From IMG/VR virus record IMGVR_UViG_3300048922_000352, positions 1-31,912 of that record: a stretch of DNA of 31,912 bases. The stretch is one strand, 5' to 3'. The position numbers were made by a program, and so were the translations under genes. The notes beneath the pieces are model-generated. The model had not been told where the DNA came from and did no database searches. It saw only the letters and a list, made by a program, of their open reading frames with translations. Source of the stretch: a virus. This document shows, piece after piece, positions 1-31,912 of this stretch (positions within the stretch are counted from its first letter, which is position 1; the number at the start of each line of letters is the position of its first letter).

Positions 1-351
1 AAGGGCCCCAATGTTGCAGTGGCGCGCGATCTTGGGGCACCGACCGGTGTAGCGGACCCGGTCACCAGGCTCGAATTCGCCGTTCTTCAGAACGCGGTCG
101 CGCCGTGGCACGAGCGGCTCATCAAACGCGAGATCGGTCGCGCTGACGATCGGGCCCGGCAGCGGCAGATATTCGGCTGCAGGCGGGACCGCGTACGACA
201 CGCCGACCGGCTGCAGCACGAAGAACTCTTTGCCGGCATCCTTCTCGGCCAAGCGCATCGCCTCGGCGACGGCGAGATCCTCAGTGTCATGCCGGTGGCG
301 CGGCGGCGTCATGCCTGCCGGAGACCAGACCAGCCAAAACGGCTTTCCCAT
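1..351 (-). CDS. Unknown phage protein, 3' end outside window
   Basis: The reading frame begins at an ATG whose AGGAG ribosome site overlaps the stop codon of the upstream gene, and it stays open for 117 codons to the window edge, so the C-terminus is missing. The visible part begins MGKPFWLVWSPAG and continues with a charged helical stretch rich in Ala and Glu (about residues 24-42), then a Pro-rich segment and a short basic region containing two cysteines. I recognise no domain. It is the most distal visible gene of the leftward recombination operon and is translationally coupled to the small membrane protein before it. The opposite strand is also open here but has no ribosome site and breaks the operon pattern. 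Confidence 0.7.
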   Translation of the reverse strand, partial: MGKPFWLVWSPAGMTPPRHRHDTEDLAVAEAMRLAEKDAGKEFFVLQPVGVSYAVPPAAEYLPLPGPIVSATDLAFDEPLVPRRDRVLKNGEFEPGDRVRYTGRCPKIARHCNIGAL

Positions 352-353
352 TG

Positions 354-563
354 CTATCTCCTGAGGATGGGGCATTCGCCGGCAGGCAGGTCGCCTTTGC
401 CGAGCTGATAGGCGGCGAGCGCGCCGACGAGCGGCCATGCCATGCTCGCTGCGACATAGGTCAGCGGCATCTGCGGTTGGCAGCGCTTCGCGTCGAGCGC
501 GATCAGGAGGAGCGAGGCCGTCAGCCCCGCCCATGCGTAGAGGGCGATTCCGAGCGTGCGCAC
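354..563 (-). CDS. Small membrane protein, two predicted transmembrane segments
   Basis: A 69-residue protein with two hydrophobic segments, about residues 3-21 (GIALYAWAGLTASLLLIAL) and 33-51 (LTYVAASMAWPLVGALAAY), joined by a short polar loop with one Cys. It is probably an inner-membrane protein with a two-helix hairpin. It follows the RecT-like gene by one base and its stop codon lies in the ribosome site of the next gene, so it belongs to the leftward operon. No family is recognised. Small two-helix proteins in phage early operons are often exclusion or host-modulating factors, but nothing here proves that. It is not a holin by position, because no lysis genes are nearby. Confidence 0.6.
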   Translation of the reverse strand: MRTLGIALYAWAGLTASLLLIALDAKRCQPQMPLTYVAASMAWPLVGALAAYQLGKGDLPAGECPILRR

Positions 564-564
564 G

Positions 565-1842
565 TCAGCCGCCTCCGCCTTTCAGCTCGTTGGCGCGGGC
601 CAGCACCTCGGCCTTGAGCGCGTCGCGCAGTTCGGGCTCGATCATCTTGTTGCGACGGTTTTTCTCGGTCGCGGAGTTCCAGCGTGCGACGAGCGCCTCT
701 CCACTGGCAGCGGTCCTGATGCGCCACCGCCATTCGGTGGCGTAGCTGGACGGGTCGGTGCCGTCCGGCGGCGCAGGATCGCCATCCGCCGCCGCGCCAG
801 CCGCTTGCTCGCTGCCGTTGTCGCCTGCCGTCTCCGGCTCGACCTGGCCCGCCGACTGCGTCTCCTCGACCTTCGCATGCTCTCTCTGGTCGGAGATCGT
901 CTCGGTGAAGTCGGTGGCCGGCTTGCCGTCGGAGACCTTCTCCTTCAGCACCTGGCCATCGGTGGTGACGACGCGATCGGCGCTTGCCACGGCGGCGCTC
1001 GCGCCACGCGCCTCGTTGGCCTCGGTGCGTTCGACCACGACCGTCGTCGCGGCTTCCTTCACCTCGCCGGTCTCTTGATCGTGGTCGATCTCGCGCTCGA
1101 CATGGGCGCGGGAGAAACCCTCGCCACCGGCTGCCGGGAGCGTCAGGCGTTCCGCCAGTGTCGGCAGAGGCGCTGCGCGTCGAGCGCGGACGTCCTCGAC
1201 CAGGTCCGACATCTCGTCATCGGTGTAAACGCCGAGCATGATCGCCGGCTGGTGCGCTCGCGCCCACTCGCGGGCACCGCGGTAGCGGAGTTGGCGCTTG
1301 AAAGTGCCGGGGCGCCACGGCGAGTTGCTGCCGGCAGTTTTCCAGATGCCGACACTGCCGTGGACTTCCAGGATTCCGATGCCGGGGAGCGCGCCACTGA
1401 CACACACGGCCATCGCATCGCCCTTGCCCTCCTGGCCGACGACACACTTTTCCATCTCCGGGTCCCAGGTCCCGAAGTCGTATTTGAGCTGCACGCCGAG
1501 CTTGGAATCGAGAGCGGCCGCGATCAGCTTGCCTTCGAACATCAGCCGCCCGCGCACCACGCTCGTGCACTGGGCGACAAGAAACGGGTCGTAGCCGAGC
1601 CGGTCAGAATAACTGACGATCAGGAAGCAATTCGCGACGACAGCCTCAAAGGGCAGGTCGATCTTCTTCCGGCGATCATCCTCATCGACGATCCGATAAA
1701 GCGATTCCGGGATCAGGCTGCAGTTCGCCATGACACGAGCAATCCGCATCATGTGCTCGAAGCGGGCGGTGTCGTAGAGCGGCACCGGATCCTGCACGAC
1801 GGTGGTCTCGCGGCGGACCTTCTGTTCAACGATCTGGTTCAC
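565..1842 (-). CDS. RecT-like single-strand annealing protein
   Basis: Probable RecT-family recombinase (425 residues), which would anneal complementary single strands produced by the exonuclease encoded just upstream. The conserved-looking core is residues 25-230, with PFEAVVANCFLIVSYSDRLG (64-83) and a GRLMFEGKLIAAAL segment (98-111) resembling the RecT pattern of helix, Gly-Leu-Asp-Pro-like turn, then strand and helix. From about residue 235 the protein becomes low-complexity, acidic and Glu/Ala/Thr-rich. It ends in a small basic domain (about 370-425, WRWRIR onward) that could bind DNA. The start is a GTG overlapping the upstream stop as GTGA. The assignment rests mainly on the pairing with a RecE-like nuclease; an Erf-like or other annealing protein is possible. 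Confidence 0.6.
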   Translation of the reverse strand: MNQIVEQKVRRETTVVQDPVPLYDTARFEHMMRIARVMANCSLIPESLYRIVDEDDRRKKIDLPFEAVVANCFLIVSYSDRLGYDPFLVAQCTSVVRGRLMFEGKLIAAALDSKLGVQLKYDFGTWDPEMEKCVVGQEGKGDAMAVCVSGALPGIGILEVHGSVGIWKTAGSNSPWRPGTFKRQLRYRGAREWARAHQPAIMLGVYTDDEMSDLVEDVRARRAAPLPTLAERLTLPAAGGEGFSRAHVEREIDHDQETGEVKEAATTVVVERTEANEARGASAAVASADRVVTTDGQVLKEKVSDGKPATDFTETISDQREHAKVEETQSAGQVEPETAGDNGSEQAAGAAADGDPAPPDGTDPSSYATEWRWRIRTAASGEALVARWNSATEKNRRNKMIEPELRDALKAEVLARANELKGGGG

Positions 1843-2753
1843 GCCGCGTCCTCCCGCGGGAGGAGGCCAGCATCGGCATCCTCGTCGAGGCGCTTCCGCA
1901 GCCAGTCGGGCAGGTAGACCGTCCGCTCACCTTCATAGCCCGGCCAGGTGCCGGTCTCGACGCAGCGGGCGAAGACGTCGATCGCTCGGCGCAACTGCCG
2001 GCGCGCATAGCCGATCCAATCGGAATCGACCTCGACGACATTGACGGCGAAGGGAGCGGTCTTCTCGACAAACACCAGCACGAACGACGTCATCTGCATG
2101 TCGAGCACTGCGGCAAGCCCCTTGCCGACAAGGGCGCCCTGCATCGCGTAGCTATGCTCGAGGATGGCGCGCCGAATGGCATCGGGTGAGGCATCCGTCG
2201 TGGTCTTGAGATCGACGACGACACCGTCGGCGACCGGGATCACATCGGGCCGGGACTTCAACCAGACGCCGGTTCGATCCTTGAAGATGAGGGAGCGCTC
2301 GACTTCGCCCTGCAGGAGGCCCGCGCTGATCAGCGGGTGGCGCGCCAGGCTCTCCGACATGTTGCGGATCGCATCGACCTGGTCGGGCGTCAGGACCGTC
2401 TTGCCGGCGATCTGCTGCTCGGATCGCCAGGCCTTGGCGGCGTTCGTGCGCCAGTCCGGAAATTCGGCCGGCCGGATTGCGTATTCAGTGCGGAAGCCAC
2501 TCTCGCCGAGCAGCAACGTGTGCGCCGCGCGGCCTATATTGAAATGATCGCTGCCGGAGGGGTCCTCCCGCTTTGGATTGAGATAGGACGTGGCGAAGTA
2601 ATGGGCCGGCGATTTCGTTTCGATCGTGCGGAGGCCGCTCGACGAGACGCCCGGACCGGCCGTGCAGTCGCCGTGATAGCGATCACTCGACATCAGATAG
2701 ACGCCGTCGGCGGTCACCTTCTCGCCGGGGGCGAGTTTCTTCGCGGGGATCAT
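1839..2753 (-). CDS. RecE-like PD-(D/E)XK exonuclease
   Basis: A 304-residue protein matching the YqaJ/RecE-like viral exonuclease pattern, which resects one strand of double-stranded DNA to feed the annealing protein. Visible motifs: GRAAHTLLLGE with His78; ERSLIF at 152-157; TGVWLKSRPDVIP with Asp170; VVVDLKTTTDAS with Asp181 and Lys183 forming the D-x-K core; and the downstream SYAMQGA motif with Gln205. I chose the ATG at 2753 because it has a GAGG site upstream; the frame extends further upstream only through a Pro/Arg-rich shadow of the neighbouring small gene. It overlaps the RecT-like start by four bases. Function is well supported by the motif order and the partner gene. Confidence 0.85.
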   Translation of the reverse strand: MIPAKKLAPGEKVTADGVYLMSSDRYHGDCTAGPGVSSSGLRTIETKSPAHYFATSYLNPKREDPSGSDHFNIGRAAHTLLLGESGFRTEYAIRPAEFPDWRTNAAKAWRSEQQIAGKTVLTPDQVDAIRNMSESLARHPLISAGLLQGEVERSLIFKDRTGVWLKSRPDVIPVADGVVVDLKTTTDASPDAIRRAILEHSYAMQGALVGKGLAAVLDMQMTSFVLVFVEKTAPFAVNVVEVDSDWIGYARRQLRRAIDVFARCVETGTWPGYEGERTVYLPDWLRKRLDEDADAGLLPREDAA

Positions 2754-2785
2754 GTGAGCCTCGTGTTCTGCGCGCAGCGGCGCGG

Positions 2786-2914
2786 TCAGGATTTGCGCTT
2801 CGTGGACTTCTTGCCGGCCGGCTTCGGCGCCGGCTGGTAGCGGCGGGCGATCTCGCCCATGCGGACCGGCTGCGCCGGGCTCGCCTTCGGCTTCGGGGGC
2901 TTCGGCTTCGCCAT
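2786..2914 (-). CDS. 42-residue Lys/Pro-rich basic peptide
   Basis: A short frame starting five bases after the ATPase stop, with a GGAG site 8-9 bases before the ATG, and ending 33 bases before the exonuclease start. The peptide begins MAKPKPPKPKASPAQPVRMG and ends in GKKSTKRKS, so both ends are basic and proline-rich around a short helix (GEIARRYQ). It resembles a nucleic-acid-binding tail more than a folded domain. Operon position between the ATPase and the exonuclease suggests an accessory to recombination, which is inference only. Confidence 0.55.
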   Translation of the reverse strand: MAKPKPPKPKASPAQPVRMGEIARRYQPAPKPAGKKSTKRKS

Positions 2915-2919
2915 GGCGA

Positions 2920-4203
2920 TCACTCCGCCGCGGCGCGTGCGGCGAGCACCGCACCGTCTTCGATCACGACGGCGCCCGGCCGGCCGCTCTGGACGGTTTC
3001 AATCCAGACCTGGCATTCCTCCGCCGCCGCGGTGGCGGCGAGTGCCGCCATGGACGCGCTGTCGAGCAGCGATCCGTCACGGACGCGGATGACCTTCAGT
3101 TTCGGGTTCATTGCCGCCGCGATCAGGATCGAGGCGCGGAGCTGCTCGGCATCGCTGGCCTGATCGAACGGCACGCCATTGAACAGCACGATGCCGTCGC
3201 CGAATGTGAGACCGTCGACTGGCATCTCGGCATCGGCGATCGCCTTCGCCTTGGCCGCGTCACGATCGCTCATCGCCTTGGTGAGGGCGTCGGCATCAGC
3301 CTTCAGCTTGGTGGCCTGGCGCACTAGGTCGGCGCGAGCTTCTGCGGCCTTCGCGATCGCATTTGCCTCGCGCGCATCCCTGATGCGATCGCGCAGCGCG
3401 AGGGTGTTGATTGGCTCCGGAATTATGCCGGTCGCCTTCAGCTCCTCAGTGATCCCTTCGGCCTCACCCTCGAGCGTTTCAGCTTGGGAGACGAGAGCCC
3501 GGGCCTGATCCCGTAAACGGGAGGCGGAGAGCCGCTTCTGAACCGCGGTCTCTTCCTTCGCGCGGCGATCGCCGAGCACGCGCTCGATGGCCGCGTTATG
3601 CTCGCCAGCCTCTTCCATCTCGCGGATGAGGTCCGCCTCGTCGACCGCTTCCGGAATCGTCGCCGACAGCCGTATGGCGTCGGCCTGCGTCCGGATCCGC
3701 TTCTCCTCGCGGTTGATCTCGGTGCGCTTCGCGTAATCGCTCTTGTTCTGCTGCTCGATCGCGCCGAAATCGACGCCGGGCACGAACTGCTTCAGTGTCT
3801 CGAATTGGGCCTCCGGCTTCATCCGCGTGAACACCAACGGGTCGAACGAAAGCGAGCCGACCAAGGTATCGAGCAGGGCCTGAGGGCTCTGCGCGCGGAC
3901 GCCGTCGGCGTTCTCCACCGTCAGTGTCGTCGTGAAGCCGCGAGGATCCCGGTCGCTGACTTTGAAGTGGCGCGTGACCTTCAACTCTCCGAGGTCGAGG
4001 AAGACGCGGGCCTCTTCCTCGCCGTCGCGGATCGGTCGGGTCTGGACGTTGCCGGTGCCCGCAAGGGCCCACCAGATTGCATCGAGGACGCTGGTTTTGC
4101 CCTGGCCATTCCGGCCGGTGATCTCGATGATCTCTCCGCTTGGCGAGATCGAGACCGCCGATATTCGCTTTATGTTCTCAGCCTCAAGCCTGATAATCTT
4201 CAT
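2920..4203 (-). CDS. SMC/RecF-like AAA ATPase
   Basis: A 427-residue ATPase of the SMC/RecF/SbcC N-terminal type. Walker A is GRNGQGKTS at residues 30-38, preceded by the typical N-terminal strand (KIIRLEAENIKRI). About residues 150-325 are highly charged Ala/Glu/Arg coiled coil, much shorter than in true SMC or SbcC proteins. The C-terminal lobe contains FDQASDAEQLRASILIAAA, which occupies the signature-motif position, followed by a weak Walker B region (LKVIRVRDGSLLD) without a clear DE pair. Such compact ATPases accompany phage RecE/RecT-type systems and probably hold or remodel DNA ends. It is encoded between a DEDDh exonuclease and a RecE-like exonuclease, which supports a repair or recombination role. 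Confidence 0.8.
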   Translation of the reverse strand: MKIIRLEAENIKRISAVSISPSGEIIEITGRNGQGKTSVLDAIWWALAGTGNVQTRPIRDGEEEARVFLDLGELKVTRHFKVSDRDPRGFTTTLTVENADGVRAQSPQALLDTLVGSLSFDPLVFTRMKPEAQFETLKQFVPGVDFGAIEQQNKSDYAKRTEINREEKRIRTQADAIRLSATIPEAVDEADLIREMEEAGEHNAAIERVLGDRRAKEETAVQKRLSASRLRDQARALVSQAETLEGEAEGITEELKATGIIPEPINTLALRDRIRDAREANAIAKAAEARADLVRQATKLKADADALTKAMSDRDAAKAKAIADAEMPVDGLTFGDGIVLFNGVPFDQASDAEQLRASILIAAAMNPKLKVIRVRDGSLLDSASMAALAATAAAEECQVWIETVQSGRPGAVVIEDGAVLAARAAAE

Positions 4204-4243
4204 GATGAGACGTCCAATGGTCAGTCGTTGACGTGAAGAGCGG

Positions 4244-4969
4244 TCAATTCAACTCGCCGCGAAGCTTCAATTGATGCTTCGCGTTGGCCCGCTTCTCGGG
4301 GTCCATGTCTTTCTGTTTGAGCATCCACTGGTAGTAGCTGCTCGGAACCTCGGACATCTTCCTGCCGTCGTGCTGGCCGAACTGCATCCGCACCCACAGC
4401 GCGTGGCCCTTCGACCATCGCGCCATATCCTCGATCGAGGCTCGGTTCTCCTCGATCATCCGCGCCAGCAGCACGGCGCAGACGTAGGCGTCGGGACCGG
4501 CGCGGTGCGGCGGCATCCCGCGCTCGAAGTCGACATCGAGATCGAGCCAGTACCGCAGGACCTGCAGGCTATGGGACGGCGCATCCTGATAGATCCGAAG
4601 CGCGATCTTGTAGGTATCCAGCCAGACGGTTTCCTCGTTGCCGAAGAACTTCTGCTCGAAGGTCGCGTGATGCGCGGCGAAGAAGTCCGGGCGCGGGTTC
4701 GCCAGGCGAAGGAAGCCATGCGACATCTGCTCGGCGCCCGCGAAGATATCCTCGTCGCTGATGTGATGGACGGCGCGGGCCTCTGCCGGCATCGCCCGAC
4801 CGGGGTTCACCAGGAAGGCGATGGTCTCGCCGATCGTGCACAGCGGCTCGTTGCGGCCTTCGGTGGCCGTGGCAACGTCGATGTCGACGAAGCCGATTTC
4901 GCACACGGCGTGCGGGTCATCCTCGGAAGGGATGCCGGTGGTCTCGAAATCGAGCGCGCGGATCCTCAC
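4244..4969 (-). CDS. DEDDh 3'-5' exonuclease (DnaQ/ExoX-like)
   Basis: A 241-residue DnaQ-fold exonuclease. ExoI motif is DFETTG with Asp7 and Glu9; ExoII region is AAHHATFEQKFF (98-109); ExoIII is HRAGPDAYV with His155 and Asp160, the DEDDh arrangement. In ExoII the usual Asp after Phe is Glu105, a conservative change that could alter metal binding. After residue 185 there is a second module (WSKGHALWVRMQFGQHDGRK followed by a P-x-x-Y-x-x-W segment) like the C-terminal piece of ExoX-type and DUF3820-type proteins. It would trim 3' single strands during phage recombination or proofreading. The start overlaps the previous stop as ATGA. Confidence 0.85.
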   Translation of the reverse strand: MRIRALDFETTGIPSEDDPHAVCEIGFVDIDVATATEGRNEPLCTIGETIAFLVNPGRAMPAEARAVHHISDEDIFAGAEQMSHGFLRLANPRPDFFAAHHATFEQKFFGNEETVWLDTYKIALRIYQDAPSHSLQVLRYWLDLDVDFERGMPPHRAGPDAYVCAVLLARMIEENRASIEDMARWSKGHALWVRMQFGQHDGRKMSEVPSSYYQWMLKQKDMDPEKRANAKHQLKLRGELN

Positions 4970-5229
4970 GGGTTCGCTCCCGTCGTGTGAACGATCTCAT
5001 GCACCATGCCGCGCGGCAGGATGTAGCTGGCCACGGCATCGGCGATGTAGCGCCCGGTCGGCAGTTTCTGCGGGGTCCGGACGACGGCGCAGCCGCCATC
5101 GCCATCGACGCGGTCGAGGAGCGACCGCCGGCCAGCCTCGCACCCATCAAGCGTGTCGGAATGGATCGTGAAGTGAACGACGCCGTGGCGATCGGCGACT
5201 TCGCGGATGATGAAGGGTGGGTGCTCCAT
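4966..5229 (-). CDS. Unknown small protein (87 aa)
   Basis: An 87-residue protein, coupled at both ends: its ATG shares a base with the preceding stop and its stop overlaps the exonuclease start. It has an N-terminal beta-strand-rich stretch (PPFIIREVADRHGVVHFTI) and a middle rich in Asp and Gly with two cysteines. No domain is recognised. Conserved spacing in an operon with nucleases makes it a real gene; its role is unknown. Confidence 0.65.
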   Translation of the reverse strand: MEHPPFIIREVADRHGVVHFTIHSDTLDGCEAGRRSLLDRVDGDGGCAVVRTPQKLPTGRYIADAVASYILPRGMVHEIVHTTGANP

Positions 5230-5522
5230 CAGAGTGCTCCCGCTTCGGTCTCGAATGCCCGGCGGGCGAACGGGACGAGGCCAGCGACGGCCGCCTCGGC
5301 GGCGCGGTAGTCGAGCTCGATCGGAGCAAGGCGCTCCGCGGCGTCGCGGATCGTATCGGCGAGATCGAGGACCGCTTGGCGGTCCCGCATCGTCACCGAA
5401 AAGCCAATTGCAGACTTATCGACCGGGCGAAACGTGAGGTTCAGGCGGGCTCGCTCGCCATGGGCCGGGCGAACCTCGGCCTCAACGGTCGATGCGTTGT
5501 CGATGAAGAAATTCGCGCCCAT
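5229..5522 (-). CDS. Unknown early protein (97 aa)
   Basis: Starts at the ATG of MGANFFIDNAST, which overlaps the upstream stop (ATGA) and therefore is preferred over an in-frame start 33 bases further upstream. The protein has two beta-rich stretches (TVEAEVRPAHGERARLNLTF and KSAIGFSVTM) and an amphipathic, Ala/Glu-rich helical C-terminal half. This looks like a small alpha/beta early protein. I do not recognise a family. Confidence 0.65.
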   Translation of the reverse strand: MGANFFIDNASTVEAEVRPAHGERARLNLTFRPVDKSAIGFSVTMRDRQAVLDLADTIRDAAERLAPIELDYRAAEAAVAGLVPFARRAFETEAGAL

Positions 5523-5749
5523 CAGTGCGCCTCCCCGACAGGAAAAGCGGACCACATATCGAGCATGACGGTGATGAGCGGCGCGGCGCCGCCGCCGACA
5601 ACGAGCATGCCGGAGGTGCGCAGTTCGGCAGCCGCTTCATCCATGTCGTTCGCATCAGGGAAAGCTTCCCTGAGGGTGCACGACGAGATGAGCGCGCCAG
5701 CTTCGTCGTAGATCAGGACCGGTGTTTCGATGGGAGGGGTAGGGATCAT
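5522..5749 (-). CDS. Unknown first gene of the leftward operon (75 aa)
   Basis: The first gene downstream of the leftward promoter, so the earliest leftward product. The 75-residue acidic protein starts MIPTPPIETPVLIYDEAG, has a charged helix around residues 27-43 and a hydrophobic Gly-rich C-terminal part (MLVVGGGAAPLITVML). The ATG is preceded by GGAGATAAGCG, a good ribosome site. Its position matches that of lambda N or other early modulators, but there is no arginine-rich motif to suggest antitermination, and no function can be assigned. Confidence 0.65.
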   Translation of the reverse strand: MIPTPPIETPVLIYDEAGALISSCTLREAFPDANDMDEAAAELRTSGMLVVGGGAAPLITVMLDMWSAFPVGEAH

Positions 5750-5779
5750 CGCTTATCTCCGACGGGGTTCGATCCCGTG

Positions 5780-5793
5780 TCGCAGATTTACGA
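5780..5793 (+). promoter_or_regulatory. Repressor operator-like site OL1
   Basis: TCGCAGATTTACGA, an imperfect palindrome (TCG outer arms, YA/TR inner). It overlaps the -10 element of the leftward promoter. An identical 14-mer lies 47 bases away and two variants flank the rightward promoter. Confidence 0.6.
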
Positions 5794-5817
5794 TAATCGC
5801 ATTTCGGCAGTCGTCAA
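5790..5817 (-). promoter_or_regulatory. Leftward early promoter (PL)
   Basis: On the minus strand, TTGACG (5817-5812), a 16-base spacer and TATCGT (5795-5790) form a good sigma-70-type promoter about 41 bases before the first gene of the recombination operon. One operator covers the -10 and an identical one lies just upstream of the -35, a layout expected for repression in the lysogen. Confidence 0.55.
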
Positions 5818-5826
5818 CAGCGTTAA

Positions 5827-5840
5827 TCGCAGATTTACGA
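5827..5840 (+). promoter_or_regulatory. Repressor operator-like site OL2
   Basis: TCGCAGATTTACGA, identical to the site at 5780-5793. It sits nine bases upstream of the PL -35 element. It also overlaps a CtrA-box-like TTAA-N7-TTTA (5823-5837). Confidence 0.6.
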
Positions 5841-5896
5841 CTATTGCGACGCCTCGCGCGCGTAGTTTGTTATATCCAGGTCGTCAGATTTTTTTT

Positions 5897-5936
5897 GATA
5901 GGTAATGGAGGGGGCGCTTCAGCGCCCCTCCCTATC
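5897..5936 (-). terminator. Two-part hairpin after the repressor gene
   Basis: GATAGG/CCTATC outer arms enclose GGAGGGGGCGC, a TTCA loop and GCGCCCCTCC, with one bulged G and a four-base internal bulge. It lies between the repressor stop and the leftward promoter, where a transcript end is expected. On the minus strand it is followed by an A run rather than a U tract, so it is not a canonical intrinsic terminator. It could be an attenuator or RNA 3'-end stabiliser instead. Confidence 0.4.
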
Positions 5937-6007
5937 TGTCCTAATAATATAACTACAGTCCTATATCGTTAGGACCGGCGCCCGTTGAAATTCAACGGTT
6001 TTCAGCC

Positions 6008-6065
6008 GGGACAATCGGGGACATGTCCCCGCGATGTCCCGGTGTCCCGACGCCTCGATGTCCCC
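6008..6065. repeat. GGGGACA heptamer cluster A
   Basis: Six copies of GGGGACA or GGGACA in either orientation, at 6008, 6017, 6024 (reverse), 6035 (reverse), 6043 (reverse) and 6059 (reverse). The second and third together form the perfect 14-bp palindrome GGGGACATGTCCCC. A second cluster of the same heptamer lies at 18846-18966. Iteron-like binding sites for a phage regulator or replication protein are a reasonable reading. Confidence 0.6.
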
Positions 6066-6069
6066 GGAA

Positions 6070-6900
6070 TCAGACCCTGGAGATTTTCAGGACGACGCGC
6101 CCGATGATCTCGGCACTGCCGTCGAGCACCAGCTCGAAAGGCTGGTAGCGAGGGTTGAGGCTGGTGCAAATGATTCGCGGAGGATCGCTCCCGCGCACCA
6201 ACTCGACCTGTTTGATGATGGTCTCGTCTTCGTCACGCACCGCGAAGATGCCACCTTGGCGGAGCTGCTGATCGCCCCGATTGATCAGCACCCGGTCGCC
6301 ATCTCGAAAGCCGCCGCCGCGTTCGTCGGTCATGCTGTCCCCGAACACGGGGGCGATATCGACGGAGGATAAGCTGACGTGCAACTCCTCACGCAGGAAC
6401 GATGTCGGCATCCGCCATTCCGCGCGAACGGTGTCGCCGGTGTAGCTTCTCGACCCTTCGTTGACCTGGGCCGGAAGGGGATAGCCGCCGCCTCCTGCAC
6501 CCAAGCGGGTATCGATTTCGGGGATCGTTCCTGGCTCAAGATTGCGCGATGCGATTCGCCGCCCGTCGACCATCGCCACAGCTTGCTCGGCAGCGAACTC
6601 TGGTTCGTAGCCGCGAGCTTTCAACAGGTCAGAGGCCAGGCCGACCGTGGTCTGAAACGGCTCGATCTCGCTCGCGTCCTCAGGAAGTTCCTTCGCTCCA
6701 AACAAGTAGCCGACATCGCAATTGAGCATACGAGAGGCCCGCAAGACAGCATCGGGCTTGATGCTCATCTTACGGCCGGTCAGAAAATCGTTGAAATACG
6801 TCCGGTAAAACTTCAGCTTGGTCGATAGCTCGTAGGACGTCATGCCGCGCAGCTCAAGAAGCTGATCAAGGTTCTTCTTTGCGATTTCTGTGCGATCCAT
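6070..6900 (-). CDS. LexA/CI-type lysogeny repressor (XRE HTH + S24 peptidase)
   Basis: A 276-residue phage repressor. An XRE-type helix-turn-helix occupies about residues 5-66 (AKKNLDQLLELRGMTSYELS onward). The C-terminal half is an S24 LexA-like autopeptidase with the catalytic Ser in GDSM (Ser189) and Lys in IIKQVE (Lys230). An Ala-Gly pair in LGAGGGG (135-136) is at the expected cleavage position, so inactivation by RecA-stimulated self-cleavage is likely. The ATG at 6900 is chosen because GGAGG precedes it by five bases; an in-frame ATG 42 bases upstream lacks a site. The gene is divergent from the early operon, with operator-like repeats in both flanks, and is expected to hold both early promoters off. 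Confidence 0.9.
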   Translation of the reverse strand: MDRTEIAKKNLDQLLELRGMTSYELSTKLKFYRTYFNDFLTGRKMSIKPDAVLRASRMLNCDVGYLFGAKELPEDASEIEPFQTTVGLASDLLKARGYEPEFAAEQAVAMVDGRRIASRNLEPGTIPEIDTRLGAGGGGYPLPAQVNEGSRSYTGDTVRAEWRMPTSFLREELHVSLSSVDIAPVFGDSMTDERGGGFRDGDRVLINRGDQQLRQGGIFAVRDEDETIIKQVELVRGSDPPRIICTSLNPRYQPFELVLDGSAEIIGRVVLKISRV

Positions 6901-6948
6901 AACGTCCTCCGCGTCGTAAAAATCGCACGAGAGGTATCGCAAGGCCAG

Positions 6949-6962
6949 TCGTAAGTTTGCGA
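6949..6962 (-). promoter_or_regulatory. Repressor operator-like site OR1
   Basis: TCGTAAGTTTGCGA on the plus strand; its reverse complement TCGCAAACTTACGA matches the OL sequence at 12 of 14 positions. It abuts the -35 of the rightward promoter and lies in the repressor gene leader. A partial extra copy (TCGTAAAAATCGCA, 6914-6927) is nearer the repressor start. Confidence 0.55.
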
Positions 6963-6991
6963 TTGACGTTTGTCGTTAATGAGCCCTAAAT
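6963..6991 (+). promoter_or_regulatory. Rightward early promoter (PR), weak -10
   Basis: TTGACG (6963-6968), a 17-base spacer and CTAAAT (6986-6991). The -35 is good and the -10 poor, which would fit a promoter helped by an activator. A TTAA-N7-TAAA element (6976-6990), one base off the CtrA box, occupies the spacer and -10. Transcription would begin just before the ATG at 7010, giving a very short or absent leader. Confidence 0.4.
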
Positions 6992-6993
6992 CG

Positions 6994-7007
6994 TCGCAGA
7001 AAAACGA
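6994..7007 (+). promoter_or_regulatory. Repressor operator-like site OR2
   Basis: TCGCAGAAAAACGA, matching the OL sequence at 11 of 14 positions. It lies just downstream of the PR -10 and ends two bases before the first codon of the rightward operon, so bound repressor would block initiation. Confidence 0.5.
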
Positions 7008-7009
7008 CG

Positions 7010-7282
7010 ATGGTGCCCATGGAACGTGAGATCAAACTCCACATCCGCGCGCTCGCCGAGGCGTATGCCCGGATGAACAGTCTCAGCCTGACGGCGGTGA
7101 TGAAGGCCTCAACGGGCGACGGTTCTCTGCTCACCAATCTCGACCAGGGCAGGTCGATCACGTTCCGTCGCGCGGACGAAATCCGCCAGTGGTTTTCGGA
7201 TCGCTGGCCGGCGGGCGAACCGTGGCCGGAGGGGCCGTCGCCGCGTCCGGAGCCGCGCGAAGTAAGCGAGGCGGCAGAATGA
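7010..7282 (+). CDS. Small Cro-position regulator candidate (90 aa)
   Basis: First gene of the rightward operon and divergent from the repressor, the position of Cro in lambdoid phages. The protein is helical at the N-terminus (IKLHIRALAEAYARMNSLS), followed by a TAVMKASTGDGSLLTNLDQG segment and RRADEIRQWFSDRWP. This pattern recurs in small Rhizobiales phage and plasmid proteins I associate with HTH regulators, although a canonical HTH is not certain. No Shine-Dalgarno is visible. The ATG at 7010 follows an operator directly, so translation may be leaderless; an in-frame ATG at 7019 is the alternative start. The C-terminus ends EAAE, overlapping the next start. Confidence 0.6.
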   Translation: MVPMEREIKLHIRALAEAYARMNSLSLTAVMKASTGDGSLLTNLDQGRSITFRRADEIRQWFSDRWPAGEPWPEGPSPRPEPREVSEAAE

Positions 7283-7497
7283 AGCGACCCTCGTCAATAC
7301 AGATCGCGGCCAATTCGCAGGCGCTCGCCACGCTGCGTGTCGCGCAAGACCGCGGCACCGATATCGACGTCGCCGGCGGCCTCCTGGATGCAGTCATGAC
7401 GCATCTCTCCATCACTTCGGGCCCCGGCGCCGCCGCCGAGGCCTTTGAGGATCGCGTGCGCACCTTGCGCGCCACCGAGACCACGCCCGTCGCGTAG
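7279..7497 (+). CDS. Unknown small early protein (72 aa)
   Basis: Starts at the ATG that overlaps the preceding stop (ATGA) with the upstream coding sequence GAGGCGG acting as ribosome site. The 72-residue product is mostly helical, with the segment QALATLRVAQDRGTDIDVAG followed by a short helix and a charged C-terminal helix (AAAEAFEDRVRTLRA). No family is recognised. The tight coupling and the same junction sequence found at two other gene borders support it as real. Confidence 0.6.
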   Translation: MKRPSSIQIAANSQALATLRVAQDRGTDIDVAGGLLDAVMTHLSITSGPGAAAEAFEDRVRTLRATETTPVA

Positions 7498-7599
7498 CCG
7501 GCGCGGGCAACAGCCCGGCGCTCCCCGACATCCGCGGCATTGACCGCTGTTCGCCACCGCGATGCCGGAGGTCGGCTTCGCACATCCAGAGGACTGGCT

Positions 7600-7986
7600 A
7601 TGGCCCAGAACATCACGAAGGCCGGCAATACCCTCGACAAGAAGATCGTCGATCAGTTCATCGCTGATTGGGAACGTGCCGAAGCCGAGATCCGCACGAT
7701 CAAGGCGGAGAACGCCAAGCGCTGCCGCGACGTCCAGGAGCGCCGCGACGGCATCCTGAAGGTCGTGAAGGGCGCCGGCATGACGGCGAAGGCCTTCAAG
7801 GCCACCGTCAAGATCCGCGCGAAAGAGCGCGAGATCGAGGCTATCGAGGCCGAGCTCGAGGATGACGACGCGGATTCCTTCGAGCAGATCCAAGCCGCCC
7901 TTGGTGTGCTAGCCGATACCCCGCTCGGTCAGGCTGCTTCAGCCGGCAAGGGCAAGGCGAAGCCCGAAGACGGCGCGGTGCACTGA
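7600..7986 (+). CDS. Coiled-coil protein with GapR/DUF2312-like layout
   Basis: A 128-residue, strongly charged helical protein. Residues 12-60 form a Glu/Lys/Arg coiled coil, followed by a GAGMTAKAFKATVKIRAKER segment, a further acidic helix, and a disordered Gly/Lys tail. The order of a coiled coil, an x-K-A-(L/F) turn and a basic helix resembles GapR (DUF2312), a nucleoid-associated protein of alphaproteobacteria that binds overtwisted DNA ahead of replication forks. This is a visual resemblance only. The ATG at 7600 has AGAGGA upstream and is preferred over an earlier in-frame ATG at 7540. It overlaps the DnaA-like gene by one base, consistent with a replication role. Confidence 0.6.
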   Translation: MAQNITKAGNTLDKKIVDQFIADWERAEAEIRTIKAENAKRCRDVQERRDGILKVVKGAGMTAKAFKATVKIRAKEREIEAIEAELEDDDADSFEQIQAALGVLADTPLGQAASAGKGKAKPEDGAVH

Positions 7987-8354
7987 TGCTGGCGCCCAGT
8001 CCTCGTGCTTGCCCGTGCTGTGGCGGCGAGCTGCCGCCGATCGCCGTCGTACTCGGTCGCGGTGGGCAGCCCCGGCTTGCTTCCATCGTTTCCGCGGCGG
8101 CGCGCATGTATCGCGTGCCCCCCGATCTGCTGGTGCGCAGCAAGACGGCGGAGCCGCTGTATGTGCGCCACATCGCGATGTTCGTTGCCTGGCGTCACTT
8201 CGGTCACAGCCTTGGTGGCATCGGGCGGGGCTTCAGCCGTGATCGCACGACCGTAAGGCATGCCGTCCGCAAGATCGAAGCCGCGCTAGCCGAGGATCCT
8301 GCGATCCGCCGCGACGTTACGTTGCTGGAATCCTACCTGCGGAGCGCGTCATGA
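7986..8354 (+). CDS. DnaA domain IV (DNA-binding) protein
   Basis: A 122-residue protein whose C-terminal two thirds matches the DnaA C-terminal DNA-binding domain. It has an initial helix (about 33-45), a basic R-x-I-A-M-F-V-A-W helix (61-70), and SLGGIGRGFSRDRTTVRHAV (75-94), the DnaA signature with Asp86-Arg-Thr-Thr-Val at the base-contacting site. No AAA+ domain is present, so it cannot be a full initiator. It could mark or block DnaA boxes, or recruit or antagonise host DnaA. The N-terminus has a CPCCGGEL motif (9-16) that may bind a metal. It is coupled to its neighbours by one- and four-base overlaps and is immediately followed by a GcrA homolog. Confidence 0.85.
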   Translation: MLAPSPRACPCCGGELPPIAVVLGRGGQPRLASIVSAAARMYRVPPDLLVRSKTAEPLYVRHIAMFVAWRHFGHSLGGIGRGFSRDRTTVRHAVRKIEAALAEDPAIRRDVTLLESYLRSAS

Positions 8355-8842
8355 CGACGTGGTCTCAACAGGAAGACAAGCGCCTCATCGAGCTGCTCGC
8401 GGAGGGATGGTCGCACCAGGAGATCGCGGTCGCCATGGCCGGCGAAGGCTTCCCGGTGCGCACGCGGAATGCCGTGATCGGCCGTGCTGATCGCATCGGA
8501 CACAAAAGCCAGTTCAGCGCGAAGCAGCGGGAAAAGAAACCCGCCGCTGTCAGCTCGCCGGTGAAACGGCAGCGGGCAGTGAAGCGCGCCGCAGCGCGGC
8601 CCGAGCCGGTTGTCGCGGAGCCTCCTCCTGCCCCGGTGGTGGAAGCCCCACCGCCGCCGCCGGCGCCCGTGCACATCTTCGAGGCGAAGGGGGATGAATG
8701 TCGATTCCCACTCTGGCCACACTGGCAGCGGGTCCCGCCCAGCGAGCTGATGGTCTGCGGCGCCAAGACGGCGCCGGGCGACACATACTGCGCCGCCTGC
8801 AAGCTCATCGCCTATCAGCCGGCGGGAGCGCGAGCGGCATGA
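8351..8842 (+). CDS. GcrA-family cell-cycle regulator
   Basis: A 163-residue member of the GcrA family, transcription cofactors restricted mainly to alphaproteobacteria that bind sigma-70 polymerase and act at GANTC-methylated promoters. The N-terminal HTH (about 3-50) shows the family pattern W-x-x-x-E-x-x-x-L-x-x-L-L-x-E-G, then RTRNAVIGRADRIGHKS. A Pro/Ala-rich linker (about 64-110) leads to the C-terminal polymerase-binding part: CRFPLW near 116-121, then CGAKTAPGDTYCAACKLIAY, matching the Cys-rich C-terminal motif. It would redirect host transcription, possibly with the methyltransferases encoded downstream. It starts on an ATGA overlap. Confidence 0.9.
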   Translation: MTTWSQQEDKRLIELLAEGWSHQEIAVAMAGEGFPVRTRNAVIGRADRIGHKSQFSAKQREKKPAAVSSPVKRQRAVKRAAARPEPVVAEPPPAPVVEAPPPPPAPVHIFEAKGDECRFPLWPHWQRVPPSELMVCGAKTAPGDTYCAACKLIAYQPAGARAA

Positions 8843-11442
8843 ACGCGCTTCCTGATTATCGCCAGTTCCTCGAGAGCAAGATCCGCGTCGCTCCGGCGAC
8901 AGGCGTGTCGATCCCGCTCGAGGATATTAATCCGGTCCTGAAGCCGTTCACCCGGGCGATCGTGCAGTGGGCGGTGCGCGGCGGCTGCCGGGCGATCTTC
9001 GCCAAGTTCGGCCTGCACAAGACGTGCACGCAGATCGAGCTGTGTCGCGTGCTGAAGGCGAAGGTCGGCGGCTACGCGCTGATCGTGCTGCCCTACGGCG
9101 TCCGGCAGGAGTTCTTCCGTGACGCCCGCGAGCGCTTCGCCGGGCAGTTCGGCGTCACGCTGAAGTTCATCCAGCGGCCGGAGGAGATGGACGGCGAGGA
9201 GCCGATCTACCTCACCAATTACGAGACCATCCGCGACGGCAAGCTCGACCCGAGCCTCTTCACCATCGCCTGCCTGGACGAGGCGTCGATCCTCCGGAGC
9301 TTCGGCTCGAAGACCTTCCAGACCTTCTTGCCGATGTTCGACCAGGTGAAGTTCAAGTTCGTCGCCACCGCGACGCCTTCCCCGAACCGCTACAAGGAAC
9401 TGATCCACTACGCCGGCTTCCTCGGTGTCATGGATACCGGCCAGGCGCTGACTCGCTTCTTCATGCGCAACAGCGAGAAGGCCGGCGACCTCACGCTCTA
9501 CCCGCACAAGGAACATGAGTTCTGGTTGTGGGTGTCGAGCTGGGCGATCTTCCTGCAGCGCCCCTCCGACCTCGGCTTCTCCGACGAAGGCTATGACCTT
9601 CCGCCGCTGACGGTGCGCTGGCACGAGGTGCCGGTGCGGCTCGCCGGCGGTGCTGATCGCGACGGTCAGTTCTCGTTGATCCGGCCGGAGGCGAACGGGC
9701 TGGCGGAGGAAGCGCGCGAGCGGCGCGCCGCGCTGCCGGCGTGCATCAGCAAGCTCACAGAGATCATCTGGCAGGATCCTGCCGCACATCGGATCATCTG
9801 GCACGACCTCGAAGACGAGCGCCGCGCCATCGAGAAGGCGATCCCCACGGTGGAATCGGTCTTCGGCGCGATGGACCTCGAAGACCGCGAGCAGCGCGTC
9901 ATCGACTTCTCGGACGGCAAGTTCCGATACCTCGCGGCGAAGCCGATCCTCGCCGGCTCCGGCTGCAACTTCCAGCGCCACTGCCACAAGGCCGCGTTCG
10001 TCGGCGTCGGGCACAAGTTCAACGACTTCATCCAGGCGATCCATCGCATCCAGAGGTTCGGTCAGCCGCACCCGGTCGAGATCGACATCATCTATCCCGA
10101 GACCATGCGGGCGGCGCGCCGCGACCTCGAGGCAAAATGGGCGCGCCACGAGGAGATGGCAGACCGCATGAGCGATATCATCCGGCGTTACGGTCTCAGC
10201 CAGGCCGGAATGGCCGAGGTGCTGAACCGCTCGATCGGCGTCGACCGGATCGAGGCCAGCGGTGCCCGCTGGCAGGTTGCGAACAATGATTGCGTCGAGG
10301 AATGCCGGCGCATGGACGCCGACAGCGTCGACCTCATCGTCTCGTCGATCCCCTTCTCGAACCACTACGAATACACGCCGAGCTACAACGACTTCGGCCA
10401 CACCGACGATGACGCCGCCTTCTTCCGGCAGATGGACTTCCTGACGCCGGAACTGATGCGGATCCTGAAGCCCGGCCGCGTCGCCTGCATCCACGTGAAA
10501 GACCGGATCCTGTTCGGCTCGGCCACGGGCTTGGGCACGCCGACCGTCAATCCCTTCCACGCGAAGACGCTGTTCCACTTCATGCAGCACGGCTTCGCCT
10601 ACATGGGCATGGTGACGATCGACACCGACGTCGTGCGGGAGAACAACCAGACCTATCGGCTCGGCTGGACGGAGAATTCGAAGGACAGCAGCAAGATGGG
10701 CGTCGGCTCGCCTGAATATCTGCTGCTGTTCCGCAAGCTGCCGACGGACCGCAGCCGCGCCTATGCCGACCAGCGCGTCACGAAGACCATGCCGATGGTC
10801 GAGAACGCCGACGGCACCGTCGTGCCGTTCCATGACAAGGGCAAGCCGATCCCCGGCACCGGCTACAGCCGGGCCCGCTGGCAGACCGATGCCCATGCTC
10901 GCTGGCGCTCCAGCGGCGACCGGCTGCTCACCGCCGACGAACTGGCGCAGCTCTCGCCCGACGTCATCGGACAGGTCTTCAAGGGCTTCTCCATGGAGAC
11001 GGTCTACGATTACGAGACGCACGTGCGGATCGGCGAGGAGCTCGATTACCGCGGCGTGCTGCCGGCGACCTTCATGGCGCTCTGGCCCGCCAGTCCACGG
11101 CCGGATGTCTGGCACGACGTCAACCGCATGCGGACGCTCAACACGGCGCAGGCCTCGGCCGGCCGCGAACTGCACGTCTGTCCGCTGCAATTCGACATCG
11201 TCGATCGCTGCATCCACCGCTTCAGCAATGAGGGCGATCTCGTCTTCGACCCATTCGGCGGACTTTTCACCGTGCCGATCCGCGCCCTCAAGCTCGGCCG
11301 CCGCGGCCGGGCCGTGGAACTGCACAACGGATATTTCCTCGACGGCGTGAAGTACCTGGAGGCGCAGGAGCGGGATCAAGCGATCCCGAGCTTCTTCGAC
11401 TTCCTTGAGGCCGATGCCGCCCAGCCGGAGGCGGCAGAATGA
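8839..11442 (+). CDS. SF2 helicase fused to beta-class DNA methyltransferase
   Basis: An 867-residue two-part protein. Residues 40-440 form a superfamily 2/SNF2-type helicase. The motif I region FAKFGLHKT (55-62) keeps the Lys-Thr but has His where the P-loop Gly should be. Motif II is DEAS (147-150), motif III TATP (177-180) and motif VI AIHRIQRFGQ (400-409). From about 475 to the end is a DNA methyltransferase: catalytic-type motif SSIPFS (502-507, in place of (D/N/S)PP(Y/F/W)), then LKPGRVACIHVKD, a long target-recognition stretch, and finally the SAM-binding LVFDPFGGLFTVPIRAL (801-817). This order is that of beta-class N6-adenine or N4-cytosine enzymes, the class of CcrM. No nuclease domain is seen, so it is not a full restriction enzyme. 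The start overlaps the GcrA stop. Confidence 0.85.
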   Translation: MNALPDYRQFLESKIRVAPATGVSIPLEDINPVLKPFTRAIVQWAVRGGCRAIFAKFGLHKTCTQIELCRVLKAKVGGYALIVLPYGVRQEFFRDARERFAGQFGVTLKFIQRPEEMDGEEPIYLTNYETIRDGKLDPSLFTIACLDEASILRSFGSKTFQTFLPMFDQVKFKFVATATPSPNRYKELIHYAGFLGVMDTGQALTRFFMRNSEKAGDLTLYPHKEHEFWLWVSSWAIFLQRPSDLGFSDEGYDLPPLTVRWHEVPVRLAGGADRDGQFSLIRPEANGLAEEARERRAALPACISKLTEIIWQDPAAHRIIWHDLEDERRAIEKAIPTVESVFGAMDLEDREQRVIDFSDGKFRYLAAKPILAGSGCNFQRHCHKAAFVGVGHKFNDFIQAIHRIQRFGQPHPVEIDIIYPETMRAARRDLEAKWARHEEMADRMSDIIRRYGLSQAGMAEVLNRSIGVDRIEASGARWQVANNDCVEECRRMDADSVDLIVSSIPFSNHYEYTPSYNDFGHTDDDAAFFRQMDFLTPELMRILKPGRVACIHVKDRILFGSATGLGTPTVNPFHAKTLFHFMQHGFAYMGMVTIDTDVVRENNQTYRLGWTENSKDSSKMGVGSPEYLLLFRKLPTDRSRAYADQRVTKTMPMVENADGTVVPFHDKGKPIPGTGYSRARWQTDAHARWRSSGDRLLTADELAQLSPDVIGQVFKGFSMETVYDYETHVRIGEELDYRGVLPATFMALWPASPRPDVWHDVNRMRTLNTAQASAGRELHVCPLQFDIVDRCIHRFSNEGDLVFDPFGGLFTVPIRALKLGRRGRAVELHNGYFLDGVKYLEAQERDQAIPSFFDFLEADAAQPEAAE

Positions 11443-11447
11443 CCTCT

Positions 11448-12098
11448 CTAGACCTTCGTTTCACCGATCAAACGCTTAAGCTCTCGTATGCGAGCGCCAA
11501 GTTCATTGCCATATATGGCCGCCTTGTTGGCAGCATCGTTCATTTCGGCAAGATGCGCATGGAAATCTCGGCGGTGGAACACAATAATATGTTCCATTGG
11601 CGCGCCACCCCTCTGGTCTTGCACTGCCTTGTCAAGATCAACAATATCCGCCCATGTGCGCATAAACATGACTTTCATCTTATTCTTTATATCAAATGGA
11701 GCATCAGGAAAAAGGCTGGAAATTATAGTTGCCGGGTAGATATCTTTCCCCGTAATAGCGGTATACGGCTTCATTATATTACCAAGCTTCTCCTTAACGT
11801 CGTCATCGTTCTGAAAGTAAATAAGGTTATCAACCCAGTAACGATACTCTACACCTGCAGACGCTGCGACATTCCACTCTTTTTTCGCCTCGAACAATTC
11901 GAGTTGATAAGACTGACGCATCACCGAGTTGAAAGCGAGATATCCGGCAAAGATCGTAGCTCCCGCGCCAATCAAAGGCGCCCCGATTTGACCGGCTACT
12001 TCGAGCCATCCCAGCGGCGCAAACCGCACAAGTATCCCGCCCACCGCGCCAGCGAGGAGCGCGGCAAGAACCAAAAGAATGATGTTTCTATAGCTCAT
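11448..12098 (-). CDS. Membrane-anchored cargo protein, reversed in the operon
   Basis: A 216-residue protein with two N-terminal hydrophobic segments (about 5-25 and 35-57) followed by a cytoplasmic-type soluble domain rich in charged and aromatic residues (EYRYWVDNLIYFQNDDDVKE onward) and a helical C-terminus. It is clearly lower in GC than its neighbours and is the only gene transcribed against the early operon, which marks it as a later insertion (moron). No domain is recognised. Lysogeny-expressed single-gene cargo of this topology is often involved in superinfection exclusion or anti-phage defence, but nothing proves that here. A plus-strand frame covers the same bases; I prefer this one because of its hydrophobicity pattern. 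Confidence 0.7.
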   Translation of the reverse strand: MSYRNIILLVLAALLAGAVGGILVRFAPLGWLEVAGQIGAPLIGAGATIFAGYLAFNSVMRQSYQLELFEAKKEWNVAASAGVEYRYWVDNLIYFQNDDDVKEKLGNIMKPYTAITGKDIYPATIISSLFPDAPFDIKNKMKVMFMRTWADIVDLDKAVQDQRGGAPMEHIIVFHRRDFHAHLAEMNDAANKAAIYGNELGARIRELKRLIGETKV

Positions 12099-12145
12099 TC
12101 TTCGACGCTGCCCGTTCGCTCTTCGGTTGTCGAGAGGGCGGTAGC

Positions 12146-14224
12146 ATGAGCGAAGTCGAGATCCGTCATTTCCACATCTGCTGCGGCCTCGGCGGCGGCG
12201 CCAAGGGCTTCAACAAGGGGCAGGCGCGCGTCGGCACCATGAAGGCGAAGTTCGTCTGCATCGGCGGCGTCGACAGCGATGCAGCGGCGATCCGCGACTT
12301 CACCCGCGCCGCCGGCGTCGCCGGCACGGTGCTCGACCTGTTCGATCGGCGCCAGTATGCCGCCTTCCATGGGCATGAACCGCCCGCCAATTGGCGCGAG
12401 GCGACGCCGGCCGATTATCACCGTGCTGCTGGTGGAAAGCGGCCGCACATCATATTCGCGTCGTTCCCCTGCAAAGGGTTCTCCGGTCTGCTCTCGGAGA
12501 CGATGAGCAAGACCACGAAGTACCAGGCATTGAACAGCCTGAGCTTCCGGGGGCTGTGGCTGGCGCTGGAGGCCTGGAAAGACGATCCCGCCGAGTTCAT
12601 CATCTTCGAGAATGTGCCGCGCATCGCGACGCGCGGCCGCCACTTCGTCGATCAGCTCGTCGCGCTGCTTCGCAGTTATGGTTATGTCGTCGCCGAGACA
12701 ACGCACGACTGCGGCGTGATCGGTGGACTTGGCCAGAGCCGCAAGCGCTTCTTGATGGTGGCGCGGCACGCCGAGAAGGTGCCGCCCTTCCTCTACGAGC
12801 CGCCGAAGCGCCGGCTGCGCGGTGTCGGCGAGATCCTCGACAAGCTGCCGCTACCAGGCGATGAGCGCGGCGGCCCCATGCATCGCGTGCCTTCGCTGCA
12901 GTGGAAGACGTGGGTGCGCCTGGCATTCGTCGAGGCCGGTTCGGACTGGCGTTCCTTGAACCGGCTGAACATCTCCGACGGCGTTCTCGCCGATTATGGG
13001 ATCGAGCCGGACAGGACTTGGCAAGCTGGCGTTCTCGGCGTGCAACGTTGGGGAGAGCCGAGCGGCGTCGTGGCCGCGCGCAGTGGCCCGACGAACGGAG
13101 CTTTCGCCGTCGCCGATCCGCGGGCGCCCGACGGCGCGCTCCAGTACGGCAACTATGGTGTCCGCGGCTGGGAGGATTCCACCGGCGCCGTGATCAATGT
13201 GAAGTCGCCGGGACAGGGCGGCTTCGCGGTTTCTGATCCGCGCATGGAAGGCCCGCCGCGCTTCAATAACGTCTTCCGTATCGTGCCATGGGGCGGCACG
13301 TCGCCGGCCGTGGCAGGTCCTGGTGGACCGGCCGGCGGGCTTGCTGTGGCTGATCCTCGTCCGTCGGCGCGGGAGGATTACAAGCAGACGAAATACCGGA
13401 TCACCTCGTTCGGTGAGGCCGCGGGCACTGTCATCGCTGCATCGACGACAGGGAACGGTGCGTTCGCGGTCGCGGATCCTCGCCCCGGCTTCGGGCCGGC
13501 AACGCACCACAACATCATGCAGGTCCACGATTGGGAGGACCCGGCCAAGACGGTGACCGGCGGCACCCATCCAAGCGGCGGCGCGCTCTGTGTCGCCGAC
13601 CCGCGCGTTGCGCGCCGCAATGGCGCACTCGGGACGGCAGATTGGTCCAAGTCGGCCGGGGTCGTGGCCGGCGAAAGCCTGCCGTCAAACGGAGCCTTCG
13701 CAGTGGCCGATCCACGGCCGCGCGCGCTGAGCGACGAAGGCCGCAAGGATTATCTGAGCGGCGGGCACTACGGCGTCGTCGGCTGGGAAGACACCAGCGG
13801 CGCGGTGCCCGCCTTCGCCAAGAACAACAACGGCCATTGGTCCGTCGCCGACCCGCGCGAGGCGGATCCGGCAATCGAGCCGCTGCTGTCCCTGCCAGAC
13901 GCCAGCAGCAACCTCGTCGCCATTATCCGCGCGCTCGACGGCACCTGGCATCGGCCATTCACGACGCTTGAGCTCGCCGCGCTGCAAAGCCTCGTCGATC
14001 CGGAGACGCTCTTCACACTTGAGGGCAAGTCCGATTCCGCGTGGCGCGAGCGCATCGGAAATGCCGTGCCACCCGATAGCGCCGCCGCGATCGCCTCGGT
14101 GATGGGCCGCACGCTACTGCTCGCCTGGGCGGGCGAGAGCTTCATGTTATCCGCCGATCCCATTTGGGTGCAGCCGCTCACCGTGGCGCTCTCGGTCGAC
14201 CTGCCGATCGAGGTGCTGTCATGA
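12146..14224 (+). CDS. C5 cytosine DNA methyltransferase with repeat-expanded variable region
   Basis: A 692-residue C5 methyltransferase. Motif I is FHICCGLGGGAKGF (9-22); motif IV is FPCKGFSG with catalytic Cys109; motif VI is ENV (155-157); motif VIII is GLGQSRKRF (194-202); motif IX region RPFTTLELAALQSL (603-616); motif X is RIGNAVPP (636-643). Between VIII and IX, where the target-recognition domain lies, there are seven copies of a roughly 40-residue unit, making the protein almost twice the usual length. It would methylate cytosines in phage DNA for restriction avoidance or regulation. No restriction nuclease partner is present. A GAGAGGG site precedes the ATG. Confidence 0.9.
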   Translation: MSEVEIRHFHICCGLGGGAKGFNKGQARVGTMKAKFVCIGGVDSDAAAIRDFTRAAGVAGTVLDLFDRRQYAAFHGHEPPANWREATPADYHRAAGGKRPHIIFASFPCKGFSGLLSETMSKTTKYQALNSLSFRGLWLALEAWKDDPAEFIIFENVPRIATRGRHFVDQLVALLRSYGYVVAETTHDCGVIGGLGQSRKRFLMVARHAEKVPPFLYEPPKRRLRGVGEILDKLPLPGDERGGPMHRVPSLQWKTWVRLAFVEAGSDWRSLNRLNISDGVLADYGIEPDRTWQAGVLGVQRWGEPSGVVAARSGPTNGAFAVADPRAPDGALQYGNYGVRGWEDSTGAVINVKSPGQGGFAVSDPRMEGPPRFNNVFRIVPWGGTSPAVAGPGGPAGGLAVADPRPSAREDYKQTKYRITSFGEAAGTVIAASTTGNGAFAVADPRPGFGPATHHNIMQVHDWEDPAKTVTGGTHPSGGALCVADPRVARRNGALGTADWSKSAGVVAGESLPSNGAFAVADPRPRALSDEGRKDYLSGGHYGVVGWEDTSGAVPAFAKNNNGHWSVADPREADPAIEPLLSLPDASSNLVAIIRALDGTWHRPFTTLELAALQSLVDPETLFTLEGKSDSAWRERIGNAVPPDSAAAIASVMGRTLLLAWAGESFMLSADPIWVQPLTVALSVDLPIEVLS
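13025..13858 (+). repeat. Seven tandem 40-residue coding repeats in the C5 methyltransferase
   Basis: Each unit contains W-x-x-x-x-(G/A)-x-V, a variable 8-10 residue stretch, then G-(A/G)-F-A-V-A-D-P-R. The aromatic residues fall at 302, 342, 382, 422 (Phe), 463, 500 and 547, and the closing Arg at 326, 366, 405, 446, 487, 524 and 571, so the period is 37-41 with one 47-residue unit. The units are diverged at the DNA level, so the array is not a recent slippage product. The W-x-x-x-x-G-x-V part resembles the segment found once before motif IX in ordinary C5 methyltransferases. Confidence 0.85.
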
Positions 14225-14490
14225 GCGAGGTTCGGTACGAATTCTTCGTCGAGATGAAGGTGTGCGGCCGGCCGGAGACGACGTGCCTCGGTCGCGTCAC
14301 CGCGAATTCCGCGATCGGCACCGCCGTCGGCATTGCCTTCGCCAGCATGAAGCCCAGTGAGAAGGAAGGCATGCACATCGGCCAGTGCGCGGCAGCGCTG
14401 CTGGCGATGGCCGGCGATGCCAGCAGCTACCCGGTCAAGAAGCGCATCGGCACCGCCGAGATGTCGCTCAACATCAGGAGGGCATCTTGA
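14221..14490 (+). CDS. Unknown early protein (89 aa)
   Basis: An 89-residue protein starting on an ATGA overlap with the methyltransferase stop. It begins MSEVRYEFFVEMKVCGRPET, predicted beta-rich, followed by a helical Ala/Gly-rich middle and a basic C-terminus (NIRRAS). No domain is recognised. Its stop overlaps the TTG start of the resolvase gene, so it is part of the early operon. Confidence 0.65.
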   Translation: MSEVRYEFFVEMKVCGRPETTCLGRVTANSAIGTAVGIAFASMKPSEKEGMHIGQCAAALLAMAGDASSYPVKKRIGTAEMSLNIRRAS

Positions 14491-15050
14491 GCGCCCTCGC
14501 ACTCGACCTCGGCAGACTGACCGGCTGGGCGTGCGGCGAGCCCGATGCCGTGCCCCGGTTCGGCACGCATGTGTTGCCGACCACCGGCGACGATATCGGC
14601 CGCTATCTGCATGCCCACCGCGAGTGGCTGACCGGCTTCATCCAGGTCGAGCGGCCGACGTTCGTCGTCTACGAAGCGCCCATCCTGGCCGAGGAGACCA
14701 CGAAGGCCACGGTCATCAAGTTGATGAGCCTCGCCGGCGTCACCGAGCTGATCTGCCGCGATCTCCAGGTCCGCTGCTACGACACGCACCTGTCCTCGGT
14801 GAAGAAGTTCCTGACCGGTACCGGGCGCGCCAAGAAGGCCGACATGGAGGCTGCGGCGCGCCGCTTCGGCTTCGCCGTGCGCAACGACAACGAGGCGGAC
14901 GCGATCGCGATCTGGGGCCAGGCGGTGATGCTCCGCTATCCCGGCAAATGCCAGATCTTCAGCATGGGCCAGCTCGGCGGCAAGACGTTGCGCGCCGAAG
15001 CGGCGCCGCCGTCGAAGCTCGGTGACGACGTCGAGGACATCCCAATATGA
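14487..15050 (+). CDS. RuvC-like Holliday junction resolvase
   Basis: A 187-residue RNase H-fold nuclease of the RuvC type that would cut branched recombination or replication intermediates. The acidic residues are in place: Asp7 in LALDLGRLTGW, Glu63 in FVVYEAP, and Asp134/Glu136/Asp138 in NDNEADAIAIW. The rest shows the helical middle (KATVIKLMSLAGVTEL) and a Lys-rich DNA-contact stretch (SSVKKFLTGTGRAKKADM). The start is a TTG overlapping the previous stop (TTGA) with a strong AGGAGGG site five bases upstream; an ATG 102 bases upstream adds only a shadow of the neighbouring gene. Confidence 0.85.
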   Translation: MSALALDLGRLTGWACGEPDAVPRFGTHVLPTTGDDIGRYLHAHREWLTGFIQVERPTFVVYEAPILAEETTKATVIKLMSLAGVTELICRDLQVRCYDTHLSSVKKFLTGTGRAKKADMEAAARRFGFAVRNDNEADAIAIWGQAVMLRYPGKCQIFSMGQLGGKTLRAEAAPPSKLGDDVEDIPI

Positions 15051-15400
15051 CGTCGGTGATCCTTGGCGCCTGGCGCGCGCCTCCCGCAGCGAGGGAGGGC
15101 AAAATCCTGATCGACGTGGCGAACCGCACGCTGACGCGCGGCGCCGACGTCGTCCGGCTCTGCCCCGGCGAGTTCATCTTCGCTGTGGTGCTGCTGAGCG
15201 CAGCCGGTCGGACGCTCAGCCGAAAGGAATTGATGGAGGCCATGTACGGCGATCGCGAAGACGGCGGTCCGCTGAGCAAGGCGCTCGACGTCTATCTGTG
15301 CCGCGTTCGCCGCTCGCTGCTGTGCATCGGCGTCCGTTTCGAAACGGTGTGGGGGCGCGGCATCTGCGCCCTGATCGATGTGCCTGAGGCTGCAGAATGA
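15047..15400 (+). CDS. CtrA-like OmpR-type winged-helix DNA-binding protein
   Basis: A 117-residue protein consisting of an OmpR/PhoB-type winged helix, the DNA-binding half of response regulators such as CtrA, without a receiver domain. Features: a strand leading to LCPGEFIFAVVLLSAAGRTL (38-57), SRKELMEAMYG (58-68), a recognition helix region (LSKALDVYLCRVRRSLL, about 76-92) and the wing FETVWGRGICALID (98-111). The E-T-V-W-G-R-G wing and the M-Y-G turn are notably CtrA-like. With no phospho-acceptor domain, activity would be constitutive and set by its level. It could imitate or compete with host CtrA at TTAA-N7-TTAA boxes; near-boxes exist in both early promoters of this phage. Confidence 0.75.
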   Translation: MTSVILGAWRAPPAAREGKILIDVANRTLTRGADVVRLCPGEFIFAVVLLSAAGRTLSRKELMEAMYGDREDGGPLSKALDVYLCRVRRSLLCIGVRFETVWGRGICALIDVPEAAE

Positions 15401-15717
15401 CCGAGCCTGCGATCACCTATGTGATGGCGCCCACGCGTGAGCAGATCGAGGCATCTTTTCTTGTCTCGGAAGCGCGTCGAGCCGTGCCCAAAATCGACAG
15501 TCGGGGCTTGGCGGCGATCGCAATTGATGAGGCAGACCGGATTGAGGGCGCGCAGCGGTCTCTCATCATATCTGGAGCCCGAAGCTTCCCGGACCCCGGC
15601 GAGATCCGAGCAGCCGCGGGCCTTTGGCAGATGTTCGACTTGCTCCTGATGATCTCAGAGCACGATAAGGAGTTCCGCCCAATCGTCATGCGCTGGATCA
15701 GCGAACGGTGGCGTTGA
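15397..15717 (+). CDS. Unknown early protein (106 aa)
   Basis: A 106-residue protein beginning MTEPAITYVMAPTREQIEAS, coupled to the CtrA-like gene by an ATGA overlap. It is mostly helical, with an aromatic and hydrophobic C-terminal part (AAGLWQMFDLLLMISEH) before a basic end (MRWISERWR). GC is slightly lower than in the neighbours. No known domain is recognised. Confidence 0.6.
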   Translation: MTEPAITYVMAPTREQIEASFLVSEARRAVPKIDSRGLAAIAIDEADRIEGAQRSLIISGARSFPDPGEIRAAAGLWQMFDLLLMISEHDKEFRPIVMRWISERWR

Positions 15718-16067
15718 TGGCACGCTATTGGCCCCGGCGTCGCATCGCGCATCTCGGTTATCTGGTCGGCATCGGTTGCACCGGACCGCAGATTGCGGCT
15801 GCGCTCAGCATGGCGAACCTGCAGGCGATCTCGAATGCGTGCCAGCGCTACGAGTTAAAGCTTCAGCGTCGCGGGGATGGTCGCTTCGTCGAGGCGATCC
15901 CAATCTCGCGGAAGTCCCTCGCCGTCATCGACGAGGCGGCGGCACTGCGCGGCATCGACCGCGTGCAGATGCTGCAGAGGATCGTCGAGGTCTTCGGCCA
16001 TGCGGAAGATGTCGAGGACGATCTCGACCTGATCACGAACCTCCTGGACGATGGAGGCGGGCTGTGA
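15717..16067 (+). CDS. Unknown small protein with HTH-like N-terminus
   Basis: A 116-residue protein starting at the ATG that overlaps the previous stop (TGATG); a GTG nine bases upstream is the alternative start. The N-terminal half has the order W-x-x-x-x-I-x-x-L-x-x-L-V-x-x-G, then a Q-I-A-A-A-L helix and a second helix ending in ACQRYELKLQRR. This is reminiscent of the GcrA-type HTH, though weak. The C-terminal part (about 65-110) is helical and very acidic (DVEDDLDLITNLLDD). A DNA-binding role is plausible only. Confidence 0.55.
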   Translation: MARYWPRRRIAHLGYLVGIGCTGPQIAAALSMANLQAISNACQRYELKLQRRGDGRFVEAIPISRKSLAVIDEAAALRGIDRVQMLQRIVEVFGHAEDVEDDLDLITNLLDDGGGL

Positions 16068-16690
16068 TCGAGGCCGAGAAGAAAGCGAAGGTTGCCCACG
16101 TCTGGGCCCGCGATCCGAACGATTGGTATGTCGAAGAGGCGTGGGTGAACCGCCGCCTCTTCGAAGAGGAGCGCTTCGAGGGTCCGATCTGGGATCCTGC
16201 GGCCGGCATGTGCCGTATGCCCGACGCGGCGCGTGCCGCCGGCTATGACGCCATCGGCTCCGATCTGGTGTCCCGCGGCTACGGCGAGATCGGCGGCGTC
16301 GATTTCCTCAGCCTGCAACAGCCTCTCAAGGTGCGCGGCCAGCCTGCGCGCTCCATTGCATCGAACCCGCCATTCGGCATCTGTGAAGCCGATATCAAGG
16401 CAGGTCGGCCGATCGGCTTTGTCGAGCATGCGCTCCGGCTCGCCGAGCACAAGGTTGCAATGGTGCTGCCGGCGCGTTGGTTGTGGGGCGACGAACGCAG
16501 CCGCTGGCTGGAGAAGAGCAACCCGCGCCGCGTCTACATCCTGACCCCGCGACCCTCCATGCCACCGGGCGCTGTTATCGCCGCCGGCATCGAGCCGGGC
16601 GGCGGCGACAAGGACTTCCTGATTATCGTGTGGCTGCGTGGTTACGACGGGCCATTTGAGACGCGCTGGCTGCGTCGGGACGGTGCGTGA
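16064..16690 (+). CDS. SAM-dependent DNA methyltransferase, gamma/NPPF type
   Basis: A 208-residue methyltransferase. The SAM-binding motif is IWDPAAGMCRMPDA (42-55), followed by an acidic loop (AIGSDLVSRGYG, motif II-like), and the catalytic motif is SNPPFG (100-105). The order motif I before NPPF is that of gamma-type N6-adenine enzymes. The size is small, with little room for a large target domain, so specificity may be narrow or supplied by a partner. A GTG start overlaps the previous stop (GTGA) with GGAGG nine bases before. It is the third methyltransferase of this operon and none has a cognate nuclease. Confidence 0.8.
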   Translation: MIEAEKKAKVAHVWARDPNDWYVEEAWVNRRLFEEERFEGPIWDPAAGMCRMPDAARAAGYDAIGSDLVSRGYGEIGGVDFLSLQQPLKVRGQPARSIASNPPFGICEADIKAGRPIGFVEHALRLAEHKVAMVLPARWLWGDERSRWLEKSNPRRVYILTPRPSMPPGAVIAAGIEPGGGDKDFLIIVWLRGYDGPFETRWLRRDGA

Positions 16691-18846
16691 TGCAAGACGG
16701 TGGTGACCTCGCCCTTCACATGATGGGCGTTGCGGAGGCCTTCTGGGGCCAGCCGCGGCCAGGCGGGACCAAGACCGAACAGCGCTTCGGCGAGGGCCGC
16801 ACCGTGCACCCGCAAAAGGGCACATGGTTCGATCATTCGGCTGAGGCGGGCGGCGGTGTCCTCGACCTGATCAAGCGCGAGGCTGGCCTCGAAGGCAAAG
16901 AGGCCTTCGCCTGGTTGCGGGAGCGCGGCTTCCATGTCGAGGATCGCCGCCCGAACGGCGCGGCGTCGGCGAAGGAACAGCGCCGCGAACCCGATGACGG
17001 CGCCCGCAAGACGCTGGTGACGTCATGGGATTACGTCGATGAGCAGGGTGACCTGCTGTTTCAGACGCTGCGCTACCAGTTCAAGCTTCCCGATGGATCC
17101 TGGCGCCTCGGCAAGGATGGCAAGGTCGAGAAGACCTATGGCCAGCGCCGCAAGGTGCGGCGCGACGAGGAATCCCGCGACGGCTGGATCTATTCGGTGA
17201 AAGGCACGCGGCTGGTGCCGTACCGGCTGCCCGACATCGTTGAGGCGCTCGCCGACGAGCGCGCGGTGTTCGTGGTCGAGGGTGAGAAGTGCGCGGATCG
17301 ACTATGGGATGAGGGCGTCCCGGCGACCTGCAATCCAATGGGCGCCGGCAAATGGCCGGAGGAATTCGGCGACATCTTCCGCAACGCCGACGTCGTCATC
17401 CTGCCAGACAATGATGAGCCCGGCCGGAAGCATCGCGATCTCGTCGGATCCTCGTTGAAGGGCGTTGCCGGCCGCACCCGCGTGCTCGACCTGCCGGGCC
17501 TGAAAGAGAAGGGCGACTCCTTCGATTGGCAGGAAGCCGGCGGCACGGCTGATCAGCTCTATGCGCTGGTCGAGAAGCAGGCGCGGCTGTGGGCACCCGG
17601 TGCCGAGCCTTTCCGCTCGAAATTCGGCGCCACCTCATGGGCCGACGTCTTCCGGCCGCGGACACCCTACCAATGGCTGGTGAAGGGCATTATCCCCGAG
17701 CTCGAGGCTGTGCTGATCTATGGCGCGCCGCAAACCGGAAAGAGCTTCGAGACGCAGAACATGGCGTTGCATATCGCCCGTGGCCTCGAATTCCATGGCC
17801 GAAGGGTGAAGCAATCCGGTGTCGTTTACTGCGCCTTCGAAGGCGGGAAGGGCTTCCTCAATAGGCAACACGCCTATGCGCTGCACCACAGCCTCGGCGC
17901 CGACGCGCCGATCGACATGGTGGTGCTGACGAAGCGTGCCGACCTCTTCTCCGACGACGTCGACACCGATGCGCTGATCGTCGAGATCAAACACCACGGC
18001 TCGAATTTCCGGAACCCGCTCGGCCTCGTCGTGCTCGACACCTACAGCGCCGCCACGCCTGGAGCGAATGAGAACGCGAGCGAGGACGTGTCGAAGGTGA
18101 AGGCGCGCGTGATGAGGATCGTCGAGCAATGCCAGTGCACCGTCATCGTGGTGCATCACAAGCCAGCATCTGGCGGCCGTCCTCGGGGCCACGGCTCGCT
18201 CACCGGGGACTTCGAAACCACCATCGACGTCGACTGGAAATTTGCGCCTCGGAACAACCCGAAGGCTCCGGAGGAAAAGCTTTACGATTCCGACAAGCGG
18301 CCGATCCGTCGCGTCGAGGTCACGAAGCAGCGCGAGGGCGAGCAGGGCGTCGCATGGGAGTTTGTGCTCTGCCAGGTCGAGACCGGAACCGACAGCGACG
18401 GCGACAAGATCACATCATGTGTTGTGGCGCGGCCGAACGAAAAGCCGGATGAGGCGGCGGAGGAAGGCGACAACCGCTACCGTGCCAATGACGGCGAGAA
18501 ACTGTTCCTACGGGCGCTGCGCCGCGCCCTGACCACGTACGGCGAGCCTCCCGATCCATCGGCCGGCTACGGCATCGATGTCAGCCTCGTCGTCGATTAC
18601 GCGAAGGTCAAAGAGGAATATTCGCGTCTCGCACCGCAGGACGAGGCCGATGCAAAGAAGCTGGCCGAGCGCCTCAAAAAGGCGCTGCAGCGCGCTCGCA
18701 CCAGCCTGACGAATGCGGGTGTGATCGGCAGCGACAACCCGCTGATCTGGTGGACCGGGAAGCCAGTGCGGGGCTTCTCCATGAAGGAGCGGGCCGCCGC
18801 GCCACCGCCAGCCGATGACGATCTCGACGACATGGTGCCGTTCTAG
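16690..18846 (+). CDS. TOPRIM primase-helicase (RepA/AAA_25-type)
   Basis: A 718-residue replication protein. The N-terminal part (to about 80) looks like a CHC2 primase region without the zinc cysteines. A TOPRIM domain follows (about 194-275) with VVEGEK (196-201) and PDNDEPG (240-246). A RecA-like helicase domain occupies about 330-560: Walker A IYGAPQTGKS (344-353), Walker B GLVVLDTYS with Asp451, and VIVVHHKPASGGRPRGHGSL, as in RepA/RSF1010 and AAA_25 proteins. The tail is acidic (DDDLDDMVPF), resembling SSB-tail-like protein-interaction ends. It would prime and unwind phage DNA. The ATG overlaps the previous stop by one base; a GTG three bases upstream is the alternative. Confidence 0.85.
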   Translation: MQDGGDLALHMMGVAEAFWGQPRPGGTKTEQRFGEGRTVHPQKGTWFDHSAEAGGGVLDLIKREAGLEGKEAFAWLRERGFHVEDRRPNGAASAKEQRREPDDGARKTLVTSWDYVDEQGDLLFQTLRYQFKLPDGSWRLGKDGKVEKTYGQRRKVRRDEESRDGWIYSVKGTRLVPYRLPDIVEALADERAVFVVEGEKCADRLWDEGVPATCNPMGAGKWPEEFGDIFRNADVVILPDNDEPGRKHRDLVGSSLKGVAGRTRVLDLPGLKEKGDSFDWQEAGGTADQLYALVEKQARLWAPGAEPFRSKFGATSWADVFRPRTPYQWLVKGIIPELEAVLIYGAPQTGKSFETQNMALHIARGLEFHGRRVKQSGVVYCAFEGGKGFLNRQHAYALHHSLGADAPIDMVVLTKRADLFSDDVDTDALIVEIKHHGSNFRNPLGLVVLDTYSAATPGANENASEDVSKVKARVMRIVEQCQCTVIVVHHKPASGGRPRGHGSLTGDFETTIDVDWKFAPRNNPKAPEEKLYDSDKRPIRRVEVTKQREGEQGVAWEFVLCQVETGTDSDGDKITSCVVARPNEKPDEAAEEGDNRYRANDGEKLFLRALRRALTTYGEPPDPSAGYGIDVSLVVDYAKVKEEYSRLAPQDEADAKKLAERLKKALQRARTSLTNAGVIGSDNPLIWWTGKPVRGFSMKERAAAPPPADDDLDDMVPF

Positions 18847-18966
18847 GGGACATCAGGGGACATTTGGCGTGCACATGGGGATAGATCATGAAAACCAATA
18901 AGATGGCAGATGCCGCAGCGGGGAACGATGTCCCCGATTGTCCCGTCGTGTCCCCGGCGATGTCCC
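18846..18966. repeat. GGGGACA heptamer cluster B, helically spaced
   Basis: Copies of GGGGACA at 18846 and 18856, then TGTCCC or TGTCCCC at 18929, 18939, 18949 and 18961. Neighbours are 10-12 bases apart, one helical turn, within each group. The cluster begins at the primase stop codon and runs through the first codons of the next gene. The same heptamer forms cluster A at 6008-6065. Confidence 0.6.
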
Positions 18967-19802
18967 GCGAGGCGAGGCGGGCCCAACGTGCCGCCGAGAA
19001 GGCTGAAAACGACGCCGGAAAGAAGCTGATCGCGGAGGCGAAGGCTGCGCGCGTCAAGGCAGCGAAGGCAAAGGCGCTCCGCGACGCAGATCGAGCTATG
19101 GAGCGTATCCAAAGCCGGGCGGCGTCAACGTCGCGGCTGTGGTCTCGGCAACGGAAGGATGAGCAAAAGCGGGAGCGCAAGAAGCTCGCGGAGCTGCGGG
19201 AGCGGCACAGCGTGGCGCGCGATGAGCCCGAGGTGCTTCGCGACGAGCGCGACTGGCTGGCCTCGAATGACCGGCCGAAAATTATCGTCGAGGCCGAGCC
19301 TGAGGCGGTCCTCGGCATGGTCGGGTTTGTGTCCGACCTGCGGCGACACGATCCGCCGATGCTGGAAGTCCCGCCGCCGAAATGGAATGAGGGCTGGGCA
19401 GCAAAGCGCGTCATCGACGCCTATCGCACGCTTTCCCTGCTGCCAGGAAGCACACGCCCGGCCGGCTTCGGCCGCGCATGGCCCGCCTATGTCACGGAAT
19501 TCTCCGATGCTGTGGCGCAGGCGCGGACGGACGCGGCGAAGACGCGCGTGATCGAGGTTGCCACCATCGAGGATATCGAGCGCATGGACCGGGTCTTCAC
19601 CTGGCCGGCGCGGTTCCTGCGGGATCGGCCGGAAGAGAGCAGGGCGCTGTTCCAGTGGGCGAATGCCAAGGTGATTCGCGGTGACATGCGAGAGTTGGCC
19701 AAATCCTTCCAGATGTCGGAGGCGACGTTCCGAAGGTTCCGGAGGTACGCCACAAGCCTGCTGACGGTTCGGCTGAAGGAAGGGCTAGAACAGATCTTCT
19801 AG
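18888..19802 (+). CDS. DUF6362-like protein with coiled coil and HTH
   Basis: A 304-residue protein of unknown function. The N-terminus is partly dictated by the heptamer repeats (NDVPDCPVVSPAMSREA). Residues 28-120 are a long basic Ala/Lys/Arg/Glu coiled coil. The C-terminal domain (about 165-304) has WAAKRVIDAYRTLSLLPGST, RAWPAY and DIERMDRVFTWPARFL, a pattern I associate with DUF6362, and ends in an HTH-like segment (MRELAKSFQMSEATFRRFRR). DUF6362-type proteins are common at the end of alphaproteobacterial phage replication operons. A role as the factor binding the heptamers, or as a late-gene regulator, is inference. The ATG at 18888 lacks a strong ribosome site. Confidence 0.7.
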   Translation: MKTNKMADAAAGNDVPDCPVVSPAMSREARRAQRAAEKAENDAGKKLIAEAKAARVKAAKAKALRDADRAMERIQSRAASTSRLWSRQRKDEQKRERKKLAELRERHSVARDEPEVLRDERDWLASNDRPKIIVEAEPEAVLGMVGFVSDLRRHDPPMLEVPPPKWNEGWAAKRVIDAYRTLSLLPGSTRPAGFGRAWPAYVTEFSDAVAQARTDAAKTRVIEVATIEDIERMDRVFTWPARFLRDRPEESRALFQWANAKVIRGDMRELAKSFQMSEATFRRFRRYATSLLTVRLKEGLEQIF

Positions 19803-19804
19803 TG

Positions 19805-19832
19805 GTGAGTCATCCAAACTGGCGTGAGTCAT
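19805..19832 (+). repeat. Direct repeat GTGAGTCAT x2, each with a GANTC site
   Basis: GTGAGTCAT at 19805-19813 and again at 19824-19832, 19 bases apart. The core TGAGTCA is palindromic and contains GAGTC, which matches GANTC, the CcrM methylation site at which GcrA acts. The pair lies a few bases after the early operon stop. Confidence 0.5.
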
Positions 19833-19877
19833 AGGCTTGCAGCGTGAGCGCCGCGACCCCTTCATCTCACGTGTCAC

Positions 19878-19895
19878 GCCGGGATTGCGCCCGGC
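19878..19895. terminator. Weak hairpin after the early operon
   Basis: GCCGGG, a six-base loop and CCCGGC. There is no U tract on either strand, so it is only a candidate end or attenuation point for the early transcript. Confidence 0.3.
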
Positions 19896-20164
19896 ACGAA
19901 ATAAACCCCGGAGAGGGGCCCTATCCCGCCGCCCGCCGTGGCCTCATTCAGTAGCGGTTGAGCTCGCCCGCAGAAATACGCGTGGAGACGCATTGGCCCG
20001 CTCCGCTCCGGCACCCAAGCCTTAAGCCCGAAAACAAATCCGGACTTCCGGGGGAATATATGCTGTGATGTCGGCAGCCAAAGGCAGCGCGATAAATGCC
20101 GTTGTTGCCACCGTTCCTATCTACGTTATCCGACGATGACGTAAGGACGAAGGAGGTAAATTTG

Positions 20165-20578
20165 ATGTCGCGCGACGTTAAACTCACTTCGGAAATTGGT
20201 TTCGATCAGTTCGTCACGGATGGCAAGGGTAAGGGAATTATCGACAGCCGAACGTTCAAGGGCGGCGAATGGAAGAAGCTAACCCGACAGAAGAATTTCC
20301 CCGCGAATATTTCTAAGAACATTATTCCGGTCGATATCGGTTATGCTAACTTTGTTGTCGTGACTACCGCAGAGCCCGGGACAAAGGCAGCTCGTCATTC
20401 CCATGACGAGCCTCAACTTAGATACGTAATCTCCGGCGGCTTTGTTCTCAACGGCCAGCAATACGGTCCCGGCGAATGGGTCTTCGTCCCCACTGGGATA
20501 GAGTATGAGATGGCGTCCGAGACGGGTTATGTCACGCTGGGATGCTACGGGGTGGCGTGCACAGGTCCGCCGACATAA
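20165..20578 (+). CDS. Cupin-fold protein (moron)
   Basis: A 137-residue single-domain cupin. Cupin motif 1 is seen as G-T-K-A-A-R-H-S-H-D-E-P (HxH present, with Gln at the usual Glu position), and motif 2 as YGPGEWVFVPTGIEYEM, where Tyr replaces the usual metal-binding His. Metal binding is therefore probably incomplete, which suggests a ligand-binding or ChrR-like role rather than a dioxygenase. The ATG at 20165 is fixed by a strong AAGGAGGT site; an upstream in-frame ATG at 20096 has none. The gene stands alone with its own leader and lower GC than the phage core, so it looks like acquired cargo that could be expressed from the prophage. Confidence 0.7.
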   Translation: MSRDVKLTSEIGFDQFVTDGKGKGIIDSRTFKGGEWKKLTRQKNFPANISKNIIPVDIGYANFVVVTTAEPGTKAARHSHDEPQLRYVISGGFVLNGQQYGPGEWVFVPTGIEYEMASETGYVTLGCYGVACTGPPT

Positions 20579-20643
20579 TCGCCCTGCAGAGCACACTGCC
20601 AACCTGATATCGGAGCTGCCAATCGAAGAGATGATTGGGCGCG

Positions 20644-20892
20644 ATGCCTCGCCGCCGACGCTCGGTACACGACATTACTCCTGCCCCCTCTCATCCGACG
20701 CATTGCTCGCGCTTCATGAGGTTCGGGACGGACTCTAAGCCCCGCACCTTTCGGGAGCCGCGTGTCGCATCCGTCCCGGTCTATACCCTCAGCCGGAATG
20801 AGATCGTGCGCTTGAAGGCGAAGAGCCTCGGCACGACGCAGATCGCCGCACTGCTACGAATTCCATATCGGGACGTCGCAGCAGCGAACTAG
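20644..20892 (+). CDS. Small putative HTH protein (82 aa)
   Basis: A short basic protein, MPRRRRSVHDI onward, with a C-terminal segment (TLSRNEIVRLKAKSLGTTQI, then AALLRIPYRDV) that looks like a compact helix-turn-helix of the resolvase or homeodomain-like type. It overlaps the stop of the opposing DUF2442-like gene by four bases (CTAG used as stop on both strands). The start is uncertain: the ATG at 20644 has only a weak site, and an ATG near 20716 would give a shorter product. Its reality rests on the HTH-like pattern. Confidence 0.45.
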   Translation: MPRRRRSVHDITPAPSHPTHCSRFMRFGTDSKPRTFREPRVASVPVYTLSRNEIVRLKAKSLGTTQIAALLRIPYRDVAAAN

Positions 20893-21386
20893 GAGGCAGC
20901 CTTCTTCGGGCGGCCGGCAGACTTCGTCGGCTTGTAATGCGCCTGCATCAGGAGCGGATCGCGAGCGCTCGCACGCAAGACCATGCTGACGACGTTCGGT
21001 ATATCCGCGCCCTGCTTGTAGAGGCTCCACGTGCTGGGCGCGATGCCGAGGAACTGCGCGGCCTCGTTATTCGAGACCTTCATTGCGGCCTGCCACTGCT
21101 TGACGTCCTCGCTGGTGAAAGGCTTCTGCGCCTGGGCGAGCTTCTCCAGGTGCACGGCGTCAATAGCGAGATCGCCGTCCTCATCCCACACGACCGAGGC
21201 GCCATAGTCGCCGACATCGGCGCGGCCGAAGACTTCGGGCGACGCCAGCGGCGTGAGGATATCGCCTCCGGTGGCGATCCAGCCGGCGAGGCTGACACGA
21301 TCCTGGCCGCCACCCTTCCACCGGATGACGAGGTCGGAGGGAGTAAGCGCCTCGACCGAGGCGATGCGCGGGGTGTTCGTCTTCAT
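20889..21386 (-). CDS. DUF2442-like protein with HTH, probable antitoxin
   Basis: A 165-residue protein in two parts. Residues 1-75 resemble DUF2442: a strand-rich start (SVEALTPSDLVIRWKGGGQD), then FGRADVGDYGASVVWDEDG. Residues 85-155 form an HTH (KQWQAAMKVSNNEAAQFLGI, then APSTWSLYKQG) and a basic end (KSAGRPKKAAS). DUF4160 and DUF2442 genes are commonly paired and are annotated as toxin-antitoxin-like modules; the HTH member would be the antitoxin and autorepressor. The ATG at 21386 has AGGGCAGAG just upstream; an ATG at 21398 that overlaps the previous stop (ATGA) is nearly as likely. Confidence 0.7.
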   Translation of the reverse strand: MKTNTPRIASVEALTPSDLVIRWKGGGQDRVSLAGWIATGGDILTPLASPEVFGRADVGDYGASVVWDEDGDLAIDAVHLEKLAQAQKPFTSEDVKQWQAAMKVSNNEAAQFLGIAPSTWSLYKQGADIPNVVSMVLRASARDPLLMQAHYKPTKSAGRPKKAAS

Positions 21387-21394
21387 CTCTGCCC

Positions 21395-21634
21395 TCATGC
21401 GATGGGGAAGCGGGGATTGATGCGGTTCCATTCGGCGGCGATCAAGGCCTTGTTCGCGATGGCCCAGTCCATCGCGGCGCGGCCCTTCTTGGGAAGCTCG
21501 CCGGCAAGCACGGCGTTCGTCTCGATCTCGATCAGCGCCTCGAAATCCGGGGCGACGATGTGGAAGTGCGGGGGCAGGTGATCGTTGGCATAGACCCGAA
21601 TGAAGACTTTGCCGATCTGGTGAAGCTTGCCCAT
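21395..21634 (-). CDS. DUF4160 protein, probable toxin of a two-gene module
   Basis: A 79-residue DUF4160 protein. The diagnostic pattern is V-F-I-R-V-Y-A-N-D-H-L-P-P-H-F-H-I-V (residues 10-27), with the His-rich P-P-H-F-H motif, followed by FEALIEIETNAVLAGELPKK and a C-terminal helix. The biochemical role of DUF4160 is not established. It is the first gene after a strong promoter with two operator copies and is followed at once by the DUF2442-like gene, the usual order for this pair. Calling it a toxin is inference from the context. Confidence 0.75.
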   Translation of the reverse strand: MGKLHQIGKVFIRVYANDHLPPHFHIVAPDFEALIEIETNAVLAGELPKKGRAAMDWAIANKALIAAEWNRINPRFPIA

Positions 21635-21659
21635 GTCCGTCCCCGTTCTCGATGTTTAA

Positions 21660-21688
21660 AATCTACTCCGATAATCGGATGATGTCAA
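21660..21688 (-). promoter_or_regulatory. Promoter of the DUF4160/DUF2442 module
   Basis: On the minus strand, TTGACA (21688-21683), exactly 17 bases, then TAGATT (21665-21660). This is the best sigma-70 promoter in the window. A copy of the palindrome CCGAT-N-ATCGG lies inside the spacer. Confidence 0.8.
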
Positions 21689-21712
21689 CAAATATCATCC
21701 GATAATCGGATG
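21668..21712. promoter_or_regulatory. Paired operator CCGATAATCGGATG
   Basis: The 14-mer CCGATAATCGGATG occurs at 21668-21681 (between -35 and -10) and again at 21699-21712 (upstream of -35), 31 bases or about three helical turns apart. Each contains the palindrome CCGAT-A-ATCGG. This is typical of an autoregulated toxin-antitoxin operator bound by the HTH partner. Confidence 0.75.
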
Positions 21713-21733
21713 GCATTGTGCGGGAGATTGGTC

Positions 21734-21838
21734 ATGCGGCGCGGCTGCCAATTGCCTCCGGCGCAGAACGCTTCAGTGGTGTGGCCCGCGTGGATTGGCA
21801 TCGCCGCTTTGCTCGGCGTGATCATCGCGGTGCTGTGA
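21734..21838 (+). CDS. 34-residue single-pass membrane peptide
   Basis: A tiny frame with a GGGAG site ten bases before its ATG. The peptide starts MRRGCQLPPAQNASVV and ends in one hydrophobic helix (WIGIAALLGVIIAVL). Its stop is directly followed by the ATG of the GpZ-like gene with no gap, so it is likely co-translated. Function unknown. The short length makes it uncertain. Confidence 0.45.
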   Translation: MRRGCQLPPAQNASVVWPAWIGIAALLGVIIAVL

Positions 21839-22369
21839 ATGCAGATCGTCATCACGCCGCAAGACCAGATCCTTGCCCGCTACGGCAACCGTCTCGGTGC
21901 GCTGTGCGACAAGGCGCCCGTGGCACTCGCCCGCGCCCTGAACCATGAGGGCGCGAAGGGCTTCACGCAGGTCAAGCGCGTCCTCGTCAAGCAAACCGGC
22001 ATCAAGTACGGGATGATCGGCAGGGCCGTGAAGGCGAAGCGGGCCACCCGCGTCAACCTGGTCTACGAGATCGAGGCCACGGGCAACGAGACCAACCTCA
22101 ACCTGTTCGGCCCTGCGCAGCGCAAGAAGGGTGTGAGCGCCCGCCCTTGGAACGTGCGCCGCATCTTCCCCTCGACCTTCATCGTCAAGGCCTATGGGGG
22201 CAAGGTCTACAAGAGGACGGGCGCGAAGCGCTTCCCGATCAAACAGCTGTTCGGTCCGAACATCGCGCGTGAGATCGTGAAGGATGACAGTCGGCAGGCC
22301 TTCGAGGCTATCACGCCGAAGCTCGTTGATCGCGTGGGCCACGAGATCAGCTTCCTCATGGGGGCGTGA
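21839..22369 (+). CDS. Minor tail protein Z-like (GpZ family)
   Basis: A 176-residue protein resembling lambda minor tail protein Z, a tail-terminator-region protein. Recognisable features are an N-terminal helix (RLGALCDKAPVALARALNHE), the basic K-x-x-L-V-K-Q-T-G-I-K segment (residues 47-57), the basic middle (KAKRATRVNLVYEIEATG), WNVRRIF, and the end GHEISFLMGA. In lambda the Z gene follows the head genes; here it lies before the terminase, which is unusual but seen in mosaic phages. The ATG directly abuts the stop of the 34-residue membrane peptide. Confidence 0.65.
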   Translation: MQIVITPQDQILARYGNRLGALCDKAPVALARALNHEGAKGFTQVKRVLVKQTGIKYGMIGRAVKAKRATRVNLVYEIEATGNETNLNLFGPAQRKKGVSARPWNVRRIFPSTFIVKAYGGKVYKRTGAKRFPIKQLFGPNIAREIVKDDSRQAFEAITPKLVDRVGHEISFLMGA

Positions 22370-22606
22370 GCCCTATCCCTCTGCCCCTCAGGGCAGGGCG
22401 GGGATGGCGCATGCGGTATACCAGACCAATCCCGCGAGGTGTTGCGTCTCTGCCACTGTGACCCCATGGCAACACAGCCGACGGGCAAGGGACCGTTTGA
22501 ATGCAAGCGACCGGTGCGAGGCCGCTGCCCCCCGAAATTCGCGTATTTTTCGGAGTTCGCAATCCCGGCTTTGCTTGGCCGGCGCTGGCCGTGCTGGAGA
22601 GCAAGC
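22370..22606. other. Spacer before the packaging genes
   Basis: No supported gene. Contains a CTGCCC/GGGCAG stem (22391-22406) close after the GpZ stop, with no U tract, and a short AT-rich patch (about 22539-22562). Some short frames are open but have no ribosome site or recognisable product. In lambda-like phages the cos site lies close before the terminase small subunit, so this is one place to look for it. I cannot identify a cos site by eye. Confidence 0.4.
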
Positions 22607-22918
22607 TCAGGGCGCCAAAACGCCGATGTTTTTGGCGGTCATCTTTGAGATCGTGCAGGTCGAGGGCGTCTGCTCATCCATCATGTTGGACGCCCACACG
22701 TTCGAGCTGATGTACGCAAGCGCTTCCGGATTATCGAGGCCGGTTGTCGCGAAGTAGCGCTCCAGCGCCGGCTGATCGACCAGGTAACCGCAGTGCTTTG
22801 CACCAGAGATAATCTGCGCGAGCCCCATCGCGGTCTGCATCTGTTTCAAGGTCAACTCTGCCGCGGCCGGCGCGGTGAGGGCGGCGAAGGCGGCGATCGA
22901 TGCTGCTAGGCGGACCAT
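22607..22918 (-). CDS. Secreted or periplasmic protein, reversed cargo gene
   Basis: A 103-residue protein with a clear Sec signal peptide: MVRLAASIAAFAALTAPAAA, cleavage after Ala20 by the A-x-A rule. The mature part (about 83 residues) contains two cysteines that may pair (GAKHCGYLV and PSTCTIS) and a helical middle. It is transcribed against the late operon, directly before the terminase genes, which is the pattern of a moron expressed in the lysogen. No family is recognised. An AGGA element lies 8-11 bases before the ATG. Confidence 0.65.
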   Translation of the reverse strand: MVRLAASIAAFAALTAPAAAELTLKQMQTAMGLAQIISGAKHCGYLVDQPALERYFATTGLDNPEALAYISSNVWASNMMDEQTPSTCTISKMTAKNIGVLAP

Positions 22919-22963
22919 GGCTGCGTTCCTGGTGACGCCGCGGACGGTAGCAGAGGTCGAAAC

Positions 22964-23470
22964 ATGGCGTCATCAGCGAAACCCGCGCCGCTGACGATGC
23001 CGGCGGGTGAAATTGCCCGCATGCTGAACGTCACGACCGAACGCCTGCGGCAGCTCTCTCGGGAGGGCGCAATTCCGAAGGCGGTGCGTGGCGTCTATCC
23101 GGTGGTGGAGACGACGCAGGGCTACATCCGCTTCTTGAAGGCGGATGAGCGGCGGAATTCGCAGTCTCAGGCCGAAAGTGGCCTGAAAAAGGCGCGCCAG
23201 CGCGAAGTAGAGCTCAGAATTGCGCAAAAAGAGGGTGATGTCGTCGATTTTGACGATGCAAAAGCCGCTTTTTCGCAGATTTTGGGCGGTTTTCGAGCGG
23301 AATTGAACGGCATTCCGGCCGCTGTGAGCCGTGATCGAGCCGTTCGGGCGGCTGTCACGAAGGGCATCAATGACGCGCTTACTCGATGCGAAGCTCGCTT
23401 CCGAGAGGCAAGCGCAAATCTTCGAGCTGGCCGCGATCCATTCGGCTCCGACCGAGAGGACGACGCCTGA
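22964..23470 (+). CDS. Terminase small subunit (Nu1-like)
   Basis: A 168-residue DNA-packaging protein of the lambda Nu1 type. The N-terminal winged helix (MPAGEIARMLNVTTERLRQL, then SREGAIPKAVRG) binds the packaging site. The next part is a long charged helix (KKARQREVELRIAQKEGD) and a Phe-rich segment (FDDAKAAFSQILGGF), as in Nu1, followed by the dimer/large-subunit contact region. It precedes the large subunit and overlaps it by about 100 bases. Confidence 0.85.
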   Translation: MASSAKPAPLTMPAGEIARMLNVTTERLRQLSREGAIPKAVRGVYPVVETTQGYIRFLKADERRNSQSQAESGLKKARQREVELRIAQKEGDVVDFDDAKAAFSQILGGFRAELNGIPAAVSRDRAVRAAVTKGINDALTRCEARFREASANLRAGRDPFGSDREDDA

Positions 23471-25424
23471 CCAATGGGGTGCCAACAACCGGGTTTATCC
23501 GCCGACTACGGGCAAACCGGGGCAGCGTGACCCGGGCTTCACGCCCTACGTCATCCCCTTCGAGCGGGGATTCGATGACGATCGCTACAATCGCGTCGTC
23601 CTGGTCACCGGGGCGCAGTCCGGGAAGACAGATGCGTTCCTCGACATCATCGGGGAGCGCTGCGACACGCGCCCGGTGCCGCTGCTCTACGTCGGGCCGA
23701 GCAAGGATTTTCTGACCGACCAGTTCGAGCCTCGGTTGATGGGCCTCTTCGACGAGGCCGCCAAACTTGCGGACAAGGTCGCGCGCGGCAAGCGCATGAA
23801 GAAGACGTTGAAGCGGGTCGCCGGCATCACGGTCCGCTTGGCGCACGCAGGATCCTCGACGGCGCTGAAATCCGACCCGGCCGGCCTCGCCCTCGTCGAC
23901 GAATACGACGAGATGCTCGCAAACATCAAAGGGCAGGGCGATCCGCTTGGCCTCGTCGAGGCTCGCGGCATCACCTACGTCGACTTCGTCACCGGCATCG
24001 CGTCGACGCCGTCCAGCGGCTTGGTCGAAACCGAGATCGATCAGGAGAGCGGCCTCGAGATGTGGGAGCAAACCGACCCCGACGACGTCGGCTCGCCGAT
24101 CTGGCGGCTCTGGCAGGAGGGCACGCGGCACCACTGGGCATGGCGGTGCCCGCACTGCCGGGAATACTTCATCCCGCGCTTCAAGCTGCTGACCTGGCCG
24201 AAGAACGCGACGCCGGCGCAGGCGCGCCGCTCGGCGTATGTGCAGTGCCCGTATGGTTGCGCCGAGCCGATCACCGACGCGCACAAGGAAGCGATGAACG
24301 CCGAGGGGGTGTTCGTTGCGCCGGGCCAGCGGATCGGCGACGACGGCACGGTGATTGGCGACCCTCCCGACACCTCGACGCTGTCGTTTTGGGTGTCCGG
24401 CCTCGCCTCGCCGTTCGTCAGTTTCGGCAAGCGCGCCGAGGACTACCTGAAGGCGGTCGGGAGCGGCGAGCAGGACAAGATCCAGACCGCGATCAATGCG
24501 GGCTTCGGCGAGGTGTTCGCGCCAGGCGGCGGCGATGTGCCGGAATGGGCTGAATTGGCCGGGCTTAAGCTGCCCTACGCAGCACGCACGGTCCCCGATG
24601 ACGTGCAGTTCCTCACCATGGGGATCGACGTCCAGCGGAACCGCCTGCCGTTCGTGATCCGCGGCTGGGGCGCGCGCGCGGAATCCTGGCTGATCGATTA
24701 CGGCAACTTCGTCGGCGACACCGCCGAGGAGGCCGACCTGAAGCAGACCGACACCGCCGCGGCGACGGTCTGGGATGATCTCGCCGAGTTCATCCAGCAG
24801 GACTTCGACGGCCTGCCGATCAAGGCGGTGTTCATCGATTCCGGCTTCCGCCCGGGTAAGAAATTCATCGTGCCAGAGCATCGCGTTTACGCCTTCGCCA
24901 GGCGCTTTCCGCGGCTGGTGTTCCCGACGAAGGGCTACGCCACCATCAACAGCCCGACGGGCATCTCGCTCAAGAAGATCGAGGTGACGCGGAAGGGCGA
25001 GCAGAAGAAATTCGGGCAGACGCTCGTCCGGCTCAACTCGGACAAGTGGAAGTCATGGGTGCACGAGCGCATCCGATACCCGGTCGAATCCAAGGGTGCC
25101 TTCCACCTGCATGAAGAGACGCTGGAGGATTACTTCCAGCAGATCGTCTCAGAAGTGCGCGTGCTTGGCGTCAACGGCCGGCCATCATGGATTCAGCGCT
25201 CCCGCGAGAACCACTACCTCGATTGCGAGGCGCTGGCGGCGGCTGCTGCCTATCAGAACAACGCTCACAGGATCGGTGAGCGCGGCAATCGCCCGCGCCG
25301 GCCGAGCAGCGCTGATCGCGGTGAGCTTGAAGCGAAGGGTGCCGTGCCCGCCGGCGTCATCGTCGCGGACGGCGACCGTGCAGCGCGCATCGCTGCCAAA
25401 CGAGAAGCATGGGCTCGCCGATGA
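23370..25424 (+). CDS. Terminase large subunit (GpA family)
   Basis: A 684-residue packaging ATPase and nuclease. Walker A is VTGAQSGKT (79-87), Walker B is ALVDEYDEM, then TGIASTPS as the coupling motif. A Cys4-type zinc ribbon is formed by CPHC and CPYGC. The nuclease domain follows, with MGIDVQRNRLPF, VFIDSGFRPG and HYLDCEALAAAAA carrying acidic residues. Start: ATG at 23370 inside the small-subunit gene (MTRLLDAKLASERQ), giving a 101-base overlap; an earlier ATG is at 23331. No later ATG precedes the conserved PPTTGKPGQRDPGFTPY region, so an overlap is forced. Confidence 0.9.
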   Translation: MTRLLDAKLASERQAQIFELAAIHSAPTERTTPDQWGANNRVYPPTTGKPGQRDPGFTPYVIPFERGFDDDRYNRVVLVTGAQSGKTDAFLDIIGERCDTRPVPLLYVGPSKDFLTDQFEPRLMGLFDEAAKLADKVARGKRMKKTLKRVAGITVRLAHAGSSTALKSDPAGLALVDEYDEMLANIKGQGDPLGLVEARGITYVDFVTGIASTPSSGLVETEIDQESGLEMWEQTDPDDVGSPIWRLWQEGTRHHWAWRCPHCREYFIPRFKLLTWPKNATPAQARRSAYVQCPYGCAEPITDAHKEAMNAEGVFVAPGQRIGDDGTVIGDPPDTSTLSFWVSGLASPFVSFGKRAEDYLKAVGSGEQDKIQTAINAGFGEVFAPGGGDVPEWAELAGLKLPYAARTVPDDVQFLTMGIDVQRNRLPFVIRGWGARAESWLIDYGNFVGDTAEEADLKQTDTAAATVWDDLAEFIQQDFDGLPIKAVFIDSGFRPGKKFIVPEHRVYAFARRFPRLVFPTKGYATINSPTGISLKKIEVTRKGEQKKFGQTLVRLNSDKWKSWVHERIRYPVESKGAFHLHEETLEDYFQQIVSEVRVLGVNGRPSWIQRSRENHYLDCEALAAAAAYQNNAHRIGERGNRPRRPSSADRGELEAKGAVPAGVIVADGDRAARIAAKREAWARR

Positions 25425-27043
25425 CCGACACGAAGCCGCGGATCCGGGTGAAGGCCGGGAGCGTCGCGTTCCCCGGCGCCGCGCCCGCGCGGGGTGAGCG
25501 TCGCGAGAAGGCAACGGCGCGCTGGCTCCGCGACACGCCGTCGGGCGTGCTCTCGATGCGGCTCACCAGCCTCGTCGACAGCCGCGAGGACACCCGTCGC
25601 GCATGGGATCGCGTCGCTGCGCTGGCAGTGGACTTCATCCAGAATTCCGGCCGGCTGAAGGGCGCCGTCGACCAGATCCTTGCCGACACTGTCGGGACCG
25701 AGCTCAAGCTCAATGTGCGGCCGGACTTCACCGGGCTCGGCTACTCGGCTGAGGAGGCTTCGACCTGGTCGCGACTGGTTGAGCGCCGCTGGCGCCAGTG
25801 GGCGTGGAATCCCGCGGAGTGCGATCTCCGCGGCAAGTTCACGATCCCGCAGATCGTGGACATCGCGCTGCGCCACCATATCGCCTATGGCGAAGCCTGC
25901 GGTGTCATGGACTGGCTGTCGCCGACGCAGCGCCGCCGCTACGGCATTGAGACCGGGACGAAGGTTTGCCTGATCTCGCCTCATCGCATGGTGCGCGATT
26001 CCAACGAGTTCGAAGGCCTGTTTATGGGTGTCACGCACGACGCCAACGGCCGGCCGACGCACTATCGTTTCACCGAGCGCGAGGGTGGCCTCGAGGTGAA
26101 GCGCGATTACGCCGCCTTCGATCGCGAGGGGCGCCCGCAGGTCTTCCACGTCTTCGATCCGATCGATGCCGACGACGTCCGCGGCATCTCTGTCATGGCG
26201 TCGGCAATGAGGACCTATGCGAGCTCGGAAAAGCTCGCTGACGTCACGCTCGCCACGGCGATCATGCAGACGATCTTCGCCGCCACCCTGGTCTCGCCGG
26301 AACCGAGCGCTGACGCCTACCAGGCGCTCGAAGCGATTGCGGACCTCAATGAGGATCTCGGCGACGAATTCGCCGCTTACTTCGGCGCGGTGCTCGACAA
26401 GGCCCGGGCCAGCAAACTCACGGTAGATGGCAATACGCAGGTCTCACATCTCGCGCCGGGCGAGGAGCTGAAGCTCCACACCGCCGGCACGCCGCACAAC
26501 AACTACCTGCCGTTCTCGAAGGATCTTCTCCGCGAGCTCGCTCGCTGTCTCGGCGTCACCTATGAATCGCTGTCGATGGATCATGTCGGCGCGACCTATT
26601 CGAGCGTCCGCATGTCGAACGCCTCGATGTGGCCCGTCGTCATGCGCCGGCGCGAGCGCATCGCCGCTCCGATCTGCCAGACAATCTACGAAAACTGGCT
26701 GGACGAAGAGATCGGCTCCCGCAGGATCCCGTTCAAAGGCGGCTATGAGGCCTTCGCCGCGAACCGCAACCGCGTGTGCTGGACTGAATGGCAAGGCCCG
26801 GCGAAGCCGACGGCGGACGACAAGAAATCCGCCCAGGCGGCAACCGAGCGCCTGACGAACGGCACGACCGACCTGTCCTACGAGTGCGCGGAGCTCGGCC
26901 TCGACGTGAATGACGTCCTCGCCAAACGCGCCGAGCAGTTGAAGCAGGTCGAGAAGCTCGGCCTGCCGAACCCCTTCGAGAAAAAGGGCGCCGGTGCCGC
27001 GGCTGACGACGAGCCGGCCGAGCCCGCGAGGACTGCAGCATGA
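25421..27043 (+). CDS. Portal protein (lambda family)
   Basis: A 540-residue portal, the dodecameric ring through which DNA enters the head. It matches the lambda gpB family by its N-terminal region (LTSLVDSREDTRRAWDRVAA), the GRLKGAVDQILADTVG segment, ISPHRMVRDSNEFEGLFMGV, and the conserved Y-S-S-V-R-M-S-N motif. The ATG at 25421 overlaps the terminase stop as ATGA; an in-frame ATG is 12 bases upstream. The C-terminus is Glu/Ala-rich. It precedes the gpW-like joiner as in lambda. Confidence 0.9.
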   Translation: MTDTKPRIRVKAGSVAFPGAAPARGERREKATARWLRDTPSGVLSMRLTSLVDSREDTRRAWDRVAALAVDFIQNSGRLKGAVDQILADTVGTELKLNVRPDFTGLGYSAEEASTWSRLVERRWRQWAWNPAECDLRGKFTIPQIVDIALRHHIAYGEACGVMDWLSPTQRRRYGIETGTKVCLISPHRMVRDSNEFEGLFMGVTHDANGRPTHYRFTEREGGLEVKRDYAAFDREGRPQVFHVFDPIDADDVRGISVMASAMRTYASSEKLADVTLATAIMQTIFAATLVSPEPSADAYQALEAIADLNEDLGDEFAAYFGAVLDKARASKLTVDGNTQVSHLAPGEELKLHTAGTPHNNYLPFSKDLLRELARCLGVTYESLSMDHVGATYSSVRMSNASMWPVVMRRRERIAAPICQTIYENWLDEEIGSRRIPFKGGYEAFAANRNRVCWTEWQGPAKPTADDKKSAQAATERLTNGTTDLSYECAELGLDVNDVLAKRAEQLKQVEKLGLPNPFEKKGAGAAADDEPAEPARTAA

Positions 27044-27285
27044 GCGTGCCCCCGGTTGACCCGTGCGCCGAAGCCGCTCGCCTCCGTGGCATCCGCGATC
27101 AGATCATCACCGGCGGCCAGGTCGTGCGCACGCGCTTCGACACCGAGGAGGTCGAGTTCGGCAAGGCCGACCTTACGCGCCTCGAAACCCTGATCGCCCA
27201 ATACGACGCCGCCTGCGCCCTGCAGAGCGGCACGCCGCAGCCGCGGCGTCGCTACGCGAAGTCGATGAGCTTCCGGCCCTACTGA
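27040..27285 (+). CDS. gpW-like head-tail joining protein
   Basis: An 81-residue protein with the gpW layout: helix (CAEAARLRGIRDQIITG), a two-stranded middle (GQVVRTRFDTEEVEFGKAD) and a second helix (LTRLETLIAQYDAACAL), then a basic tail (RRRYAKSMSFRPY). gpW plugs the portal and supports the tail junction. It is coupled to the portal by an ATGA overlap. Confidence 0.8.
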   Translation: MSVPPVDPCAEAARLRGIRDQIITGGQVVRTRFDTEEVEFGKADLTRLETLIAQYDAACALQSGTPQPRRRYAKSMSFRPY

Positions 27286-27296
27286 GGATCCCAGAC

Positions 27297-28385
27297 ATGC
27301 CCATTCTGCAGGACGGCGAGCTGCTGCTCTACGGCTTCGTCGGGGATTCCTTCTGGGAAGAAGGTTTCACCTCGCGCGATGTCATCGACGCACTCGCCGA
27401 GGTGGGGCGCGATGCCGACTTGACGGTCCGGATCAACTCCGGCGGCGGCTACGCCTATGAGGGGATCGCGATCTACAACGCGCTCGCCAATCACAAGGGC
27501 AAAGTGACCGTCCAGGTCGATGCGGTCGCGCTCTCCGCCGCCTCGGTCATCGCCATGGCCGGCGAGGAAATCCGGATGCTCTCCGGCTCGCTGATGATGA
27601 TCCACGATGCCGCGGTGATCACGATCGGCAATGCCGACGATCACGAGGTATCGCGGCAGATGCTCGACAAGATGAGCGCGCAGATCGCCTCGATCTATGC
27701 CGACCAGAGCGGGAAGGCGGCTGACGCGATCCGCGCCTCCATGAAGGCCGAGACGTGGATGACGGCCGAGGAAGCGGTTGCCGAGGGTTTTGCCACCGAG
27801 GCCGTCGACACCAGCGCGCGCGCTGTCGCCGCTTTCGACTATCGCGCCTTCGCGCACGCCCCGAAGAAGCTCGTCGCGCTCGCGAAGAGCAAGGATTGGT
27901 CGCTTGAAAAAGCGGCTGCTGCCCGAGCGGCCGGTGCTGCTCATCAACCGGGTCAACAGGAGAACCCTATGCCCGATCCGACCCCGCCGGCCGCGCTCAC
28001 GGCCGAACAGCTTACCGCCCAGAACGAAATGATCGCCGCCGCGGTTGCGGCGGATCGCAAGCGCCGGGCCGACATCCTCGCGCTTCCCGAAGCCAAGGGC
28101 CGCGAGGCGCTGGCCGAGAGCCTGATCGACACGCCCTTGAGCGTCGAGCAGATCAAGAGCTCGCTCGCCGCCGCGCCGGCCCCGCAGGCAGCCGCCGACA
28201 CTTCCGAGGAAGAAGAGAACGGCGAGGACGATGCTGCCGCGGCCAAGGCCTACGAGACGCAGCGTGCCGCCGCGGCTGGCCTCGCCAAGCCGACCGACAA
28301 GGGCGGCACCAAGACCGAAAAGGTCGTGAACCGGGTGCTCGGCAACTATCGAGCGCTCACCGGCAAGGCGCAGAAGACGGCCTGA
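27297..28385 (+). CDS. ClpP-type head maturation protease with C-terminal scaffold
   Basis: A 362-residue fusion as in lambda gpC. Residues 1-190 are a ClpP-like serine protease: RINSGGGYAYEG (45-56), catalytic Ser83 in SAASVIAMAG and His103 in MMIHDAAV, followed by ADQSGKAADAI and the MTAEEAVAEGFATE region. From about 225 the chain is a low-complexity acidic scaffold domain (Ala/Glu/Asp-rich, EEEENGEDD near 302-310) ending in KVVNRVLGNYRAL. The protease would cut scaffold and portal-associated proteins during head assembly. An internal start makes the scaffold alone. Confidence 0.9.
   Translation: MPILQDGELLLYGFVGDSFWEEGFTSRDVIDALAEVGRDADLTVRINSGGGYAYEGIAIYNALANHKGKVTVQVDAVALSAASVIAMAGEEIRMLSGSLMMIHDAAVITIGNADDHEVSRQMLDKMSAQIASIYADQSGKAADAIRASMKAETWMTAEEAVAEGFATEAVDTSARAVAAFDYRAFAHAPKKLVALAKSKDWSLEKAAAARAAGAAHQPGQQENPMPDPTPPAALTAEQLTAQNEMIAAAVAADRKRRADILALPEAKGREALAESLIDTPLSVEQIKSSLAAAPAPQAAADTSEEEENGEDDAAAAKAYETQRAAAAGLAKPTDKGGTKTEKVVNRVLGNYRALTGKAQKTA
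27969..28385 (+). CDS. Nested scaffold protein (Nu3-like internal start)
   Basis: An in-frame ATG (MPDPTPPAALTAEQ) at 27969 is preceded by CAGGAGAACCCT, a strong AGGAG site with ideal spacing, inside the protease gene. It would produce a 138-residue scaffold identical to the C-terminal part of the protease fusion, the same arrangement as lambda Nu3 within gene C. Confidence 0.75.
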   Translation: MPDPTPPAALTAEQLTAQNEMIAAAVAADRKRRADILALPEAKGREALAESLIDTPLSVEQIKSSLAAAPAPQAAADTSEEEENGEDDAAAAKAYETQRAAAAGLAKPTDKGGTKTEKVVNRVLGNYRALTGKAQKTA

Positions 28386-28414
28386 CCGTCGCAACCTGAA
28401 GGAAAGGTCTGAGC

Positions 28415-29188
28415 ATGACCACGATTCCGCTCCGCGACGTCGGCATTGCCGCGTACCACGAGGGCGACAGCTTCACGTCCGTCGAGCTGTTCAATGCCAC
28501 CGTCCCGCCGCCTGTCACCGAGGATTTCCTCGTTGCGCAGAACAGCAACATCCCGCGTTACTCGGTCGTCGGCCTTCTCGCCGGCGCTCTGGCGCTCGCC
28601 ACCTTCGGCGATGTGGCGCCGGTCGCTGCAACGGGCGTGCTGACGTTCTCCGGCGTCGGCACCGCCGATGACACGATCACGATCGGTGCCCGCGTCTACA
28701 CCTTGAAGGCTGCACCCGCGGCCGCCAACCAGGTGAAGATCGGCGCCACCGCGGCCGAGACGGCGACCAACCTCATCGCCGCGATCAACGGCGATGCTGG
28801 CGCTGGTGCGCTGTACGGCGCCGGCACGGCGCCGCACGCTGATGTCAGCGCGCGCTCCAACGCCTCCGCCGTCGTCGGCCTCGTCGCCAAGGCGCCCGGC
28901 ACCGCCGGCAATGCCATCGCCACGACCGAATCCGGTACCGGCACCTCGTTCGGTGCTGCGACCATGACCGGCGGCCTGGCGGAAGCTGGCGTCGATCCGA
29001 TCGGTGTCACCGCCGTTCCGGTGGTCACCGGTGCTGGCGAGACCGATCGCATCCCGATCTACCGCCAGGGCAACTTCAACCCCGCGGCGCTGAATTGGCA
29101 TCCGAGCTACGACACGGATGACAAGAAAGCGGCGGCTTTCCGGGGTTCGCCGACGCCCACCAACATCATCATCCGCAAGCGTCTCTGA
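28415..29188 (+). CDS. gpD-like head decoration protein with inserted domain
   Basis: A 257-residue head-stabilisation protein. The N-terminal part (1-70, with NSNIPRYSVVGLLAGALALAT) and the C-terminal part (195-257, with IPIYRQGNFNPAALNWHP and a T-P-T-N-I-I-I-R-K end) together resemble the gpD family. Between them, about 72-191, is an extra domain (GVLTFSGVGTADDTITIGARV, VKIGATAAETATNLIAAIN, and AKAPGTAGNAIAT) that recurs in many phage tail, capsid and fibre proteins. It would project from the capsid surface. A GAAGGAAAGG site precedes the ATG. Confidence 0.8.
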   Translation: MTTIPLRDVGIAAYHEGDSFTSVELFNATVPPPVTEDFLVAQNSNIPRYSVVGLLAGALALATFGDVAPVAATGVLTFSGVGTADDTITIGARVYTLKAAPAAANQVKIGATAAETATNLIAAINGDAGAGALYGAGTAPHADVSARSNASAVVGLVAKAPGTAGNAIATTESGTGTSFGAATMTGGLAEAGVDPIGVTAVPVVTGAGETDRIPIYRQGNFNPAALNWHPSYDTDDKKAAAFRGSPTPTNIIIRKRL

Positions 29189-29215
29189 CGCCGAGGGCAA
29201 TAGGGGACCATTGCG

Positions 29216-30274
29216 ATGCCTGATTTCGAGCACTATGAGCTGTGGGACACCCACACTCTTCTCGGCGTCTACCGTGAAGTTGAGCCGGCAACGACCTACT
29301 GGCTCGACCTCTGCTTCCGAAACGAGATCTCGTCGACCGACGAGTACATCGATTTCGAGAAGATTCCGCGTGTCGGCCGCAAGCTGGCGCCGTTCGTCGC
29401 CCCGCTCGTCCAGGGCCGGCCGATCTTCGAGGAAGGCGGCCGTGTCGCCCGCTTCAAGCCGGCCTACCTGAAGCCGTCGGATCCGGTGACGCCTTCCCGC
29501 GCGCTCTCTCGTCGTCCCGGCCAGATCCTGGGCCCGGATTCGCAGAGCCCGCAGGCCCGCTATGATGCGATCAAGGCCGACATCATGGCCTACCATCGCA
29601 TCGCGATCGAGCGCCGCTGGGAGTGGTTGGCAGCTCGTGCCGCCATCGACGGCAAGGTGACCCTCGACGGCGACGACTATCCCGCCGTGGAGATCGATTT
29701 CGGACGTGACCCCAATCACACCGTCGTGCTGGGTCCCGGCGTGCGTTGGGGCGATGCTGGCGTCTCGATCCGGAAGGACATCTCCGAGTGGTCGAACATG
29801 ATGCACCTCGCCGACTTCGGCGGCCGTCCCAATCGGCTGACCCTCGGCGTCGATGTGTGGGGCGTCATGGAGCAGGACGAGGAGCTGATGAAGCTGCTCG
29901 ACACGCAGATCCGCGGCGCCACCTCGACCGAGATCCGTCGCGACTTCTTCGGCATGGACGAGGTCACCCGGGTCGGTAACCTCGGCGGCAATCTCGAGGT
30001 CTACGTCTACAACGACTATTACACCGCAGGCGGCTCTGTGGTGCCCTTCATGTCCTCGAAGGACATCGTGCTCACCGGGCCGAATGTCATGGGCTATCGC
30101 TGCTTCGGCGCGATAGTCGACATCCACGCGCAGTTCCAGGCGCTTCCGATCTTCCCGCGCAACTACGTTGTCCCCGGCGATGTGGCGGTCGAGCAGATCG
30201 TGACGCAGAGCGCGCCGTTGATGGTGCCGGTCAATCCGAACGCGACCCTCAAGGCGACCGTCCTCGCGCCCTGA
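29216..30274 (+). CDS. Major capsid protein E
   Basis: A 352-residue capsid protein of the lambda gpE family (HK97-fold). Recognisable elements are LCFRNEISSTDEYIDFEKIP (32-51), the R-x-x-L-A-P-F-V-A-P-L-V-Q-G region, DIMAYHRIAIERRWEWLAAR (the spine helix), and P-N-R-L-T-L-G-V-D-V-W. The stop codon TGA is directly followed by TAG, a double stop, fitting for a highly expressed gene. A GGGGA site lies upstream of the ATG. Confidence 0.9.
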   Translation: MPDFEHYELWDTHTLLGVYREVEPATTYWLDLCFRNEISSTDEYIDFEKIPRVGRKLAPFVAPLVQGRPIFEEGGRVARFKPAYLKPSDPVTPSRALSRRPGQILGPDSQSPQARYDAIKADIMAYHRIAIERRWEWLAARAAIDGKVTLDGDDYPAVEIDFGRDPNHTVVLGPGVRWGDAGVSIRKDISEWSNMMHLADFGGRPNRLTLGVDVWGVMEQDEELMKLLDTQIRGATSTEIRRDFFGMDEVTRVGNLGGNLEVYVYNDYYTAGGSVVPFMSSKDIVLTGPNVMGYRCFGAIVDIHAQFQALPIFPRNYVVPGDVAVEQIVTQSAPLMVPVNPNATLKATVLAP

Positions 30275-30281
30275 TAGCGGC

Positions 30282-30299
30282 GCCCGGCGCTCGCCGGGC
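30282..30299. terminator. Hairpin after the capsid gene
   Basis: GCCCGGC, a GCTC loop and GCCGGGC: a perfect seven-base-pair stem six bases after the double stop of the capsid gene. There is no U tract, so it more likely protects the capsid mRNA 3' end or attenuates downstream transcription than terminates it fully. Confidence 0.45.
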
Positions 30300-30337
30300 C
30301 CGCATGCCTGCATCCCCCGAAATCAGGAGATACCGCC

Positions 30338-30586
30338 ATGGTGAAGGCAATTGCCTTGCACGCCATCGTGTCGTGCGTGGAGCCCGGCCACTTTGACGAG
30401 GAGACCAAGAAGTTCGTCAAGCCCGTGAAGGAAACGACCCCGGCCGGCGCCGAGATCGAGCTCGACGAGGAGCGCTACGCCGAGTTGCTCGCGCATGGCG
30501 CGGTCCGCGCGGTCGAAGATGCGGCTGAGAAGCCGAAGACCTCCGCCAAGGGCGGCGTGAGGAAGACGGCCACCAAGGCGAAGTGA
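30338..30586 (+). CDS. Unknown small head-region protein (82 aa)
   Basis: An 82-residue protein with a beta-rich start (VKAIALHAIVSCVEPGHFDE), an acidic helical middle (ELDEERYAELLAHGAVRAVE) and a Lys/Ala-rich, disordered C-terminal tail (KTSAKGGVRKTATKAK). Small proteins of this layout commonly follow the capsid gene in alphaproteobacterial phages. It may be a head-completion or capsid-associated protein, but I do not recognise a family. It overlaps the next gene by one base. Confidence 0.65.
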   Translation: MVKAIALHAIVSCVEPGHFDEETKKFVKPVKETTPAGAEIELDEERYAELLAHGAVRAVEDAAEKPKTSAKGGVRKTATKAK

Positions 30587-30981
30587 TGCCGCCGGTCTGG
30601 AAAGAGCGCCTCGCGCGCGTGCGCCAGGCGAACGATGCGAACTTCGGCGAGGCCTTTTCGGCGACGCCAACGGTGCGCGATCAGTACGTAGGTTCGACAC
30701 CTGATCCAGACCGGCCGGCATTCTCTTTCACCGGGATCCTGAAGGTCACCGACGGCGAGCGCAGCGGTCTCGCGCGCCCGGCGAACGAGGATATCGAGAA
30801 CCGTCCAACGGTCGGCGATACCATCTTGCACGTCGATCCGGACACATATCCCGCGATCATTGGTTTGACCGTCGGAGATGTGGTGTCGGCAGATGATCGC
30901 GGCGGTGTTCGCTATGAGATCTCTCGTGTTGATCGCCGCATGCGCAACCGCCTCGTCTTCCGTTTGATGGTGCTGCCGTGA
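30586..30981 (+). CDS. Head-tail joining protein, gpFII-like (tentative)
   Basis: A 131-residue protein in the position of lambda FII, a head-tail connector. The pattern F-x-F-T-G-I-L-K-V-T, GDTILHVDPDTYPAIIGL and the closing strands (YEISRVDRRMRNRLVFRLMV) resemble FII-type beta-barrel connectors, which is weak evidence. The ATG at 30586 overlaps the previous stop (TGATG); a GTG three bases upstream is possible. It is coupled to the next gene by a four-base overlap. Confidence 0.55.
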   Translation: MPPVWKERLARVRQANDANFGEAFSATPTVRDQYVGSTPDPDRPAFSFTGILKVTDGERSGLARPANEDIENRPTVGDTILHVDPDTYPAIIGLTVGDVVSADDRGGVRYEISRVDRRMRNRLVFRLMVLP

Positions 30982-31784
30982 ACCTTACCGCGATCGCCGT
31001 CCGCATCGCGGCCGTGCAAGCGCTGACCGGCGCCACCTTCGCTGCAGGCCGTGTTTTCGACAGCAGCTTCGACCAGATTGATACGCTGGCGCTCAACACG
31101 AAGATGCCCGTCATCACCGTGCTGACCGATGACGACAAGCTCACGATTGCCGGGCGCGACGTGCTCGCGGCTGATCGGGATCTGCAGATCGTCATCGAGA
31201 TCGCGGTCGCTACCCGCCTCGTCGTCGCGCAAGGCGGCGAAGATATTGAGGCGATCGAGGTGCCTCCCACGGATGCCAACCTTGAGGCCACGGTCAACAT
31301 CATGGGCCGGCAGGCCCTGCGCGCGCTGTTCGCCGCCGACGGCTTCTGGGCAGACCTGTTCCGGTCGTTCGTAACCTCCGTCAAGACGATCGAATCGGTC
31401 CGCGGTGCCGAGGTGAAAAATGGCATCCGCTATGCTGCTCGCGCCCTGGTCATTACGGTCGACACCATTGCTGATCCGCCGTTCGGCCAGCCACCGGAAG
31501 AGGGCACACCCTGGGCGGTGATAATCGCTTCCATGAAGGCAGATGCCCGGCTCGCCAAGCTTGGAGCGCTGCTTGAGGCTGAGGCCTCCGGCGCCGCCGC
31601 AGACTGGAAGGTTGCCAAGGCCGCGCTCGGCCTCACGGCAGACGAGGCGCTCGCGATGGGGATCGTGCCGCTGGTCGAAGACGACGGTCAGGCCGAACCG
31701 GCCACACAGTTCATCGTCGAGCAGGATGGGTTCGCTGACTTCATCGTTGACGCGAGCAATGCCGACCAGGCAGGCCCGGCATGA
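30978..31784 (+). CDS. Unknown tail-region structural protein (268 aa)
   Basis: A 268-residue protein between the head-tail connector and gpV. The first 155 residues (MNLTAIAVRIAAVQALTGAT onward) are alternating helices and strands with MPVITVLTDDDK, typical of tail-terminator-like proteins. The segment after about 170 is acidic and Ala-rich (KADARLAKLGALLEAEASG). I do not recognise a named family; a tail completion or terminator role is inferred from position. It starts on an ATGA-type overlap (GTGAAC) with the previous stop and ends overlapping the gpV start. Confidence 0.65.
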   Translation: MNLTAIAVRIAAVQALTGATFAAGRVFDSSFDQIDTLALNTKMPVITVLTDDDKLTIAGRDVLAADRDLQIVIEIAVATRLVVAQGGEDIEAIEVPPTDANLEATVNIMGRQALRALFAADGFWADLFRSFVTSVKTIESVRGAEVKNGIRYAARALVITVDTIADPPFGQPPEEGTPWAVIIASMKADARLAKLGALLEAEASGAAADWKVAKAALGLTADEALAMGIVPLVEDDGQAEPATQFIVEQDGFADFIVDASNADQAGPA

Positions 31785-31912
31785 GCGAGGACATCGTTGG
31801 CGTCATCATTCGTCTCGCGGCGGAGGTGGCCGAGCTCAAGCGCCGGCTCGACGGCATGGTGCAACAGGGCCCGATCACGGAGGTCGATCCGAAGGCGGGC
31901 ACCGTGAGGATC
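31781..31912 (+). CDS. Baseplate assembly protein V (gpV), 5' part only
   Basis: The first 44 codons of a gpV-type protein are visible: MSEDIVGVIIRLAAEVAELK, then RRLDGMVQQGPITEVDPKAG and TVRI. The N-terminal helix followed by the strand G-P-I-T-E-V-D-P-K-A-G-T-V-R-I is characteristic of P2 gpV/Mu gp45-type baseplate spikes, in which the OB-fold begins here. This implies a contractile tail. The start overlaps the previous stop as ATGA. The rest lies outside the window. Confidence 0.75.
   Translation, partial: MSEDIVGVIIRLAAEVAELKRRLDGMVQQGPITEVDPKAGTVRI

Follow-up and report, generated by a model that had tools for sequence, protein, structure and literature searches.

We found that the early region of a phage, held in a viral DNA stretch of 31,912 nucleotides (hereafter, the window), brings together a GcrA homolog, a DnaA domain IV protein (DnaA-IV) without the AAA+ ATPase and a CtrA-type winged-helix protein (wHTH) without the receiver, and that this combination recurs in at least 6 other viral contigs. 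Judged from sequence, the combination is recurrent modular cargo of alphaproteobacterial phages and not a fixed cassette. The host of the phage is an alphaproteobacterium, probably of the Hyphomicrobiales. Our tentative reading, which we rate just short of evenly balanced, is that the window carries the early operon that a temperate alphaproteobacterial phage uses in its lytic phase. In this reading, genes for replication and methylation are interspersed with cell-cycle-derived DNA-binding modules that have lost their control inputs and would override the host cycle.

The early operon and its products

A CI/Cro-type switch adjoins the rightward early operon that carries the cell-cycle-type genes, and the set spans at most 9 kb. 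The CI-type repressor (6070..6942, minus strand) combines a Cro/C1 HTH with an S24 peptidase (Pfam Peptidase_S24 1.8e-11; HTH_26 9.5e-5; phrog_4 repressor 2.2e-25). The operon, whose genes lie on the plus strand unless stated, is opened by a small protein in the Cro position (7010..7282), which gave no match in the Pfam search and has homologs in the same place in L018, L098, L203 and L205. Its genes are tightly coupled, most junctions overlapping by 1-4 bases. The first-pass annotation had described a single coupled operon under the lysogeny switch; the coupling and the switch were confirmed, but the unity was not. The segment 11442-12146 has a central GC of 42-48%, and the plausible gene of this AT-rich insert, 11448..12098, is on the minus strand and encodes a putative membrane protein with a hydrophobic N-terminus, for which a family search gave no matches above cut-off. 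Because this gene runs on the minus strand, the early operon is not one unbroken coupled unit.

The product of 7600..7986, which comes first among the cell-cycle-type genes, is, on profile evidence, a putative remote GapR homolog. Profile-profile comparison with a phage GapR profile (hhalign) gave 94.8%, with an E of 5e-8 that holds for one comparison and may be helped by coiled-coil bias, and the profile of this protein matched the GapR-type protein of L020 (1.7e-9). The earlier suggestion of a possibly GapR-like coiled coil is thus backed by the profile comparison but not by Pfam GapR (PF10073), which stayed under its cut-off (E 0.6), and a further GapR search gave no hit in the window. The AlphaFold2 model has two long helices and one short (pLDDT 77), and it found no matches in a PDB fold search.

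The 122-aa product of 7986..8354 consists of DnaA domain IV only (Bac_DnaA_C 5.9e-13; 49.1 bits against a Pfam cut-off of 31.5), with no AAA+ ATPase in the Pfam search and a CPCCGG motif at its N-terminus. It aligns with the PDB DnaA domain IV 1j1v (8.4e-7) and keeps the DnaA-box helix (RD-TTV-HA-RKIE); its specificity residues presumably differ in part from those of E. coli DnaA (H434 to R). It scores lowest among the DnaA-IV matches above cut-off, at about 50 bits against ~100 for most. The product of 8351..8842 matches Pfam GcrA (PF07750; 6.2e-15, 56.3 bits against 26.9) over profile positions 2-151 of 155, a span that takes in the N-terminal HTH as well as the C-terminal sigma-interacting region, and its residues 3-159 align to Caulobacter GcrA (7ye1_G; 5.3e-7). 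Neither a scan of viral contigs with this single GcrA query nor tblastn against named phages returned any relatives.

The gene at 8839..11442, which starts at 8839 and not at 8842, encodes a helicase (phrog_16, 1.9e-122) fused to an N6/N4 DNA methyltransferase (N6_N4_Mtase 4.6e-12). Its motif IV (SSIPF, aa 502) precedes motif I (FDPFGG, aa 803), the order of the beta class. The fusion and the class had both been proposed from the first pass and are upheld, but an identity with CcrM is not supported, as the enzyme reaches 20.2 bits against an NCBIfam CcrM equivalog cut-off of 830. A near-complete cell-cycle set that includes CcrM is likewise unsupported. The two further methyltransferases that had been noted are indeed present: a C5 cytosine enzyme at 12146..14224 (DNA_methylase 4.4e-13; phrog_32684 2.7e-107), which has a 58.6% identical homolog in prophage L203, and a DNA methyltransferase at 16064..16690 (phrog_799, 2.3e-35).

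Between them lie a RuvC-like Holliday junction resolvase (14484..15050; phrog_159 1.2e-19), the CtrA-type winged helix (15047..15400), a small protein with no match in Pfam, PHROG or NCBIfam (15397..15717) and a protein without a Pfam match in which a GcrA-HTH-like stretch was seen by eye only (15717..16067). A phage replication primase/helicase follows (16687..18846; AAA_25 4.7e-32; phrog_239 1.7e-37), and a DUF6362 protein closes the early region (18888..19802; 3e-6, slightly under the Pfam cut-off); the DUF6362 gene is kept after the primase in L096-L099. Two GTGAGTCAT repeats at 19805 and 19824 had suggested a GANTC-based late promoter, but the DNA that follows the homologous gene in those loci did not bear this out.

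A receiver-less CtrA-type family and its partners

The 15047 product matches Trans_reg_C (6e-9; 36.3 bits against a Pfam cut-off of 26.2), and the top 50 PDB folds for its model were all OmpR/PhoB-type domains, with weak E values and a pLDDT of 61. In a tree with 20 other regulators it fell on the side of CtrA and the phage relatives (99/96), and its placement on the other side of the tree was not rejected (AU p 0.42). NCBIfam ranked OmpR first for this protein, and its identity to host CtrA, 28-29%, is no higher than to other regulators. The wider family is clearer. The CtrA model was matched by 33/33 sampled phage members, and neither these nor the 15047 product have a receiver domain. When the wHTH homolog of prophage L203 was used as query, 116 of 385 alphaproteobacterial genomes gave matches, with essentially one per genome. 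Most of these lay in frames of 240-270 aa, and the CtrA recognition-helix signature was present at 28 of the 30 loci examined. By these comparisons, the nearest cellular relative of the phage family is CtrA. The domain calls of the set, with Pfam and PHROG matches too strong for chance, and the loss of control domains from its CtrA-type and DnaA-type members stand as first annotated.

The phage family of receiver-less CtrA-type proteins is large: 274 viral stretches gave matches, from which 72 non-redundant loci were studied; a scan of viral contigs with a single wHTH protein as query had found no relatives. GcrA was nearby in 22/72 loci, DnaA-IV in 10/72 and both in 6/72, against ~3 expected (p 0.039), and in 8 of the 22 GcrA loci the two genes lay within 500 bp (p 9e-4). 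The DnaA-IV and GcrA genes sit side by side in the window as well as in L002 and L005, a GcrA-type HTH is fused to DnaA-IV in prophage L206, and prophage L203/L267 has the wHTH, GcrA, DnaA-IV and the C5 methyltransferase together. Around the helicase-methyltransferase, class specificity was 11/19 alphaproteobacterial loci against 2/43 others (p 8e-6), the 19 holding GapR in 7, GcrA in 4, the wHTH in 3 and DnaA-IV in 2. The set is recovered in shuffled form in other alphaproteobacterial phages. That the combination matters is supported by its recurrence, by the GcrA-DnaA fusion and by the kinship of the winged helices to CtrA; that it is one designed unit is not supported, as its members assort modularly. 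With assortment nearly independent, the data do not call for one joint function. In our literature search, neither the set as a whole in phages nor the CtrA-type phage family was described.

Possible targets on host and phage DNA

A decoy or override role is plausible. Once the phage is induced, its CtrA-type and DnaA-IV proteins would bind at the CtrA sites and DnaA boxes of the host, free of control by phosphorylation or ATP, and such occupancy could delay the initiation of chromosome replication and reprogram cell-cycle promoters. The GcrA homolog, together with sigma-70 at GANTC-methylated promoters, might sustain the expression of replication genes to the benefit of the phage. The outcome would be an S-phase-like cell with its own origin silenced. 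The yfdQRST genes of E. coli and the GcrA of phiCbK, both taken up below, are precedents. Against this reading speak the low identity of the 15047 product to host CtrA and its alternative tree placement, the specificity residues in which DnaA-IV presumably differs, and the nearly independent assortment. We consider it possible, if doubtful, that a signal-blind version of the CtrA-DnaA-GcrA circuit has been put together repeatedly by temperate alphaproteobacterial phages. It would consist of CtrA without the receiver, DnaA without the ATPase, intact GcrA and a GapR-like protein, and would act as a counter-circuit that jointly locks the host in a phage-favourable, origin-silenced S phase.

Nearly as likely as the override reading is that these proteins serve the phage as ordinary transcription and replication factors. 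Taken from hosts long ago, they would by now recognise sites of their own at the promoters and the origin of the phage, in the early/late switch or lysogeny control, without a host cell-cycle target. The strong divergence of the window's CtrA-type and DnaA-IV copies, the modular assortment and the position of other phage wHTH genes, in early regions close to replication and methyltransferase genes, all fit this explanation. The binding-site searches cut both ways. The window has 10 CtrA boxes at two mismatches against 11.4 expected. For DnaA boxes it has 1 near-match against 1.6 expected. In the wHTH-family loci, TTAA-N7-TTAA occurred 59 times against ~60 for other spacers, and these phages have no DnaA-box clusters. 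This lack of canonical enrichment or clustering on phage DNA speaks against phage-directed factors and fits either host-chromosome targets or changed specificity. Yet the only two CtrA-box near-matches of the window both fall in intergenic gaps (5823 and 6976; P 0.02), one of them between CI and Cro, a hint of action on phage DNA, although no CtrA-like site was found in the Cro gap of relatives. The strong restriction to alphaproteobacterial phages also weighs against this explanation, though local recruitment predicts it too.

Alternatively, the proteins could read the host state instead of overriding it, competing for phage promoters with the CtrA, DnaA or GcrA of the host and thereby timing induction to a cell-cycle phase, as a counterpart of the CtrA-based lytic deferment reported in other phages. 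Host CtrA controls genes in several alphaproteobacterial phages (PMC9437464), and the site in the CI/Cro gap is near consensus; we nevertheless regard this as improbable, given chance-level CtrA site counts overall, the unenriched TTAA spacing and the lack of conservation of the gap site. Chance accumulation of unrelated small DNA-binding proteins without a joint role, although each family is frequent enough around the alphaproteobacterial helicase-methyltransferase for some phages to hold several, is very improbable in view of the GcrA-wHTH adjacency, the GcrA/DnaA co-occurrence, the neighbouring DnaA and GcrA genes and the L206 fusion.

The Caulobacter-type circuit is a leading model of bacterial cell-cycle control. 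With its receiver-less CtrA proteins, which recur alongside GcrA and DnaA-IV, the phage family supplies natural candidates for dominant-negative or always-on alleles of this circuit, and it makes phage steering of the alphaproteobacterial cell cycle directly testable. As the set occurs in several unrelated phages, interference with the host cell cycle is probably common among phages of alphaproteobacteria, as far as sequence can tell. For annotators, matches to CtrA, GcrA, DnaA or GapR in alphaproteobacterial genomes may be phage copies.

Relation to known phage systems

Single members of the set are already known from phages. Like the window, phiCbK and phiCbK-like Caulobacter phages (PMC3556154), Agrobacterium phage Atu_ph08 (PMC6630229) and phiLM21-like prophages (PMC12429752) carry GcrA, which has been proposed to drive host replication genes in phiCbK (PMC3556154) and Atu_ph08 (PMC6630229). 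In the parts of these reports available to us, GcrA is described with no CtrA-type or DnaA-IV protein sharing its operon, unlike in the window. The PhiLM21 methyltransferase has CcrM-like specificity (Dziewit 2014, cited in PMC12429752) and, as far as the cited account goes, is tied to the CcrM circuit, whereas in the window the enzyme is fused to a helicase and scores below the cut-off of the CcrM model.

Rhizobium phage RHph_X2_30 (MW980061) resembles the window in having a GcrA-like protein, a receiver-less CtrA-type wHTH, GapR and a methyltransferase in a single early region, but it has no DnaA domain IV protein, and its genes were annotated one by one rather than as members of a set. Bradyrhizobium phage ppBeUSDA76-2 (OP596614) shares the stand-alone DnaA-IV, with DUF2312 (GapR) ~900 bases downstream, while a search for GcrA and a CtrA-type protein found neither. 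Roseobacter phage RDJL Phi2 gp32, annotated 'transcriptional regulator CtrA', is a receiver-less CtrA-type wHTH close to the CtrA recognition helix; that phage differs from the window in lacking GcrA and in its replication genes. Finally, the E. coli cryptic prophage genes yfdQRST, when overexpressed, restrain host initiation via DnaA (PMC4776307). There, YfdR binds the DnaA protein (PMC4776307), whereas the protein encoded in the window is itself the DNA-binding domain of DnaA.

Layout and products of the early operon

The 31.9-kb virus record carries a leftward arm encoding a RecT-like annealing protein, a nuclease, an SMC-like ATPase and RNase T. A CI-type repressor gene (6070-6942, minus strand) comes next, then an early operon running rightward, then head genes (terminase, portal, protease and major head protein). 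No integrase was seen in the 31.9 kb, and the record is probably a fragment. Because the closest relatives of its helicase-methyltransferase (8839-11442, plus strand) sit in Ancylobacter genomes (80% identity), the phage probably infects one of the Hyphomicrobiales. The single operon described in the first-pass annotation stands as one early operon, broken by one insert. This AT-rich insert (11448-12098, minus strand; GC 42-48% at its centre) separates two methyltransferase genes, holds a minus-strand membrane-protein gene whose product matches no family, and looks like a moron.

Three assigned identities held, each exceeding the curated Pfam cut-off: DnaA domain IV (7986 product), GcrA (8351) and an OmpR-type winged helix (15047-15400, plus strand). 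Aligned to E. coli DnaA domain IV, the 7986 product retains RD-TTV-HA-RKIE. In the E. coli structural numbering, D433, T435, T436 and H439 are retained, H434 is replaced by R and P423 by G. The 8351 product aligns end to end with Caulobacter GcrA, C-terminal region included. The 7600 product, with two long helices in its predicted model, matched GapR at 94.8% in profile-profile comparison, fell short of the Pfam GapR cut-off and gave no match in a fold search; it is probably a remote GapR relative, with coiled-coil bias possible. The methyltransferase proposed as CcrM-class is indeed beta class and fused to a helicase, while its identity as CcrM was rejected.

An N-terminal CPCC motif lies ahead of DnaA-IV in the window (7986-8354), and elsewhere (loci L203, L204, L205 and L014) ahead of the phage CtrA-type winged helix, which suggests domain shuffling between the two protein types. 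Another phage DnaA-like protein (L006, 9011-10291, plus strand) retains an ATPase-domain match (Bac_DnaA, 2.5e-9), with GcrA, helicase and methyltransferase genes close by.

Relationship of the winged helix to CtrA

Taken alone, the 15047 copy is ambiguous as CtrA: it is 28-29% identical to CtrA, equally so to other regulators, and its top-ranked NCBIfam model is OmpR. The family as a whole is far less so. The L203 prophage winged helix, searched against 385 alphaproteobacterial genomes (E <= 1e-11), matched 116, essentially once each, at 38-53% identity, and the CtrA recognition-helix signature was present in 28 of 30 loci examined. All 33 sampled viral family members matched the CtrA model; a receiver domain was found in none of them. 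A tree set the window copy, seven phage relatives and nine CtrA proteins against twenty other host regulators (support 99/96), although a topology placing the 15047 copy among those other regulators was not rejected (AU p 0.42). Residue invariance in the recognition helix and wing among 80 viral loci is partly by construction, since patterns from these elements found them. Many phages carry an adjacent tandem pair of receiver-less CtrA-type genes (L270, L304, L310, L319, L320, L328, L336, L339 and L341), whose products are perhaps heterodimer partners.

Recurrence in other phages

With the window winged helix alone as query, 397 Hyphomicrobiales genomes yielded four loci. L203, the same as virus record L267, combines it with GcrA, DnaA-IV and a C5 methyltransferase that shares 58.6% identity with that of the window (12146-14224, plus strand). 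In L204, GcrA adjoins the winged helix and GapR is also present. The L206 prophage, which also has terminase and portal genes, carries the winged helix and a GcrA-type HTH fused to DnaA-IV in a single protein (12250-12816, minus strand), each of the two fused domains scoring above its Pfam cut-off. The remaining locus is a short contig.

In a non-redundant set of 72 viral loci from this family, GcrA occurred in 22, DnaA-IV in 10 and GapR in 13, with at least one in 31. GcrA and DnaA-IV co-occurred in six, against an expectation of about 3 (p 0.039). GcrA lay within 500 bases of the winged helix in 8 of 22 loci (p 9e-4 under a rough uniform null). Pfam confirmed both in L267, L293 and L309, and one of the two in each of L287, L289 and L307, the DnaA-IV match of L307 being weak (9e-5). 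DnaA-IV adjoins GcrA in L002 and L005 too. In a separately chosen sample of loci surrounding the helicase-methyltransferase, at least one of GcrA, DnaA-IV or GapR occurred in 11 of 19 alphaproteobacterial and 2 of 43 other loci (p 8e-6). One of these two exceptions, L157, labelled a beta proteobacterium, holds GcrA, GapR and DnaA-IV together and may be a mis-binned contig, possibly of an alphaproteobacterial phage. GcrA, DnaA-IV, GapR and CtrA-type genes are therefore common cargo of alphaproteobacterial phages. The set first read as one unit thus recurs elsewhere with linkage above chance, but as no fixed cassette.

Possible host override or action on phage promoters

One early operon with one insert encodes DNA-binding domains lacking the control domains of their host counterparts, together with an apparently complete GcrA, and the arrangement recurs. 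We infer that the CtrA- and DnaA-type proteins would constitutively occupy host CtrA and DnaA sites alongside GcrA-driven transcription, and the cell would stay replication-competent for the phage with the host origin held. Nearly equal in standing is the rival reading, in which these recruited regulators would now serve the phage's own promoters. CtrA- and DnaA-type proteins that kept host specificity and worked on the phage genome would be expected to find their sites there. TTAA-N7-TTAA (up to one mismatch) occurred 59 times in winged-helix-family loci versus 46-87 for other spacers, no DnaA-box cluster was found in any phage locus tested, and both site types were at chance numbers in the window. 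The window's two best CtrA-like sites are intergenic; one, in the CI/Cro gap, gives a hint of action on the phage itself and has no counterpart in relatives. The missing enrichment favours targets on the host chromosome or an altered specificity, without telling one from the other.

The window has about five-fold fewer GANTC sites than expected (37 versus 185), and the median observed/expected ratio is 0.18 in alphaproteobacterial phage loci versus 0.67 in others carrying the same gene; L015 and L130 lack the site altogether. Being general among alphaproteobacterial phage loci, the depletion is consistent with adaptation to a host that methylates GANTC and points to no specific mechanism. In the gap following the DUF6362 gene, a direct repeat pair (19805-19832; GTGAGTCAT, 19 bases apart) holds one GANTC in each copy; conservation was looked for in relatives and not found.

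Among open-licence papers, which give weak evidence of absence, we did not find the combined set, a phage DnaA-IV with GcrA or a receiver-less CtrA family. Phage GcrA is already known from PMC3556154, PMC6630229 and PMC12429752, as is a CcrM-like phage methyltransferase, cited in PMC12429752. Host CtrA acts on phage promoters (PMC9437464), and a gene of phage RDJL Phi2 is already annotated as CtrA.
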